From Gammaproteobacteria bacterium (GTDB lineage Bacteria; Pseudomonadota; Gammaproteobacteria; Steroidobacterales; Steroidobacteraceae): 64,000 nucleotides of DNA. Below, in pieces: positions 1-64,000 of the stretch; within the stretch, counting starts at the first letter, position 1; every line of letters starts with the position of its first letter. The DNA is taken from assembly GCA_021323735.1 (NCBI GenBank), contig JAJPKM010000038.1, positions 1 to 64,000 of the forward strand. The letters are read 5' to 3'. The position numbers and the translations under genes are program-made. The notes under the pieces are model-generated. The model was not told the origin of the DNA. It ran no database searches and saw nothing but the letters and a program-made list of their open reading frames with translations.

Positions 1-1551
<1,551 letters not shown>

Positions 1552-1576
1552 GACTTCGTGCTAAGCTTATGTCCCC

Positions 1577-1900
1577 ATGAGGATTTTCGCCGCTCTACTG
1601 GCCGCCACACTGATCCTGCTTCAGGGTCGTCTATGGCTTTCCGATCGAGGACTACGCGAAGTGTCGGGACTCGAGGCTGCGGTTACTACGCAAAGAGCGG
1701 CCAACCTAGAGCTAAGCGAGCGCAATCGGCAGCTGGGCGCCGAAGTGGCCAATCTCAAAAGCGGTTTGACGGCGCTCGAGGAGCGCGCGCGTAGCGAACT
1801 GGGCATGGTGGCCGCCAGCGAAACCTTCTACCAAGTCGTGCGCGTCAATACGCCGGCCCCGGCCGCCCCGGCCAGTCCCGTCACCGCCCGCGCGGAATGA
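1577..1900 (+). CDS. ftsB: Cell division protein FtsB
   Basis: A small bitopic divisome protein (107 residues) expected to work with FtsL and FtsQ. Residues about 3-20 form a transmembrane segment (IFAALLAATLILLQ), followed by a heptad-rich coiled coil (about 28-65) and the family motif around EERARSELGMV. The C-terminus ends in an Ala/Pro-rich tail. It lies between eno and ispDF as in most gammaproteobacteria, and its stop overlaps the ispDF ATG (ATGA). Confidence 0.9.
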   Translation: MRIFAALLAATLILLQGRLWLSDRGLREVSGLEAAVTTQRAANLELSERNRQLGAEVANLKSGLTALEERARSELGMVAASETFYQVVRVNTPAPAAPASPVTARAE

Positions 1901-3117
1901 AGGTGTGGGCGGAGCGCCGCCTGTGGGCGATAGTTCCTGCCGCGGGCCGTGGTGAACGCTTTGCCTCGAGTCAGCCGAGCACACTCCCCAAGCAATACAC
2001 TCCCCTATTGGGCAAAACCGTGCTCGAATGGTCGCTCCGGGCGCTGCTGGCGGAGCCCCGCATCCACGCCATCGTGGTCGTCCTGGCGGCCGGCGACGCG
2101 CATTGGCCCCAGGTGGCGGCGCGATTGAACTCGCCCAAACTATTCACCGCCGTCGGCGGCGCGCAGCGGCACGATTCGGTCATGGGCGGTTTGGAATTTC
2201 TGGTCTCGCGAGCCGCTGACGACGACTGGGTTCTGGTGCACGATGCCGCGCGTCCGTGTTTGAGCCGCCAGGATATCCAGGCGCTTGCCGATGCGCTCGA
2301 TGATCGCTCGAATGAAGGTGAATCAGCTGGGGATGTTTCCGGTGCAGTCCTCGCCGCACCGATCGTCGATACGGTCAGGCGTGTGCTGCCGAACGGCGTC
2401 GAGACCGTGGATCGCGCCGGATTGTGGCGCGCCCTGACACCGCAGGTTTTTGCATTTGCGGCTTTGCGCCGGGCGCTCGACGAGGCGGCTCGCGCGGGCG
2501 TGGCGGTAACCGATGAGGCGCAGGCCATGGAGCGAATCGGCATTCGCGCGCGGCTGGTGAGCGGTTCGCCCTTCAATATCAAACTCACGCGCGCAGAGGA
2601 TCTTCAGGCCGCGGCGGGTATTCTCAAGATGGGGGAGAGCAGTGACATGAGAGTCGGGCAGGGGATGGATGTGCACGCCTTTGGGCAGGGGGATCACGTC
2701 GTGCTCGGGGGCGTGCGTATCGCGCACAGCCAAGGCGTCGTCGCTCATTCGGACGGCGACGTCGTCATTCATGCCCTGTGCGACGCGCTGCTCGGCGCCA
2801 TGGGGGACGGCGATATCGGCCAGCATTTTCCCGATACCGACCCGCGCTATCGCGGCGCGGACAGCCGGGTATTCCTGCGCGTGGTCGCGGAGCGCATGAG
2901 GGCGGCGGGACTGCACCTGGTCAATGCCGACATCACCGTGCTCGCCGAGGCGCCGCGCGTCGCCGCGCATCGCGGCACCATGGCCGCGAACCTGGGGCAG
3001 GACTTGGACGTGCCGGCGCACCTCATCAACATCAAGGCGACCACCACGGAGCGCTTGGGATTTATCGGGCGCAAAGAGGGTTTGGCCGCCATGGCCTCGG
3101 TGCTGCTGGCGCGCTGA
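1897..3117 (+). CDS. ispDF: Bifunctional IspD/IspF (MEP pathway)
   Basis: Fusion of 2-C-methyl-D-erythritol 4-phosphate cytidylyltransferase (residues about 7-240) and 2-C-methyl-D-erythritol 2,4-cyclodiphosphate synthase (about 251-406), the third and fifth steps of non-mevalonate isoprenoid synthesis. IspD landmarks are VPAAGRGERF, LPKQY and VLVHDAARPC. IspF landmarks are GMDVHAF (metal D-x-H), HSDGDVVIHALCDALLGA and GDIGQHFPDTD. The linker between the last recognisable IspD residue and the IspF methionine is only a few residues. The middle enzyme of the trio, IspE, is not in the window. In most gammaproteobacteria ispD and ispF are separate adjacent genes, so the fusion is unusual for the inferred lineage. 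Confidence 0.95.
   Translation: MKVWAERRLWAIVPAAGRGERFASSQPSTLPKQYTPLLGKTVLEWSLRALLAEPRIHAIVVVLAAGDAHWPQVAARLNSPKLFTAVGGAQRHDSVMGGLEFLVSRAADDDWVLVHDAARPCLSRQDIQALADALDDRSNEGESAGDVSGAVLAAPIVDTVRRVLPNGVETVDRAGLWRALTPQVFAFAALRRALDEAARAGVAVTDEAQAMERIGIRARLVSGSPFNIKLTRAEDLQAAAGILKMGESSDMRVGQGMDVHAFGQGDHVVLGGVRIAHSQGVVAHSDGDVVIHALCDALLGAMGDGDIGQHFPDTDPRYRGADSRVFLRVVAERMRAAGLHLVNADITVLAEAPRVAAHRGTMAANLGQDLDVPAHLINIKATTTERLGFIGRKEGLAAMASVLLAR
2631..2649 (+). promoter_or_regulatory. Possible internal ribosome binding site and ATG for a free IspF
   Basis: Within the fused gene, the purine run GGGGGAG (2631-2637) lies 9 bases before the in-frame ATG at 2647 (residue 251), which starts the IspF domain. 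This is how a separate ispF would look. It could allow production of free IspF beside the fusion, or be a relic of the ancestral gene boundary. Seen in sequence only; no evidence that it is used. Confidence 0.35.
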
Positions 3118-3204
3118 GTGCTCGGGCTGGTGCGGCGGGCCGACGCCGCGCGATGCATGCTCCTCTGCCGGGCCAACGCGACGCGGAATACTTAAGATAG
3201 GCTC

Positions 3205-3792
3205 CTACGCGCGCAGCAGCACGTAAACCGCGCCGGTCCCTCCGTCGATTGCCCGGGCGGAGGTGAATGCCATGACGTCCATATGCCGGCGCAGCCACAG
3301 ATTCACGGCGGTCTTGAGCACCGGGCCGCGTGCGGAGCGTGAGCCCTTGCCGTGGATGATGCGCACGCAGCGACGACCCGAATCGCGGCTGCGCGCGATG
3401 AAATCGGCCAGGCGATTGCGGGCCTCGGTCTGGGTCATGCCGTGAAGATCCAGTTCATCCTCGGTGGGATACAGGCCCCGCCGCAGCCGGCGCATCACTT
3501 GGATACGTACGCCTGCACGATGAAACGACAGTGCCGCACCGCCGGCCGCCGCCTCTTCCAGGTTCGCGGCCTCGCCGCCGTCGGATGTCGCGATCAGGGG
3601 CATGATGGCATCGAGATTCTCCGCGACGCCTTGCGGCCTGCGTGCCCGCACCCGGGGCTTGAGTTTGGTAAGGCCTGCGGCCGCGGCCACCTGAGCCAGC
3701 GGTTTGACGTCGCGCATCGCGGCGCGAAACACGCCGGCATCGGCGGACATATCCTGCGGGTTGCGCCGCTCACTCGAGGGTTTCTTCGCCAT
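3205..3792 (-). CDS. Smr-domain protein (DNA endonuclease SmrA-type)
   Basis: A 195-residue protein with a C-terminal Smr domain, related to the C-terminal domain of MutS2. The domain spans residues about 110-195, with ELDLHGMTQTEARNRLADFI giving the LDxH motif and IHGKGSRS giving the HGxG motif; family members are nicking nucleases or RNases. I chose the ATG at 3792 (MAKKPSSERRNPQ) because the longer reading frame upstream is out of character. The gene sits reversed between ispDF and surE, where truD stands in E. coli and Pseudomonas. It is convergent with ispDF (87-base gap) and divergent from surE. Confidence 0.85.
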   Translation of the reverse strand: MAKKPSSERRNPQDMSADAGVFRAAMRDVKPLAQVAAAAGLTKLKPRVRARRPQGVAENLDAIMPLIATSDGGEAANLEEAAAGGAALSFHRAGVRIQVMRRLRRGLYPTEDELDLHGMTQTEARNRLADFIARSRDSGRRCVRIIHGKGSRSARGPVLKTAVNLWLRRHMDVMAFTSARAIDGGTGAVYVLLRA

Positions 3793-3877
3793 GGGTAGTC
3801 GTCGGCTATCGTGGTTTCCAGCGTTACAGTATAGTCCGCACGGCGACACCCGCCAGCGCGGCGCAGGCTGTTAAATA

Positions 3878-4642
3878 GTGAAGATTCTTCTTTCGAATGA
3901 CGATGGTTACCGCGCCGAGGGTTTGGCGGCGCTTGCCGAAGCGATCAAACCGCTCGGTGCCGTGACCGTCGTGGCACCGGATCGCAATCGCAGCGGAGCC
4001 AGCAACTCATTGACTCTCGATATGCCGGTGCGAGCCGTGCGCTATGAAGCGGATGCCTACTATGTCAACGGCACGCCGACCGACTGCGTGCATTTGGCGA
4101 TCTCCGGCCTGTTCGATTTCGAGCATGACATCGTGGTGTCGGGTGTGAACGATGGCGCGAATCTTGGCGATGACACACTGTACTCCGGCACGGTGGCCGC
4201 CGCGGTCGAAGGCCGCTTCCTGGGGCTGCCGGCTGTCGCGGTGTCGCTGTGCCTGACGCCGGACAGTCCGCGAAATTTCGCAAGCGCCGCGCAGGTGGCC
4301 GCCCAGCTCGTGCGCCGCATGGCACGCCGGCCGCCGCAGGGCTTCGACGGGGGGCCGGTGATCCTCAATGTCAATGTTCCGGACCTGCCCGCCGGAGAAC
4401 TGCGCGGCATCAAGGTCACGCGGCTGGGAAGCCGGCATCGCGCCAAGCCTATCGTCAAGGCGAAGGATCCCCGCGGCCGCGACGTCTATTGGGTGGGAAA
4501 TGCCGGTGCGGGCCAGGACGCGGGGCCCGGCACAGACTTTCATGCGGTGGCCGAGGGTTACGTGTCCATCACTCCGCTGCAAATCGACCTGACGCGGCAT
4601 ACGGCAATGCCGGATCTGAAGAAGTGGCTAGAGGTTGACTAG
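3878..4642 (+). CDS. surE: 5'/3'-nucleotidase SurE
   Basis: Metal-dependent survival-protein phosphatase acting on nucleoside monophosphates. It has 254 residues. The N-terminal [14 protein letters not shown] carries the metal-binding Asp-Asp pair, followed by [15 protein letters not shown] and the [23 protein letters not shown] block typical of the family. Translation starts at a GTG at 3878. The final codons overlap the start of pcm, keeping the classic surE-pcm-nlpD order. Confidence 0.96.
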
Positions 4643-5312
4643 TTTCATGGAAGGTCCGCGCCTCAACGGCATCGGTATGACCTCGGCGCGGACCCGCGAG
4701 CGCCTGGTGCAGCGGTTGCAGGAGCAGGGGATCGCCGATCAACGGGTGCTTGACCGCATACGCAACGTGCCGCGGCATCTGTTCATGGACGAGGCGTTGG
4801 CCAGCCGAGCCTATGAGGACACGGCATTGCCAATCGGATTCGGTCAGACCATATCGCAGCCTTTCGTGGTGGCAAGGATGACCGAGGCGCTGCTCGCGGC
4901 CGGAGAGGTGCTGCGGGTGCTGGAGATCGGAACGGGCTGCGGCTATCAGACCGCGGTATTGTCCCCCCTGGTGAAGGAGATCTACACCATCGAACGCATT
5001 GCGCCGTTGCTCGGCCGGGCGCGGCGCACCTTGCGTGAGCTGCGGATTCGCAACGTGAATTTTCGCCATGACGACGGCAATATCGGCTGGGCGGCGCGCG
5101 CGCCGTTCGATGGAATTTTATTGACGGCCGCACCGCATAGCGTGCCTCAAGCGCTGTTCGATCAGCTGAAGCTGGGGGGGCGTCTGATCGCCCCTGTCGG
5201 ACCCGAGGGGCGTCAGGAACTGTTCCGCTACACCAAGGGCGAGTCGCGGATCGATCGCCAGTCGCTCGGCGCGGTCAGCTTCGTACCATTGGTTTCCGGC
5301 TTGCAACGTTAG
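4635..5312 (+). CDS. pcm: Protein-L-isoaspartate O-methyltransferase
   Basis: Repairs isoaspartyl residues in aged proteins using SAM. It has 225 residues from the TTG at 4635; an ATG at 4647 is an equally plausible start. Motifs are [10 protein letters not shown], the substrate-binding [17 protein letters not shown] and SAM motif [16 protein letters not shown]. It overlaps surE by 8 bases, so the pair is translationally coupled. Confidence 0.95.
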
Positions 5313-5323
5313 GCTCACAGGCT

Positions 5324-6103
5324 TTGCACTGCCGGCGTTCGATCCCTGTGCTCAGCCTCTGCCTGCTGCTAGGCGGCTGCGCGGACTCGGGGGGTGAGCG
5401 GCCAGGGAGCGATAGCCTAAGCGCCGGGAGGCCGAGAGGCGAAAGCCCAAGCGTCTATGTCGTGCAGCCGCAGGACACTTTGTACGGCATCGCATGGCGC
5501 TATGGTCTCGACTATCGCGACCTGGCTAAGTGGAATCACATTGGGCCTGATTTTCGTATTGCCGTAGGTCAAGCGCTCGTGCTCGCTCCCGGTGTTCCGG
5601 CTCGGTCCGAAAAACGCAAACCCTTCCCGAATGATCGAGTTCCATCGGAATCGAGCTCGCATCTGCCGGCTTCCCCTGCACCGGCTTCCCCTGCGCCGAT
5701 GCCTTCTGCACCGGTTCCGCCCCTGAGGGCTTCGGCGGGGTTCTCCTGGGCGTGGCCCACCGATCGAACATCGGCCGCACCGCAGCCGGTGTCCGGTGGC
5801 GGAATTCTTCTGTCGGGAAGGTTGGGTCAGGATATCCGTGCTGCGGCAACAGGCCGCGTGGTGTACAGCGGCAACGGCATCCGCGCGTACGGGAATCTGA
5901 TCATCATCAAGCATGGCGAGAGTTGGCTTTCCGCCTATGCGCACTGCCGTGAGTCGCTGGTGCACGAAGGGCAAGACGTGACCCTAGGGCAAGTGATCGG
6001 ACACATGGGGGAAGGCGCTCCGCAGAAGCCGGCGTTGTACTTCGAAATCCGCCGCAACGGCAAACCCGTGGATCCTTTGAGCTACCTTCCTTTGATTAAG
6101 TAA
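5324..6103 (+). CDS. nlpD: NlpD-like LysM/degenerate M23 lipoprotein
   Basis: A 259-residue outer-membrane lipoprotein of the NlpD family, activators of amidases that split septal peptidoglycan. A lipobox (LLLGGC) ends a short signal peptide; a LysM peptidoglycan-binding domain (VYVVQPQDTLYGIAWRYG onwards) spans about 44-88; a Pro/Ala/Ser linker with a tandem PASPAPASPAP repeat follows; and a C-terminal LytM/M23 fold covers about 155-255. The zinc ligands of active M23 enzymes are missing (ALYFEIR instead of HLHFE), as in regulatory NlpD. The start is a TTG at 5324. No rpoS follows, although nlpD-rpoS linkage is the rule in relatives. Confidence 0.88.
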   Translation: MHCRRSIPVLSLCLLLGGCADSGGERPGSDSLSAGRPRGESPSVYVVQPQDTLYGIAWRYGLDYRDLAKWNHIGPDFRIAVGQALVLAPGVPARSEKRKPFPNDRVPSESSSHLPASPAPASPAPMPSAPVPPLRASAGFSWAWPTDRTSAAPQPVSGGGILLSGRLGQDIRAAATGRVVYSGNGIRAYGNLIIIKHGESWLSAYAHCRESLVHEGQDVTLGQVIGHMGEGAPQKPALYFEIRRNGKPVDPLSYLPLIK

Positions 6104-6369
6104 TTTCTAGATTATATTTATAAAATATTGAAAAATAATTAAAAACACCTGCGAAAAATCATTTTTGCATGGGAATTGCACTTGATTGTCGGGGACTTGC
6201 GACAGATAAGTCGGTATGTTCTACTGCGAGCCGTCGGGAAGATCCATTGCGGGGCGCTAGGCTGGCATAGCTAATCGAAAACAACAATAAGATCAATAAG
6301 AAGAAGAATATTCCTCGATATTAGTTTGGTTGTGGATTTCGCTTATCGCCCTGCTATTTTTTTTCGTAT
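6104..6369. other. AT-rich intergenic region where rpoS would be expected
   Basis: 266 bases between the convergent ends of nlpD and the Mth938-type gene. The first 70 bases are strikingly AT-rich for this window (runs such as TTATATTTATAAAATATTG). A short imperfect palindrome GCGAAAAATCATTTTTGC lies at about 6151-6168. No convincing ORF is present; the longest candidate, about 33 codons from an ATG at 6169, has no recognisable features. Confidence 0.6.
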
Positions 6370-6738
6370 TCACACCAGCAATAGCGCCGCCACGCGTCGT
6401 TGCTCCCCCACCAGCACGTTGAAGGTTCGGCAGGCGGCGCCGGTGTCCATGGCTTCAAATCCGATGCCGGCGCGCAAAAATTGCGCACCGAACGACGGCG
6501 CCGGGAAGATCTGGCGCATGCCCGTTCCGAGCAGAACCAGTTCCGGTTCGAGTGCAAGCAGGCGCGACACATCGATGGCGATGAGATCCTCGAGTTTCAG
6601 GATGTTCGGCTCGGCAATCACCGTTGATGCGCTCAAGATGAGCGCGCCACGATAGGTGTTGTCGTTCACCCGCAGTTCCCCGCCGCCATGGGCGCGAATG
6701 ACATTGATGCCCGAACTTGACTCCTGGGTGAACCGCAT
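6370..6738 (-). CDS. Mth938-domain (DUF498) protein
   Basis: A 122-residue single-domain protein of the Mth938/NDUFAF3-like family, whose bacterial members have no established biochemical function. Family-type features are the early INVIRAHGGGELRVN segment, LVLLGTGMRQIFPAP near residue 70, and GIGFEAMDTGAACRTFNVLVGEQRRVAALLL at the end. It is transcribed away from the RpfE/recJ cluster, 35 bases from that cluster's first start codon. Confidence 0.8.
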   Translation of the reverse strand: MRFTQESSSGINVIRAHGGGELRVNDNTYRGALILSASTVIAEPNILKLEDLIAIDVSRLLALEPELVLLGTGMRQIFPAPSFGAQFLRAGIGFEAMDTGAACRTFNVLVGEQRRVAALLLV

Positions 6739-6773
6739 GCGCTTAAGATACTGAAAAAATTCCCGGAGCGTTC

Positions 6774-7709
6774 GTGTCCAGCCGGTATTTTCGCATCAAT
6801 GCGCGCTTGCCGCTCGAGCCGAGCCGCTCAGCCCTTCTCGAGCAGTTGTTGGCGCGAGCCGGCGCTTGCAGCCCGGTCAGCGACTGGCGCGCCGATGCAT
6901 TCCGCGTCATCGCGCCGGCGGACACGACCCCGCCGGCAGTCGCGCCAGCATGTCTGTTCGCCCAAACGGGACCCGTGGACGGCACCTGGGTGTGCCTGGC
7001 AACGCCGGTTCACTATGTCGCCGAAATGGCTGACGTTCGATTGTCCGGAGACGGTATCCTGTCGCTGAGTGCGGCGGACGCAGCGCAGCTCGCCGCGGAC
7101 TTCAACCGGGTATGGAATGATTCGGGCATCCGATTGGCGGCAGGCAGATCGGGCCACCTCTTCTGCATCTTTGACCGGACACTCGATGTCGCGACGCGCG
7201 ACCCCGAGCAGATTCTGGACCGTCATATCGAAGCATATCTGCCGGTGGGGCCCGATGCGCCGCGCCTGCGGCGGCTGATGAGCGAATTGGAGATGTGGTT
7301 GTTCGAGCGGAATGAAAAAAGCGGCCGCGCAGGCGTTGGGTTGCCGCGCATCAGCGGGCTGTGGCTTTGGGGCGGCGGAGCAGCGCTCCATTCCCTGCCC
7401 CGGGTGCGGGGTTGGGCGGCGGGCGATGAGATGTATTTCGAGGCGCTCAGCCATCCCCCCAGCGATCTCTCCAGCAATTCCCCCGGCGATACTTCGGTCG
7501 GCGGTGTGATTGTGGCCGCCGCGGCTCCCGGCAGCGCCGAATGGGATGACATCGAGTCGCGCTGGCTGAAGCCGGCGGCAGCCCAGTTGCGCGCAGGCCG
7601 TCTATCGCGGCTGGACATATCCGCCGGCGAGCGATGCTTCAGTGTGACGCGCCAGGCAGCCCGCCGTTTTTGGCGCAGAAGCAGGCCGTGGTGGGAGTTT
7701 TTCGCGTGA
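6774..7709 (+). CDS. RpfE-type cytoplasmic protein of unknown function
   Basis: A 311-residue soluble protein without transmembrane segments. I assign it to the RpfE-type family mainly because it directly precedes recJ, with prfB and lysS following; in Xanthomonas rpfE, recJ, prfB and lysS are neighbours in the rpf region. Trp-rich patches (ISGLWLWGGGAAL, WWEFF at the end) and the LMSELEMWLFERNE segment are typical of the family, which automated pipelines often mislabel phosphoglycerate mutase. The start is a GTG at 6774. The stop overlaps the preferred recJ GTG. No rpfF or rpfC gene is in the window. Confidence 0.65.
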   Translation: MSSRYFRINARLPLEPSRSALLEQLLARAGACSPVSDWRADAFRVIAPADTTPPAVAPACLFAQTGPVDGTWVCLATPVHYVAEMADVRLSGDGILSLSAADAAQLAADFNRVWNDSGIRLAAGRSGHLFCIFDRTLDVATRDPEQILDRHIEAYLPVGPDAPRLRRLMSELEMWLFERNEKSGRAGVGLPRISGLWLWGGGAALHSLPRVRGWAAGDEMYFEALSHPPSDLSSNSPGDTSVGGVIVAAAAPGSAEWDDIESRWLKPAAAQLRAGRLSRLDISAGERCFSVTRQAARRFWRRSRPWWEFFA

Positions 7710-9412
7710 CGTTCATGGAGATCAGGCGCCGGTCGCCTCATGCCTGCCAATTCGCGGCACATTTGCATCCGGTCTTGAGGCGCGTCTATGCCGCGCGCGG
7801 CATCGAACAGGAATCGGACCTCGACTTATCCTTGGAGCGTCTGCTGCCGGTGGGGTCGTTGGAGGGTCTGGATGCGGCCGCGCAACTGCTGGCCGAGCAT
7901 CGCGCCGCCGGGAGGGTGCTCATCGTCGGCGATTTCGATGCCGACGGTGCCACCAGCACGGCCCTGATGGTCAGGGCCTTGCGCGCCATGCAGTTCGCAC
8001 ATGTCGATTTTCTGGTGCCCAATCGATTTCGTTTCGGCTACGGTCTCACGCCGGAAATCGTGTCGCTGGCCGCGACGCGCACACCGTCGTTGATCGTGAC
8101 CGTGGATAACGGCGTTTCGAGCGTGGCGGGCGTGGAGGCTGCCCTCGCCCTGGGCGTGCCGGTGCTGATCACCGATCATCACCTGCCCGGCGCCGTACTG
8201 CCGCGAGCGGCCGTGATCGTGAATCCCAACTTGCCGGACAGCCGGTTCGGCAGCCGTGCACTGGCCGGCGTCGGGGTGGCCTTCTACCTGGCCGCGGCAC
8301 TGGCGAAGGTGCTGGGTGAGCAAAGCTTCAAAGTCGCACAGCTGCTGGATTTGGTGGCCCTGGGTACGGTTGCCGACGTGGTACCTCTGGATCACAACAA
8401 TCGGATCCTGGTTTCGCAGGGCATCAAGCGAATTCGCGCCGGTCGCTGCGTCGCGGGGATAGGCGCATTGCTCGAGGCGGCCGGACGCCTCCCCAAACAG
8501 CTGACGGCCGCTGACTTGGGTTTCGCGGTGGCACCGCGATTGAATGCGGCCGGACGCTTGACCGACATGAGCGTCGGCATTGCCTGCCTGCTGACCGATC
8601 GGCCCGATGAAGCCGCGCGTTTGGCCGGGCAGCTCAGTGCATTGAACGATGAGCGGCGCGAGATCGAACAGCGCATGCAGCTCGAGGCTCTGGAACTGGC
8701 CGACGCCTTGCTCGGTGAGGCGGCTGAATCGCTCGGCGTGTGTTTGTTCGACGAGAGCTGGCATCAGGGCGTGGTAGGACTGGTCGCGGGTCGGATCAAG
8801 GATAGGCTGCACCGGCCGGTGATTGCCTTTGCCCGCGCCGAGGATGGCTCGCTGCGCGGCTCCGCGCGCTCGGTGTCGGGGGTGAACATTCGCGATGCCC
8901 TCGACAGCATCGCCGCCGCAACGCCCGGCCTCATCGACAAGTTCGGCGGTCATGCCATGGCTGCCGGGCTTACGCTGCGCGAGGCAAGCCTACCCGCGTT
9001 CAAAACGGCATTTGCGGCGGAGGTCGCGGCGCGCGCCGGACGCGAGACCTTGAGGGGCGTGATTTACTCGGATGGCGCGCTGAGCGCCGACGAGCTGTGC
9101 ATCGAAACGGCGCTGGCGTTGCGCGGGGCGGGCCCCTGGGGTCAAGGATTCCCCGAGCCCGTATTTGACGGGCGGTTCAAGGTGGTGGACTCCAGAGTCG
9201 TCGGCGGCAAGCATATGAAGCTGATGCTCGATCCCGAGCAGGCTTTGAGGGAGCCGATCGACGCGATTGCCTTCGGGCATCTGTCCGGTCCCAGCGCCGG
9301 CCTCGATTTGCAAAGAGGTGCCACGGTCGAACTGGCATACCGTCTGGAGGTCAATGAATTCCGCGGCGCCGAGCTGGTTCAACTCAATTGCCAGCACCTC
9401 AAGCCCGGCTAG
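7706..9412 (+). CDS. recJ: Single-stranded-DNA-specific exonuclease RecJ
   Basis: A 5'-3' ssDNA exonuclease of the DHH superfamily used in recombination and mismatch repair. It has 568 residues from the GTG at 7706, which overlaps the stop of the upstream gene; an ATG at 7715 is the alternative. Catalytic metal motifs are VGDFDADGATSTALM, VTVDNGVSS and ITDHHLPG, followed by the DHHA1 part with GGHAMAAGL and a C-terminal OB-like domain. The long frame upstream of 7706 is only read-through into the previous gene. Confidence 0.95.
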   Translation: MTFMEIRRRSPHACQFAAHLHPVLRRVYAARGIEQESDLDLSLERLLPVGSLEGLDAAAQLLAEHRAAGRVLIVGDFDADGATSTALMVRALRAMQFAHVDFLVPNRFRFGYGLTPEIVSLAATRTPSLIVTVDNGVSSVAGVEAALALGVPVLITDHHLPGAVLPRAAVIVNPNLPDSRFGSRALAGVGVAFYLAAALAKVLGEQSFKVAQLLDLVALGTVADVVPLDHNNRILVSQGIKRIRAGRCVAGIGALLEAAGRLPKQLTAADLGFAVAPRLNAAGRLTDMSVGIACLLTDRPDEAARLAGQLSALNDERREIEQRMQLEALELADALLGEAAESLGVCLFDESWHQGVVGLVAGRIKDRLHRPVIAFARAEDGSLRGSARSVSGVNIRDALDSIAAATPGLIDKFGGHAMAAGLTLREASLPAFKTAFAAEVAARAGRETLRGVIYSDGALSADELCIETALALRGAGPWGQGFPEPVFDGRFKVVDSRVVGGKHMKLMLDPEQALREPIDAIAFGHLSGPSAGLDLQRGATVELAYRLEVNEFRGAELVQLNCQHLKPG

Positions 9413-9435
9413 CCGATGTGCTAGGATTCGCGCCC

Positions 9436-10531
9436 ATGGAAATCAACCAGATCAAACGATCCATCAAAGATCTCGAGGAACGCACCGATTCCTTGAGGAG
9501 GTATCTTTGATTACGAGAACAAGCACGAACGCCTGCAGGAAGTAGCGCGCGAATTGGAGCAGCCCGGCATTTGGGACAACCCGGAGCGCGCGCAAGATCT
9601 GGGCAAAGAGCGGGCGAAGCTCGAGCAAGTGGTGGGCAGCCTGGATCGCTTGAAGCAGAGCTTGAACGATGCCTCGGAACTGATCGAACTTGCCGCGCTG
9701 GAGTCGGATGCTTCGGCCGCCGCCGGCATCGAGGCGGATGTGAATCGATCCGCCGCCGAGGTGGAAAAACTCGAATTCCAGCGCATGTTTCCGGGCCAGA
9801 TGGACTCGCACAACGCCTTTCTGGATATTCAAGCCGGCGCCGGCGGCACCGAAGCGCAGGACTGGGCGCAGATGCTGCTGCGCATGTACTTGAAGTGGGC
9901 CGACTCGCATGGCATCAAGACCGAAATCATCGATCAGAGCGACGGCGAAGTGGCCGGCATCAAGGGTGCGACCGTCAACATGATCGGCGACTACGCATAC
10001 GGTTGGCTGCGCACCGAAACCGGCGTGCATCGCCTGGTGCGCAAATCTCCGTTCGATTCCGGCAATCGCCGACATACCTCGTTTGCGTCGGTGTTCGTGT
10101 CGCCCGAAGTCGACGATGACATCGACATCGAGATCAATCCGGCGGACCTGCGTACGGATGTGTACCGGTCGAGCGGTGCGGGCGGGCAGCACGTGAACAA
10201 AACCGAATCCGCCGTGCGCATCACGCATATGCCGAGCGGCATCGTGGTGGCCTGCCAGGGTGAGCGCAGCCAGCACAAGAATCGCTCCACGGCGATGAAA
10301 ATGCTCAAGGCCAAGCTGTACGAACTGGAGTTCAACAAGCGCAACGCCGCCGCCAAGGTACTGGAGGACTCGAAGTCCGACGTCAGCTGGGGGAACCAAA
10401 TTCGCAGCTATGTGCTCGATCAGTCGCGCATCAAGGACTTGCGCACCGGGGTGGAGATCGGCAATACCACTGCCGTGCTCGACGGCGCACTGGACGACTT
10501 CATGCAAGCCAGCCTAAAACAAGGCCTATAG
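9436..10531 (+). CDS. prfB: Peptide chain release factor 2 (programmed +1 frameshift)
   Basis: RF2 releases peptides at UGA and UAA codons. The gene is read as 24 codons from the ATG at 9436, an in-frame TGA at 9508-9510, then +1 slippage into the frame that resumes at GAT 9509 and ends at 10531, giving 364 residues (E. coli RF2 is 365). The RF2-specific SPF recognition tripeptide is in [13 protein letters not shown], and the catalytic GGQ is in [14 protein letters not shown]. The upstream 24 codons (starting [16 protein letters not shown]) match the RF2 N-terminus, showing the break is real and not an assembly error. lysS follows after 10 bases, the common prfB-lysS arrangement. Confidence 0.96.
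9496..9511 (+). promoter_or_regulatory. RF2 autoregulatory frameshift site
   Basis: AGG AGG TAT CTT TGA T: an internal Shine-Dalgarno-like AGGAGG three bases before the slippery CTT codon, then an in-frame UGA. When RF2 is scarce the ribosome slips +1 from CUU to UUU and makes full-length RF2. It matches the E. coli site except for AGGAGG in place of AGGGGG and T instead of C after the UGA. Confidence 0.95.
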
Positions 10532-10541
10532 ATCGGCGACT

Positions 10542-12026
10542 ATGAGCGACAACGACGAAAATCATTTGATCGGCGAACGCAGGGCAAAACTGGCGAAGAT
10601 CCGTGAGCGGGGCATTGCCTTTCCGAACGACTTTCGCCGCAATGCGCTGGCCGGCGATCTATTGACCGCCTACGGCGGCAAATCGCCCGAGGCGCTCGCG
10701 GCCGACGCGGTCCGGGTGAGTGTCGCCGGGCGCCTGCGCCGCAAGAATGTCATGGGCAAGGGGAGTTTCGCGAAGATCGAAGACGGTAGCGGAGGCATTC
10801 AGCTTCGACTGGAGCGCGATACGCTGCACGACACTTACGAGGACTTCAAAACCTGGGACATCGGCGATGTGATCGGAGTCGAAGGCGTCCTGTTCTTGAC
10901 CAAGACCGGCGAGTTGACGGTCAAGGCCGATCGGGCCGTGCTGCTGACCAAGTCGCTGCGGCCGTTGCCGGACAAGTGGCACGGGATTACCGATACCGAG
11001 ACACGCTACCGGCGCCGCTATGTCGATCTGATCATGAACGAGGACAGCCGGCGCGTGTTCGAGATGCGTGTCGGCATCGTGCGCTACTTGCGTGCCTTCC
11101 TCGATGCGCGCGGTTTCCTCGAAGTGGAAACTCCGATGCTGCATCCCATACCCGGCGGCGCTGCCGCGCGCCCCTTCAAGACCCACCACAATGCATTGGA
11201 CGTGGGAATGTACTTGCGCATCGCGCCGGAGCTTTACCTGAAGCGCCTGACCGTGGGCGGCTTCGAGCGGGTCTACGAGATCAACCGGAATTTCCGCAAC
11301 GAGGGTGTATCGACGCAGCACAATCCGGAATTCACCATGCTCGAGCTGTACCAGGCCTATGCCGACTACGGCGATCTGATGGAATTGATCGAGACGCTGT
11401 TTCAGGGCCTGGCCGATGCGCTGTTGGGCACGCGCAAACTGATCTATCAGGGTACGGAGTTCGATCTTTCGAAGAGCTTCAACCGCATGAGCATCGAAGA
11501 CATCATTCTGGCGAACAATCCGGATCTGGATCCGATGTCATTGCGCGATACGGCCTATTTGCGCCGTGTCTGCGATCAGATGAAGATTCCCTACAAGGCG
11601 GGTGACGGTCCGGGCAAGCTGCAAATCGAGATCTTCGAGCGCACGGGCGAGCATACGCTGATCCAGCCTACCTTCGCCTACGGATATCCTGCGGAGGTGT
11701 CGCCGCTGTCGCGGCGCAATGATAAGGATCCATTCATCACGGATCGCTGGGAGTTCTTCATCGGCGGACGCGAGCTGGCCAACGGATTTTCCGAGCTGAA
11801 CGATGCTGAAGATCAGGCGCAGCGCTTCAAGGACCAGGTGGCGCGCAAGGATGCGGGCGACGAAGAAGCCATGTACTACGATGCGGACTACGTGCGCGCG
11901 TTGGAATACGGCATGCCGCCCACCGCGGGGCTTGGGTTGGGAGTCGATCGACTGGTCATGCTCTATACCAACTCGCCCTCGATCCGCGACGTGCTGCTGT
12001 TTCCGCACATGCGCCCAGAGTTTTGA
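10542..12026 (+). CDS. lysS: Lysyl-tRNA synthetase (class II)
   Basis: Charges tRNA-Lys. It has 494 residues, normal for bacterial class II LysRS. An N-terminal OB-fold anticodon-binding domain covers about 65-150. The catalytic core shows motif 1 around [18 protein letters not shown], motif 2 around [18 protein letters not shown] and motif 3 in [12 protein letters not shown]. It is cotranscribed with prfB, and its TGA overlaps the TTG start of murI. Confidence 0.97.
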
Positions 12027-12856
12027 ACGCGGCGTTGAGCGCTCGATCCCGCCCCATTGGCGTATTCGATTCCGGCGTCGGCGGCTTGACCGTGCTCAAG
12101 GCTCTGCGACTCGCGATGCCATGGGAAGACTTCATCTATCTCGGCGACACCGCACGGCTGCCCTATGGCACGAAGAGCGCGCAGAGCGTGGTTCGATATT
12201 CTCTACAATGCGCAGCGGCATTGGTCGGCCGCGATATTCGCTGCTTGGTGGTGGCTTGCAACACGGCTTCGGCTACCTCGCTCGAGGCATTGCGCGCCCA
12301 GTATCCTGCGTTGCCGGTGATCGGTGTGATCGAACCCGGAGCTGCGGCAGCGGTTGCCGCTTCCGCTTCACAGCACATCGCGGTAATTGCCACTGAGGGG
12401 ACCATCAACGGCGGTGCTTACGAGTCTGCCATCCAACGGGCGAATCCCGGTGCGCGAATCACCTCGAGGGCTTGCTCCTTGTTCGTTGCCATGGCGGAGG
12501 AAGGCTGGACCTCGGGCCCGATTGCGCAGGCGGTCGCGCGCCGCTACCTCGAGCCTATTTTCTTAAGAGAAGGCGCTCCCGATACCCTGGTGTTGGGATG
12601 CACGCATTTTCCGGTACTGGTCGAAGCCATTACCGCGGTGCTGCCGCGCTCGATCCGGGTGGTGGATTCTGCGCTGACCACGGCTGCCGCGGTCGCCGCG
12701 CATCTGCACGGCGGCGCTGCGGCCGATGTTCACGGCGGTCCTGCCGGCACGGTGAGCTGGCTCGCCACCGACGGTGCGGCACGTTTCGCCCGCGTCGGCA
12801 GCGCTTTCCTCGGTCAAGCGCTGTCCGCCGATGATGTTCAGCTCATCGATCTTTGA
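12023..12856 (+). CDS. murI: Glutamate racemase
   Basis: Makes D-glutamate for peptidoglycan. It has 277 residues. Motifs are [27 protein letters not shown], the first catalytic cysteine in VVACNTASA and the second in [11 protein letters not shown]. The apparent start is a TTG at 12023 inside the lysS stop (TTGA). The gene converges on ygfZ with a 15-base gap. Confidence 0.95.
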
Positions 12857-12871
12857 ACCAATCTTCGATCG

Positions 12872-13804
12872 TCAAGCCGGCGCGTAGGGCAGCGGCAGCT
12901 CCGTGGCGGGCACGGCGATCTCGGCGGTGCCCGGATCGAGATCCGCGGTCGGCCCGGGCTCTACCGTGAGAACCGCCAGCGCCTCGATGCCTCCGCCGCT
13001 GTCGATGACTTCCGTCAATCGGCCTTGACGGCCGTCGCTCAAGCGCAGCGCCTGCCCGATGCTCCAGGCCCCGGGAGGCAGCGACAAGCGATATAAGCGG
13101 CGCTTGATGCGTCCCAGATGCTGGGTGCGCGCGATGATTTCCTGTCCGGTGTAGCAGCCCTTGGTGAAGCTGATCGCGTCCAGCAGGTCGAGATTCAACA
13201 TTTGCGCGACGAAGGCCTCGCTGGTGGCCGCGTAGATTTGCGGCAATCCGGCGCGGATGTCCGCGAGCCGCCATTCATTCTCCACACGCTGCGCCTCGCT
13301 GGCATCGACGGAGGCAAAGGCTTGTGGAGCTGCGATGAGCCAGTGGCGGTTCGCGTCGCGAGCGACCGGCGCTACGCCCATGCCATCGGTTTCGGTGTAG
13401 CCGCCGCTCGGAAGTATGGCGCGGCTGGACGGTACGGTACCGCTCGAGGGCATGGCACCGCTCGACGAAGATACGGTGAAGCGGCCGCCCACGGCGAGAG
13501 AATCGCCGGCGTCCTCGATCTTGACCTTGGCACGCATGACAAACTTGCGCATGCGCTCCATGGTCGCCGGCAAGATTTCGCGCGGCAGAATGCCAAGCAC
13601 TCCGCTGGAGTGCGGCAGCAGATATATGAGCGCGAGCACTCGCCCCTGTGCACTGGAATAGGCCGCCAACAGGGATGTGTTGCCGGCCAGCCGCTGCGTG
13701 TCGTTGGACAATTGTCCCTGCAGGAAGCTCAGAGAATCCGGGCCGCTAAATCGCAAAACTCCCAGATGCGTCAAACGGCCGGCCGAGGCTGAATCAATGG
13801 TCAT
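12872..13804 (-). CDS. ygfZ: YgfZ/GcvT-fold protein (folate-binding Fe-S maintenance factor)
   Basis: A 310-residue folate-binding protein of the GcvT fold that supports Fe-S enzyme assembly or repair. The diagnostic KGCYTGQE motif is present in FTKGCYTGQEIIARTQHLGR. Residues about 111-141 are a low-complexity Ser/Pro/Gly stretch with near-repeats (SSSSGAMPSSGTVPSS) absent from typical family members; it interrupts the fold between the first two subdomains. The gene is divergent from the SDHAF4-sdh operon, a sensible neighbour because succinate dehydrogenase is an Fe-S enzyme. Confidence 0.92.
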   Translation of the reverse strand: MTIDSASAGRLTHLGVLRFSGPDSLSFLQGQLSNDTQRLAGNTSLLAAYSSAQGRVLALIYLLPHSSGVLGILPREILPATMERMRKFVMRAKVKIEDAGDSLAVGGRFTVSSSSGAMPSSGTVPSSRAILPSGGYTETDGMGVAPVARDANRHWLIAAPQAFASVDASEAQRVENEWRLADIRAGLPQIYAATSEAFVAQMLNLDLLDAISFTKGCYTGQEIIARTQHLGRIKRRLYRLSLPPGAWSIGQALRLSDGRQGRLTEVIDSGGGIEALAVLTVEPGPTADLDPGTAEIAVPATELPLPYAPA

Positions 13805-13888
13805 CAGCTATAAGATGGGTGCGCCACGCGCGATGTCAAGTCCACGCGAATGCACCGTTCATGCGTATTTTCTGGCAAACTTTCGTTC

Positions 13889-14047
13889 GTGACGCCGAAT
13901 TCCGAAGATTCAGTGCCTTCAATGCCGCCCGCGGATGCGAAGACGCCGGTTTGCGAGAATGTGCCGGCCGAGATCGGCGGGCGACAAGGCCCCGAGCCCA
14001 CGCGCTTCGGCGACTGGGAACTCCGTGGCCGCTGCATCGATTTCTAA
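13889..14047 (+). CDS. SDHAF4-like (DUF1674) succinate dehydrogenase assembly factor
   Basis: A 52-residue protein from a GTG at 13889. Its C-terminus carries the diagnostic DUF1674/SDHAF4 motif: EIGG, then GPEPTRFGDWE, then GRCIDF. Mitochondrial SDHAF4 binds flavinylated SdhA and helps it join SdhB. The gene lies 34 bases before sdhC, so operon position supports the same role here. The upstream residues of the longer open frame (starting MHRSCVF) look unlike the family, so I prefer the short form. Confidence 0.8.
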   Translation: MTPNSEDSVPSMPPADAKTPVCENVPAEIGGRQGPEPTRFGDWELRGRCIDF

Positions 14048-14081
14048 CGGTGACGCGCGTGTTCTCTGATCATATGGAGCG

Positions 14082-14471
14082 ATGATGCCCGCACGCGTCC
14101 GTCCGACCTCTCCCCACGCGACGATTTACCGCTGGCAAATCGGCAACACACTGTCGATCTTGCATCGGATCACCGGTGCGGGGCTGGCGGTGGGTCTGGT
14201 TGCACTGAATTACTGGCTGGTGTGCTTGGCGGACGGCGCGGATGCCTATGCCTCCGCTCTGCGATTTTTCAAAGGTCCTGCAGGTTTGGCCCTCATGCTC
14301 GGTTGGACATTCGCGTTCATGTACCACCTGTTGAACGGCGTGCGCCACCTGTTCTGGGATGCAGGACGGGGTTTCGAGCGCACGCAACGTCGTGTCAGCG
14401 GCTGGGCTGCGGTGCTCGGCGCGGCCGCATTGACCGTGGGTATAGCGGCTTGGGTGTGGCCCCGCCTATGA
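14082..14471 (+). CDS. sdhC: Succinate dehydrogenase cytochrome b556 subunit
   Basis: Membrane anchor subunit of complex II. It has 129 residues with three hydrophobic helices (about 30-50, 67-88, 106-126). SHATIY-like SPHATIYRWQ near the N-terminus and the SILHRITGAG signature mark SdhC, and the His in FMYHLLNGVRHLFWD is the likely haem ligand region. Two adjacent ATGs (14082 and 14085) are possible starts. The stop overlaps sdhD (ATGA). Confidence 0.93.
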   Translation: MMPARVRPTSPHATIYRWQIGNTLSILHRITGAGLAVGLVALNYWLVCLADGADAYASALRFFKGPAGLALMLGWTFAFMYHLLNGVRHLFWDAGRGFERTQRRVSGWAAVLGAAALTVGIAAWVWPRL

Positions 14472-14857
14472 GTCTGCGAAGTCCTTTGAGTCGAGTGCTG
14501 GGCTTGGGCTCTGCCAAAGACGGCACCACGCATTGGTGGGCGCAACGGGTCACGGCAGTGGCATTGATCCCTTTGACACTGTGGTTTTTATTTTCATTAC
14601 TCACGCTTCCTAGCCTTGACTATGAAACTGTGCGCACTTGGCTGTCGGTGCCCGTCAGTGGATTTTTAGGAGCGCTGTTGGTGGCCGTGCTCACCTATCA
14701 TTCCTATCTTGGCACCACGGTGATCGTCGAGGACTACGTCACCTCGCACGGCATGAAAGTCTTGAGTCTCATGGTGCTCAAGTTTCTGCACGTGCTGGCC
14801 GGTGGCGCCGGTATTTTTGCGATTTTGCGCGTTGTGTTCGGATTCTCCAGGCTATGA
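14468..14857 (+). CDS. sdhD: Succinate dehydrogenase membrane anchor subunit
   Basis: The second membrane anchor of complex II, 129 residues from the ATG at 14468, with three predicted transmembrane helices. N-terminal [23 protein letters not shown] and the middle [17 protein letters not shown] (likely haem His and quinone-site region) match SdhD. An in-frame open stretch upstream of 14468 runs through sdhC and is not part of the protein. It overlaps both sdhC and sdhA by ATGA junctions. Confidence 0.92.
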
Positions 14858-16635
14858 GCGACTATAAATTCATCGATCATACGTACGACGTGGTCGTCGT
14901 CGGCGCCGGCGGCGCGGGATTGCGCGCCACTTTCGGTTTGGCCGAGGCCGGACTGTCGACGGCGTGCCTTACCAAGGTTTTTCCCACGCGCAGCCATACG
15001 GTGGCCGCGCAGGGAGGAATCTCCGCCGCACTCGGCAATATGGGTGCCGATGACTGGCGCTGGCATATGTACGACACCGTCAAGGGTTCGGACTGGCTGG
15101 GCGACCAGGACGCCATCGAATTCATGTGCAAGGAGGCGCCCGCGGCGGTCATAGAACTCGAACATTACGGCGTGCCTTTTTCGCGCACCGAGGATGGACG
15201 CATTTATCAGCGGCCGTTTGGCGGCATGACCACTCACTACGGCAAGGGAATTGCGCAGCGGACCTGTGCCGCGGCGGATCGTACCGGCCATGCCATGCTC
15301 CACACGCTGTATCAACAATCCCTGAAACACGAGGCGAGTTTCTTCATCGAATATTTCGCACTCGACCTGATTATGGAAAATGGCGAGTGCCGCGGCGTGG
15401 TGGCGCTCGACATGGCCGACGGTTCGCTGCATCGCTTCAGAGCGCACCGGGTGATTTTGGCCACGGGCGGTTATGGGCGTGCCTGGTTTTCCTGCACATC
15501 CGCTCACACCTGCACCGGGGATGGCGGAGGTATGGCGTTGCGAGCCGGGCTGCCCCTGCAGGACATGGAGTTCGTCCAGTTCCATCCCACGGGCATTTAT
15601 GGGGCCGGCTGCCTGATTACCGAGGGGTCGCGAGGCGAGGGCGGCTATCTGACCAATTCGCTGGGCGAGCGCTTCATGGAGCGCTACGCGCCGAACGCCA
15701 AAGACCTGGCATCCCGCGATGTCGTCAGCCGTTCGATGACCATTGAGATACGCGAGGGTAGGGGCGTCGGCAAGCTCAAGGACCACATCGATCTGCATCT
15801 GGAACACCTAGGTCCCGCGGTGATCAAAGAGCGATTGCCGGGCATTGCGGAGACCGCCCGCATATTCGCCGGCGTGGACGTGACCAAGGAGCCGATACCC
15901 GTACTGCCGACGGTCCACTACAACATGGGCGGCATCCCTTGCAATGTGCAGGGCGAGGTTGTGACGCGGACGGCGGCCGGCGAGAGTTTGGTGCACGGCC
16001 TGATGGCGGTCGGCGAGGCGGCCTGCGTCTCGGTGCACGGTGCGAACCGCTTAGGCTCGAACTCCCTGCTGGATCTGGTGGTTTTCGGCCGCGAAGCGGC
16101 TCAGCATTGCGGGCGGGTATTGAAGCCCGGCATGCCCCACCGCGCACTGAAGGCGGATGCGGCGGCACCGGCGATCGAGCGCCTGGACAGGCTTCGACAT
16201 GCGAAGGGTTCGCTGCGCACCGCCGATATCCGCTTGAACATGCAACGGGTGATGCAGAGCGACGCGGCGGTGTTTCGCACCGCAGAGAGCCTGGATGAAG
16301 GCAGGCGCAAACTGGCCGAGGTGTTCGCATCATTCGCCGACGTCCAGGTCGCCGATCGTTCCTTGGTGTGGAACAGCGATCTCATCGAGACCCTGGAACT
16401 GGACAACTTGCTGGGACAGGCGGTGGCCACACTGCATTCGGCCGCGAATCGCCAGGAGAGCCGCGGCGCTCAGGCACGCGAAGACTATCCGAACAGGGAC
16501 GATCAAAAATGGCTGAAGCACACGCTTTGCTGGGTGGACTCCTCGGGTGCCAGCCGCTTCGACTATCGGCCCGTGCATTTGAATACCTTGACCGATGAGG
16601 TCGAATCAATCCCGCCCAAAGCGCGCACCTATTGA
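14854..16635 (+). CDS. sdhA: Succinate dehydrogenase flavoprotein subunit
   Basis: Catalytic FAD subunit, 593 residues from the ATG at 14854, which overlaps the sdhD stop. The dinucleotide fold [21 protein letters not shown], the covalent FAD histidine in [18 protein letters not shown], the HPTGIYGAG block and the C-terminal Lys/Arg-rich [15 protein letters not shown] segment identify it. The ATG at 14638 in the same frame belongs to a reading inside sdhD and can be ignored. Confidence 0.97.
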
Positions 16636-16642
16636 GGATACG

Positions 16643-17428
16643 ATGGCTGAATTTTTCCTTCCGGCCAATTCCAAAGTACGCCGAGACGGGCGTCTCTACA
16701 AAGCGCCGTCGGGCTCTACGAATGTCCGTGTGTTCAAGATCTATCGCTTCGATCCCGATGCGAAGGAGAATCCACGGTTCGATACCTACGAACTCGACAT
16801 GGATCACTGCGGCCCGATGGTGTTGGACGCCCTGATCAAGATCAAGAACGAGATCGACTCGACGCTCACCTTTCGGCGCTCGTGCCGCGAGGGAATCTGC
16901 GGCTCCTGCGCCATGAACATCGACGGCAAGAACGCTCTGGCTTGTATCAGCGCCTGCGCCGACGTCAAGCACGACATCACGATCTATCCGCTGCCGCACC
17001 TGCCGGTCATCAAGGATTTGGTGCCCGATCTGACCAACTTCTACGCACAGTACGCTTCGATCAAACCCTGGCTGCAGACGCGCACGCCGCCGCCGCCGGA
17101 TACCGAGCGGCTGCAGTCCAAAGAGGATCAGGAGAAGGTGGACCGCCCGTCGGCTTGCATTCTTTGCGCCTGCTGCTCCACCAGTTGCCCCAGCTACTGG
17201 TGGAACAGTGACCGCTACCTGGGACCCGCGGCCCTGTTGGCGGCCTACCGCTGGATCGTCGACAGCCGCGACGAGGCGGCGGGGGAGCGGTTGGACAATC
17301 TCGAGGATCCCTTCCGACTCTATCGCTGCCACACCATCATGAATTGCACTGAGGCATGCCCGAAGGATCTAAATCCGGCCAAGGCCATCGCGGAGATCAA
17401 GCAGATGATGGTCCTTCGGCGCCACTGA
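16643..17428 (+). CDS. sdhB: Succinate dehydrogenase iron-sulfur subunit
   Basis: Electron-transfer subunit, 261 residues from the ATG at 16643, which follows a GAGGA ribosome binding site. [2Fe-2S] ligands are in CREGICGSC plus a later Cys; [4Fe-4S] in [16 protein letters not shown]; [3Fe-4S] in [13 protein letters not shown]. The TGA overlaps the sdhE ATG (TGATG), so the assembly factor is coupled to its enzyme. Confidence 0.96.
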
Positions 17429-17664
17429 TGGCGGTGGAGACCGGCAGATTGCGCTGGCGTTGCCGCCGGGGGATGAAGGAACTCGATATCTTGCTGACGC
17501 GCTACCTGGATGAATGCTATTGCACGGCCGCAGACGAGGAGCAGGAAGCCTTCCGGCACCTGCTGGAGCTGCCGGACCCGCTGCTTTACGCCTATTGCTT
17601 GAGTTTGGAACCTCCCCCCGAGCGCCTTGCGGCCCTGGTTGCGCGGCTCACCCGGAATGCTTGA
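17428..17664 (+). CDS. sdhE: Succinate dehydrogenase assembly factor SdhE
   Basis: A small flavinylation/assembly factor (78 residues), homologue of mitochondrial SDHAF2. The conserved RGMKELD motif (RGxxE) is at residues about 14-20, followed by the helical YLDECYCTAADEEQEAFRHLLE segment and LLELPDPLLYAY. It is the last gene of the SDHAF4-like/sdhCDAB/sdhE unit, so two dedicated assembly factors bracket the structural genes. Confidence 0.92.
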   Translation: MAVETGRLRWRCRRGMKELDILLTRYLDECYCTAADEEQEAFRHLLELPDPLLYAYCLSLEPPPERLAALVARLTRNA

Positions 17665-17680
17665 GGCAGGCGCTCGCTGC

Positions 17681-17766
17681 GTTATTCATGAGCCATCGCA
17701 TAATCGCCGACGGCGGCCGAATCCGGCCTCCTGACGAGCTGTCCGTTGTTCATGAATAACTCGGGC
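17681..17766. repeat. Palindromic intergenic repeat, copy 1
   Basis: A perfect 11-base inverted repeat: GTTATTCATGA (17681-17691) against TCATGAATAAC (17750-17760), followed by TCGGGCTC. The 58 bases between the arms contain a smaller GGCCGAATCCGGCC palindrome. It lies between sdhE and the rpoE promoter. Its right arm matches the family consensus GTTCATGAATWATTCAGGCTAG, with outer end GGGCTC in place of GGCTAG. Confidence 0.7.
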
Positions 17767-17845
17767 TCTTACGTCCCGGTGCCGCTGATAGAATCCATCT
17801 TGTGTGCGCGAACTCACGTTTGGTCGTCCCGGTGAGGGAAATGTC

Positions 17846-17871
17846 GAACTTTTCCCCGACGGGAGGGTCTA
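17846..17871 (+). promoter_or_regulatory. Sigma-E-type promoter upstream of rpoE
   Basis: GAACTT (17846-17851), a 15-base spacer, then GTCTA (17867-17871). This agrees with the E. coli sigma-E consensus GAACTT / TCTRA and stands 43 bases before the rpoE ATG. It implies positive autoregulation of rpoE-rseA-rseB. Assigned by eye from the consensus. Confidence 0.7.
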
Positions 17872-17914
17872 TCGCGACAGGCGTGAGACTAAGCTCGCCG
17901 GTTTGTGATCACCC

Positions 17915-18517
17915 ATGAGCGTCGAAGAGAGTGACCTCAAACTGGTCGAAAGAGTCCAGCGTGGCGAGCGCGCGGCGTTCGATTTATTGGTCCTGCGATA
18001 CCAGCACAAGGTGCTGAAGCTGATCATGCGTTACGTGCACGATGCAACCGAGGCTGAAGACATCGCACAGGAGGCTTTCGTCAAAGCGTTCCGTGCGTTG
18101 CAGTCGTTTCGCGGCGATAGCGCCTTCTACACCTGGCTTTACAGAATCGCCATCAACACCGCCAAGAACGCTCTGGTGGCGACCAAGCGGCGTCCCATGG
18201 ACTACGATCTGGATTTGCAGGATCCGGAACAATACGATTTGCACGCCCGCCTGGCCGAGTCCGAGACGCCGGAGGGCCTGCTGCTCACCGATGAGATTCG
18301 CGATACGGTGAATCGGGCGATCGAAAACCTGCCGGAGGATCTGCGCACGGCCATCGTGCTCCGGGAGTTGGAAGGACTGAGTTACGAGGATATCGCAGAG
18401 ACCATGGACTGTCCGGTGGGCACCGTGCGCTCGCGGATCTTCAGGGCTCGCGAGGCGATTGACAAAAAGCTACGACCGATTTTTGATGGCGGCCTGGGCC
18501 GCCCCGAGGACACATGA
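17915..18517 (+). CDS. rpoE: RNA polymerase sigma factor RpoE (sigma-E/AlgU)
   Basis: An ECF sigma factor for envelope stress, 200 residues. Region 2 contains LVLRYQHKVLKLIMRYV and DATEAEDIAQEAFVKAFRAL with the promoter-melting FRGDSAFYTWLYRIAINTAKN; region 4 contains LPEDLRTAIVLRELEGLSYEDIAETMDCPVGTVRSRIFRAREAI as a helix-turn-helix. It is followed by its anti-sigma factor with a 4-base overlap and preceded by a promoter it probably recognises. Confidence 0.96.
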   Translation: MSVEESDLKLVERVQRGERAAFDLLVLRYQHKVLKLIMRYVHDATEAEDIAQEAFVKAFRALQSFRGDSAFYTWLYRIAINTAKNALVATKRRPMDYDLDLQDPEQYDLHARLAESETPEGLLLTDEIRDTVNRAIENLPEDLRTAIVLRELEGLSYEDIAETMDCPVGTVRSRIFRAREAIDKKLRPIFDGGLGRPEDT

Positions 18518-19170
18518 GCGATCAGATACTTGAACAAGTCTCGGCCTTTCTCGACGGAGAGCTGCCGAACGCCGAAACCGAACTGCTGTTGAAGCGTTTG
18601 ACTCGCGATACCGAGCTGCGTGAGAGCTTCGGCCGGTATGCCTTGATCGGCGAGGCGCTGCGCGGGACGGGTTCCCACATCGTGGGGGCGGGCTTCGCCT
18701 CGCGGGTGAATCTGGCGATCGACGGCGAACCGGTGCAAATGCCGGCGCACGCGCTTCAAACCCGCGCCTGGCGCTGGTGGCGGCCCCTGGCGGGGGTAGG
18801 CGTTGCCGCGGGCGTGGCAGCGGTCGCAATCATCGCCCTCCAGCAGCGCTCGATAACTCCCGGTCTGCATGCAACGGCGGTCACGGCGCAGAACCCGGTT
18901 CCCCAGGCAGGGGCTGCGCAAAACATCCCGCAGCAGGGCGGTAATGCGCGTGAGGCGCTCTCGTATACGGTGCCGGTCAGCCCGGCTGAAGCGCCGCTGG
19001 CACCGGCCCGCTTGACCAATTATGTCTTCGCGCACAGCAAGTATTCCGTGGGGTTGAGTCAGCGCAGCGTGCTGGCGGATCTGCTCATCGAAGAGGATGA
19101 CTCTCAGTCCTCTGCCCTTCAACGGGTGCCGCAGCCCGTCCTCACGCCGGACGCACGCGTCGCTCCATGA
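18514..19170 (+). CDS. rseA: Anti-sigma-E factor RseA (MucA-like)
   Basis: Inner-membrane anti-sigma factor, 218 residues. The cytoplasmic sigma-binding domain (QVSAFLDGELPNAETELLLKRL, about 7-75) is followed by one transmembrane helix at about 90-108 (PLAGVGVAAGVAAVAIIAL) and a periplasmic tail rich in Ala, Pro and Gln. It is expected to hold RpoE inactive until regulated proteolysis. It overlaps rpoE and rseB by 4 bases each. Confidence 0.9.
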   Translation: MSDQILEQVSAFLDGELPNAETELLLKRLTRDTELRESFGRYALIGEALRGTGSHIVGAGFASRVNLAIDGEPVQMPAHALQTRAWRWWRPLAGVGVAAGVAAVAIIALQQRSITPGLHATAVTAQNPVPQAGAAQNIPQQGGNAREALSYTVPVSPAEAPLAPARLTNYVFAHSKYSVGLSQRSVLADLLIEEDDSQSSALQRVPQPVLTPDARVAP

Positions 19171-20210
19171 CGCGAGCCCCACAGAGCCCCGCGTATTGGA
19201 TGGTCCCCTGCGCTCTGATGTGCGCGCTGCTCAGCGGTCTACCGCAGCGCGCGCGGAGCGCCGACGATCCGCGCGAATGGCTCGAGAAGATGCACCGGGC
19301 GCTGGCCACCCGCAACTACGACGGCACGTTCTTTCATTTGAGCGGAGGCCGGGTGGAGACCATGCGCATCGTTCATCGGGTGCGGGCCGGTCGAGTGACC
19401 GAGCGGCTACAGTCCTTGGATGGTTCGGGACGCGAGTTCCTGCGGGCGAACGATGAGTTGACCTGCTATCTGCCCGATCAGCATACGGTATTGGTCGAGC
19501 CCCGGCAGGATCAGGGGCCCTTCCTAGGTTCGCTGCCGCAGTTCGATGCCTCGGTAGGTGACTTCTATCGCATCGAGGCGCTGCCGGCCACCCATATTCT
19601 GGGCCGCCCGGCACGGGTGATCGCCGTCAACCCGAAGGATCAATTTCGCTTCGGCTACCGGCTGTGGCTCGATGAAAAGACGGCGATGCCGTTGAAAACC
19701 CAGCTGTGCGATTCGCACGGCCAGGTCATCGAGCAGATATTCTTTTCGCGCCTGGACATGCCGGAAAGCATTCCGGACAGCGACCTGGCACCCACGGTTC
19801 GTACCGAGGGAATGCGCTGGGTGCGCCAGGGACCATCGCCCGACAATACTGCTGCCGCCTTGGGGGCTTACCGCGCCAGCCAATTACCCCCCGGATTTCG
19901 ACTGACCGTGCAGAGGGCGCAAACATTGGGAGGCACCTCGGCGCCCGCCAGTCATCTGGTGTATTCGGACGGACTGGCCACCGTGTCGGTGTTCATCGAA
20001 GAGCAACGTCCGGCTTCCGGAGCGGCCGCGGCGCCCGATACTCCAGAGCCGCCCATGCAGGGCTTGGCTCGAGTGGGTTCGGGGTATGCCTTCTCCACCG
20101 TGGTACAGGGTCACCAAGTGACGGCGGTGGGCGAGGTTCCGGCCCAAACCGTGGAGTTCATCGCCCACTCGGTCAGGATCTACAGCGGCACCGAACTTCC
20201 GCGACCCTGA
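19167..20210 (+). CDS. rseB: Sigma-E regulatory protein RseB (MucB)
   Basis: Periplasmic protein of 347 residues that shields RseA from cleavage and senses mislocalised lipoproteins or LPS. A signal peptide (about 1-31, cleavage near RARSADDP) precedes the LolA-like N-terminal domain starting EWLEKMHRALATRNYDGTFFHLSGG, and a smaller C-terminal domain contains SHLVYSDGLATVSVFIE. The gene directly abuts the next start codon. No rseC or degP follows. Confidence 0.92.
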   Translation: MTRAPQSPAYWMVPCALMCALLSGLPQRARSADDPREWLEKMHRALATRNYDGTFFHLSGGRVETMRIVHRVRAGRVTERLQSLDGSGREFLRANDELTCYLPDQHTVLVEPRQDQGPFLGSLPQFDASVGDFYRIEALPATHILGRPARVIAVNPKDQFRFGYRLWLDEKTAMPLKTQLCDSHGQVIEQIFFSRLDMPESIPDSDLAPTVRTEGMRWVRQGPSPDNTAAALGAYRASQLPPGFRLTVQRAQTLGGTSAPASHLVYSDGLATVSVFIEEQRPASGAAAAPDTPEPPMQGLARVGSGYAFSTVVQGHQVTAVGEVPAQTVEFIAHSVRIYSGTELPRP

Positions 20211-20459
20211 ATGCGGTTTTCGCTGTACTCCCGTCCTGGCTGCGGCCTTTGCGAGGAGATGTTGAGCGAGCTCGCGGCCCTGCCGGCGGCGCGGGGAATA
20301 CCGATCGAAGTGATCGATGTGGACCTGAACCCGACCACCCGGGCGCGCTATGGCCACAAGATCCCCGTGCTGCTTTTCGAGGGTGAATTGGTGTGCCATG
20401 GCCGGCTGGACCCTCAAGAGGTCGATAAGACCCTCAGCTTTCACCGCCGACCGGTATAA
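20211..20459 (+). CDS. Glutaredoxin-family (DUF836-type) thioredoxin-fold protein
   Basis: An 82-residue thioredoxin-fold protein with a redox motif CGLC in LYSRPGCGLCEEML and a cis-proline in GHKIPVLLFEGE. It resembles the small glutaredoxin-like proteins often found at this position between mucB/rseB and lepA. It starts at the base after the rseB stop. The physiological partner is unknown. Confidence 0.85.
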   Translation: MRFSLYSRPGCGLCEEMLSELAALPAARGIPIEVIDVDLNPTTRARYGHKIPVLLFEGELVCHGRLDPQEVDKTLSFHRRPV

Positions 20460-20516
20460 TACTGGGTTTGCCCGACGTGGCTTACGCGGAACAATCAGAC
20501 AGGCCCTCAAGCGTAG

Positions 20517-22316
20517 ATGAAGAATATCCGCAATTTTTCCATCATTGCTCACGTCGACCACGGCAAGTCGACATTGGCTGACCGGTTCATTCAGGAATGT
20601 GGCGGGCTCGATGCGCGCGAAATGCAGGCGCAGGTTCTCGACAGCATGGATCTGGAGCGCGAGCGCGGCATTACCATCAAGGCTCAGAGTGTGACGCTGG
20701 GCTTCAAATCCGTCACCGGTGAGCTCTACCAGCTCAATTTCATCGACACCCCGGGGCACGTGGACTTCTCCTATGAGGTCTCGCGCTCGCTGGCGGCCTG
20801 CGAGGGTGCGCTGTTGGTGGTAGATGCCGCTCAGGGCGTGGAGGCGCAGAGCGTGGCCAACTGCTATACCGCATTGGAGCAGGGGCTCGAGGTGCTGCCG
20901 GTCATCAACAAGATCGATCTGCCCTCGGCCGATCCGGCCAAGGTCATCCACGAAATCGAAGAAATCATCGGCATCCCCGCCGAGGATGCGGCGCTGGTCA
21001 GCGCCAAGACCGGGCTTGGCGTCCCTGAATTGCTGGAGCAACTGGTCAAGCGCATACCGGCCCCCAAGGGCGATCCAGATGGGCCGCTGCAGGCCTTGAT
21101 CATCGACTCCTGGTTCGACAACTACGTCGGCGTGGTTTCCTTGGTAAGGGTCATGAACGGCTCCCTGCGCACGGGTGAAAAGATCAGGGTGATGTCGACC
21201 GGGCGAAGCCACCAGGTCGACAAACTCGGCCGATTCTCGCCCAAACCGGTTACCCGGCCGGCGCTGGAAACCGGGGAAGTGGGCTTTGTCATTGCCGGGA
21301 TCAAGGAGATCGACGGCGCTCCGGTGGGCGACACCATCACGCTCGAAGGCAATCCCGCCGCGGAGGCGCTGGCGGGCTTCAAGCAAGTGCAGCCGCGCGT
21401 CTTCGCCGGCCTGTTTCCCGTGAGTTCCGACGACTACGAGCAATTTCGCGACGCGCTCAAGAAGCTGAAGCTGAACGATTCGGCGCTGCACTTCGAGCCG
21501 GAAGTATCCACGGCCTTGGGCTTCGGGTTCCGCTGCGGGTTCTTGGGATTGCTGCACATGGACATCGTCCAGGAGCGTCTGGAGCGCGAGTACGGGCTCA
21601 ATTTGATCACCAGCGCGCCCACCGTCATTTACGAACTGTTGCTCACCGACGGATCGGTCATCAACGTCGACAATCCGACCAAGCTGCCGCCGCAGGATCG
21701 CATCTCGGAGCTGCGCGAGCCGATCATCGTCGCCAATATTCTGGTTCCGCCCGACCACGTGGGTGCGGTGCTGACCCTGTGCAGTGAAAAGCGCGGCGTG
21801 CAGAAGAAAATGCTCTTCCTGGGCAGCCAGGTGTCGCTGCAGTACGAACTGCCGTTGGCCGAAATCGTGCTCGATTTCTTCGACCGCTTGAAATCCTCGA
21901 GCCGCGGATACGCCTCCTTCGACTATGAGTTCAGCCATTTCCAAGCCGCACCCCTGGTCAAGCTCGATGTCCTGATCAACGGTGATCCGGTCGACGCGCT
22001 GTCCCTCATCGTGCATCGCGACAACTCGTACAGCCGCGGCCGCGAACTGGTCGATAAGATGCAGGAGCTGATACCCAGGCAGATGTTCGACATTGCGGTG
22101 CAGGCGGCGATCGGCAGCCACATCATTGCGCGCGCCAGCGTCAAGGCGATGCGCAAGAACGTCCTGGCCAAGTGCTACGGCGGGGACATCACGCGCAAGC
22201 GCAAGCTGCTGGAGAAGCAGAAAGCGGGCAAAAAGCGCATGAAACAGGTCGGCCAGGTCGAAATCCCGCAGGAAGCTTTTCTCGCGGTATTACAGGTCGG
22301 TAAGAAGGCCAATTGA
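20517..22316 (+). CDS. lepA: Elongation factor 4 (LepA)
   Basis: A translational GTPase of 599 residues that acts on stalled ribosomes or during initiation. G1 [14 protein letters not shown]2 with [11 protein letters not shown]3 DTPGHVDF, G4 NKIDLP and G5 SAKTG are all present. The EF4-specific C-terminal domain includes the Lys-rich [19 protein letters not shown] tail. lepA-lepB-rnc-era order is conserved in proteobacteria. Confidence 0.97.
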
Positions 22317-22352
22317 TCGGCCTACCATTTTGAATCGGTTCGGGGGTACCTC

Positions 22353-23372
22353 GTGAATGATGGCGATCGTATTTTCATAGCCCTGTTGTGTGCGGGCGCT
22401 GTGTGCGTCCTGGTGATCTTGATCGACGGTTGGTTCTTGCGACCGAAACGCGATCCCGGAGCATCGAGTGCGGACGAGCCGCTGCTGCCTAAATTGGCGG
22501 GCTATACGCTGGTGGGCGTTGCGCTGGCCATGCTGTGGCGCCTGTTCAAGTACGAGGCCGTGGATTTCAGCCTCATGCTGGTGGTCGTGGGCGCGGTATC
22601 CGGCATCATCTGGGCGGCGGATCAGCTTTTCTTCGCGCGCCGCCGCCGCATCGCCGCCGCATCCGCGGGCACGCCGGCCGAGCGCGTTCGCGAGCCGCTT
22701 GCGGTCGAATACGCGCGCTCGTTCTTTCCGGTCATCATCTTGGTGCTGGTCATACGCTCCTTTCTCTTCGAGCCCTTCCGTATTCCCTCCGATTCCATGA
22801 TGCCAACCCTGTTCGACGGCGATTTCATCTTCGTCAGCAAGTACTCCTATGGCTTGCGTCTGCCGGTGTCCAATACCCTGGTGGTTGCCACCGGTACGCC
22901 GCAGCGGGGCGATGTGATCGTATTCCGCTTGCCGCCGAACCCGAAGATCAACTACATCAAACGACTGGTTGGACTGCCGGGGGACCGAATTCGAGTCGAC
23001 GAGAACAATCAGCTGTACGTGAACGACAAGCCCATGCCCCAGACCCACGGTCCGGTCTACGCGGGACCCAAGCAGGATCTGTGGAATTACACCGGTGTAC
23101 CGACCGCTTTCGAGCAGCTGGATACCAAGCGCCACCAGATCATGTTCGCCAACGGCGGCGTCAAAACGGGCGAATGGGTCGTGCCCGCGGGGCACTATTT
23201 CTTCATGGGCGACAACCGCAACAACAGCAAGGATAGCCGCTGGCTCGACGAACCGGATGCGCCGGGCTTCGTTCCGGAGCAAAATCTAGTAGGTAAAGCG
23301 GTCCGGATTTGGCTTAATCTCGATACTCGTGACGGACCTCTCTGGAGGAGGGTCGGGAATAAGATTGAATAG
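22353..23372 (+). CDS. lepB: Signal peptidase I
   Basis: Inner-membrane leader peptidase, 339 residues from a GTG at 22353. Transmembrane helices lie near residues 6-24 and 45-90, with another near 125-140. The catalytic Ser is in FRIPSDSMMPTL, the catalytic Lys in NYIKRLVGLPGD, and the box E motif is GDNRNNSKDSRW. It follows lepA as usual and precedes a DUF4845 gene and rnc. Confidence 0.95.
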   Translation: MNDGDRIFIALLCAGAVCVLVILIDGWFLRPKRDPGASSADEPLLPKLAGYTLVGVALAMLWRLFKYEAVDFSLMLVVVGAVSGIIWAADQLFFARRRRIAAASAGTPAERVREPLAVEYARSFFPVIILVLVIRSFLFEPFRIPSDSMMPTLFDGDFIFVSKYSYGLRLPVSNTLVVATGTPQRGDVIVFRLPPNPKINYIKRLVGLPGDRIRVDENNQLYVNDKPMPQTHGPVYAGPKQDLWNYTGVPTAFEQLDTKRHQIMFANGGVKTGEWVVPAGHYFFMGDNRNNSKDSRWLDEPDAPGFVPEQNLVGKAVRIWLNLDTRDGPLWRRVGNKIE

Positions 23373-23392
23373 GGGCTCTTTTAGGGGGATTT

Positions 23393-23755
23393 ATGCATAG
23401 ACACCAGCGCGGCATGACTTTCATCGGCTTGCTCTGCGTTCTCGCTCTGGCGGGAGTGGTGGTTTATGCCGGTATCCGGCTGGCGCCGCTGTACCTCAAC
23501 TATATGAAGGTCGCGAAGGCCATGGATGCGGTGGCGAGCGAGGTCAAGGGCGACAATCCGGACCCGGCGTCCATACGCGCTCTGATCGACCGGCACTTCA
23601 CCATCGATGATCCGACCGGGGTCACGGTGCAGGATGTCGAGATCACCAAGGGCGAGGACGGCGTGGAGATGCATGTGGCCTATGACGATTCCGTGCCCTA
23701 TGTCGCCAATGTGTCTTTGTCCGTACATTTTGAAAAGACAGTGAAGGTGCGGTGA
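23393..23755 (+). CDS. DUF4845 family membrane protein
   Basis: A 120-residue protein of unknown function commonly encoded between lepB and rnc in gammaproteobacteria. A single N-terminal transmembrane helix (about 8-27, MTFIGLLCVLALAGVVVYAG) resembles a type IV pilin leader without the usual processing site. The rest is a small periplasmic alpha/beta domain. An AGGGGG ribosome binding site precedes the ATG. The stop overlaps the rnc GTG. Confidence 0.8.
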   Translation: MHRHQRGMTFIGLLCVLALAGVVVYAGIRLAPLYLNYMKVAKAMDAVASEVKGDNPDPASIRALIDRHFTIDDPTGVTVQDVEITKGEDGVEMHVAYDDSVPYVANVSLSVHFEKTVKVR

Positions 23756-24462
23756 TTCCACTGCGCAAGTCCGACGACCTCGCAAGCTGGGTCGAACGTT
23801 CGTTCGGCCATGTCTTCAGGACCCCTGCGCTGTGCGAGGCTGCCTTAACGCACCGCAGCGCCGGCGCCGAGCACAACGAGCGGCTGGAATTCTTGGGCGA
23901 TTCGATTCTGAACTGCGCCGTGGCGCGCCTGCTCTTCGATGCACATCCGCTCGCCGACGAAGGTGCTCTGTCTCGATTACGGGCTTCGCTGGTGAGCGGC
24001 GACACCCTGGCGCAGATCGCCGGCGAATTGGGCCTGGGAGAACACCTGCGCCTGGGAAGCGGGGAGCTGAAATCGGGTGGTTTTCGCAGAGCTTCCATCC
24101 TGGCCGATGCACTCGAGGCCATGTTGGGTGCCATTTTCCTAGACGCGGGATTCGATACCGCCGCCGCGGCCGTGGCGAGAATCATCGGTCCGAAGATGTC
24201 GGATTTACCCGCGGCCGACGCACTGAAGGACCCCAAGACCCGGCTGCAGGAGGTACTTCAGGCACGCGGGCTGGCGCTGCCGACGTATACCCTGACCGCG
24301 GTGGGGGGCAACCCACACGCGCAATCCTTTACCGTCACCTGCGAGGTTCCGGTATTTCGCGTCGCTGCCGTGGGCGAAGGCGCGAGCCGCCGTCGCGCGG
24401 AACAGCTGGCCGCGGCAAAAGCCATTGACCTGCTGCCCCCCGAACTACGCGAGCACGTATGA
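23752..24462 (+). CDS. rnc: Ribonuclease III
   Basis: Double-stranded RNA endonuclease that processes rRNA and mRNA, 236 residues. The catalytic signature is NERLEFLGDSIL, with the second acidic cluster in LADALEAMLGAIFLDAGF. A C-terminal dsRBD spans about 160-228 (DPKTRLQEVLQARG through SRRRAEQLAAAKAI). The start is a GTG inside the stop of the previous gene, and the gene overlaps era by 4 bases. Confidence 0.96.
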   Translation: MIPLRKSDDLASWVERSFGHVFRTPALCEAALTHRSAGAEHNERLEFLGDSILNCAVARLLFDAHPLADEGALSRLRASLVSGDTLAQIAGELGLGEHLRLGSGELKSGGFRRASILADALEAMLGAIFLDAGFDTAAAAVARIIGPKMSDLPAADALKDPKTRLQEVLQARGLALPTYTLTAVGGNPHAQSFTVTCEVPVFRVAAVGEGASRRRAEQLAAAKAIDLLPPELREHV

Positions 24463-25358
24463 ACCAGTCTACTTTCCGCGCCGGCCACGTCGCCATTGTC
24501 GGGCGCCCCAATGTCGGCAAGTCCACCCTGGTGAACGCACTGGTGGGCCGCAAGGTCACCATCGTGACCGCGAAACCGCAGACCACCCGACACCGGATTT
24601 TGGGGCTGGTGAATCGTCCCGAAGCGCAGCTGGTGCTGGTGGATACTCCGGGCCTGCACGAAGCCACGCGCCGGGTCATGAATCAGTATATGAATCGCGT
24701 TGCCATCTCATCTTCCCAAGACGCGGATGTCGTTCTATTCGTGATCGAAGCCATGCGTTTTACCGATGAGGACCTGTGGGTCTGGGAGCGGGTGAGGGGT
24801 TTGAAGCAGCCGCTGTTCCTGGTCGTCAACAAGGTGGACCGGGTTACGCCTAAGGACCAGATGCTGCCGTTCCTCGAGGAGATGACGCAGCGGGTGCCGG
24901 CTTCGGAAATCATTCCAATTTCTGCGCTCGAGTCGGATAATCTGGAACGGTTGGTAGGTCTGGTGGGCGCGAGGCTGCCGATATCGCCGCCGCTGTTCGC
25001 GCCGGACGTGCTCACCGACCGCGATGAGCCGTTTCATGCCGCCGAGATCGTGCGTGAAAAGCTCACCTTGAAGCTGCGCGAGGAACTGCCCTACGGCATC
25101 AACGTGCAAATCGAGCGCTTCGCCGACGAAGACGGTCGAATCATGATCAACGCGGTCATTTGGGTGGAGCGCGCCAGCCAGAAGGCCATCGTGATCGGCC
25201 AGGGCGGGGAGCGGTTGAAGGAAATCGGCCGCCTGGCGCGCATAGAACTCAACGACCTGTGGCAGCGATCGGTGCATTTGGAGCTTTGGGTGAAGGTGAA
25301 GGAAAATTGGGCGGACAGCGAGATGGCCTTGCGCCAATTCGGGTTCGACACCTTGTGA
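24459..25358 (+). CDS. era: GTPase Era
   Basis: Ribosome-biogenesis GTPase binding the 3' end of 16S rRNA, 299 residues. G1 GRPNVGKSTLVNALVG, G3 DTPGL, G4 NKVDR and the C-terminal KH domain with ERASQKAIVIGQGGERLKEIG are present. It is translationally coupled to rnc upstream and recO downstream. Confidence 0.97.
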   Translation: MNQSTFRAGHVAIVGRPNVGKSTLVNALVGRKVTIVTAKPQTTRHRILGLVNRPEAQLVLVDTPGLHEATRRVMNQYMNRVAISSSQDADVVLFVIEAMRFTDEDLWVWERVRGLKQPLFLVVNKVDRVTPKDQMLPFLEEMTQRVPASEIIPISALESDNLERLVGLVGARLPISPPLFAPDVLTDRDEPFHAAEIVREKLTLKLREELPYGINVQIERFADEDGRIMINAVIWVERASQKAIVIGQGGERLKEIGRLARIELNDLWQRSVHLELWVKVKENWADSEMALRQFGFDTL

Positions 25359-26107
25359 AGAGCGCGGGCCGGCCATCCGGGCGGCGCGTATGGCTGGCTC
25401 CAGCCTACGTATTGCATCAATACGCCTATCGGGATACCAGCCGCATCGTGGAGGTGTTCACCGGCGAGCACGGACGGCTCACGCTGTTCGCACGCGGTGC
25501 CAACGGACCGAAATCGGCGCTCAAGGGCGTGCTGCGGCCCTTTCAGCGATTGCTCGTCTCATGGTCCGGTACGTCCGAAGCCTGTCAGCTCGTGACTGCG
25601 GAAACCGACGGGATGATGACCGATCTTAAGCCTGAGCGCCTGATGAGCGGATTCTATTTGAATGAGCTGCTCTTGAAGCTGACCGAACGCCGCGACCCCC
25701 ACCCGGAGATATTCTCATCCTATGCCGCCTGCGTGCAGGCGCTGTGCGAGGGCGAGGTGGAAGAGCCCACCTTGCGTCGTTTTGAAAAACGGCTGTTGAA
25801 CGAGCTGGGCTACGGATTGGAATTGTCGCAGACCGGCGATGGGCTGCCGGTGGAGGAGGACAAGTACTATCGATTTGCTCTGCAGAGCGGGCCGCAGCTC
25901 TGTGTGGCGGAGGCGCCCGGTGCGGTGTACGGCCGCTCGCTGACCGACCTGCAGGCGGAGAGTTTCGGCGACGCGCGTTCGCTGCGCGATGCCAAGCGGG
26001 TGTTGCGTGCGGCGATCGATGCTTGTCTGGATGGACGCGCATTGAAGTCACGTGAAGTCATGCTGGCATTGCGTCATCGCGAGCCGCAGCGCCAGGAGCA
26101 TTCGTGA
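25355..26107 (+). CDS. recO: DNA repair protein RecO
   Basis: RecF-pathway mediator that loads RecA, 250 residues. I chose the GTG at 25355 overlapping the era stop; the open frame continues upstream only through era. N-terminal OB-fold residues [38 protein letters not shown] and the later [10 protein letters not shown] and [17 protein letters not shown] segments are typical. The zinc cysteines present in some RecO proteins are not obvious here, which is usual for gammaproteobacterial forms. Confidence 0.92.
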
Positions 26108-26856
26108 GCGAGCCTGTTCTTCATGGCGGCATTGCGCTCGGCGTGAATATCGATCACGTGGCGACGCTCCGCCAAGCGCGCCGCGCCCGCTATCCTGATC
26201 CGCTGTACGCGGCGCTCGTGGCCGAGGAGGCCGGTGCCGATAGCATCACCCTGCACCTGAGGGAAGACCGGCGCCACATTCAGGATCGCGATGTGGTTGC
26301 GATGCGCGCTGCCTTGCAGACCCGCATGAATCTGGAAATGGCGGTGACCGAGGAAATGACGCGCATCGCCCTCGAAGTGCGCCCGCAGGACACATGCCTG
26401 GTGCCTGAATCCCGCCAGGAGGTGACCACCGAGGGTGGACTGGATGTGGTTACGCTAAGTGCACGCGTGCAAGATGCGGTGCGCGCCTTGGCCGGCGCGG
26501 GTATCCGCGTGTCGCTGTTCATCGATCCGGAGCAGGCGCAGATCGAAGCAGCTCGACGCGTCGGTGCGCCGGTGATCGAGCTGCATACCGGCGCCTATGC
26601 CGACGCGGCAGGCGGTTCACGCGCGCGCGAGTTCGAGCGCCTGCGCACGGCAGCCAGGTTCGCTGCCACCCTCGGGCTGACCGTGAACGCCGGCCATGGC
26701 CTCAATTATCACAACGTCGAACCGATCGCCGCCATCTCCGAAATCGTGGAGCTCAATATCGGCCATTCGATCGTCGCGCGAGCCCTCATCGATGGCCTTT
26801 CTAAGGCGGTCGGCGATATGAAGAGCTTGATGCGTCGCGCGCGTACGGGTGGCTGA
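26104..26856 (+). CDS. pdxJ: Pyridoxine 5'-phosphate synthase
   Basis: Condenses 1-deoxyxylulose-5-phosphate with aminoacetone-3-phosphate to give PNP for vitamin B6. It has 250 residues from a GTG at 26104. Diagnostic segments are [40 protein letters not shown] and [12 protein letters not shown]. The cofactor made here serves the PLP enzymes at 33-38 kb, though that link is only generic. Confidence 0.96.
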
Positions 26857-26860
26857 TCGC

Positions 26861-27250
26861 ATGATTTTCGGCATCGGCGTCGACGTGCTGCAAGTGGATC
26901 GGGTGGAGCGGGTGTATCAGAAGCATGGCGAACGCTTCATCAAGCACTTGCTGCTGCCGGAGGAACGCACGCAGTTTGGGCTGACGGCGCGGCCCGTGCG
27001 TTTTCTCGCCATGCGCTTCGCCGCGAAGGAGGCCATCGTCAAGGGCATGGGCACGGGCTTCTCGCACGGCGTCTGGATTCGCGACGTCGGCGTGGTGCAA
27101 AATGCCTGGGGCAAACCGGAAGTAGTGTACTCCGAGCGCGGGGCCAAGGTGCGCGACGGACTGGGCATCGGCGAGGGCCACGTGACCCTGACGGATGAGG
27201 CAGGACTGGTGGTCGCGGTCGCGATTCTCATGCGGCGCGCGGTTCCTTGA
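26861..27250 (+). CDS. acpS: Holo-[acyl-carrier-protein] synthase
   Basis: Transfers phosphopantetheine from CoA to ACP, 129 residues from the ATG at 26861 (MIFGIGVDVLQVDRVER). A GTG at 26849 would add four residues and overlap pdxJ. Metal and substrate motifs are GIGVDVLQVDRVE and RFAAKEAIVKGMG. It is the last member of the conserved lepA-acpS block and overlaps the next gene. Confidence 0.94.
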   Translation: MIFGIGVDVLQVDRVERVYQKHGERFIKHLLLPEERTQFGLTARPVRFLAMRFAAKEAIVKGMGTGFSHGVWIRDVGVVQNAWGKPEVVYSERGAKVRDGLGIGEGHVTLTDEAGLVVAVAILMRRAVP

Positions 27251-28020
27251 ACACGCTGGTGTTCGATATCGAGACGGTGCCGGACACGGATCTCGGCAGA
27301 CGGCTTTACGATCTAAAAGATCTCTCCGATGAGCATGTGGCGCAGATCATGTTCACCAAGCGGCGCCAGGAGACCGGCAGTGAATTCCTGTCGCATGAGC
27401 AGCACCGCATCGTCGCCATATCGGTGGTCATGCGCTCCCGCGAAACGCTTCGGGTGTGGAGCTTGGGGGACGAGAACTCCTCGGAAAAAGACCTGATCGA
27501 GCGCTTCTTCGACGGCCTGGAGAAATACACCCCGGACTTGGTTTCCTGGAACGGCGCCGGCTTCGACCTGCCGGTGCTGCACTATCGCAGCCTCTTGCAT
27601 GCCGTGCCGGCCGCCCGCTACTGGGAGATGGGCAATTCGGACCCGAGTTTCCGATTCAGCAACTACTTGAGCCGCTTTCATTGGCGCCACATGGACTTGA
27701 TGGACATCCTGTCCGGATTCCAGGGCCGCGGCCGGGCGAGCCTGCAGGACATTGCTTTGTTGCTCGGATTTCCCGGCAAACTGGGCATGCACGGGGCTGA
27801 AGTTTGGGCTGCATACTTGCAGGGCGGCCTTGCGCGCATCCGCGACTATTGCGAGACCGACGTGCTGAATACCTACCTGATCTACCTGCGATTCGAGCTG
27901 GTGCGCGGGAACTTGGACGCCGCCGAACATGCCCGCGAATTGGCCCGGCTGCGCCAGCTCTTGCTCGAGTCGAGCGCGGCGCATCTCAAAGAATTCTCGA
28001 CAGCGTGGCACGCGACCTGA
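27247..28020 (+). CDS. Predicted 3'-5' exonuclease, PolB-like
   Basis: A 257-residue stand-alone DnaQ/RNase H-fold exonuclease of the PolB-like type (3'-5' exonuclease related to family B polymerase proofreading domains). ExoI is LVFDIETVPDTD, ExoII is LVSWNGAGFDLPVL, and ExoIII corresponds to YCETDVLNTYLIYLR. The start is a TTG at 27247 in the acpS stop. In many proteobacteria this gene precedes an RlmD-type methyltransferase, as here. Confidence 0.8.
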   Translation: MNTLVFDIETVPDTDLGRRLYDLKDLSDEHVAQIMFTKRRQETGSEFLSHEQHRIVAISVVMRSRETLRVWSLGDENSSEKDLIERFFDGLEKYTPDLVSWNGAGFDLPVLHYRSLLHAVPAARYWEMGNSDPSFRFSNYLSRFHWRHMDLMDILSGFQGRGRASLQDIALLLGFPGKLGMHGAEVWAAYLQGGLARIRDYCETDVLNTYLIYLRFELVRGNLDAAEHARELARLRQLLLESSAAHLKEFSTAWHAT

Positions 28021-29327
28021 ATTCGACCCAGGTGCAAGAAGCCGACATCGTCGATCTTGCGCACGATGGACGCGGTGTCGCGCGGCTCGAGGGCAAGGCT
28101 GTGTTCATCGAGGGGGCGTTGCCGGGCGAGCGGGTGCGCTTTCGGGTCATCAAGCGGCGCAAGCACATGGATGAGGCGGGCTTGGTCGATGTCATCGCCG
28201 CTTCGCCGCACCGTGTCGAGCCGCGTTGCGCGCACTTCGGAGTGTGCGGCGGCTGCTCGCTCCAGCATTTATCCGCGGCCGCTCAGCTGGCTGCCAAGGA
28301 GCGTCAGCTGCTCGAGAACCTGCAGCGCATCGGCAACGTTCAGCCGGCACGCGTACTGCCGCCGCTGCGCGGCCCCGAATGGGCCTATCGCCGCCGCGCT
28401 CGCTTAGGGATCAAGTATGTGCATAAGAAAGGGCGCGTGCTGGCCGGGTTCCGCGAGCGCGAAAAGCCCTATATTGCGGATATCAAGCGCTGCGAGGTGC
28501 TGCTGGCGCCGCTCGCCACGCTGCCGGAGGATCTCGCGGCATTGACCGAGACGCTCGCCATCCGTGAAAAGCTTCCGCAAGTGGAAGTCGCCGCCGGTGA
28601 GGGGGCGACGGCATTGGTATTTCGCGTGCTGGAAACGCCGGGTGCCGCGGACCTCGAGAAACTCTCGGCATTCGGCCTCGAGCGCGGCCTGCAGATTTAC
28701 CTGCAGACCGGCGGCCTGGATACGGTGCGGCCGTTGTCCGCAAATCCCGTGCCGCTCGCCTACTCCGTGGACGGCGGCAAGGTGGTCATCGAATTCGGCG
28801 CCGTGGATTTCATCCAGGTCAACCGCGACATCAATGTGTCGATGGTGGATGCGGCCATGACGCTGCTGCGGCCCGAGGCCGGCGATGCCGTCTTGGATTT
28901 GTTCTGTGGTCTCGGCAATTTCACCTTGCCGGCGGCGCGCAGGGCACGGCAAGTGCTGGGCGTGGAGGGCGACGCATCGCTGGTCGCCAAGGCGGTCGGC
29001 AATGCCGCGCACAACGGCCTCGGCAATGCGCAGTTTGTGGTGGAGAATCTTTTCGAGCCGGGGACTTTCGGCGCATGGGCCGACGAGCGCTATGATCTGG
29101 TCTTGCTGGATCCACCGCGTGCCGGCGCGGCGGAACTGCTCCCTCGCATGGCACGATGGTGTCCGCGGCGGGTCGTGTATATTTCCTGCCATCCGGGCAG
29201 TTTGGCGCGGGACGCGGGGATCTTGGTCGCCGACCTCGGTTTCACGCTGACCGAAGCGGGGGTGATGGACATGTTTCCGCATACGACGCACGTTGAGTCG
29301 ATAGCAGTCTTCGAGAGGCGCCCATGA
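28005..29327 (+). CDS. rlmD: 23S rRNA (uracil-1939-C5)-methyltransferase RlmD
   Basis: TrmA-family SAM methyltransferase, 440 residues from a GTG at 28005 that overlaps the preceding gene by 16 bases. An N-terminal TRAM domain (VQEADIVDLAHDGRGVARLEGKAVFIEGALPGE, split over about 6-60) is followed by the [4Fe-4S] cysteines CAHFGVCGGC with a fourth in IKRCEV. The SAM motif is LDLFCGLGNFTLP. The nucleophile motif reads YISCHPGSLARD, where family members normally have SCNP, so the residue after the catalytic Cys is His rather than Asn. Confidence 0.92.
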   Translation: MARDLNSTQVQEADIVDLAHDGRGVARLEGKAVFIEGALPGERVRFRVIKRRKHMDEAGLVDVIAASPHRVEPRCAHFGVCGGCSLQHLSAAAQLAAKERQLLENLQRIGNVQPARVLPPLRGPEWAYRRRARLGIKYVHKKGRVLAGFREREKPYIADIKRCEVLLAPLATLPEDLAALTETLAIREKLPQVEVAAGEGATALVFRVLETPGAADLEKLSAFGLERGLQIYLQTGGLDTVRPLSANPVPLAYSVDGGKVVIEFGAVDFIQVNRDINVSMVDAAMTLLRPEAGDAVLDLFCGLGNFTLPAARRARQVLGVEGDASLVAKAVGNAAHNGLGNAQFVVENLFEPGTFGAWADERYDLVLLDPPRAGAAELLPRMARWCPRRVVYISCHPGSLARDAGILVADLGFTLTEAGVMDMFPHTTHVESIAVFERRP

Positions 29328-30385
29328 GCTTGGGTCCGCTCATGGTCGACATCGCCGGCACCGAATTGACGCCCGACGATCTGGAGGTGCTGTCCCACCC
29401 CATCGTGGGCAGCGTCATTCTGTTCAGCCGCAACTATCGCAGCGTCGCGCAGGTGACGGCCCTGACGGATGCCATCCGTGCCGTGCGAAACCCGCCCTTG
29501 CTGATCGCCGTCGACCACGAAGGCGGCCGAGTGCAGCGCTTTCGTGAGGGTTTCACCAGGCTGCCCCCGGTGCGCGTCTTAGGAAGGCGCTACGACGCGG
29601 ATCGCCGGGAGGGATTGGCCCTGGCCCAAGCCGTCGGTTGGCTCATGGCCAGCGAATTGCGCGCCGTGGGGGTGGATTTCAGCTTCGCACCCTGCGTGGA
29701 TCTGGACTATGGCGTAAGCGAAATCATCGGTGATCGCGCCTTCCATGGCGACCCCGACTCGGCGGCGGCCCTGGCCGTCGCCTATATGGCAGGCATGCGT
29801 GAGGCGGGCATGGCGGCGGTTGCAAAGCATTTTCCCGGCCACGGGGCCGTCATTGCGGACTCCCATGTTGCGCTGCCGGTGGACCGGCGCAATTTCGCCG
29901 ATTTGGAGGCGGATATCCGCCCTTATCGGCTGCTGATCGCCAACAACCTGGCCGGGGTCATGGGCGCTCATGTGGTATTTCCCAGTGTCGATGCGCTGCC
30001 GGCCAGCCTTTCGGCGCATTGGATGACGGGCGTCCTGCGGGGCGAACTCAATTTCCATGGCTGCATCTTCGCCGATGACCTCACCATGGCAGGTGCCGCG
30101 GCTTTTGGGAGCGTTATAGAGCGGGCGGAGCTGGCATTTGCTGCAGGTTGCGACGTCCTGCCCATTTGCAACGATAGACAAGCGGTAAAGTCCATGCTCA
30201 AGCACTTTGGGTCGTATCCGGGCTCTCCGGCCTCGCAGGCTCGGGTCGTGCGAATGAGGGCACGCGGAGAGGTCCCGGTGAATCTTGGAGCGGATCGGCA
30301 GTGGCAGCAAACGGTGACGTTGATCGCAAATCTTTCTGCACCTCCCCCGTTGGTGCTGACGGAGGGCGGTCATGACGGGGTTTGA
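29324..30385 (+). CDS. nagZ: Beta-N-acetylhexosaminidase NagZ
   Basis: Cytoplasmic family-3 glycosidase that removes GlcNAc from muropeptides during cell-wall recycling, 353 residues. The N-terminal MVDIAGTELTPDD, the histidine loop KHFPGHGAVIADSHVALP and the nucleophile region FADDLTMAGA identify it. It overlaps rlmD by 4 bases and the PAS gene by 14. Confidence 0.94.
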   Translation: MSLGPLMVDIAGTELTPDDLEVLSHPIVGSVILFSRNYRSVAQVTALTDAIRAVRNPPLLIAVDHEGGRVQRFREGFTRLPPVRVLGRRYDADRREGLALAQAVGWLMASELRAVGVDFSFAPCVDLDYGVSEIIGDRAFHGDPDSAAALAVAYMAGMREAGMAAVAKHFPGHGAVIADSHVALPVDRRNFADLEADIRPYRLLIANNLAGVMGAHVVFPSVDALPASLSAHWMTGVLRGELNFHGCIFADDLTMAGAAAFGSVIERAELAFAAGCDVLPICNDRQAVKSMLKHFGSYPGSPASQARVVRMRARGEVPVNLGADRQWQQTVTLIANLSAPPPLVLTEGGHDGV

Positions 30386-31304
30386 TCCCGACATGTATCG
30401 GCGCCTGGTGGATACCTCGCCCGAGGGGGTCGTGCTGATCGATGCCCAGGGTACCGATCACCCGGTGGTCTATGCCAATCCGGCCTTCGAGGCCTTGACG
30501 GGCTATACGGCCGCGGAGCTCACCGGGCGAAACTTACGCCTGCTTCAGGCCGACGATCGCGAACAGGACGGACGGCACCGCCTGCGCGATGCCTTGAGCC
30601 GGGGGGAAACCTGCCGCGTGCTGCTGCGCAACTACCGCAAAGACGGTACCTTGTTCTGGAATGAAATGACCGTATTGCCGTTGCGCCACCCGGACGGCTG
30701 CATTACGCATTTTGCGGGTCATCATCGCGATGCCGGTGAGCGTCTGCGCATCGATCCCAAAGTGGCCAAGGACTCCTTGAGCGGCGCGCACCAACCGACC
30801 ACCATGGCCATTCGCGACGACCGGCTGACCGGCTTGTTCACGCTGCCCTACCTTGAGGAGCTGCTGAAGCGCGATTGGGCGGTGGCGCATCGCGAACAGC
30901 GCAGCATCGCAGTGTTCGCCGTGGACATCGATGCATTGGATCTTTACAACACGACGTTCGGGCGAGCCGCCGGCGACTCGACCATTCGGCGTGTGGCACA
31001 TGTGGTGTCCGGATGCCTGCGCCGATCCAGCGATGTGACCGCGCGCATCGACGGCGGCAGCTTGATTGCGTTTGCGCCCGGCCTGAACCATGAGCAGGCC
31101 TTGCGTGTCGGGCACCTCATGGCCGAGAGAGTGCGAGAGATGCGCATCCATCATCCGCGCTCTGCGGTGCTGCGCTATATCAGTGTCAGTGTGGGAGTGT
31201 GCGCGGCGACACCCGGTGCCTCGGATAGTCCTGCGAACCTCTTGGCCAAGGCGCAGCAGCAGCTGCAGCTTGCCAAGAAGTCCGGCCGCAATCAGGCGGC
31301 CTAG
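30372..31304 (+). CDS. LOV-like PAS plus degenerate GGDEF protein
   Basis: 310 residues. An N-terminal PAS domain (about 8-120) is closest to LOV domains: NPAFEALTGYTAAELTGRN, GRNLRLLQ at 52-59 and NYRKDGTLFWNEM at 87-99. The photoactive Cys of GRNCRFLQ is Leu55; the two flavin-contacting Asn (87, 97) remain; the Gln in the last strand is His118. The C-terminal domain (about 145-305) has a GGDEF fold, but the signature is DGGSL (227-231), so cyclase activity is unlikely. An RxxD motif (R218-D221) with the five-residue spacing of an inhibitory c-di-GMP site is kept. It is probably a sensor or receptor rather than an enzyme. It overlaps nagZ. Confidence 0.8.
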   Translation: MTGFDPDMYRRLVDTSPEGVVLIDAQGTDHPVVYANPAFEALTGYTAAELTGRNLRLLQADDREQDGRHRLRDALSRGETCRVLLRNYRKDGTLFWNEMTVLPLRHPDGCITHFAGHHRDAGERLRIDPKVAKDSLSGAHQPTTMAIRDDRLTGLFTLPYLEELLKRDWAVAHREQRSIAVFAVDIDALDLYNTTFGRAAGDSTIRRVAHVVSGCLRRSSDVTARIDGGSLIAFAPGLNHEQALRVGHLMAERVREMRIHHPRSAVLRYISVSVGVCAATPGASDSPANLLAKAQQQLQLAKKSGRNQAA

Positions 31305-31367
31305 TCTGCTTTGCGGACGGCGGCCTCCATGATGAGATATCCGTCGTTTTTGAATAGCTCGGGCTAG
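31301..31367. repeat. Palindromic intergenic repeat, copy 2
   Basis: A partly decayed copy between convergent genes. The left edge CTAG (31301-31304) contains the stop of the PAS gene. The right arm TGAATAGCTCGGGCTAG (31351-31367) contains the stop of the dioxygenase gene on the other strand. The left arm is degenerate, so the hairpin is weaker than at copy 3. Confidence 0.5.
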
Positions 31368-32155
31368 GAGCCCGGCGGGCCGCCCGGTTCCCCGGCGCCG
31401 CCAGCACCCTCGGTTTCGGCCTGCGAGCCGATGCTGTCGCGCACGCGGCCGTAGCTTCCGCCCCAGCGGTCGGTCATCGCCGCACGGATATCCCACAACG
31501 CCGGAAAGAAGCGCTGTTTCGCGCCCGCTTGCAACAGATCCACCGACCGGCCTTTGAGCGACGCCGCGCCCATGCCGATCGATCGCTGAATCAGGTAGAT
31601 GTGGTGCAGACGAAATTTTTGAAACAGCTCATCGAAGCTCAGCATGGCTTCGGCGACGGTATACGCATCGTCGTGCGCGTAGCCGGAGTCATAAATCTTC
31701 TCCACCGTGCAATTCCGCCCGGTGAGATAAACCCGCTCGAACGTGGGCCAAACATTGGGAATGATTTTGAGCAAGACTCGAAAGCCCGGAGACTCCTGCC
31801 CGCTGCCATTGCCGAGCTGCAGGCGAATTTCCTGGTATTCCTTCGGCGACATGGTCTCCAGCAGTTCCAGCTGATCGATCATGAGCCGCAAGGTGCGGTT
31901 GCAGCGTTCGAACAGCGTCAGGACCCTAAATGCCTGCTGTTGCTCCAAGTACTCATCGATATCGAGGAGGGTATAGGCGATCGATTTCATCCATAGCTCT
32001 TCGACCTGATGCACGATTTGGAATAGCAGTTCGTCTTTGTTGCAAAATTGGTCGAAGGGTTTTTGGCATGCCAGCAGGGCCTCCGTATGGAGGTAGAGTT
32101 CGTAGTCCAACTTCTTGCCGCCGGCCATTTCCGCGTAGAAAGTTCGTCGATTCAT
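31364..32155 (-). CDS. Tryptophan 2,3-dioxygenase family haem protein (divergent)
   Basis: 263 residues with the all-helical TDO fold. Conserved elements are the distal segment DELLFQIVHQVEELWMK (Phe and His of the FxxxHQ motif), the Arg in SGQESPGFRVLLK that binds the substrate carboxylate in true TDO, and the proximal haem His region FRLHHIYLIQRSIG. The GTGG(T/S)SG loop that contacts the substrate amino group is replaced by ASLKGRS. This is therefore likely an O2-inserting haem enzyme for an indole or aryl amino acid, but Trp specificity is not assured. The C-terminus is a Gly/Pro-rich tail. It is divergent from an amino acid permease (64-base shared promoter region). Confidence 0.75.
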   Translation of the reverse strand: MNRRTFYAEMAGGKKLDYELYLHTEALLACQKPFDQFCNKDELLFQIVHQVEELWMKSIAYTLLDIDEYLEQQQAFRVLTLFERCNRTLRLMIDQLELLETMSPKEYQEIRLQLGNGSGQESPGFRVLLKIIPNVWPTFERVYLTGRNCTVEKIYDSGYAHDDAYTVAEAMLSFDELFQKFRLHHIYLIQRSIGMGAASLKGRSVDLLQAGAKQRFFPALWDIRAAMTDRWGGSYGRVRDSIGSQAETEGAGGAGEPGGPPGS

Positions 32156-32219
32156 GGCGCTGGATCTCGCGTGCTAGACTGTATGTGTTTCGAATATATC
32201 ACCGCATGCGAGAAAGCGA

Positions 32220-33629
32220 TTGGATGCATCCGCAATCGCCAGCCGCGAGGCCGGCCTGCATAAGGACCTGAGCCGCCCGCAGCTCATCATGATCGGTTTG
32301 GGAGGTGCGATCGGCACCGGCTTATTCATGGGCAGCGGCGTGGCCATCGGCTACGCGGGACCGGCGGTGATCGTCAGTTATGCCATCGCCGCCATTGCCG
32401 CGGCGGCCATCGTGTTCAGTCTGTCGGAAATGGCGGTCGTGCATCCCACCGCGGGTTCATTTGGCACCTACGCCGAGATCTACTTGAATCCCTGGGCGGG
32501 CATCGTGGCGCGCTACTCCTACTGGATGGCGCAGGTGATCGCCGTGGGTGCCGAAGCGGTGGCGGCCGGCGTTTACATGACTTTCTATTTCCCCGGCACG
32601 CCGGTATGGCTGTGGTCGGTGGGATTTGCCTCGGTGTTGCTCTATTTCAATTCGCGCTCGGTGCACAATTTCGGCTCCATCGAGTATTGGTTCGCGCTGA
32701 TCAAGGTGGCGGCCATCGTCATCTTCATTGTCCTGGGAGCGGCAGCGATTCTTGGACTGTGGACGCAGCCGGTGGGCTTTCACAATCTTACGGGTCTTCC
32801 CGGCGGCTTCATGCCGCACGGCTTCGGCGGCGTTTGGATGGCGGTGATCCTGGGTGTGTTGTCATTCAACGGCATCGAGGTCATTGCCGTTACCTCGGGC
32901 GAGGCCAAGGATCCGGTGCGCACCATACCCGCGGCCCTGCGTACGATGGCATTGCGGTTGTTTCTGTTCTACATCCTCGCACTCACCATCGTGGTGGCGT
33001 TCGTGCCCTGGACGGAGACGGGTGCCACGGTGGTGACCCAGAGCCCGTTCGTGCGCATCTTCGCGCATTCCGGAATCCGTCATGCCGCCGGGATCATGAA
33101 CTTCGTGGTCCTGAGCGCCGCGCTTTCGAGCATGAATACCAATGTGTATCTATGCGCGCGCATGCTGTTTTCGCTGTCGCGCGGCGGTTTTGCGCCGCGA
33201 TTCCTGGGCCAGCTGGGTAAGAACGGCACGCCGATCGCGGCCATTCTGCTGTCTGGCGCCTGCATTCTCATCGCCGCAGGATTCTCGAAACTCACGCCGC
33301 TTGCGTACAACTACCTTTTCGGCGTGGCATTGTTCGATGCCATGATCGTGTGGATCATCATTTTGCTGAGCCATTTGAGTTTTCGCCGCCGGCACAAGGC
33401 GGCCGACTTGCCGGTGCGCACACCGGGGTTCCCGGCGGTACAGCTGGTTGGATTGGCGCTGCTGTTCGCGGTATTGGTCACCATGGGCCTGGACAAAGAC
33501 ACTTGGCGGATCTCCTGGATCGTCGGAGTGCCGTGGCTGCTGCTGCTCTCCGTGGTTTATTTCTTCATGCGGGCGCGGCGCGCACGCGGCCTGGCGGCGC
33601 CGGTGAGTGCGATGAAAATCGACGCCTGA
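32220..33629 (+). CDS. Amino acid permease (APC family, AroP/GabP type)
   Basis: A 469-residue inner-membrane transporter with about 12 hydrophobic helices. The first helix carries the APC signature GLGGAIGTGLFMGSG, and the GEAKDPVRTIPAA loop is typical of the amino-acid transporter (AAT) branch. The apparent start is a TTG at 32220. Divergence from the TDO-family gene and linkage to PLP enzymes suggest that it imports the amino acid degraded by this locus. Confidence 0.88.
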   Translation: MDASAIASREAGLHKDLSRPQLIMIGLGGAIGTGLFMGSGVAIGYAGPAVIVSYAIAAIAAAAIVFSLSEMAVVHPTAGSFGTYAEIYLNPWAGIVARYSYWMAQVIAVGAEAVAAGVYMTFYFPGTPVWLWSVGFASVLLYFNSRSVHNFGSIEYWFALIKVAAIVIFIVLGAAAILGLWTQPVGFHNLTGLPGGFMPHGFGGVWMAVILGVLSFNGIEVIAVTSGEAKDPVRTIPAALRTMALRLFLFYILALTIVVAFVPWTETGATVVTQSPFVRIFAHSGIRHAAGIMNFVVLSAALSSMNTNVYLCARMLFSLSRGGFAPRFLGQLGKNGTPIAAILLSGACILIAAGFSKLTPLAYNYLFGVALFDAMIVWIIILLSHLSFRRRHKAADLPVRTPGFPAVQLVGLALLFAVLVTMGLDKDTWRISWIVGVPWLLLLSVVYFFMRARRARGLAAPVSAMKIDA

Positions 33630-33676
33630 ACTATTTATGAACTACGAAAAGCTCATTCATAAATTGTTCAGGCTAG
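33625..33676. repeat. Palindromic intergenic repeat, copy 3 (near-perfect hairpin)
   Basis: CCTGAACTATTTATGAA (33625-33641) and TTCATAAATTGTTCAGG (33656-33672) pair at 16 of 17 positions around a 14-base loop; CTAG follows at 33673-33676. The left arm contains the permease stop (33627-33629) and the right arm contains the stop of the convergent PLP-lyase gene (33668-33670). This is the best-preserved copy and a plausible two-way transcription end point, although there is no T-run. Confidence 0.75.
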
Positions 33677-34651
33677 CGGCGCAGGGTCCGGCATACGTCC
33701 CTGCAGTATGGCGGCGAGCACCTTGCTGTCGATATTGCCGCCGGAGATCACGGCGCATACTTTGGTTTCTGAGTAATGCCCGAACAACGCCGCGGCCGCC
33801 GACACCGCGCCCGCACCCTCCGCCACGATATGGTTGCCTTCCGCCAATAGCTTGATCGCCTCAGCGACCTGCGCCAACGAAACGGTGACGACTTCATCGA
33901 TCATGGACTTGGCGAGCGGCCACATCTCGGGCAGTACCGTTCCGAAGCCTATGCCGCTCACAAAGCCCGGCTCATGCGCGGTCTGGGTCGGGGCCCCGGC
34001 ATCGAAGGCGGACTTCAAGGGATGTGCGCTCGACAGTTCGCAGGCGATGATCTTGACCTGCGGCTTGACGGCGCGTACCGCGCAGGCGATGCCGCAGGCC
34101 AGGCCGCCGCCGCCGAAGGGCACCAGAATGGCCTCGACCTCGGGCCATTGTGCGAGGATTTCCGCGCCGATGGTCGCGTCTCCCGCCAGAGAAGCCGGAT
34201 CCCGCACGGCATCGATATAGACACCCGATTGGGTCTCGAGCGTGCCTTGCTCGATGGCCTGCCACCATGCTTCATTGGTGAGCGTGTCGATGCGTGCGCC
34301 GAGACGTTTGAGCTTTTCCAGCTTCGCCGGCGGCGCATTCGCGGGAACCACCGCCGTGGCGCCTATTCCAAGCCTGCGCGCCATCCACGCCACACCGAGC
34401 GCACTGTTGCCGGCGCTGGTGGTGTAAATGCCGGCCTGCAAATCGGCGCGGTTTCTGGACAGAACGGCGTTCGCGATTGGTCGAATCTTGAATGAACCGA
34501 TCGGCTGTAGATTTTCCAGCTTCAGTCGAACGGTTTTGCCGGGTGTTGCAAGATTGCAATCGACCAGCGGAGCCACCAGGCTCAAACCTTCGATGCGATG
34601 CTTGGCGGCCTCGATCTGCGCCATGCCGACTGCCTTCACTACCTCGAACAT
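33668..34651 (-). CDS. Fold-type-II PLP enzyme, threonine/serine dehydratase-like (paralogue A)
   Basis: 327 residues of the tryptophan-synthase-beta superfamily without an ACT regulatory domain. The PLP lysine is in LENLQPIGSFKIRP, an asparagine loop in TTSAGNSALG, and the phosphate-binding glycine loop in FGGGGLACG. The SFKIRP motif replaces the SFKxRGA of ordinary threonine and serine dehydratases, marking a separate subfamily shared with the gene at 36888. The reaction may be beta-elimination from a hydroxy- or amino-substituted amino acid; the substrate is unknown. The last codons lie in the palindromic repeat. It is divergent from the aminotransferase gene. Confidence 0.78.
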   Translation of the reverse strand: MFEVVKAVGMAQIEAAKHRIEGLSLVAPLVDCNLATPGKTVRLKLENLQPIGSFKIRPIANAVLSRNRADLQAGIYTTSAGNSALGVAWMARRLGIGATAVVPANAPPAKLEKLKRLGARIDTLTNEAWWQAIEQGTLETQSGVYIDAVRDPASLAGDATIGAEILAQWPEVEAILVPFGGGGLACGIACAVRAVKPQVKIIACELSSAHPLKSAFDAGAPTQTAHEPGFVSGIGFGTVLPEMWPLAKSMIDEVVTVSLAQVAEAIKLLAEGNHIVAEGAGAVSAAAALFGHYSETKVCAVISGGNIDSKVLAAILQGRMPDPAPLA

Positions 34652-34697
34652 TTGCGATCCTCGCCGAAGCTCGGCGCTGCGCGCGCCGTGCTCATAA

Positions 34698-34726
34698 TTG
34701 CATGTTTATATGACACTGCATATAAT
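34698..34726 (+). promoter_or_regulatory. Predicted sigma-70 promoter with TGCAT direct repeats
   Basis: TTGCAT (34698-34703), a 17-base spacer and a perfect TATAAT (34721-34726) in an AT-rich island between divergent genes. TGCAT occurs twice, 18 bases apart (34699 and 34717), overlapping both promoter elements, as expected for an operator; the MarR regulator encoded downstream is a candidate ligand. The promoter position argues against the in-frame ATG at 34698 and for the ATG at 34764 as the gene start. Confidence 0.5.
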
Positions 34727-34763
34727 TTCCTCTTCGCAGATTCCTGTGGTGGGGACGTCCGGC

Positions 34764-35915
34764 ATGGAACATAACTTCGAGGCGCTGCGCAGGGAATTTC
34801 CTGTTCTGCAGCGAAAGACCTACCTCAACAGCGGTTCCTACTGCGCGCTCGCCAATGAGGTAAGAGCGGCGTTCGACGCCTACATGGAAGATCGGCTGCT
34901 GGTGGGCGCGAACTGGGATGTCTGGGTGACGAAGAACGAGTCGGTACGCAGCCTGACCGCAAAGCTGCTGCGCGCATCGCCCGACGAGATCGCGGTCACG
35001 GCATCGGTGTCCGCGGGCCTGAACGCATTGGCGAGTGCCTTGCAATTTACCGGTGCGCGCAACAAGGTCGTGGTCAGCGACTTCGAATTCCCCACCAATG
35101 CACAGATCTGGCACGCACAGGAGCCGCGCGGCGCCCGGGTCGTTCATGTGCCGCGCGACAGGGATGGCTACATTCCGGCGCAGATGTTCGAAAAGGCGAT
35201 CGACGAGCACACGCAGCTGGTCGCCATCACGCATGTATGCTTCCGCAACGGCGCGAAACTGGATATACCCGGCATCGTGCGGTTGGCCCGGGCGAAGGGC
35301 GCAAAGGTGCTGTTGGACTGCTATCAATCGGTGGGATCGATGGACCTCGATGTCAAGGCATTGGATGTCGACTTCGCGGTCGGCGGCATGCTCAAGTATC
35401 TGTTGGGCACCGCCGGCATCGGTTTTCTGTATGCGAAGGCTTCTTGCGTCCAATCCCTGGTGCCGAGCAACAGCGGGTGGTTTGCCCAAGCGGACATCAC
35501 CGCCATGGATATCACCGCCAATCGCCCGGCACCCAGCGCGCGTCGTTTCGAGGCAGGCACGCCACCCGTGGTCAACTGCTATGCCGCTGAGGCAGGCCTC
35601 AACATGCTGCTGAAGGTGGGCACGCCGGCCATCGAGAGGCGTAACTACGCGCTCACGAGGCGCTGTATGCAAAGGCTCGAGGAGATCGGCTGGCCGAGCA
35701 TCACGCCGGCCGAGGATTCACGTCGCGGCGCCACCGTGGCGGTGCCGTCGCGTGCCAGTGCACGGCTTTCGGCGGCGCTGATGCAGCATGACATCGTCAC
35801 CTCCCATCGCGATGACAATATCCGCGCGAGCTTTCATTTCTACAACAACGAGGACGACGTCGAATCCTTCATCGCAGCGATGCAGGAGCTGCGCGCGACG
35901 TTCGGGCCCCTCTGA
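34764..35915 (+). CDS. Class V aminotransferase / kynureninase-fold PLP enzyme
   Basis: 383 residues of the fold-type-I class V group (cysteine desulfurase, isopenicillin-N epimerase, kynureninase). The N-terminus EFPVLQRKTYLNSGSYC is followed by TASVSAGLNALASAL (PLP phosphate site), VLLDCYQSVGSMDLD (Asp on the PLP ring) and the probable Schiff-base lysine in VGGMLKYLLGTAGIGFLY. It is not close to the serine-glyoxylate aminotransferase branch. In this setting a kynureninase-like C-C cleavage or a transamination are both possible. Its stop overlaps the ornithine-cyclodeaminase-like gene by one base. Confidence 0.8.
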   Translation: MEHNFEALRREFPVLQRKTYLNSGSYCALANEVRAAFDAYMEDRLLVGANWDVWVTKNESVRSLTAKLLRASPDEIAVTASVSAGLNALASALQFTGARNKVVVSDFEFPTNAQIWHAQEPRGARVVHVPRDRDGYIPAQMFEKAIDEHTQLVAITHVCFRNGAKLDIPGIVRLARAKGAKVLLDCYQSVGSMDLDVKALDVDFAVGGMLKYLLGTAGIGFLYAKASCVQSLVPSNSGWFAQADITAMDITANRPAPSARRFEAGTPPVVNCYAAEAGLNMLLKVGTPAIERRNYALTRRCMQRLEEIGWPSITPAEDSRRGATVAVPSRASARLSAALMQHDIVTSHRDDNIRASFHFYNNEDDVESFIAAMQELRATFGPL

Positions 35916-36898
35916 TGGAAATCCGGGTGTTGCGCGGCGCCGAAGTGCGCCAATTACTGCCGATGGCCGAATGCATCGAGTTGATGCGCCGAACCATGAT
36001 CGCGGTCTCGGAGGGACGAGTCGTGTTGCCGCTGCGTTCGATCGTAAAGATGCCCGACGATCGCGGCATGATGGGCATGATGCCGGGATATCTCTCGGAG
36101 CCGGAATGTTTTGGCGTCAAGCTGGTCAGCCTGAATCCGCGCAACAAGCCGCCGGCCTATTCGTCGCACTTAGGGGTAGTCCTTTTGTTCGAGGCCGAAC
36201 ATGGCCGTCCGGTGGCGCTGCTCGATGCCGCGGAAATTACGGCGATCCGGACGGCGGCGGCCAGTGGACTGGCAACGCGGCTGCTGGCACGGGCGGAGGC
36301 TGGGGATTTGGCCATCCTCGGCGCCGGCGAGCAAGCCGGCAGCCATTTGGAGGCGATGTTGAGCGTGCGAACGCTGCGTCGGATCCGGGTCTGGGCTCGC
36401 GACCGGGACAAGGCGCGAAGCTTTGCCGACACCCAGGGCGAGAAGCACGGAATAGCGGTGGAGACATCGCCCACGGTGCGCGAAGCGATCGCCGGCGCGG
36501 ACATCATTTGCACGACCACGAAGGCACGCGAGCCGATTCTTCAGGGAGAGTGGCTGACACCGGGCGTGCACATGAACGTGGTCGGTTCGAGCATCGCCGC
36601 TGCCGCGGAAATCGACACGGCTGCCGTGCTGAAGAGCCGCTTCTTCGTCGACCGTCGGGAGTCCACTCACCACGAAGGGGGCGAATATCTGCGCGCGCTG
36701 CAAGCCGGTGCCATCACGCCCGAGCACATTCTGGGCGAGATCGGCGAGGTCGCCAACGGCACCCAGAAGGGCCGCATCTCGCCGCTCGATGTGACGATCT
36801 ATAAGTCGCTCGGGATCGCACCGCAGGATCTGGCCTCGGCGTCTCACATATTGGAGAAGGCGCGAGCAGCCGGGGTGGGTCAAATCATTGACTTCTAG
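35915..36898 (+). CDS. Ornithine cyclodeaminase / mu-crystallin family dehydrogenase
   Basis: 327 residues with an NAD(P)-binding Rossmann fold (LAILGAGEQAGSHLEAML) and the family blocks LPLRSIVKMPDD, GVKLVSLNPRN, EITAIRTAAASGLATRLLA and VVGSSIAAAAEID. Members act as ornithine cyclodeaminases, ketimine or iminosuccinate reductases, or alanine dehydrogenases. It lies between two PLP-enzyme genes with overlapping ends, so it probably handles an imine or keto acid made by one of them. Confidence 0.85.
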   Translation: MEIRVLRGAEVRQLLPMAECIELMRRTMIAVSEGRVVLPLRSIVKMPDDRGMMGMMPGYLSEPECFGVKLVSLNPRNKPPAYSSHLGVVLLFEAEHGRPVALLDAAEITAIRTAAASGLATRLLARAEAGDLAILGAGEQAGSHLEAMLSVRTLRRIRVWARDRDKARSFADTQGEKHGIAVETSPTVREAIAGADIICTTTKAREPILQGEWLTPGVHMNVVGSSIAAAAEIDTAAVLKSRFFVDRRESTHHEGGEYLRALQAGAITPEHILGEIGEVANGTQKGRISPLDVTIYKSLGIAPQDLASASHILEKARAAGVGQIIDF

Positions 36899-37859
36899 CC
36901 CGTTAAGCCTGCCCACCGGCGAGCAGGTCGCTGCCGCGCGCGAGCATATTCGTGCCTTCACGCTGCGCACGCCGCTGGTGCGGCTGAACGTCGATCTGCC
37001 GGGTACGACGATCTTTCTCAAGCTCGAGAATCTGCAACCGTGGGGATCGTTCAAAATACGGCCGGCGCTCAATGCGCTGAAGGGCTTGGACACTCAATTG
37101 CTCGGCCGAGGGGTCTTGAGCGCGAGTTCGGGAAACTTCGGGCAGGGGCTCGCCTACGCAGCGCGGCTGTTCGGCGTGCCGGCAACTTTGGCGGTTCCGG
37201 CAGCCGCGGCGCAGACCAAGCTCGATGCATTGACGGAGCTCGGTGCAAAAGTCATCCGGCTGCCGTTTGACGAATGGTGGACCGTATTGACCACGCGCCG
37301 CTGCGCCGGCGAGGAGGGGCTGTTCATTCATCCGGTGGCGGAGGCAGCCGTACTTGCGGGCAATGCAACCATCGGCGCGGAGATTCTCGAGGATCTGCCT
37401 GACTTGGATGCGGTGGTCGCGCCTTTCGGCGGCGGCGGCCTGATCTGCGGCATCGGATCGGTGATGCGTCGTCTCCGGCCCACCGCTCGCATGATATTGG
37501 TGGAGTCCGAAGCGGCCCAGCCGGCCGCCGCGGCACTGGAGAACGGCGGCCCGGTGCCGGTGCCATATCTGCAAAGCTTCGTCGACGGAATGGGCAGCTC
37601 GAGGGTTCTGGAGGAGATGTGGCCGTTGCTGCGCCAGGTAGTCGATCACGCCGCATGTGCGTCATTCGCGCAAATTGCCGCGGCGGTACGCTTGCTGGCG
37701 GTCCGTCATCGTATCATCGCCGAGGCGGCCGGCGCGGCCCCGCTCGCGGCGGCTCTTGCGGGGCTCGCGGGCAAGGGCAATATCGTCTGTATCGTCTCGG
37801 GCGGCAATATCGATACGTCGAAATTCGGCGCCATCCTCGACGGCCAGAGTTTCTTCTGA
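36888..37859 (+). CDS. Fold-type-II PLP enzyme, threonine/serine dehydratase-like (paralogue B)
   Basis: 323 residues, same subfamily as the gene at 33668: LENLQPWGSFKIRP (PLP Lys), SASSGNFGQGLAYAA, FGGGGLICGIGS, GNIVCIVSGGNID. The start is a TTG at 36888, overlapping the preceding gene by 11 bases. Two SFKIRP paralogues in one locus suggest sequential or alternative substrates, or a heteromer. Confidence 0.8.
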   Translation: MTSSPLSLPTGEQVAAAREHIRAFTLRTPLVRLNVDLPGTTIFLKLENLQPWGSFKIRPALNALKGLDTQLLGRGVLSASSGNFGQGLAYAARLFGVPATLAVPAAAAQTKLDALTELGAKVIRLPFDEWWTVLTTRRCAGEEGLFIHPVAEAAVLAGNATIGAEILEDLPDLDAVVAPFGGGGLICGIGSVMRRLRPTARMILVESEAAQPAAAALENGGPVPVPYLQSFVDGMGSSRVLEEMWPLLRQVVDHAACASFAQIAAAVRLLAVRHRIIAEAAGAAPLAAALAGLAGKGNIVCIVSGGNIDTSKFGAILDGQSFF

Positions 37860-37864
37860 CCGTT

Positions 37865-38350
37865 ATGGCGACGAAGGGCACCAAGGTCTCGGCACGCGAA
37901 TCGAAGGCACGGCCCACATCGGCCGACCGGCCTCTATTCGATGATTTTCTGCCGCACCTCATTGCACGGCTTGCCTACCAGCTCAATGGCGATCTGATCG
38001 AAAAATTGCGCCGCGAAGGCATCAACATCACGCGCTGGCGGATTCTTGCGGTGCTGTCCATGGGTGACGGCATCACCATCAAGGAAATCATCGATCGTGC
38101 GATGGTGCAGCAATCGGCGCTCAGCCGTGCGCTGATGCGCATGGAAAAGGAGAACTTCGTCCGCCGCGTGATGCGTGCCGGCGACGCGCGCTGCGTCGAG
38201 GTGTACCTGACGGAAAGGGGCCGTGCCTTGTTCAAGGCATTGAATGTCGTGGTGCGGCGGCGCGAACAGCGCCTGCTGCAGGGGCTCTCCCCGGCGCAGA
38301 TCGATGAGGCCTTCGCACTGATCCGGCAATTGATCCGCAACATGACCTGA
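37865..38350 (+). CDS. MarR-family transcriptional regulator
   Basis: 161 residues with a winged helix: LNGDLIEKLRREGINITRWRILAVLSMGDGITIKEIIDRAMVQQSALSRALMRMEKENFVRR (about 37-100), then the wing and a dimer helix. It is last in the aminotransferase-OCD-lyase run with a 5-base gap and probably regulates the locus in response to an aromatic or amino-acid ligand, as MarR proteins commonly do. The longer frame starting inside the previous gene is not real. Confidence 0.88.
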   Translation: MATKGTKVSARESKARPTSADRPLFDDFLPHLIARLAYQLNGDLIEKLRREGINITRWRILAVLSMGDGITIKEIIDRAMVQQSALSRALMRMEKENFVRRVMRAGDARCVEVYLTERGRALFKALNVVVRRREQRLLQGLSPAQIDEAFALIRQLIRNMT

Positions 38351-38356
38351 ATCGCT

Positions 38357-38385
38357 TTGATCTTTCAAGCGATAACTCATATCGT
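38357..38385 (+). promoter_or_regulatory. Predicted promoter of the CDGSH-cupin gene
   Basis: TTGATC (38357-38362), 17 bases, TATCGT (38380-38385), 27 bases before the ATG at 38412. It suggests a separate transcript for the CDGSH-cupin and cyclase genes. Consensus match is moderate. Confidence 0.35.
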
Positions 38386-38411
38386 ACTCTCTGGTCAAAA
38401 GTGTAATTCTC

Positions 38412-39527
38412 ATGCCTGGACAGGAACCCTTGGATATCGGCGATGCGGTGCCCGCCCCGACGAGCGGCGCCAAGACTCCCGCAGTTGTCGCGTACCGCAA
38501 AGGGTTCTACTGGGAACTCAAAGCCGGCAAGCGCTATCTGTGGTGTAGCTGCGGCCGTTCCAAGTCTCAGCCTTTCTGCGACGGCTCGCATGCGGGAACC
38601 GATTTCCTGCCCATCGCGTTCAAGGCCGAGCGCGACGAGGACGTCATCTTCTGCGGTTGCAAGCAAACCGCCACGGGTCCCTTCTGCGATGGGGCGCACA
38701 GCAACCTCCCCGGCGGCTATCTCACCGATGACCCGAACAGCGCGGCGAATCGGCTCGTTGCAACAGTTCACGCGGGGACAGGGCCGGTCGTTCCGCTCGA
38801 TGGCCAGTGCTATGTCTTCTCCACCGCTCGAGCCCCCCTTCGTACCTGCGGCGCGCTGCGCTACTGCCCGGTGGTGACTCCTGCGCTAGGAGCGCTGTTT
38901 CAATCGCAGTTCTATGCCAACGTCGGGCGTGGCGGGTCGCCGGTCATTGCCGCGGATGGGCGCCATACCGTACTGTTCTTCATGGCGGGCGAAGGGGAGA
39001 TCGAGATCAGCGGGCGACGCTTCGCCGTGGAACCGCTCATGGGGTTCTACATACGGCCGCAAGAAGCCTTTCGCATTCACAACCGCGCGGCGGCTCCGAT
39101 CCAGCTGTTCATCTCACAAGGTCCGGGGGCCGAGGATCTTGTGTGGCTCACCGAGATGCCGGGTAATTTCGACTCGCAGCATCCACGGCGCAGCGCGTCG
39201 ATCGATCCTTCACAGCGCCACAAAATGGCCGAGCGCTACTACCAGATGTTGGTCAATCGCGACCAGGGTTCCACCGTCGTGACGCAGTTCATCGGCAATA
39301 TTCCTCTGTCCAAGGCCGAACCCCATCGGCATCTGTACGAGGAGGCGCTGATCTTTCTCAACGGCCAAGGCGTGGTCTGGACGGAGGGGACCAAAACGCC
39401 TGTCGCCGCCGGGGATGTCTTGTTCCTGCCGCGCAAGCAACTGCATTCCGTCCAATGCACAACCCCCGGTGGATTTGATATCGTGGGGGTGATTTATCCG
39501 GGAGACAATCCCTCCATCAATTACTAG
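38412..39527 (+). CDS. Double CDGSH iron-sulfur / double cupin fusion protein
   Basis: 371 residues. Two CDGSH-type [2Fe-2S] motifs stand at the N-terminus: C45, C47, C56, H60 (CSCGRSKSQPFCDGSH) and C81, C83, C92, H96 (CGCKQTATGPFCDGAH). Two cupin domains follow. The first (about 165-235) lacks the metal histidines. The second (about 280-360) has the full motif H305-x-H307, E311 and H345 with correct spacing, so it should bind iron or another divalent metal. The C-terminal half recalls 3-hydroxyanthranilate- or gentisate-type ring-cleavage dioxygenases; the CDGSH pair could pass electrons to the metal site. No signal peptide. I know of no characterised protein with this architecture. Confidence 0.82.
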   Translation: MPGQEPLDIGDAVPAPTSGAKTPAVVAYRKGFYWELKAGKRYLWCSCGRSKSQPFCDGSHAGTDFLPIAFKAERDEDVIFCGCKQTATGPFCDGAHSNLPGGYLTDDPNSAANRLVATVHAGTGPVVPLDGQCYVFSTARAPLRTCGALRYCPVVTPALGALFQSQFYANVGRGGSPVIAADGRHTVLFFMAGEGEIEISGRRFAVEPLMGFYIRPQEAFRIHNRAAAPIQLFISQGPGAEDLVWLTEMPGNFDSQHPRRSASIDPSQRHKMAERYYQMLVNRDQGSTVVTQFIGNIPLSKAEPHRHLYEEALIFLNGQGVVWTEGTKTPVAAGDVLFLPRKQLHSVQCTTPGGFDIVGVIYPGDNPSINY

Positions 39528-39539
39528 TCATTACTAGTC
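39520..39539 (+). repeat. 10-base tandem duplication
   Basis: ATTACTAGTC occurs twice back to back (39520-39529, 39530-39539). The first copy contains the stop codon of the CDGSH-cupin gene. It may be simple slippage. Confidence 0.6.
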
Positions 39540-39589
39540 GCAACCGAACGACCGGCTCTTCAACATTCAGCGCGTACCCCGAGAGAAAT

Positions 39590-40375
39590 ATGGCTACCCA
39601 CGCACAGGCTCTTTCCACACTCGTCGACGGTATTCTTCGCGGCGGCATCCGCGTCGTCGATCTGACGGTCCCGCTGGAGGCCGCCACGCCGACCATACGC
39701 TTGCCAGAGCAGTTCGCTCCCTCGAAGCCCTTTGTGCTGGAGGAGATATCGCATTACGACTCACGCGGGCCGGCTTGGTACTGGAACAACATCAGCTGCG
39801 GCGAACACACCGGCACGCATTTCGACGCGCCGATACACTGGGTGACCGGTAAGGACTATCCGGACAACGCCACGCATAACATTCCGGTGGAACGCTTCAT
39901 CGGCCCGGCTTGCGTCATCGATGTCTCGCCGCAAGTGCGCGGCAGCGCCGATTTTCTACTCACCCAGAGCATCGTGGAGCAGTGGGAAACCCGGCACGGC
40001 CGCATTCCAAGCCGTGCATGGGTGCTCATTCGTACCGATTGGTCCAAGCGCTCCGGCGATTCCTTCCTCAACTTCTCGAGCGACGGCTCGCACACGCCGG
40101 GATTTCATCCCGAGTGTGTTCCATTTCTGGCGCGCGAGCGCGACATCCTGGGCGTGGGCGTGGAAACCATCGGCACCGATGCCGGGCAGGCCCATACATT
40201 CAATCCCATGTTCCCCTGCCACACCATCATGCACGGCGCCAACCGCTTTGGACTCGCGAGTCTCACCAACTTGGATCAATTGCCGCCTACCGGCGCGGTG
40301 GTGATCGCGCCGCCATTGAAGATCGTGAACGGATCGGGCAGCCCGCTGCGGGTGCTGGCACTGGTGCCGGCCTAG
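39590..40375 (+). CDS. Cyclase-family metal hydrolase (kynurenine-formamidase-like)
   Basis: 261 residues of the cyclase family that includes bacterial kynurenine formamidase and isatin hydrolase. The metal-binding signature HTGTHFDAPIHW is complete, and VVDLTVPLEAATPTI begins the fold. The protein is about 50 residues longer than typical KynB, so the exact substrate may differ. With a TDO-family oxygenase nearby, hydrolysis of an N-formyl or cyclic amide product is the natural guess. A GAGAGAAA ribosome binding site precedes the ATG. The 3' end runs into palindromic repeat copy 4. Confidence 0.8.
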   Translation: MATHAQALSTLVDGILRGGIRVVDLTVPLEAATPTIRLPEQFAPSKPFVLEEISHYDSRGPAWYWNNISCGEHTGTHFDAPIHWVTGKDYPDNATHNIPVERFIGPACVIDVSPQVRGSADFLLTQSIVEQWETRHGRIPSRAWVLIRTDWSKRSGDSFLNFSSDGSHTPGFHPECVPFLARERDILGVGVETIGTDAGQAHTFNPMFPCHTIMHGANRFGLASLTNLDQLPPTGAVVIAPPLKIVNGSGSPLRVLALVPA

Positions 40376-40463
40376 CGTGAACCATTTATTCGTGAACGAA
40401 GTCCGGAGTCCTTCTCAGGTGTTCCCGCTGGTGGTTCCCGCTGCGGGTGAATTATTCAGGCCT
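40374..40463. repeat. Palindromic intergenic repeat, copy 4
   Basis: Between convergent genes. The left arm TAGCGTGAACCATTTATTCGT overlaps the cyclase stop, and the right arm GGTGAATTATTCAGGCCTCG (40446-40465) matches the family consensus. The loop contains an imperfect direct repeat of GGTGTTCCCGCTG / GGTGGTTCCCGCTG. Confidence 0.5.
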
Positions 40464-40468
40464 CGTGC

Positions 40469-41734
40469 TCAAATGGGCTTCAAGCCCAAGCGCAGGAGGT
40501 CGGCGATTTCCGCGGCAATCTGTGCTTTGCGCTGATCATCGCCGCGAACCAGGCCTTTTGCCAGCCAACTGCCGGCGCCGCGCATGAACAGCAAGAGGCA
40601 GTCGCGGTTCACGTCGCGCATGGAGCGCTCATTGTGGGCCTCGTGGCATAGGGCGCGGTAAGCCTGCACCAGGTTTCTGCCGCGCTCGCTGGCAAGCACC
40701 TTCTCCTCGTCGCTCAACGAATCGTAGCCGGTGGATGAACGCAGCGGCTCGATATCGTCGCGTTGATGTGAGATGGCATTGGCGCGCAGCACGGCAACCA
40801 GGGTATCGATGGCACTGCCGCCTTGGGCGGTCGCCTGTTCGCGAATGAAGGAAAATATCCGGTCGGTGCGTGCATAGCATGCCGACACGATGGTCTGCTT
40901 GTCGCCGATGTAATGGTAGAGCGTTCGCTTGGTCGCGCCCACCGCGGCCGCAATGTCATCCAGCGACGTGGTGTCGACACCTCGGCGATTGAACAGCTGC
41001 GAAGCTGCCGCGAGAATCTTTTCGCGTTTGGCGTCGAACTGTGCACCGCGATCGAACAACCCGCCGGGCTGGGCGAGCAGCGGCGAGAAATCAATCGGCG
41101 GGGGGTCGACGGGCCGTGACCGGTCGGCCGCCCAGCCGGCGGTGAGGATGTCCTTGGCCGCCGCGATGATGTCGTTTCGGCTCACGTGCAGTGCCGTAGC
41201 CAGAGGAGAGTTCAGCGGTATCGAATGGATGATGCTGATGATGGTGCGTGCGACGATCGGAAAGTCGCAGGAGCGTATATTGCCCGCCCTGGCGCCGGCC
41301 TCGAGCAAGCTCGCCAGGCGCGCGACGACGGCTTCGAAGATACCGAGAACGGTTTCCCGCGCCGCCTGGTCGAGGAGTCCGATTTCGCTCAAGGCGGCCA
41401 ATTCCGGCTCGTCAGGATCCAGGGTTCTGGAAATAAAATTTCCGACGACTTTAAGGGCGCTGTCGCCGGATTGAGCGGCCTCACCGAGCTGGCGGGCCAT
41501 GATTTCGGAGGATCGCAGGTAAACCTGGAACATCAGGTCTTCCCGATCCTCGACATAGTAGTACAGGGAGGCACGAGAGAAGCCCAGCTTGTCCGCCACC
41601 GCGGTCAAGGAGGTCATCGAAATACCCTTGGAATTCAGCTCTCGTGCGGCCTGGTCGAGCAACTGCACGCGCCGGGACTGTGCGGCCGTCTCGATGCGGC
41701 GCGCCGAGGCCGCGTTTTTGCTTCCCATGCTCAT
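40469..41734 (-). CDS. Tandem TetR-family regulator (two TetR units in one chain)
   Basis: 421 residues, about twice the usual TetR length. TetR-type helix-turn-helix 1 covers about 20-68 (ISMTSLTAVADKLGFSRASLYYYV) and helix-turn-helix 2 about 240-288 (VDTTSLDDIAAAVGATKRTLYHYI); each is followed by its own helical ligand/dimer domain, joined by a Pro-rich linker near 215-228. The ATG is one base after the stop of the redoxin gene, so it is the third gene of the minus-strand redox operon and may control that operon; control of the adjacent amino-acid locus is the alternative. Confidence 0.85.
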   Translation of the reverse strand: MSMGSKNAASARRIETAAQSRRVQLLDQAARELNSKGISMTSLTAVADKLGFSRASLYYYVEDREDLMFQVYLRSSEIMARQLGEAAQSGDSALKVVGNFISRTLDPDEPELAALSEIGLLDQAARETVLGIFEAVVARLASLLEAGARAGNIRSCDFPIVARTIISIIHSIPLNSPLATALHVSRNDIIAAAKDILTAGWAADRSRPVDPPPIDFSPLLAQPGGLFDRGAQFDAKREKILAAASQLFNRRGVDTTSLDDIAAAVGATKRTLYHYIGDKQTIVSACYARTDRIFSFIREQATAQGGSAIDTLVAVLRANAISHQRDDIEPLRSSTGYDSLSDEEKVLASERGRNLVQAYRALCHEAHNERSMRDVNRDCLLLFMRGAGSWLAKGLVRGDDQRKAQIAAEIADLLRLGLKPI

Positions 41735-41735
41735 G

Positions 41736-42365
41736 TCAATATTCTATCGCACAGCCCTGAGGCCGGGTTTCCGAAGCCCTCACGCGATGTCCGGCCAAGA
41801 GGTCGTCCAGTGCGGATTTCATATATTCATGCCCTGTGGCGTCATCGGCGAAAACCTGATCATCCATGGCACCTTCGTAGGCGAGCGTGCCGTCGCGGTC
41901 GACGATGAAAAAGCTCGGCGTCGTCTTGGCGCCATAACTGCGCGCGATTCTGCCATCCATGTCGAACAGGAATTCGGTGACGGTTGCGTGGGTTCGAGCA
42001 ATGCGCTCGCGCGCGTCGGCAGCGGTCAAATAGCCGGCTTTGTCGGATGCCGCCGTGTCGATGGAAAGCCAGACCACTTGGTGCGCAGCCGCGTAGCGCT
42101 GCAATGCTTGTATGGCGCCGCTGTTGTACTTCACCGCAGTGAAGGGGCATACCGGGCTGGTCCACTCCAGTACCACCAGCCTGCCGGCGTACTCGCGCAA
42201 GCGATGCGCTTTGCCGTCGGCGCCCTTGGCGCTGAAGGTTGGCGCCGGTGCCCCGATGTTCACGCGGTTGAAGCCGGCGGCGTGCACATAGCCACCACCG
42301 CCGGCCGCCAGGAGTGAAACGACGGCGACCCGTGCGAATCCCTTCAATCGATCAAAGGAATCCAC
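41736..42365 (-). CDS. Secreted redoxin (AhpC/TSA-like thioredoxin fold)
   Basis: 209 residues from a GTG at 42365, 16 bases after the stop of the upstream gene. A signal peptide (VAVVSLLAAGGGGYVHAAG) precedes a thioredoxin-fold domain with a single redox Cys in TSPVCPFTAVKYNSG and a C-terminal QGCAIEY. The domain layout and the terminal GC motif match the redoxin domain at the start of the neighbouring large protein (AVGCLVDF), so the two are probably duplicates. An in-frame extension upstream of 42365 overlaps the previous gene and has no signal peptide at its start, so I reject it. Confidence 0.82.
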   Translation of the reverse strand: MDSFDRLKGFARVAVVSLLAAGGGGYVHAAGFNRVNIGAPAPTFSAKGADGKAHRLREYAGRLVVLEWTSPVCPFTAVKYNSGAIQALQRYAAAHQVVWLSIDTAASDKAGYLTAADARERIARTHATVTEFLFDMDGRIARSYGAKTTPSFFIVDRDGTLAYEGAMDDQVFADDATGHEYMKSALDDLLAGHRVRASETRPQGCAIEY

Positions 42366-42381
42366 GGGCCGCCACGTCGAG

Positions 42382-44475
42382 TTACTGGCCGCCTCCGGTC
42401 TTTTCCGCCGCCGGTTGCGCCGGTGCAGCGGCCGGAGCCGCGGTCGCCGGTTGCGATGCCTGCTGGCGGCGCTTCTGCATGCCAGCCTCGGCCGCCGCCA
42501 ATTCGTTCGGCTCGATGAAGCCGTCGTGATCGGTGTCGATCTTGGCGAAGTTCGCCGCAAATTGCTTGCCGATGGGGCCGGTCAGCTCGGACATGTCCAG
42601 TTTGCCGTTCATCTTGGTGTCGAGCATGCCGAAGAGCCGGCCTTGGTTCAGATCCTTATCGAAGCTCGCATACTGCTCCATCTTGTCGGAGGTCTCCCCA
42701 ACCCATTCGTAATGGAAGGCGGTGTAGAGCATTTCGTCGAAGGACTGATCGCCCCACGGAACCACGCGATTGTGATCCGGGTTGGCCGGATTACGCACGG
42801 AGTTGTCGTAGGTATACACGGCCAGCAGTTTCGATCCTGCGGGAACCTTGACCGGTTGGACGAAATTGTATTCGCGCTGCCAGTTGAAGTCGTAATGGGG
42901 CAGGGACACGAGCAAGGTCCTCTTGCCGCTCGGCTCAACCATGAAGAACTGCGAGGATGCACCGCGATAGTGGGCGTGCGGGAATACGCCGTACAGCATC
43001 ATATCCTTCGGAACATCGATGTAGGCCTGCTGCTCCGAGCTTTCCGTATTGGCCGGAATGACGATGTTCGCGTTCAGCACCACCGAGTTTCGCATCACGA
43101 ACTTCGGTTTGTCCTTGTAGAAATACAGCGCGATCTGCGAGTGCTCGGTCACTTGCTGGCCGAAGGGTGTGTAGTGCACCTGGAAGCCGACGGCACCGCC
43201 CGGCGGTATGTACGCGCCGGTGTCGGGGGGTTCGACGAAGGACTCGGCGCCCACCGCGTATCCGCCCAAGGACACTCCCCACTTGCTCTCATTCGCCACT
43301 TCGCCGGGTCCCGGTACCTGTGCCAGGTAGCCGGTGAGGATGTGATGCACGGTCTGGCGATTCACGACCTTGATGGTCGAGGCACGCAGCCACTTGCCTT
43401 CCTTCAACGGATTGACGATGTAGGGGCGCTGATAATCCACGATGCCGTTTGCCGGGATGGTGAATGCGGGAACGTCGAGCACCAGGTCCGGCTTGCCCAG
43501 GGGCCATTCCGGTGCCACGAAGGTCTTTGCGGCCAACGGGTCGGCGCCGGCGCCGCGCGGGGCACCCGCTTCGATCCAGTGCACCAAAGTCTTGATCTGG
43601 GCCGCCGAGAGACTGCGGTCACCGAGAAAGTGTCCGATGCTGGGGTCGGCGCGCCACGGCGGCATGCGCTGGGTGCGGATCATTTCGCGAATCATCGGCG
43701 CAAAGGGTGAAATCTCTTCGAACTTGGTGAAGGGCATGGGACCGATGCCGCCGGGCTCGTGGCACGACACGCACTTGTCCTCGAACATCGGCGCGATGTT
43801 CTTCACATAGGTCACTTTGCTGGTGGCGATCTTCGCGCGCTCGGGGAAGTCGACGAGGCAACCGACCGCCTCGACCTTGGCGACGGGCACCGGCTTGCCG
43901 GCCAATTGCGCATCGAGCGCATCCTTCGCCCAGGTGTGATCGGCCTTCGCTTTCTGGCGCTCGTAGGTCACCCTGTCGTCGATCGGGCCGCGATAGACGA
44001 TTTTCCAAGTCTTCGGGTCGATGACGATGACTTCGGCGGAACGGGTCACGCCCAACTGCTCACCCACCAGCTGATTGACGTCCAGCAGGATGGGCAGGTT
44101 GTAGCCGTAGGCCTGCGCCTCGGCGATGATGGCATCACGCTTGTCGATGGTCGTGGAATTCAGCATGAAAATCTCGACGCCCTTGGACGAGTATTCGTCC
44201 TGCAGCGCCTTCACCGAGGCGCTGGAATTGCGGCTGACGGGACAGCTGTTCGCCTGCGTGATCAGTACGACGGCGCTGGCATCGCCAAGCTGGCGCAATT
44301 CATGGGAGTGCAAGTTTTGGTCGGGCAACCGGAAGTCATCGACCGTGATGGGCAACACCACCTCGGCCGGAGCTCGGGCGGTCGGACTTGCGGTGGCGCC
44401 GCTCGAGCTTATGTAGCTCAACGCTGCGACCGCAATCAACGCGGCTGCCGCGACAGATGTACCAGTCTTCTTCAT
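42382..44475 (-). CDS. Secreted redoxin-cytochrome c-copper monooxygenase-like-EF-hand protein
   Basis: 697 residues from the ATG at 44475 (GGGGAAGG ribosome binding site). Order: signal peptide (1-30); redoxin domain (about 40-210, CPVS at 78-81, second Cys at 206); one c-type haem motif CVSCH (235-239) in a small cytochrome domain to about 305; a two-lobed region (about 320-600) resembling the PHM/dopamine-beta-monooxygenase fold with all copper ligands recognisable (HH 377-378, H434 in FQVHY, HxH 500/502, M582 in FDEM); two EF-hand loops (619-630 imperfect, 647-658 canonical DTDHDGFIEPNE); an Ala/Gln/Pro tail. Probably a periplasmic multi-centre oxidoreductase; substrate unknown. First gene of an operon with a second redoxin and the tandem TetR. 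Confidence 0.82.
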   Translation of the reverse strand: MKKTGTSVAAAALIAVAALSYISSSGATASPTARAPAEVVLPITVDDFRLPDQNLHSHELRQLGDASAVVLITQANSCPVSRNSSASVKALQDEYSSKGVEIFMLNSTTIDKRDAIIAEAQAYGYNLPILLDVNQLVGEQLGVTRSAEVIVIDPKTWKIVYRGPIDDRVTYERQKAKADHTWAKDALDAQLAGKPVPVAKVEAVGCLVDFPERAKIATSKVTYVKNIAPMFEDKCVSCHEPGGIGPMPFTKFEEISPFAPMIREMIRTQRMPPWRADPSIGHFLGDRSLSAAQIKTLVHWIEAGAPRGAGADPLAAKTFVAPEWPLGKPDLVLDVPAFTIPANGIVDYQRPYIVNPLKEGKWLRASTIKVVNRQTVHHILTGYLAQVPGPGEVANESKWGVSLGGYAVGAESFVEPPDTGAYIPPGGAVGFQVHYTPFGQQVTEHSQIALYFYKDKPKFVMRNSVVLNANIVIPANTESSEQQAYIDVPKDMMLYGVFPHAHYRGASSQFFMVEPSGKRTLLVSLPHYDFNWQREYNFVQPVKVPAGSKLLAVYTYDNSVRNPANPDHNRVVPWGDQSFDEMLYTAFHYEWVGETSDKMEQYASFDKDLNQGRLFGMLDTKMNGKLDMSELTGPIGKQFAANFAKIDTDHDGFIEPNELAAAEAGMQKRRQQASQPATAAPAAAPAQPAAEKTGGGQ

Positions 44476-44743
44476 AGTCGTTAACCTTCCCCTGTGGTTC
44501 GCCATGGTATTGCCCCGCGCACCTGAGACGCGGAATCTACGTTTCGGTATCATTATGCCACCAAATGTGGAGGCTGTCTTGTGCGTTAATGCGGTATGAC
44601 CTGGATTTTCCTCTTGCGTCGCGGGTTCGACTGCCTGCGCTGGCCCCTTTAGTGCCCGTGGCCGTGAAAATGCCGCTCGCCGCCGGCGGGGCAGGTTATG
44701 TCCACGGCCATGGAAAGGGTGCCCGTTGGGGGTTTGCGACGCG
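44476..44743. other. Divergent intergenic region
   Basis: 268 bases between the redox operon (minus) and the DsbA-like gene (plus). It must hold the redox-operon promoter. I see no clear consensus promoter, palindrome or convincing short gene; a 60-codon frame from 44565 has no protein-like features. Confidence 0.5.
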
Positions 44744-45265
44744 ATGAATCTCTCGGTAGCCGTCGGAAAAAGCGACCATGCGCAGGGCTCTGTGGATGCG
44801 GTAGTGACCTTGGTCGAATACGGAGACTATCAATGTCCGTATTGCGCCGACGTGCATTCCATGATCGCCGGCATTGTCGAAAAGATGGGTGCGAACTTGC
44901 GCTTCGTCTTTCGCCACATGCCGCTCGAGATGCACCCCTACGCCCAGTATGCGGCGGAAGCGGCGGAGGCTGCCGGCGCGCAGGGCAAGTTCTGGGAGAT
45001 GCACAACGCTCTGTACGATCATCAGACCGATCTGGGCTCTAATCTGGTGCACACCTTGGCACGCCGGCTGAAACTGGATATCCCACGACTCGAGGCTGAA
45101 ATGGATGCCCGCCGCTACCGGCCGCGCGTCAAGCGCGACTTCATGGGAGGCATGCGCAGTGGTGTGGCGGGAACGCCTACGTTTTTCATCAACGGCAAAC
45201 GTTACGCTGGAGTATTGCAGCAGCGCGCACTGCTGGCGGCGTTGCTCAAAGTGGCTGGTCCTTGA
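44744..45265 (+). CDS. DsbA-family thioredoxin-fold protein
   Basis: 173 residues from the ATG at 44744. The redox motif CPYC is in EYGDYQCPYCADVHSMI, and the cis-proline loop is GTPTFFINGKRY. No signal peptide is visible, so it may act in the cytoplasm, unlike classical DsbA. It stands next to two secreted redoxin proteins, which hints at a shared thiol-redox theme. The 3' end overlaps the convergent methyltransferase gene by 20 bases. Confidence 0.82.
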   Translation: MNLSVAVGKSDHAQGSVDAVVTLVEYGDYQCPYCADVHSMIAGIVEKMGANLRFVFRHMPLEMHPYAQYAAEAAEAAGAQGKFWEMHNALYDHQTDLGSNLVHTLARRLKLDIPRLEAEMDARRYRPRVKRDFMGGMRSGVAGTPTFFINGKRYAGVLQQRALLAALLKVAGP

Positions 45266-45845
45266 CGAACTCGAGCAATCGATTGTTGGGCGGCAGATCG
45301 TGATCGGCGCATAGCCGCAGGCCTTGCTGCGCGGCCAATGCCGTGAGGTCTTTGATATCCCGCAATCCCGAGAGAGGATCGCGCGCTTTGAGCATGCGAT
45401 CGAAATCGCGGTTGCTGTCGGAGGTGTAGCGACCCTCGTACCGAAAGGGACCATACACGCACAGCACTCCGCCCCGCGGCAGGACGCCCTCGAGTCCCCG
45501 GAATAGCGCCACGACTTCCGTCCAAGCCATGATGTGCAGGGTATTGGCGGTGAAGATCGCATCCGCCGTGCGCAACGGCCATGGGGTTTGAGTGACGTCG
45601 AGAGCGGTGGGGGCGCGCAGATTGGGCGAACCCTCGAGTTTCACGCGGGCACCGAGGTCGTGCAGGTAGGCCGATCGTTCCGTGGGGTGCCAGGTCAGAT
45701 GCGGCAAATGCGCCGCAAAATGCACCGCGTGCTGGCCTGTACCGCTGCCGATTTCCAGCACCTGTGTTCGATCCGCAAAGGCGAGGCGCAACACCTCGAG
45801 TATCGGCGCCTTGTTTCGCTCGCAGGCTTCGGAGATGGGCAGCAT
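45246..45845 (-). CDS. DUF938 SAM-dependent methyltransferase
   Basis: 199 residues. The N-terminus SEACERNKAPILEVL and SAM motif I VLEIGSGTGQHAVHFA are typical of DUF938, which also carries the GPFRYEGRYTSDSNRDFD block seen here. The substrate of the family is unknown to me. It overlaps the DsbA-like gene tail to tail. Confidence 0.85.
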   Translation of the reverse strand: MLPISEACERNKAPILEVLRLAFADRTQVLEIGSGTGQHAVHFAAHLPHLTWHPTERSAYLHDLGARVKLEGSPNLRAPTALDVTQTPWPLRTADAIFTANTLHIMAWTEVVALFRGLEGVLPRGGVLCVYGPFRYEGRYTSDSNRDFDRMLKARDPLSGLRDIKDLTALAAQQGLRLCADHDLPPNNRLLEFVKDQPL

Positions 45846-45942
45846 ACGCTCGATCTTAGCCGAAGCTTTGCCTTGCTATTCAAGCGGGGCGTCTTTGGCA
45901 TAGAGTGTCCGCTTTGCGCCTTGAGACTAAGGAGACATTTCG

Positions 45943-46452
45943 ATGGCCATTTCCCTGTACGATTTCACGATCCCCGCGCTGACGCGCGGACTCACCAATA
46001 TGTCCGCGATTCTGGACAAAGCCGCGGCATACGCAGCCGCGAAAAAGGTCGACGGCACCGTGCTGGCACAGGCGCGCCTGTTCCCGGACATGTACCCCTT
46101 GAGCCGCCAGGTGCAAATCGCCTGCGACACGGCCAAGGGTGCCGCGGGACGTCTGGCCGGGATCGAGGCGCCCAAGCACGAAGACACCGAAACGACGCTG
46201 CCGGAACTCAAGGCGCGAATCGGCAAGACCTTGGATTTCCTGAAAACCGTGACCGCCGCGAAAATGGCCGGCGATGAAAGCCGCACCATCGAGCTGAAGT
46301 TTCCCAACGGCGCGTGGAAGTTCACGGCGCTGAGCTATGTCAACGATTTCGTGCTGCCAAATTTCTACTTCCATGCCGGCATGGTCTATGCCCTGCTGCG
46401 CAAGGGCGGCGTGGAGGTCGGCAAGGGAGATTTTCTGGGCGCCATCCAGTAG
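45943..46452 (+). CDS. DUF1993 family protein
   Basis: 169-residue helical protein. The N-terminus MAISLYDFTIPALTRGLTNMSAILDK (in two parts) and LFPDMYPLSRQVQIACDTAKGA match the DUF1993 family, distantly similar to DinB-like four-helix proteins. No catalytic residues are recognised. It has its own promoter region (97 bases from the divergent methyltransferase gene) with an AAGGAGA ribosome binding site. Confidence 0.82.
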   Translation: MAISLYDFTIPALTRGLTNMSAILDKAAAYAAAKKVDGTVLAQARLFPDMYPLSRQVQIACDTAKGAAGRLAGIEAPKHEDTETTLPELKARIGKTLDFLKTVTAAKMAGDESRTIELKFPNGAWKFTALSYVNDFVLPNFYFHAGMVYALLRKGGVEVGKGDFLGAIQ

Positions 46453-46484
46453 TTCGACGTTTAGGCTGCTCCCAAGAGATACGC

Positions 46485-46506
46485 GGGGTGGGCGACCGCT
46501 CACCCC
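46485..46506. terminator. Hairpin between convergent DUF1993 gene and mfd
   Basis: GGGGTGGGC (46485-46493), loop GACC, GCTCACCCC (46498-46506): a 9-base stem including one G-U pair. It overlaps the mfd stop codon. There is no T-run, so it is only a possible transcription end or mRNA-stabilising hairpin. Confidence 0.35.
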
Positions 46507-49500
46507 AGCTGATCGACCAGTTGCTCCACCCGGTCGAAGAGCGCATCTTCGGTGCGCGCGATGTGGGCGAAGCGTAGCTTCAGCGGACCGTCGAGGCGAT
46601 ATTCCTTCGGCTTGCTCTGAATGAGCTTGAGCACGCGTTTCGGATCGATCTTGTGTTGCTCATCAAACAGGATGTAGCCGTTACTGGCACCGGCATCGAT
46701 CTTGCGGACTCCGAGTGCGGCGACGCGCAGCTTAAGATACGCCGCCCGGAACAATGAATGCGTATAGGGGGGGATGGGTCCGAAGCGGTCGATAATTTCC
46801 ACCTTCAGCTCATCGAGTTCGTCGCGCGTGGGCGTGCCGGCAATGCGCTTGTACAGCATCAGCCGCAGGTGCACATCGGGCACGTAGTCTTCCGGAATCA
46901 GCATGGGCACGTGCAATTCGACCTCGGGTCCGGCATCCAAGGGCCGCTCGAGATCAGGTTGTTTGCCGGATTTCAGAGCCGAGACGGCACGCTCCAGCAA
47001 CTCCATATACAGGTTGTAGCCGATCTCCTGGATCTGCCCGCTTTGCTCATCGCCCAGCAGTTCTCCGGCCCCGCGGATTTCCAGGTCATGCGTGGCCAGG
47101 GTAAAGCCGGCACCAAGCTCCTCTAGAGATTCCAGCGCTTCGAGCCGTTTGACCGCATCGGCGGTCATCGCTTTGCGGGGCGGGGTGATGAGGTAGGCGT
47201 AGGCGCGATGATGCGAGCGGCCGACGCGGCCCCGCAATTGGTGAATCTGAGCCAGGCCGAATCGATCGGCACGGTCGATGATGATGGTGTTGGCGGTAGG
47301 CACATCGATGCCGCTCTCGATGATCGTCGTGCAAACCAGGACATTGAACCGCCGATGGTAGAAATCCAGCATCAGCTGTTCGAGTTCCCGTTCGCGCATC
47401 TGGCCGTGGCCCACGGCGACGCTGGACTCCGGTACCAGCTCGCGAATGGCCTGCGCGGTCTTTTCGATGGTTTCGATGGTGTTGTGGACGTAGTAGATCT
47501 GCCCGCCGCGGCGGATCTCGCGCAGAGCCGCCTCACGCACCACCGTTTCGTTCCACTCGAGCACGAAGGTCTTCACGGCAAGACGCTCGGCCGGCGGCGT
47601 GGTGATCAGGGATAGGTCGCGCAGGCCGCCCATGGCCATGTTGAGCGTCCGGGGAATTGGCGTCGCCGTCAGGGTGAGCACATCGACTTCGGTACGCAGC
47701 GCCTTCAATTTCTCCTTGTCCCGCACCCCGAATCGATGTTCCTCATCGATCACCACCAGGCCCAAATCCTTGAAGCGGATTTTTCCCTGCAGCAGCCGTT
47801 GCGTGGCAATGACGATATCGACGCTACCACCGGCGACCCCATCGATGACGCCCTGGGCTTCCTTGTTCGTGCGAAAGCGCGACAGGCTCTCGATGCGCAC
47901 CGGCCAGTCGGCAAACCGGTCCACGAATGTCGTGTAGTGTTGCTGCGCCAACAGCGTCGTGGGGACCAGTACCGCGACCTGCTTGCCGGCCTGAACCGCG
48001 ATGAACGCGGCGCGCAGCGCCACCTCGGTCTTGCCGAAACCCACATCGCCGCAGATGACGCGGTCCATGGGTTTGTCGGAATTCAAATCCGCCGTCACTT
48101 GTTCGATGGCGGCCGCCTGGTCCGCGGTTTCCTCGAAGGGGAACCCGGCTTGAAACGCACGGTATTCGGCCTCGCCGGCCAGCATGCGCGTGCCGAGTCT
48201 GGCGGCTCGCCTGGAATACAAATCCAGCAGCTCCGCGGCGACGTCGCGGATGCGCTGAGCCGCTTTGCGGCGCGCCTTCTGCCATTGCTCGCCGCCGAGT
48301 TTGTGAAGCGGCGCCGTTTCAGCCGGTGCTCCCGTATAACGCGAAACCAGGTGCAGAGATTGGACCGGCACGTAGAGTTTGTCGCCGTCGGCGTATTCCA
48401 GCACGAGAAATTCACCGGTGTAGCCGGCAACATCCATGGTCTGTAAGCCGACGTAGCGTCCGACGCCGTAGGATTCGTGCACCACCGGGGCGCCGATCCG
48501 CAGATCCGACAGTTCCTTCAGAATCTTGGCCGGATCGCGCTCGGTGCGGCGCCTCCGGCGCTCCTGCCGGGCGCGGTCGCCGAACAGCTGCGCTTCGGTC
48601 AGAATTTCCAACGGCGGCGATAGCAGCGTGAGACCCGAAGCCCCCGGGGACACCGTGATGCCGAGTTTCAGTCCACTCGACTGAAATGCCGCAAAGCCCT
48701 CGAAAATCTTGGGCTGGACGCCGCGGCCGCGCAGCAGGTCCAGGATCAGCTCGCGGCGGCCCGCCGATTCGGCCGCCAACAGGATTCTCGCGCCGCTGGC
48801 ATCGATATGCGCCGCCAATTCAGCGGCGGGTTGCTCGGCACGGGCGTCGATGCGCACCGCCGCGGGTGCCGCACTCGGGAAGTTCTGGAACGGCTCGGGG
48901 GTCTCCGGCGGCCGTTCGAAGGTATGAAGCTCGATTCTTGCCCAAGGCGTGTGCAGCGCGGTGAATTCGGCGGGTGTCAGATAGACCTCCGCGGGATCCA
49001 GGATCGGCCGGTAGCGATCGTGGCGCAGTTGTTCGTGCCGATCCACGATTCCCTGCCACAGGTCCCCGCTCGAGGAAATGGCATCGTTGATGTCCACCAC
49101 GATGCTGTTCGGCGGCAAATATTCGAACAGATGAGAGGTGCGCTCGAAGAACAACGGCAGGAAGAACTCGAGGCCTCCCGGCGCCATCCCATTGCTGACA
49201 TCGCGATACACCGCCTGCTCGGACAGGTCTCCCGTGAACCGAAGGCGGTAGCGGCGCCGGAACTCGCGGACAGCCTCGGGATTCAACGGCGTCTCGCGCG
49301 CGGGCAGTAAGTGAATGCGATCCAGCTTGTCGAGCGAACGTTGGGTGTCCGGATCGAAGCGGCGAATGCTGTCGACGTCGCGATCCAACAAGTCGATGCG
49401 GTAGGGCGTATCGGAACCCATGGGAAACACGTCGATGAGCGAGCCGCGCACCGCGAATTCGCCATGCGCGACGACCTGGGTCACGGCGGCATAGCCGGCG

Positions 49501-49943
49501 AGCGTCAGCTGCACGCGCAGCGCCTCCACATCCAGTGTCTCGTTCACATCGACTTTGAGCGAGTAGCTCTCGATGTAGCTGCGCGGCGCCAATCGCTGTA
49601 GCAGCGTATCGACGGCGATGAGCCAGATGCCGTGCCGGGCGCGCGGCAATGCGGCGAGCGTGGCCAGGCGTGCCGAGGTGATGTCGGGGTGCGCCGAGAA
49701 GCTGTCGTAGGGCAGCGTTTCCAGGTCCGGGAACACTTGGACGCTCGAGTTGGGCCCGGCGAAGAATCGAATCTCATCGCTCAAGGCTTCCGCCTCGCGG
49801 GAATTGCGCGTGATGACAATCAGGGGCCTTGAGGCACTGGATGCCGCCTCGGCGAGCGCCAGCGCAGGAGCTGACCCATATAGCCGGCCCCATTTGACGG
49901 GGCGGGCATCGCTACCGGGAAGGATTGGGTTGAGTAAGGGCAT
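46500..49943 (-). CDS. mfd: Transcription-repair coupling factor Mfd
   Basis: 1147 residues, full length. It removes stalled RNA polymerase and recruits UvrA. The UvrB-like N-terminal modules (NSREAEALSDEIRFF, LPYDSFSAHPDI), the RNA-polymerase-interacting CarD-like domain near 480-560 (GAPVVHESYGVGRYVGLQT), the helicase motor with Walker A GDVGFGKTEVALRA, VIDEEHRFGV and TATPIPRTL, the translocation motif region and the C-terminal TRCF domain are all present. Confidence 0.97.
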   Translation of the reverse strand: MPLLNPILPGSDARPVKWGRLYGSAPALALAEAASSASRPLIVITRNSREAEALSDEIRFFAGPNSSVQVFPDLETLPYDSFSAHPDITSARLATLAALPRARHGIWLIAVDTLLQRLAPRSYIESYSLKVDVNETLDVEALRVQLTLAGYAAVTQVVAHGEFAVRGSLIDVFPMGSDTPYRIDLLDRDVDSIRRFDPDTQRSLDKLDRIHLLPARETPLNPEAVREFRRRYRLRFTGDLSEQAVYRDVSNGMAPGGLEFFLPLFFERTSHLFEYLPPNSIVVDINDAISSSGDLWQGIVDRHEQLRHDRYRPILDPAEVYLTPAEFTALHTPWARIELHTFERPPETPEPFQNFPSAAPAAVRIDARAEQPAAELAAHIDASGARILLAAESAGRRELILDLLRGRGVQPKIFEGFAAFQSSGLKLGITVSPGASGLTLLSPPLEILTEAQLFGDRARQERRRRRTERDPAKILKELSDLRIGAPVVHESYGVGRYVGLQTMDVAGYTGEFLVLEYADGDKLYVPVQSLHLVSRYTGAPAETAPLHKLGGEQWQKARRKAAQRIRDVAAELLDLYSRRAARLGTRMLAGEAEYRAFQAGFPFEETADQAAAIEQVTADLNSDKPMDRVICGDVGFGKTEVALRAAFIAVQAGKQVAVLVPTTLLAQQHYTTFVDRFADWPVRIESLSRFRTNKEAQGVIDGVAGGSVDIVIATQRLLQGKIRFKDLGLVVIDEEHRFGVRDKEKLKALRTEVDVLTLTATPIPRTLNMAMGGLRDLSLITTPPAERLAVKTFVLEWNETVVREAALREIRRGGQIYYVHNTIETIEKTAQAIRELVPESSVAVGHGQMRERELEQLMLDFYHRRFNVLVCTTIIESGIDVPTANTIIIDRADRFGLAQIHQLRGRVGRSHHRAYAYLITPPRKAMTADAVKRLEALESLEELGAGFTLATHDLEIRGAGELLGDEQSGQIQEIGYNLYMELLERAVSALKSGKQPDLERPLDAGPEVELHVPMLIPEDYVPDVHLRLMLYKRIAGTPTRDELDELKVEIIDRFGPIPPYTHSLFRAAYLKLRVAALGVRKIDAGASNGYILFDEQHKIDPKRVLKLIQSKPKEYRLDGPLKLRFAHIARTEDALFDRVEQLVDQLG

Positions 49944-49966
49944 CGGCGAATCGCAAGGGCAAATGA

Positions 49967-50007
49967 AAAAATAAAAAACGCCCGCCGCGAACGAGGTCGC
50001 GGTGGGT
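49967..50007 (-). terminator. Rho-independent terminator on the minus strand
   Basis: Read on the minus strand: stem CCCACCGCGA, loop CCTCGT, stem TCGCGGCGGG (50007 down to 49982; 9 of 10 pairs), then CGTTTTTTATTTTTT. It ends the transcript of the small BamE-like gene (stop at 50114) just before mfd begins at 49943. Confidence 0.85.
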
Positions 50008-50113
50008 CCGTCAAGAGCCGATGATGTTACTCGAACTTAAGGGTCTAGCTGAATGTTCCGCATTGGCATGCAAGGCGGTATGCAACGCGCAGACGCCCCC
50101 GTTGCTTCAAGTC

Positions 50114-50389
50114 CTATGAATTGACAACGACGCTGTGAATGACGTGTTCGTGCTCGAAATACACGATGAACCCCGGATATTCCCAGCGTGAAATCGGCGG
50201 CGTGCCGACGGCGGGGACCTTGCTCGCGGGTGCGCCGAATTTGTCCGCAACTTGGTCCATGGTCATGCCGCGAGTCGGGGTGGCCACGTCCGATGGCTTG
50301 ACGGCGATGCCATTGTCGACGGCGATGGTTTCGGCACGGGCAAGTCCGCCGGCGAGCATCGCGGCCAGCAGCAGAATTCGATACCTCAT
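50114..50389 (-). CDS. Small periplasmic protein, BamE/SmpA-like
   Basis: 91 residues from the ATG at 50389, chosen because a GAGGT ribosome binding site lies 7 bases upstream; an ATG at 50401 adds four residues. A signal peptide (RILLLAAMLAGGLARAE) is followed by a short domain with RGMTMDQVADKFGAP, PPISRWEYPGFIVYFE and a terminal HSVV, resembling the SmpA/BamE fold but without a lipobox. Function unknown. It is followed by a strong terminator. Confidence 0.65.
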   Translation of the reverse strand: MRYRILLLAAMLAGGLARAETIAVDNGIAVKPSDVATPTRGMTMDQVADKFGAPASKVPAVGTPPISRWEYPGFIVYFEHEHVIHSVVVNS

Positions 50390-50549
50390 GGCGTACCTCA
50401 TATGTTACCGATATCCTATGACGACCTATGGAACCTAAGAAACTGCCCTCCGAAACTATACCACTGCCTTGCTGGACCAATACTTGACTGATTTAACACT
50501 CTGATTGCATTGCCATTTAACCGGTCCGTTTAGGGGGCAGTCACCGCCC

Positions 50550-51791
50550 ATGTTCCAACCTCTGTCGATCTTCGTGGGTTTGCGTTATTCGCTGGCCCGG
50601 GAGCACAGCTTTTTCGTTTCCTTCATCACCTGGGTGTCGCTGCTTGGCGTCGCCGTGGGGGTTGCCGCCCTGATTACCGTCCTGTCCGTCATGAACGGCT
50701 TCGAGGCGGAACTGCGCGGCCGCTTGCTGAGCCTGTCGGCACACGCCACCTTGAGTTCCGGCGGGGCTGCCTTGTTGGACTGGCAGGCTCAGATAGCGCG
50801 GTTGCGGGATGCCCCGGGCCTCAGCGGCGCGGCCCCCTACATCGACACCGACGCCATGCTCAGCCGGCAATCCTCGATGAGCGGTGCCATTGTGCGCGGC
50901 ATCGACCCTGAATCGGAGCCGAAGGTGTCGTCCATCGACGACGCCATGCGAGATGGGAAACTGAGCGATCTTAAACCGGGTTCGAATCGCATCATCTTGG
51001 GAAGAATGCTGGCCTACCAGCTGCAAGTAGGGGCCGGCGACACGGTGACGGTCATGATTCCGGGCAACACCGCCGGCGGGAGTTTCGCTCCGCGCCTACA
51101 GGAATTCCAAGTGGTCGGGACTTTCGAGGTGGGCTTGCAGGAGCACGACAGCGTGCTGGCGCTGATCAATTTGAGCGACGCCGAGGCGCTGCGCGGGTTA
51201 CGAGGACCTACCGGTATCCGGCTTAAGTTCGATGATGTGCTCGAGGCTCCGCGCCTGTCGCGCCTTGCGGCGACACGCTTGAATCCGCCGCTCCAGGTGC
51301 GCGATTGGACCGAAGAGAATGAGGCGTACTTTCGCGCAATCCGCATCGAAAAGACCACGACGGGCTTGATCCTCATGCTGATAGTGGCCGTGGCGGTGTT
51401 CAACATCGTGGCAACGTTGGTCATGGTGGTGAACGACAAACGCACCGACATTGCGATTCTGCGCACCCTGGGGTTGAGTCCCAAGGGCGTGGTGGCCGTC
51501 TTCATGACTCAAGGAGTGCTCATCGGATGGATCGGCACGGCGCTCGGGGTAGGGCTGGGCCTCCTGCTGGCGCTGAACGTCGATGTCATCGTGCCCTTTC
51601 TGGAGACGAATTTGGGGTTCCACATCATGGATCCGGACGTGTACTACATCTCCGGCATCCCCAGTGAATTGCATCCGCCGGATGTCGTGAGAATTGCCCT
51701 TGCCGCGCTGGCGCTGACTTTCGTGGCGACCGTATATCCGGCAATCCAGGCGTCGCGTACGCAGCCCGCCGAAGCGTTGCGATACGAATGA
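50550..51791 (+). CDS. lolC: Lipoprotein-releasing system permease LolC
   Basis: 413 residues from the ATG at 50550, preceded by AGGGGG. ABC permease of the FtsX/MacB type that releases lipoproteins from the inner membrane to LolA: N-terminal helix (about 22-48, [31 protein letters not shown] in two parts), large periplasmic domain, and three C-terminal helices starting near 275. It overlaps the next permease gene by 4 bases. Confidence 0.92.
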   Translation: MFQPLSIFVGLRYSLAREHSFFVSFITWVSLLGVAVGVAALITVLSVMNGFEAELRGRLLSLSAHATLSSGGAALLDWQAQIARLRDAPGLSGAAPYIDTDAMLSRQSSMSGAIVRGIDPESEPKVSSIDDAMRDGKLSDLKPGSNRIILGRMLAYQLQVGAGDTVTVMIPGNTAGGSFAPRLQEFQVVGTFEVGLQEHDSVLALINLSDAEALRGLRGPTGIRLKFDDVLEAPRLSRLAATRLNPPLQVRDWTEENEAYFRAIRIEKTTTGLILMLIVAVAVFNIVATLVMVVNDKRTDIAILRTLGLSPKGVVAVFMTQGVLIGWIGTALGVGLGLLLALNVDVIVPFLETNLGFHIMDPDVYYISGIPSELHPPDVVRIALAALALTFVATVYPAIQASRTQPAEALRYE

Positions 51792-53038
51792 AGCGCTACT
51801 GGTACGAAGGATTTCTCGGGCTTCGCTACCTGCGCGCATCGCCGCACCGGGGGTTCGTATCCCTGATCGCGGGCATCGCCATCCTCGGACTTGCGCTGGG
51901 CGTTGCGGTACTGATCGTGGTGCTCTCCGTCATGAACGGCTTCGAGGAGGTGCTGCGTACGAGGATTTTGAGCCTGACGGCGCACGCCACCATCTCAGGC
52001 ATCGAAGGACGCATCCCGGATTGGCGCGTGCGCCTCGCCAAACTCGAGGGCTTCCCGGGCATCGTGAGCGCATCCCCATACATCGAAGCGCAGGGCCTGA
52101 TGACCCATGATGGCAAGTCCTCCGGTGTGCTGCTGCGGGGCATCGTGCCCGAGTCCGAGGCACGAGTGGTTGATCTGGGTTCGCACCTTCAGAGCGGCCG
52201 GCTCACCGATCTCACCGCCGGCAGCTATCGGGTCATTCTCGGCAAGGACTTGGCCGAGGAACTCGGCGCCAAGGTCGGGGATCGGGTGGTGCTCATCGTC
52301 GCCTTAGGCGACGTCACGCCGCTCGGCGTGATCCCGCGGATGCGCAGCTTCGAGGTCGCGGGAATTCTGTCGGTGGGCATGTATGAATACGATCGCCGAA
52401 TCGCGATGGTCGCCATGCAAGACGCGGCAAAGGTGCTGCGCATGGGCGAGGATGTCACGGGAATCCGGCTGAACCTCGCCAACATGTATGCCGCGCCGCG
52501 TGTATCGCGCGCTGCGGCCGTTGCCATCGGCGGGGGCGTGGAGATTCAAGACTGGACCAACGAGCATGTGAATTTTTTCCGCTCGATTGCGATCACCAAG
52601 CGCATTCTGTTCGTGATTCTTTCCTTGTTGGTCGCGGTTGCCGCCTTCAACATCGTCTCGACCATGGTCATGGTGGTCAAGGACAAGCGCCGCGACATCG
52701 CCATCCTGCGCACCTTCGGCTCCTCGCCGGGCAGTGTTCTCTCGGTGTTCATCGTCCAGGGTAGTTTGATCGGGACGCTCGGCATTCTCGCCGGCGTGGT
52801 GCTGGGTGTGATCGTGGCGGTCAATCTTCAGGAGCTGGTGCATGCGTTGGAAGCGGTGGTCGGATTCAAATTCCTCGACGCACGCGTGTACTTCATGAGC
52901 GACCTGCCGGCGCATGTACGCGCGACCGACGTGCTGCGCATCTGCGGATTCGCATTCGTTCTTGCGTGCGTCTCCACCGTGTATCCGGCGGTGCGTGCCG
53001 CGCGCCTGCTGCCTGCCGAATCCTTGCGAAACGATTGA
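51788..53038 (+). CDS. lolE: Lipoprotein-releasing system permease LolE (LolC paralogue)
   Basis: 416 residues, clearly paralogous to the upstream gene: [21 protein letters not shown] near the start, [19 protein letters not shown]-type cytoplasmic loop, and four transmembrane helices. It forms a heterodimeric permease with LolC. Gene order here is permease-permease-ATPase, unlike E. coli lolC-lolD-lolE. Confidence 0.9.
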
Positions 53039-53048
53039 GGGTAAGACG

Positions 53049-53753
53049 ATGCCGACTGCGAACGATACCGTGCTCGAGGGCGTGGATCTGGTGAAGGAAT
53101 TCATCCAGGGCGGCGTGACGCTGCAGGTGCTGCGCGGCGCGAATATCCGCGTGCAAAGCGGCGAGCGCATCGCCATCGTCGGCGCCTCGGGCTCCGGCAA
53201 GACCACCCTTCTACAGCTGCTCGGCGGCTTGGATTTGCCGACGCGCGGTACGGTGGGCATTGCGGGGGCCGCCATGAATCAGCTGAACGATACCGAGCGC
53301 GGCCGTTTGCGCAACCATGCCGTCGGGTTCGTCTACCAATTTCATCATCTGCTGCCGGAGTTCACCGCATTGGAAAATGTCGCCATGCCCTTGCTGGTGC
53401 GGCGGATGCCGCCTCGCGATGCGAAGCGTGAGGCGGGCGCGCTGCTCGCCCGCGTCGGCCTGGCGGAACGCCTGAATCATCGTCCGGCACAGCTATCCGG
53501 CGGGGAACGTCAGCGCGCGGCCGTGGCCCGGGCGTTGGTCACGCGGCCGAAACTGGTGCTGGCCGATGAACCCACCGGGAATCTGGACGGCAAGAATGCC
53601 GCGCAGGTATTCGAGCTGATGCTGGAGCTCAATCGTGAACTGGGGACCAGTTTGGTCATCGTCACCCACGACGAACGATTGGCGGCGCGTCTCGACCGGG
53701 TACTGACCCTGGCCGATGGAGTACTAACCGAGCGCCGCGCCGCGGTTGCCTGA
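53049..53753 (+). CDS. lolD: Lipoprotein-releasing system ATPase LolD
   Basis: 234 residues from the ATG at 53049; the open frame upstream is read-through of lolE. Walker [17 protein letters not shown], the LolD-type Q-loop [21 protein letters not shown], signature [15 protein letters not shown] and Walker [13 protein letters not shown]. It powers LolCE. The 3' end overlaps the convergent DUF2062 gene by 30 bases. Confidence 0.95.
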
Positions 53754-54266
53754 GCGTGCCCGGCGGCGGCGCAGCTGGTAGACCACTCGGGCGCGCCATA
53801 CGGCTTGCGCCAGCACATAGCCGCACGCGGCGGCGATCAATCCCAGAACCAGCGCGCCGAGCAGCAGCGGTGCCCACAGCACACTCAGCTCCGCCCAGAA
53901 GGTACGGTGGCTGACGGCGTGCAGAAACGGCATCAGATCCAGGCCCAGCAGCTTCGCGCCCACCCAGAGCGAGCCGGCCACCTGAGGCAGCCAGGTGAAG
54001 GGATTGCTGACGAAAACGGTGGCGAACAAGACCGGCAGGTTGAGGCGGAAGCAGATGCCGAGCAGCGTGCAGGTCACCAAGTGCACCGGCAGGGGGGTCG
54101 GCGGAATGAACGCGATAAATAAGCCCAAGGAGAATGAGCGGGTCACGCTGGAGCGATTGAATGTCCAGCATTGGCGGTCGAGCAATACGGCCGTGAAATG
54201 CTTGAGGCACCAGTGCTTCTCCAGCAGGCTGCGGTCCGGTGTGATGCGTTTGAGCCAGCGTCTCAT
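53724..54266 (-). CDS. DUF2062 integral membrane protein
   Basis: 180 residues with hydrophobic segments at about 45-75, 80-100 and 125-155. The N-terminus [15 protein letters not shown] and the [19 protein letters not shown] and SNPFTWLP blocks define DUF2062. Genes of this family commonly neighbour lol and exbB-msbA genes in Xanthomonas- and Pseudomonas-like genomes. Function unknown. Confidence 0.85.
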
Positions 54267-54439
54267 GTTTTATTTATTACGCCTCCCGCCGCCATTATGC
54301 CGTTTTCGTGACGGCCATACTGGATTAGTCGACTATTTGGCAAATCAACGGCTTGGAGCGGGTGCCAAGAGCACTGTCTGAACAGACTGCGGTCAAGTAT
54401 CATGCCGGCAGCTTTTTATTTGACTTAAACGAGGGCGCA

Positions 54440-55087
54440 ATGTGGGAGATCATCCGCGCGGGTGGCGGTTTCATGTGGCCGATCATCTTATGTTCCATCG
54501 CTGCGGTGGCCATCATTTTGGAGCGTCTCTGGACTCTACAGAGCAACCGCGTCATCCCGCGTGATCTGGCTCAAAAAGTTTGGAATTGGATCGAGGCGGA
54601 CCAGTTGAGCGACAAGCTGGTATCGGCGCTCGAACAAAACTCCCCCCTGGGCAAGTTGTTGGCGATCGGCATTGCCAATCGCAACAGGCCGCGCGCATTG
54701 ATGGTGGAGCGTCTGGAGGATGGCGGCCGCCATGTCATCCACGAGTTGGAGCGCTTCCTCAACACCCTCGGCACGATTGCGGCGATTGCTCCGTTGTTGG
54801 GGTTGTTGGGCACCGTGGCCGGCATCATTCACGCCTTCAATGCCATCACGGCCAGCGGACTGGGCGATCCGCGCACGCTGTCCGGCGGAATCGGCGAGGC
54901 GCTGATCACGACCGCGGCCGGTTTGACGGTGGCCATTCCCTCGCTGATTGCCTACCGCTACTTGCGTGGCAAGGTCGAGCGCCTGGTGATCAGGATGGAG
55001 AAGGAAGCCATGAAACTCGTCGATGCGTTGGATGAGCTGGGCGCGGATCGGCGCGGTATGGGCGAGCGCGGTGTCGTTCAGCGATGA
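54440..55087 (+). CDS. exbB: MotA/TolQ/ExbB proton channel family protein
   Basis: 215 residues from the ATG at 54440, preceded by GAGGG. Three transmembrane helices; IAAIAPLLGLLGTVAGIIHAFNAI and GIGEALITTAAGLTVAIPSLIAY are the family's core helices with the conserved Thr residues. With ExbD it forms a proton-driven motor. Position just upstream of msbA-lpxK suggests the envelope-linked version rather than TonB iron uptake; no tonB gene is near. The 173 bases before it contain no clear promoter consensus, and no comEC gene stands here. Confidence 0.88.
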   Translation: MWEIIRAGGGFMWPIILCSIAAVAIILERLWTLQSNRVIPRDLAQKVWNWIEADQLSDKLVSALEQNSPLGKLLAIGIANRNRPRALMVERLEDGGRHVIHELERFLNTLGTIAAIAPLLGLLGTVAGIIHAFNAITASGLGDPRTLSGGIGEALITTAAGLTVAIPSLIAYRYLRGKVERLVIRMEKEAMKLVDALDELGADRRGMGERGVVQR

Positions 55088-55506
55088 ACTTGCGGCCTCG
55101 CCACCGGGAAGATCCCGAGATAAATCTCATCTCGTTGATCGACGTGTTGCTCGTGCTGCTGATCTTTTTCATGGTGTCGACCACTTTCAACCAGGAAGGG
55201 CGTGTCAAGGTCCAGCTGCCGCAGTCGAGCGATTCGCCGATTCCGCGGGGCGCGCACGAGCCTCTGGTCATTACCGTCACCGTGGAAGGCAATTATCGGG
55301 TCAATGAACGTACGCTGATCAATTCGAGTCCGGACACCTTGCGCGCTGCCCTGTTGAAGGAGGCGGGCACGGATCGCGGTCCCATCACGATAAGGGCCGA
55401 TGCCAGGACCACGCATCAAGCCGTGGTCACGGCCATGGATGTGGCCGGGCGCTTGGGGTTCGCGCAGCTCAACATCGCCACCGTGCACGAGGATGCGGCT
55501 CCTTGA
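55084..55506 (+). CDS. exbD: ExbD/TolR family biopolymer transport protein
   Basis: 140 residues: one N-terminal transmembrane helix (about 14-36) containing the essential Asp in NLISLIDVLLVLLIFFMVST, then a periplasmic domain. It overlaps exbB by 4 bases and msbA by 4 bases. Confidence 0.92.
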   Translation: MNLRPRHREDPEINLISLIDVLLVLLIFFMVSTTFNQEGRVKVQLPQSSDSPIPRGAHEPLVITVTVEGNYRVNERTLINSSPDTLRAALLKEAGTDRGPITIRADARTTHQAVVTAMDVAGRLGFAQLNIATVHEDAAP

Positions 55507-57266
55507 ATACACCGCCGGAAGCCGGCGCCGACCTCAGATCCGATTCCTGGTCGATCTATCGTCGCCTGCTGAAGTACGCGAAGCCTCATGCCGGTGTGTT
55601 TTTGATCGGCGTTCTCGGGTCCTTGTTGTTTGCCGCTTCGAATGGCGCCCTGGCCTGGCTGGTCAAAGGGTTCTTGCACGGTGCGTTCATCAACCCGGAT
55701 CCGCGCATCGTGTGGGCGGTGCCCTTCGGTGTCGTGGTCTTGTTCACGCTGCGGGGCATCGGCGACTATGTGCAGTCGTATTATCCGAGCTGGGTGGGCC
55801 GGCAGGTCATCAAAGGCCTGCGGCGTGACGTGTTTTCACACTATCTGCGCCTGCCCACGGCGTTTCTCGATCAGCAGCAGTCCGGGCATCTGCTTTCCAA
55901 GCTTACCAACAATATCGAGCTGGTGGCCGCCGCGGCAACGACCGCGGCGATCTCGCTGATCAGCGACAGCCTTACCATCGTCGTGCTGTTGGTAACGCTT
56001 TTCGTCATGAATTGGCGCCTGGCGATTTTCTGCATCGCCGTGGCGCCGCTAATCGCTTGGCTGATGAGAATTGCGAACCGTAGTTTCAGGCGCTACAGCG
56101 AGAGAATCCAGAACTCCATGGGGGATATTACCCGTGTCGGCAAGGAGGCCATCGACGCGCACCGCTTGATCAAGATTTTCAACGCCGAAGATCACCAGGT
56201 CGGACGGTTCGAGCAGGTCAATGAGCACAATCGCAAGTCCAACATGAAACTGGTGCGCGCCAGGGCGATCAGCAATCCGGTGGTGCAATGCATCGCCTCG
56301 GTCGCGCTGGCGAGCGTGCTTTACGTCTCCATTCGCCAGGTATTTTCCCGGCACATGGAGGTGGATGAGTTTTTCGGTTTCCTGACCGCATTGATGTTCA
56401 TTCCCTCGCCGCTGCGCAGCCTGATCAGCATGAGCGGCCCGCTGCAGCAGGGCATCGCCGCGGGCCAAAGCGTATTCGAACTCCTGGATCACCCCACGGA
56501 GGATGGCGGCGGTGCACGGACCATCACGCGGGCGCGCGGTGAAATCGAGTTCCGCAATGTGTCCTTCGCCTACGGGACGGAGAAGGGCGATGTGCTGCGG
56601 GACGTCAGCTTTCAGGTGAAGTCCGGCGAGACCGTCGCCATCGTCGGGCCATCGGGAAGCGGCAAGACCACGCTGGTGGGGCTGGTGCCGCGCTTCTATG
56701 ACGTGCAGCAGGGGGCGGTTTTGCTGGACGGTGTCGATGTGCGCGAATACCGCTTGACCGACCTGCGATCGCAGGTGAGCCTGGTCAGCCAAGAGGTGGT
56801 GCTGTTCAACGATACCATCCGCAACAACATTGCCTTCAACGCCGTGGAAAAGACGGATGCCGAAGTGGAGGCGGCATCGCGTGCCGCCAACGTCATCGAG
56901 TTCGTGAACGAACAGCCGCAGCGCTTCGACACGTTGCTCACCGATCGCGGCCAGAATTTTTCCGGGGGTCAGCGACAGCGAATATCCATTGCGCGCGCGC
57001 TGCTCAAGGATTCGCCGGTGTTGATTCTGGACGAGGCGACCGCCGCGCTCGACAATGAATCGGAGCGGCGCGTGCAGCAGGAACTCGCGCTCCTCATGCG
57101 GGGGCGGACCACCTTGGTCATCGCGCACCGGCTGTCGACGGTTGAAAACGCCGACCGCATCGTCGTACTCGATCAGGGCCGGATCGTGGAGATCGGCAAT
57201 CACCGCGATCTCCTGGCTCGCGGCGGCCTCTATGCGAAACTGCATGGGATGCAGTTCAACGTCTGA
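55503..57266 (+). CDS. msbA: Lipid A export ATP-binding/permease MsbA
   Basis: 587-residue half-size ABC exporter flipping lipid A core across the inner membrane. Six transmembrane helices occupy about 25-325. The nucleotide-binding domain has Walker [21 protein letters not shown]-loop SLVSQEVVLFND, signature FSGGQRQRISIARALL and Walker B VLILDEATAALDNESE. The start is a TTG at 55503. It is followed by lpxK as in E. coli. Confidence 0.95.
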   Translation: MNTPPEAGADLRSDSWSIYRRLLKYAKPHAGVFLIGVLGSLLFAASNGALAWLVKGFLHGAFINPDPRIVWAVPFGVVVLFTLRGIGDYVQSYYPSWVGRQVIKGLRRDVFSHYLRLPTAFLDQQQSGHLLSKLTNNIELVAAAATTAAISLISDSLTIVVLLVTLFVMNWRLAIFCIAVAPLIAWLMRIANRSFRRYSERIQNSMGDITRVGKEAIDAHRLIKIFNAEDHQVGRFEQVNEHNRKSNMKLVRARAISNPVVQCIASVALASVLYVSIRQVFSRHMEVDEFFGFLTALMFIPSPLRSLISMSGPLQQGIAAGQSVFELLDHPTEDGGGARTITRARGEIEFRNVSFAYGTEKGDVLRDVSFQVKSGETVAIVGPSGSGKTTLVGLVPRFYDVQQGAVLLDGVDVREYRLTDLRSQVSLVSQEVVLFNDTIRNNIAFNAVEKTDAEVEAASRAANVIEFVNEQPQRFDTLLTDRGQNFSGGQRQRISIARALLKDSPVLILDEATAALDNESERRVQQELALLMRGRTTLVIAHRLSTVENADRIVVLDQGRIVEIGNHRDLLARGGLYAKLHGMQFNV

Positions 57267-57278
57267 ACGGCGTAGGCC

Positions 57279-58301
57279 ATGTCGATTCAATCCAGGCTCA
57301 ATGAAATTTGGTATGAGGAGGCGTCGCCGCCGTGGTGGCTGCTGCCGCTCTCTGCGGTGTACGGTGCGGCATCGTGGCTGCGCCGCTTCGCCTACGCCAA
57401 ACGGCTGCGCCGTTCGACGCGACTGTCGTGCCCGGTGATCGTCGTCGGCAACGTCAGTGTGGGAGGAACCGGCAAAACGCCGCTGGTCTGCCGGCTGGCC
57501 GTTCTACTGGCTGATCTGGGATTCAGGCCCGGGGTGGTGAGCCGGGGCTACGGTGGTTCGTCACGAGGGTCGCGCCTGGTGCAAGCGGCAGACGATTCCG
57601 GCAGCGTCGGCGACGAGGCGTTGGTGCTGGCGCGCCGGACCCGCGTACCCATCGCCGTCGGCCGCGATCGCCCTGCCGCGGCTCAGCTGCTCATCAATGC
57701 CGGCTGCGATGTCATCGTCAGCGACGACGGTTTGCAGCACTATGCCTTGGCCCGCGATTTTGAAATCATCGTGGTGGACGGGGAACGCCGCTTCGGCAAT
57801 GGACGCCTGCTCCCGGCGGGGCCGCTTCGCGAAGGGCAGGCGCGTGTGAAGGACGCGGATGCCGTGGTGGTCAACGGCGGCCCCACCGTCATCGCGGGTC
57901 ATGCGTCGCTCGCCGGCGCCTTGCGCATGCACCTTGAAGCTACTCAGGCGATTGCTCTGCGCTACGGCACTGCCGTACCTTTGAGCGAATTCTCGGGCCG
58001 ATCCGTGCATGCGGTGGCCGCCATCGGCAATCCCCAGCGCTTTTTCGATCTGCTGCAGTCGCTGGGCATCCATGTCATTGCCCATCCCTTGCCCGACCAC
58101 GCACCATTGCGCATCGAAGATATTTCATTCGCGGACGACCTTGCGGTGCTCATGACGGAGAAGGATGCCGTAAAATGTACCCAGATAGCCGGTCCACACC
58201 ACTGGTACGTTCCGGTGAGTGCAGTGTTCGAGGAGGGGGACCTGGAAGCGCTGCAAGGCATGGTGGTTCAGTCTATCGGGAAGCGCGCCGAGCACCCGTG
58301 A
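57279..58301 (+). CDS. lpxK: Tetraacyldisaccharide 4'-kinase LpxK
   Basis: 340 residues; phosphorylates the lipid A disaccharide to give lipid IVA. The N-terminal membrane-associated helix region (WWLLPLSAVYGAASWLRRFAY) is followed by a P-loop GNVSVGGTGKTPLV and DDGLQHYALARDFEIIVVD. Close linkage to msbA upstream and ycaR-kdsB downstream is standard. Confidence 0.95.
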   Translation: MSIQSRLNEIWYEEASPPWWLLPLSAVYGAASWLRRFAYAKRLRRSTRLSCPVIVVGNVSVGGTGKTPLVCRLAVLLADLGFRPGVVSRGYGGSSRGSRLVQAADDSGSVGDEALVLARRTRVPIAVGRDRPAAAQLLINAGCDVIVSDDGLQHYALARDFEIIVVDGERRFGNGRLLPAGPLREGQARVKDADAVVVNGGPTVIAGHASLAGALRMHLEATQAIALRYGTAVPLSEFSGRSVHAVAAIGNPQRFFDLLQSLGIHVIAHPLPDHAPLRIEDISFADDLAVLMTEKDAVKCTQIAGPHHWYVPVSAVFEEGDLEALQGMVVQSIGKRAEHP

Positions 58302-58307
58302 GGAAGT

Positions 58308-58502
58308 ATGGATAAGCGACTGCTTGATTTGTTGGTTTGCCCGATCTGCAAGGGTCCCTTGCGCAGTGTCGGCGCGGGCGGCACCCTTGAACTCGTTTGT
58401 CGACCGGATCGGCTGGCATACGCGGTGCGCGATGGCATTCCGCTGATGCTGCCGGAAGAAGCGCGCGCGCTGGCCGCCGACGATCCGATGCTGGAATCCT
58501 AA
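58308..58502 (+). CDS. ycaR: Trm112/YcaR family small protein
   Basis: 64 residues: [18 protein letters not shown], with a CPIC motif and a later Cys in [22 protein letters not shown]. YcaR/Trm112-type proteins may bind zinc and act as activators of partner enzymes in other systems. It lies six bases after lpxK, and its stop borders palindromic repeat copy 5. Confidence 0.9.
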
Positions 58503-58583
58503 CTAGCCTCAATTTTCATGAACCATTGGTATCTGCATGCACTTCTTCAGTGCTTTTCGGTTGTTATGAGCTATTCAGGCTAG
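58503..58583. repeat. Palindromic intergenic repeat, copy 5
   Basis: The left arm CTAGCCTCAATTTTCATGAAC (58503-58523) is complementary at about 16 of 21 positions to the right arm GTTATGAGCTATTCAGGCTAG (58563-58583). The loop is 39 bases. Unlike copies 2-4 it lies between codirectional genes (ycaR and kdsB), ending 8 bases before the kdsB start codon. Confidence 0.7.
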
Positions 58584-58591
58584 TCATCACG

Positions 58592-59341
58592 GTGTTTCAC
58601 GTCATCATTCCGGCGCGCTTCGGATCGACGCGATTGCCCGGCAAGCCGTTGCTGCCGATAGGTGAATGGCCGCTGATTCAATGGGTGTGGCGCGCCGCGC
58701 TGGCCAGCGGGGCGGCCTCGGTGATCGTCGCCACGGACGATGAACGGATCCGTGCAGCGGCTTCAAGATTTGGCGCTGACTGCCAGATGACCTCGGAACA
58801 TCATGCTTCGGGCACCGATCGGCTCGCGGAAGTCGTGCGGGCGAGAGCGTTTGCCGCCGAGGACATCGTGGTGAATCTGCAGGGGGATGAACCGGCAATG
58901 CCCGCGCAGGTCATTTCCCAGGTGGCGCACTCGCTGCGGCAGTCGGCGGGCGCGGATATCGCCACTGCCGTGGCGCCGATCGTATCGCTGGGGGAATTCC
59001 TCGATCCCAATTGCGTCAAAGCGCTGCGCGCCGGCGACGGACGCGCGCTGTACTTCAGCCGCGCTCCCGTGCCCTGGCCGCGCGACAGCGTGGCCGCCGA
59101 TGTGCCGACTTCGATCGCCGGTGCCTGGCGCCACATCGGCATTTATGCCTACCGTGTGCGCAGCCTGCTGCAATTTGCGGCGTGGCCGCCGACGCAGCTC
59201 GAGACCACCGAGCGGCTCGAGCAGTTGCGCGCGCTGGAGCACGGGATGCACATCCATCTGGTGACGCTGGCGCACGCACCCGCCGCAGGGGTCGACACGC
59301 CGGCCGATCTTACGCGGGTGCGGGCGCTGCTACAGGCCTAG
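58592..59341 (+). CDS. kdsB: 3-deoxy-manno-octulosonate cytidylyltransferase
   Basis: 249 residues from the GTG at 58592 (VFHVIIPARFGSTRLPGKPL); the open frame further upstream reads through the repeat and ycaR and is not coding. It makes CMP-KDO for lipopolysaccharide. Further motifs are VIVATDDERI, TSEHHASGTDRLAEV, NLQGDEPAMP and YFSRAPVPWPRD. It completes the KDO set with kdsA at the window start. The 3' end overlaps the convergent peptidase gene by 12 bases. Confidence 0.95.
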   Translation: MFHVIIPARFGSTRLPGKPLLPIGEWPLIQWVWRAALASGAASVIVATDDERIRAAASRFGADCQMTSEHHASGTDRLAEVVRARAFAAEDIVVNLQGDEPAMPAQVISQVAHSLRQSAGADIATAVAPIVSLGEFLDPNCVKALRAGDGRALYFSRAPVPWPRDSVAADVPTSIAGAWRHIGIYAYRVRSLLQFAAWPPTQLETTERLEQLRALEHGMHIHLVTLAHAPAAGVDTPADLTRVRALLQA

Positions 59342-61327
59342 CGCGCGGCGCAGAAAGCCATCGCTCTTGCTCAGCATCTCCGCGCGCGCGGCGGAATCGT
59401 CGAGTTGGTGATCGAGGTCCGGCCAGGTGACCAATTCGTGCGGCACGCCCGCCGCCGCCAGATGGTCGTTCATTTCCTTCGATTGCCGGATGGGCACATT
59501 GCTGTCCAATTCACCGTGGAACAGCAGGACTGGAACCTTGATCTTCGCCGCGTTCAACGCCGGCGATCCCTCGCGCACATGCGGTCCTTCGCCGATTTCC
59601 CGGCTTATTACCAGGAAATTTGACCAGTTGCGGTATCCCTCCTTGAGTTCCGCAAGGTCTGTCACGGGGGCAATGGCGATGACCGCCTTGAACACACTGG
59701 GGTCGACCACCGCCGCCTGCAGCGCCGCATAGCCGCCATAAGACCAGCCTACGATCGCAAGCTTATCGGGGCTGGTTATGCCCTGCGCCACCAGCCACCT
59801 GCCGGCATCCAACACATCGCCAATGGCCGTTGGCCAAGAACGAAAGCCGTTTTGCTTGAAGAAGTCATCCCCATAGCCCGTCGAACCTCGAAAGTTTGGC
59901 TGTAGTACCGCAAACCCACGCGAGGCATAGAACTGCGCCAACCAGTCGAAACCCCAGTAGTAGCGGGCGCCGGGCCCGCCATGAGGCATGACGATGGCCG
60001 GCAAGCCCTTGGGCGTATCGGTGCCCGGCGGGAGGGTCAGGTAGCCGGGAATCAAGGTGCCGTCGGTCGCTTGATAGTGGACCGGCTTGACGCTGGCCAG
60101 CTTGATGCCCTGCAACTCGCTTCTGACCGGTAAAAGCGGCTGTAGCTGCCGCAGCTTCTTATCGAATAGATAGAAAACGCCGGGGTCGCTATCGCCGCTG
60201 GCGCGCAGCAGCAGCTTGCTTTCGTCCATGTTGGAATCAGTGACACGAAGCGAGGGCTGTCCCGGCAATGCTTTTGCCAGCGACGCTATCAATCTTTCAA
60301 AATTGGGATCCAAGAAGTGGTAGTAGGAGTAGTCGTCGGAGTAGGTCACACCGACCACGCGATGACGGCGTCCGATTTGGCTCAATCCGCCGACATCCAC
60401 GTCGGGTCGTGCGTACACGAGTTCTTCTTTCAGTGATCCGTCGAGGGCGATCGTATAGAGTGCCAGACGGCCGTCCAATTTCTTGTAGCCGTAGGCCAGG
60501 TTTGCGTCATGATCCACGGCAACCGGCGTGAAGCCGTTAGAGTCCTCGCCGACTACTTCACCCAGGGGCAGCCAATCGCGCGAATCGGTCTTGCGATAGT
60601 AGTAAGCGAGGTTGCCCGAATCTTGGTTCCCGATCGCACCGCGTCTCGATCTGGCGCACACGATGCGGATAATGCCGCGACCGTCACTGATGTAGGAGAC
60701 CACGTCTTCGCGCGGCTGCTCGATCGTTCGCACAGCCAGGGTTTGGGTATCGACCCGGTCGACCGCGATTCCCTTTTTCGTCGAACCGATGTGGCTGCCG
60801 GTGTGGTCATCGGGCAGGTACACCCGGGTCATCAGTACGGCGTTGTCCTCATCCGGCAGCCAATCGACGACGTTGCCGCCGCCGAGTTGTATTCCCCGCG
60901 TGAACGCGTTCTCCTTGGTACTGAGCAATTGCATCTTACTGCCGTCGGTATTGATCGCTATCAGGCGAGTGGCCTCCAGCGGCTCGAGCAGCGCGCCGTT
61001 GAAAACAGCCCCGTAAACGAGGCAAACCAGGCGCTGGTTGGATACCCAGTCACAACCGGCGAGCCGGTCGGGTTTTCCGGAGGCGCCAAGGATGGGTTTA
61101 GACGCCAGCGGGGCTCCTTTGGCAAGGCTTTGCACATACACCACCGCTCCCTGACCGGTGGTGGGAGCGACATAGGCGATGCTCATCCCGTCGGGGGACA
61201 GGCTCATGTGCTCGATTCCTGGCCGGGCGCCGAAAGCCTTTGCCGCATCGAATGCCGGCGCGGCTGTCGAAAGAATTGGAATCGGCGTGAGCAACAAACC
61301 CCACGCCAGAGTGCCTCGCAATGACAT
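59330..61327 (-). CDS. Secreted S9 family prolyl oligopeptidase / acylaminoacyl-peptidase-like
   Basis: 665 residues from the ATG at 61327, which has a GGAGG ribosome binding site and a signal peptide (LAWGLLLTPIPILSTAAPA). An N-terminal beta-propeller (about 30-400, starting FGARPGIEHMSLSPDGMSIAYVAP in two parts) gates a C-terminal alpha/beta hydrolase. The catalytic Ser is near residue 529 (GWSYGGYAAL), Asp near 608 (GELDSNVP) and His near 640 (PDLDHQLDD). Likely a periplasmic peptidase. The gene interrupts the kdsB-phosphatase-rne neighbourhood usual in relatives. Confidence 0.9.
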   Translation of the reverse strand: MSLRGTLAWGLLLTPIPILSTAAPAFDAAKAFGARPGIEHMSLSPDGMSIAYVAPTTGQGAVVYVQSLAKGAPLASKPILGASGKPDRLAGCDWVSNQRLVCLVYGAVFNGALLEPLEATRLIAINTDGSKMQLLSTKENAFTRGIQLGGGNVVDWLPDEDNAVLMTRVYLPDDHTGSHIGSTKKGIAVDRVDTQTLAVRTIEQPREDVVSYISDGRGIIRIVCARSRRGAIGNQDSGNLAYYYRKTDSRDWLPLGEVVGEDSNGFTPVAVDHDANLAYGYKKLDGRLALYTIALDGSLKEELVYARPDVDVGGLSQIGRRHRVVGVTYSDDYSYYHFLDPNFERLIASLAKALPGQPSLRVTDSNMDESKLLLRASGDSDPGVFYLFDKKLRQLQPLLPVRSELQGIKLASVKPVHYQATDGTLIPGYLTLPPGTDTPKGLPAIVMPHGGPGARYYWGFDWLAQFYASRGFAVLQPNFRGSTGYGDDFFKQNGFRSWPTAIGDVLDAGRWLVAQGITSPDKLAIVGWSYGGYAALQAAVVDPSVFKAVIAIAPVTDLAELKEGYRNWSNFLVISREIGEGPHVREGSPALNAAKIKVPVLLFHGELDSNVPIRQSKEMNDHLAAAGVPHELVTWPDLDHQLDDSAARAEMLSKSDGFLRRALGL

Positions 61328-61439
61328 CCCGCCTCCATGCCGTTTTATTGATGTGCAAATCATGACGAAGTCCATGGCGGCTTGCAATCGTCGGCGCCGC
61401 TGTGCTCGGATAGAATGAGTCAATGAACGTAATCCGGCA

Positions 61440-61943
61440 TTGGTCGGCTTGAAACCGCCGTCCCGGCGCGTGCTCTTTGTCTGCCTCGGCAATATCTGCC
61501 GCAGCCCGACGGCGGAGGGCATGCTGAGGCACTTGGCCGCGCAGGCCGAGCCGCCCGTCCATATCGACATCGATTCCGCGGGTACGGCGGACTATCACAT
61601 CGGGGCGCCGCCGGATCTTCGCAGTCAGCGCGCCGCGCAGCGTCGCGGCATCGACTTGAGCGGCCTGCGGGCGCGCCAAATCACCCTGGATGATTTTGCG
61701 CGCTTCGATCTCATCCTGGCGATGGATCGGGAGAACCTGCGCGAACTGTCCGCCATGAAGCCGGAGAACTCGCGCGCTTCCCTCAAGCTCTTCCTGGAGT
61801 ATGCCCCGGAGATGAACTTGCGCGACGTGCCCGATCCTTACTATCTTGACGCCGACGCATTCGAGACAGTCCTCGATCTGACCGCCGCCGCGTCGCGCGG
61901 CCTATTGGCAAGCCTGCAGGTAAGCCTAGAGAAAGGTGCGTAG
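61440..61943 (+). CDS. Low-molecular-weight protein tyrosine phosphatase
   Basis: 167 residues. The P-loop VCLGNICRSPTAEGML contains the CxxxxxR(S/T) motif, and the acid loop is VPDPYY with the general-acid Asp. The start is a TTG at 61440. No tyrosine kinase gene is in the window, so the partner is unknown; the gene commonly follows kdsB in related genomes. Confidence 0.92.
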   Translation: MVGLKPPSRRVLFVCLGNICRSPTAEGMLRHLAAQAEPPVHIDIDSAGTADYHIGAPPDLRSQRAAQRRGIDLSGLRARQITLDDFARFDLILAMDRENLRELSAMKPENSRASLKLFLEYAPEMNLRDVPDPYYLDADAFETVLDLTAAASRGLLASLQVSLEKGA

Positions 61944-61984
61944 CAGCCAAGGCCGCCAGCCAGAACAATGGATGCCCAAGCCCC

Positions 61985-62791
61985 ATGCCCTTCACCATCT
62001 CCCACACCGCCATTTTCCTGCCGTTCTCACGCCTGCTGGTGCGTCGGCGGCTGCTGTCGGCCACGCTCATCGGTGCGATGGTTCCGGACTTCCGCTTGTT
62101 CTTCCCCGGGATATCCCGGGTAGAGACCCACAGCGCCATCGCCTTGTTCACCTTCTGCCTGCCGGTGGGCTTGTTGACTTACTGGTTGTTCGAGCGATGG
62201 ATCAAGACTCCGATCGTCGAGGTGCTTCCGGAGGGCGCCTATGCGCGCTGGCGGCCTTATGCCGCGGAGGGGGACTTGCGTAGCCTTCGTCAGTGGCTGC
62301 TGGCCGCCCTCGGCATCTTGGGCGGTGCCATAAGCCACCTCGTCTGGGACGGTTTCACGCATGAAGGCGGGCGCGGTGTGCGCATGTTTCCGGTGCTCGA
62401 TGAGTCTCTTATCGATATCGGCCAGCGCCACGTGCCGGGCATGTACGTCATGCAAGACTTGAGTTCCCTGGTCGGGATGGCCGCCGTCCTGGCGGTGGTG
62501 TGCTATGCGCTGCGTTCCGGCGCGACATCCCCCGTGCCGGAACGGCGGGTGCCGCACGCGGAACGCATCCGGTGGATGCTGCTCTACGTCGCCACAGCCA
62601 TGGCGTTCGGCGCCGCTTTTTATCTTGGGCCGCGACTCGGCCGGCCGCTGTCACACTCGATCGTCGGACGCGTTTCCGATGTGGCGATCGCGAGTTTACG
62701 CGGCCTTGCGGCCGCGTTGGTATGCGTCAGTCTCGCGTTGCAACTACGTCTGCGTGCGCTGCGTTACCGTTCGTCGGGCCCGGAACGCTGA
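61985..62791 (+). CDS. DUF4184 integral membrane protein
   Basis: 268 residues with about six hydrophobic helices. The N-terminus MPFTISHTAIFLPFSRL, the VPDFRLFF block and the SHLVWDGFTHEGGRG block with conserved His/Asp are typical of DUF4184, which resembles membrane-bound metal-dependent hydrolases of the YdjM type. Function unknown. It overlaps the 3' end of rne by 28 bases. Confidence 0.82.
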   Translation: MPFTISHTAIFLPFSRLLVRRRLLSATLIGAMVPDFRLFFPGISRVETHSAIALFTFCLPVGLLTYWLFERWIKTPIVEVLPEGAYARWRPYAAEGDLRSLRQWLLAALGILGGAISHLVWDGFTHEGGRGVRMFPVLDESLIDIGQRHVPGMYVMQDLSSLVGMAAVLAVVCYALRSGATSPVPERRVPHAERIRWMLLYVATAMAFGAAFYLGPRLGRPLSHSIVGRVSDVAIASLRGLAAALVCVSLALQLRLRALRYRSSGPER

Positions 62792-63999
62792 ACATCGGTA
62801 GGCGCAGAGGACCAGACGACGTACTTGTTGTCCGTTCCCGCGCTCGAAGCCGGCTGATCGCTGCGCGCAGGTGCCGCGGGCGCTGCAGGCGCATCGCGAT
62901 GAGGAGCGTCGCGGTGCTGTGGCGCCGGCTGCTCGGGCGCTGCATTGGCGGCCGGCCGTTCGCGTGCGGCTTCGGCGGGCGCCGGCTCGAACGCCGCTCG
63001 TTCAACGGCAGGCGGCGCAGGAGCGCGTTCGCCCCCCATACCAGCGTCGCTCGGACTCACGGCATTGGCTGCCCCATTGGCAGATCCACTTGCCTGGTTC
63101 TCGCCGCCATCGCGTCGGCCGCGGCCGCGTCGCCGGCGGTTGCGTCCTCCTCGCTCATTGCGCTCGCCGCGCTCGTTGGCGGGTCGCTCCCCCTCGGCGC
63201 GCGGTTGGTCCGGGCGCATGGGTTGGTCGGGCCGTGGTGCGCCTTCTTGAGCCTGGCGAGGTGCTTGATCCTGGCGAACAGCCTCGTTTCGAGGCGCGTT
63301 CGTGCTGCGCTCGGGTTGACCGGTGCGATTGTCCGCTCGCGGATGATCGCCGCGCGGGCGACCGTCTCGGCGCGGATCTCGCGGACCGTCGCGCCGCACG
63401 TCGCGATTGCGGTCGCGATCCCCGCGGTCACGGTCTCCGCGGTCACGATTTCGATCACGGTCGCCGCCGCCGCTGCGATGACGATCATGGCGCAGCTCGC
63501 GCTGTTGTGGCCGCTCGCGCGTGTTTTGCGCCGGCACCGCCGAGAGGGCAGCAGCCTTGCGGGCAGCGGGGTCGCCGAACAGCCAGCGCCAGAGTCTTAC
63601 CAACGCGCCTGCTCGGGCGGGCTCCTCGGGAGCCTTTGGGGCAGCAGGAGTGGGCATGGGAACGATGGGCGCCGTGGACGCCGGCAGAATGCTCGGAACC
63701 AACGGCACGTCGCCGGGCGGTTTCTTGTCCCGATTGCCGATGTTCGAATCGTCCAAGGTCGGCTGATCGGATAACTGGTAGCTGACGGCGGTATTCTCCG
63801 GCAGCTCTTTTTCGTCGTCGCGAATCCGCCGCAGAGAATAGGCGGGGGTCTGCATATGCTGATTCGGCACGATCACCAGCGAGACCTTGTCGCGCATCTC
63901 GATTTGATTCAGCTGTTCGCGCTTCTCGTTCATGAGGTAGGTCGCCACGTCGACCGGCACCTGGGTAATGACTCGTCCGGTGCGCTCTTTGCGCGCTTC
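62764..63999 (-). CDS. rne: Ribonuclease E, C-terminal part (cut by window edge)
   Basis: The last 411 residues of RNase E, the RNA degradosome scaffold; the catalytic N-terminus lies beyond the window. The first visible residues ARKERTGRVITQVPVDVATYLMNEKR correspond (in two parts) to the end of the catalytic half. Then comes a disordered tail with a short amphipathic Trp-rich segment (LVRLWRWLFGDP, possible membrane or protein contact), an Arg/Asp/Asn-rich RNA-binding stretch at 63361-63462, a second Arg-rich patch (RNRRRRGRGRRDG) and Ala/Pro-rich sequence. Confidence 0.9.
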   Translation of the reverse strand, partial: EARKERTGRVITQVPVDVATYLMNEKREQLNQIEMRDKVSLVIVPNQHMQTPAYSLRRIRDDEKELPENTAVSYQLSDQPTLDDSNIGNRDKKPPGDVPLVPSILPASTAPIVPMPTPAAPKAPEEPARAGALVRLWRWLFGDPAARKAAALSAVPAQNTRERPQQRELRHDRHRSGGGDRDRNRDRGDRDRGDRDRNRDVRRDGPRDPRRDGRPRGDHPRADNRTGQPERSTNAPRNEAVRQDQAPRQAQEGAPRPDQPMRPDQPRAEGERPANERGERNERGGRNRRRRGRGRRDGGENQASGSANGAANAVSPSDAGMGGERAPAPPAVERAAFEPAPAEAARERPAANAAPEQPAPQHRDAPHRDAPAAPAAPARSDQPASSAGTDNKYVVWSSAPTDVQRSGPDER

Positions 64000-64000
64000 T

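Follow-up and report, generated by a model that had tools for sequence, protein, structure and literature searches.

MarE is the 2-oxindole-forming haem enzyme of maremycin biosynthesis. In the absence of ascorbate it chiefly dioxygenates, giving an N-formylkynurenine-like product, and tryptophan 2,3-dioxygenase (TDO) with MarE-like loops introduced gives products that are C3-hydroxylated but non-oxindole (PMC11904535, PMC12312684). The iad pathway of indole-3-acetate degradation in Variovorax and Bradyrhizobium passes through isatin and isatinic acid; its starting compound is indole-3-acetate, and it relies on a Rieske oxygenase and on CoA-dependent steps that remove the side chain (PMC9613470, PMC12633357). 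In the sections of their description used here, isatin hydrolases A and B are marked by Mn-binding and catalytic histidines, a WxW/FxW aromatic pocket and a GLQC/GLAS motif (PMC6117287). The locus described below has an oxygenase family, a class V fold and a cyclase family in common with the kynurenine pathway (kynA, kynB, kynU). Its three counterpart enzymes nevertheless miss the respective family cut-offs, and a classical TDO and a classical kynureninase lie elsewhere in the genome.

The locus lies in a window of 64,000 nucleotides (the whole stretch of DNA analysed) from a bacterium of the Steroidobacteraceae. An earlier note had reported these genes and read them as a variant kynurenine-type pathway. 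The gene observation was confirmed, and that reading was partly supported: the locus fits breakdown of a compound resembling tryptophan, its TDO-family oxygenase is non-standard, one of its lyases resembles kynureninase, and it is separate from the standard pathway. Of a classical kyn set elsewhere in the genome, which that note had weighed against its own idea, we found the TDO (contig C10) and the kynureninase (contig C52; its score of 410 bits clears the cut-off of 246). A kynurenine type of route was not supported: the cyclase has the features of an isatin hydrolase and not of a formamidase, and partner genes elsewhere point to isatinate and 2-aminobenzoyl-CoA. We give even chances to the locus encoding the upper steps of a route through isatin that degrades tryptophan or an oxidised form of it.

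The cyclase-family gene (39590..40375, + strand) is a well-supported candidate for the enzyme that hydrolyses isatin to isatinate (2-aminobenzoylformate). Its product matches the solved isatin hydrolase chains 5nmp, 5nna and 4j0n with E values of 8.9e-106 to 8.9e-79, 5nmp being the best. The histidine motif HxxxHxDxxxH is present as HTGTHFDAPIH at residue 73, the later Asp and His motifs as TDAG at 196 and PCHTIMHG at 209, the aromatic pocket as WYW at 63, and the GLQC/GLAS motif as GLAS at 221. Every motif listed for isatin hydrolases A and B in the sections consulted is thus common to this protein, whereas those sections do not tie these enzymes to a tryptophan-derived gene cluster (PMC6117287). 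The formamidase identity proposed earlier fails, with 36 bits for the KynB model TIGR03035 against a cut-off of 223. The glutamate of the second metal site of KynB is missing, and the alanine of GLAS stands there.

The class V PLP enzyme (34764..35915, + strand; Aminotran_5 160 bits, KYNU_C 31 bits) likewise falls short of the kynureninase model TIGR01814, scoring 102 bits against a cut-off of 246. Residues K210, D184 and R353 are common to it and the classical kynureninase of the same genome, and we take them to be the PLP lysine, the aspartate and the carboxylate-binding arginine with their kynureninase roles. Across genomes the gene co-occurs with isatin hydrolase, by Fisher tests that take no account of shared ancestry. 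We propose from the sequence that the enzyme would release isatin and L-alanine by retro-aldol cleavage. A cysteine desulfurase was rejected: the SufS model gave 158 bits against a cut-off of 475, and no cysteine occurs beyond residue 301 of 384, where the active-site cysteine of a desulfurase would presumably lie.

The TDO-like haem oxygenase (31364..32155, − strand; 263 amino acids; PF03301 92 bits) fails the cut-off for classical TDO, with 116 bits for TIGR03036 against 390.7. We inspected 80 of the 298 relatives found in one genome collection. The loss of the GTGG loop seen at the outset holds in all 81 sequences, the window's included, which carry SLKGR instead of GTGGS. The positions that we assume to serve as haem histidine, indole-binding histidine and carboxylate-binding tyrosine and arginine are conserved in 81/81. 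The lid loop is LGNGSG in 76 of the 80 relatives, as in the window, LGHGSG in three and LGQGSG in one. The best structural match is MarE, and the protein has the SLGGR-type loop and simplified helical region of a MarE-type oxindole-forming oxygenase. The SLxGR loop of MarE is thus common to both, and the extra-helix stretch of TDO is a gap in the alignment of the window protein to the TDO of its own genome, which we take as a further likeness. Identity to MarE is nevertheless lower (22%) than to Xanthomonas TDO (29%), and at the second loop the NGSG of the window is closer to the PASG of TDO than to the DATG of MarE. MarE also belongs to secondary metabolism and acts on beta-methyltryptophan, whereas a catabolic role is proposed here. 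We propose that this enzyme would make 3-hydroxyoxindolylalanine or oxindolylalanine from tryptophan.

In the proposed route, the amino acid would be imported by the permease (32220..33629, + strand; APC family, PF00324 313 bits), the same gene being present in relatives and in L139, L141 and L150. The SLKGR-type oxygenase would oxidise L-tryptophan to 3-hydroxyoxindolylalanine, directly or via oxindolylalanine. The class V enzyme would then detach the beta carbon from the ring in a retro-aldol-like manner, giving isatin and L-alanine, and the cyclase-family enzyme would open isatin to isatinate. The gene partners suggest that isatinate would next be converted to 2-aminobenzoyl-CoA by a 2-oxoacid oxidoreductase of the IorAB type, and that a flavin monooxygenase/reductase would attack this product. 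Three points weigh against the route here: IorAB and the adjoining monooxygenase/reductase are on contig C44 of the same genome, not on the contig of the window; NCBI names the monooxygenase model salicylyl-CoA 5-hydroxylase; and 4 of the 16 regions compared have isatin hydrolase but no IorAB. 3-Hydroxyoxindolylalanine is dioxindolylalanine, C11H12N2O4, an isomer of N-formylkynurenine.

A wider reading is possible, though we regard it as doubtful. The SLKGR clade, named tryptophan 2,3-dioxygenase, would mainly make (di)oxindolylalanine rather than N-formylkynurenine and open another aerobic route, from tryptophan through dioxindolylalanine to isatin and alanine, then isatinate and 2-aminobenzoyl-CoA. 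The class V enzyme would be a new retro-aldol lyase. In lineages importing oxindole amino acids, the CDGSH-cupin would serve as a self-supplied C3 hydroxylase. We found no paper on tryptophan catabolism through isatin with these genes, a weak negative from mostly open-access literature. Should these proposals hold, kynurenine-pathway annotations are wrong for many bacterial genes, tryptophan can be degraded aerobically by way of isatin, which also occurs as an intermediate when auxin is broken down, and the loop rule of MarE (SLxGR versus GTGGS) would matter in primary metabolism. The locus also suggests candidate partners of isatin hydrolase, and of IorAB-type oxidoreductases that act on isatinate.

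A MarR-family regulator (37865..38350, + strand; PF01047 44 bits) is kept in relatives. The gap from PALP1 to the class V gene contains a palindrome, TTATATGACACTGCATATAA (34706..34725, no strand assigned), which aligns in seven genomes, the window among them. A weight matrix built from the six relatives scores 30.2 in the window, against 15.1 for the best of 15 simulated 64-kb sequences. MarR probably acts at this site, to judge from the sequence. One operator for the whole locus was rejected, as the matrix scan gave none at the TDO/permease or IorAB genes. Weaker copies (18 to 25) precede the TonB-dependent receptors of L102, L104 and L107, and a site in L004 scores 23.6 next to unrelated genes.

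The earlier note had asked whether homologues are mostly unlinked elsewhere. The class V, cyclase and permease genes are linked in other genomes. None of the other 59 relatives has the TDO-like gene, however, and loci with the two PALP genes and OCD were confined to the genus of the window and a single neighbour. The TDO-like gene occurs in 1/60 relatives, that one being the genome itself, so the locus of the relatives functions without it. It is an insertion compared with L102: a GGDEF gene and the permease flank it here, and 77 bases fill that place in L102. Its rarity and placement, the missing operator beside it and the unexplained CDGSH-cupin, OCD and PALP genes would suit a rather unlikely reading. 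On this reading the isatin route is real, but relatives use the locus to break down an oxindole or some other amino acid taken up from outside, and the TDO-like gene is a recent passenger that does not feed it. Against it, the TDO-like gene stands beside clade A class V, isatin hydrolase and IorAB genes in L140, L141 and L150 (Acidobacteria and Gemmatimonadetes). The window also lacks the TonB-dependent receptor that lies between MarR and cupin in L102, L104 and L107. Several relatives whose locus includes such a receptor lack the TDO-like gene, and so probably import an oxindole amino acid, which this genome would make from tryptophan.

The enzyme families standing in a row would also fit a kynurenine variant, in which the TDO-like enzyme forms N-formylkynurenine, formate is then taken off by the cyclase, the class V enzyme yields alanine plus anthranilate, and ring cleavage falls to the cupin. 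In other genomes the TDO-like gene accompanies a class V gene in 32 of 70 loci, and in 29 of 80 it has a small regulator of one family within 218 bases, like a kynA-kynU operon. These regulators are Lrp/AsnC, by reading of their sequences and the annotation of two plasmid records. None of 20 genomes checked has another TDO, and MarE itself chiefly dioxygenates without ascorbate (PMC11904535, PMC12312684). Two further results count against the isatin route. TDO-like enzymes linked to the two class V clades are interleaved in the tree, so a single reaction may serve both, possibly N-formylkynurenine formation; a subclade specific for isatin clusters was not seen. Isatin hydrolase (E<=1e-50) is missing from 34 of 50 chosen genomes with a TDO-like gene. 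We judge the kynurenine variant clearly unlikely, given the isatin-hydrolase motifs (as listed in the sections used) and absent KynB glutamate of the cyclase, class V scores well under the kynureninase cut-off, and the classical TDO and kynureninase already in the genome. The IorAB partner, moreover, requires a 2-oxoacid, which the kynurenine route lacks. That the locus is an iad locus is highly improbable. Such loci resemble the proposed route in isatin and isatinate, ior genes, MarR regulators and the formamidase-annotated hydrolase IadI (PMC9613470, PMC12633357). Among the ten locus proteins scanned, however, there is no Rieske oxygenase (IadCDE), CoA ligase, thiolase, alcohol dehydrogenase or CoA-step IadFG; the locus instead has enzymes of amino-acid metabolism and a permease for amino acids, and the proposed substrate of its haem oxygenase and PLP lyase is an amino acid.

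Two fold type II PLP lyases, PALP1 (33668..34651, − strand; threonine/hydroxyectoine dehydratase-like, PF00291 205 bits) and PALP2 (36888..37859, + strand; PF00291 224 bits), and an ornithine-cyclodeaminase/mu-crystallin family reductase (OCD; 35915..36898, + strand; PF02423 245 bits) accompany these genes. The closest solved chain to OCD is the Delta1-pyrroline-2-carboxylate reductase 6t3e, and those to PALP2 are serine racemase/threonine dehydratase. As a guess, they may process the three-carbon product. The class V, PALP and OCD combination resembles the Bhc and Eut gene sets. A beta-hydroxyaspartate cycle was rejected (BhcA 28 bits against a cut-off of 650, BhcB 141 and 184 against 550, BhcD 157 against 500), as was ectoine/hydroxyectoine use (EutB 196 and 202 against 413, EutC 208 against 472).

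The CDGSH-cupin (38412..39527, + strand; zf-CDGSH, Cupin_2) fuses two CDGSH [2Fe-2S] motifs, at residues 45 and 81, to a bicupin with the motif HRHLYEE at 305. We propose it as an oxygenase acting upstream of the class V enzyme; at a guess, its iron-sulphur domain may provide the electrons for C3 hydroxylation of oxindolylalanine. In the predicted structure the cupin part is modelled, while residues 1-106, with the CDGSH motifs, have pLDDT <50. Fold matches are non-specific and take in several bicupin types, ring-cleaving ones included. The metal-site residues of the cupin, H305, H307, E311 and H345, are present and are also kept in a relative without CDGSH.

The earlier note had placed nine genes at 31364-40375; all were confirmed in position, as was, by sequence alignment, the loss of the GTGG loop in the TDO-like protein. 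The formamidase reading of the cyclase-family enzyme is not supported. Among solved structures, the protein encoded at 39590-40375 is closest to isatin hydrolases (5nmp, 8.9e-106; 5nna, 2e-96; 4j0n, 8.9e-79). The next matches are an unnamed cyclase (9e-30) and kynurenine formamidases (7e-5 and weaker), and the model for kynurenine formamidase (KynB) scores the protein at 36 bits (cut-off 223). According to PMC6117287, isatin hydrolases are recognised by the residues that bind Mn, the catalytic histidines, a WxW pocket and GLQC/GLAS, and KynB by a Glu at the second metal site. The window enzyme carries HTGTHFDAPIH, WYW, TDAG, PCHTIMHG and GLAS. Relatives carry another enzyme of the cyclase family beside the CDGSH-cupin (L104 15644-16621, L107 3200-4198, L109 12777-13748); it is 28-33% identical to the isatin hydrolase, apparently secreted as judged by eye, and absent from the window.

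Addition of O2 to tryptophan gives C11H12N2O4, a formula shared by N-formylkynurenine and 3-hydroxyoxindolylalanine. Since the latter, our proposed product, is tryptophan plus O2, no reductant would be required. A kynureninase-like enzyme would then cut the bond between the beta carbon and C3, giving isatin and alanine. A retro-aldol cleavage of this kind is a known reaction of kynureninase on dihydrokynurenine. Isatin would be hydrolyzed to isatinate, a 2-oxoacid and therefore a suitable substrate for an enzyme of the indolepyruvate-oxidoreductase type (IorAB). The lower half of this route resembles the iad auxin pathway described in PMC9613470 and PMC12633357. There, the nine-gene region iadC to iadK2 already yields anthranilate (PMC12633357) and, judged by gene names, which vary between the two papers, seems to be without ior genes; IorAB may thus be another use of isatinate in the iad pathway too. 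The literature searched yielded no description of an upper half in which a haem oxygenase and a PLP lyase lead to isatin.

The class V PLP enzyme, whose gene probably starts at 34764, scores 102 bits with the kynureninase model (cut-off 246) and 158 bits with the SufS model (cut-off 475). An alignment of 63 filtered sequences, in which the window gene occurs twice (L099 is the same gene), shows the PLP lysine, one tryptophan and one arginine in common with the classical kynureninase of the same genome. The class V enzymes fall into two sister clades. Clade A holds the window, its relatives, Acidobacteria and Gemmatimonadetes; clade B comprises the genes next to the TDO-like gene in sphingomonads, gammaproteobacteria and others. 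Of 70 TDO-like loci for which 2.5 kb or more was available to each side, 32 have a class V gene no further than 2.5 kb away, and in 38 none was found at that distance. A different class V enzyme (L139 9624-10898; TIGR01976, 497 bits) replaces the clade A one in Caulobacter sp. S45, in a cluster with isatin hydrolase, IorAB, CDGSH-cupin and TonB. A distant class V relative (36%; L101 7989-9122) lies on a Priestia megaterium plasmid, with no partner gene of the route among annotated neighbours within 8 kb.

Co-occurrence was assessed in 60 genomes (own, genus, family and order). The class V gene is present in 12 at E <= 1e-100 (13 at 1e-40; G007, 31% identity, was left out), isatin hydrolase in 11 and IorA in 14. 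Class V and isatin hydrolase coincide in nine (Fisher 7e-7), and isatin hydrolase and IorA in ten (Fisher 1e-7), neither value being corrected for shared ancestry. Isatin hydrolase links the two loci, because it lies inside the class V locus in some genomes (G000, G008, G014, G020, G021) and beside IorA in others (G002, G017, G024, G027). It adjoins neither in G013 and G047.

IorA and IorB are present, each within about 3 kb, in 12 of the 16 fetched isatin-hydrolase regions (L134, L136-L141, L143, L144, L146, L148, L150) and absent from L142, L145, L147 and L149. L134, L136-L139, L141 and L150 hold a two-flavin-domain monooxygenase, as do L145 and L147, where it is 45% identical and IorAB is missing; the fetched stretches of L140, L143, L144, L146 and L148 showed none. 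The NCBI model names it salicylyl-CoA 5-hydroxylase/oxidoreductase (L037 protein, 1275 bits; cut-off 1078). The own copy is VioD-like plus old-yellow-enzyme-like, which is also the architecture of 2-aminobenzoyl-CoA monooxygenase/reductase. The window's genome has this copy on another contig, C44, grouped with IorA (67% identical), IorB and an enoyl-CoA hydratase. The TDO-like gene, clade A class V, isatin hydrolase, IorA and IorB all occur together in L140, L141 and L150, and on one contig in G070 (L133, L134) and G066 (L135, L136), where some 15 to 19 kb separate the parts. The Novosphingobium sp. KACC 22771 plasmid NZ_CP117882 carries class V, a TonB receptor, CDGSH-cupin, IorAB, isatin hydrolase and the start of the monooxygenase in about 33 kb; the TDO-like gene was looked for there within two fetched stretches. 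M20 peptidase and, by eye, amidohydrolase-like genes (L100 13140-14681 and 18739-23430) adjoin the class V and CDGSH-cupin genes in Novosphingobium, a hint that the cell may take up the amino acid as a conjugate or peptide.

Several findings count against this reading. Among the 60 genomes the TDO-like gene occurs in the window's own alone; it is flanked by a GGDEF gene and the permease gene, and the relative L102 has 77 bases in its place. L102, L104 and L107 have a TonB-dependent receptor between MarR and CDGSH-cupin that is missing from the window, which suggests that import was replaced by synthesis in the window's genome. TDO-like proteins linked to clades A and B interleave in the tree; N-formylkynurenine may be the product of the oxygenase everywhere if clade B turns out to be a kynureninase. 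As in a kyn operon, 29 of 80 TDO-like loci have a small regulator, all of a single family, that starts no more than 218 bases from the TDO-like gene. Isatin hydrolase is lacking in 34 of 50 TDO-like-gene genomes picked from the 80. Its presence in the other 16, compared with 25 of 398 genomes drawn evenly from the window's phylum (own genome included), is only a hint of enrichment, as the two groups differ in make-up. Within the 50, it accompanies class V of at least 38% identity in 9 of 12 genomes, against 7 of the remaining 38 (p 6e-4). For the route through isatin, the CDGSH-cupin seems not to be needed where the TDO-like gene feeds it, because none was found in L134, L136, L140 and L141 and the L150 cupin is without CDGSH; the window nonetheless holds both. 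The loci in which OCD, PALP1 and PALP2 were seen all belong to the window's genus or to a single neighbouring one (L102, L104-L108).

A palindrome, TTATATGACACTGCATATAA (34706-34725), lies in the gap between PALP1 and class V and is conserved in seven genomes. With a matrix from six relatives it scores 30.2, against 15.1 for the best of 15 simulated 64 kb sequences. Weaker sites (18 to 25) precede the TonB receptors of L102, L104 and L107; the matrix search gave none at TDO/permease or IorAB. Our guess is that MarR binds the palindrome.

Downstream of the locus, 40469-41734 encodes a regulator in which a single protein carries two TetR DNA-binding domains, kept beside the locus in L102 (85% identity). 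It is followed by a tandem pair of redoxin-like proteins (41736-44553), the larger of which (723 aa) also has an EF hand, a CVSCH motif of the haem type and a long stretch without assignment. A protein near a TDO-like gene (L024 12059-13291; no Pfam match) resembles it by eye. In L102 the isatin hydrolase and TetR genes are separated by one for a glycoside hydrolase family 39-like protein (1411-2763; 40 bits), a hint that the substrate in that genome is bound to a sugar.
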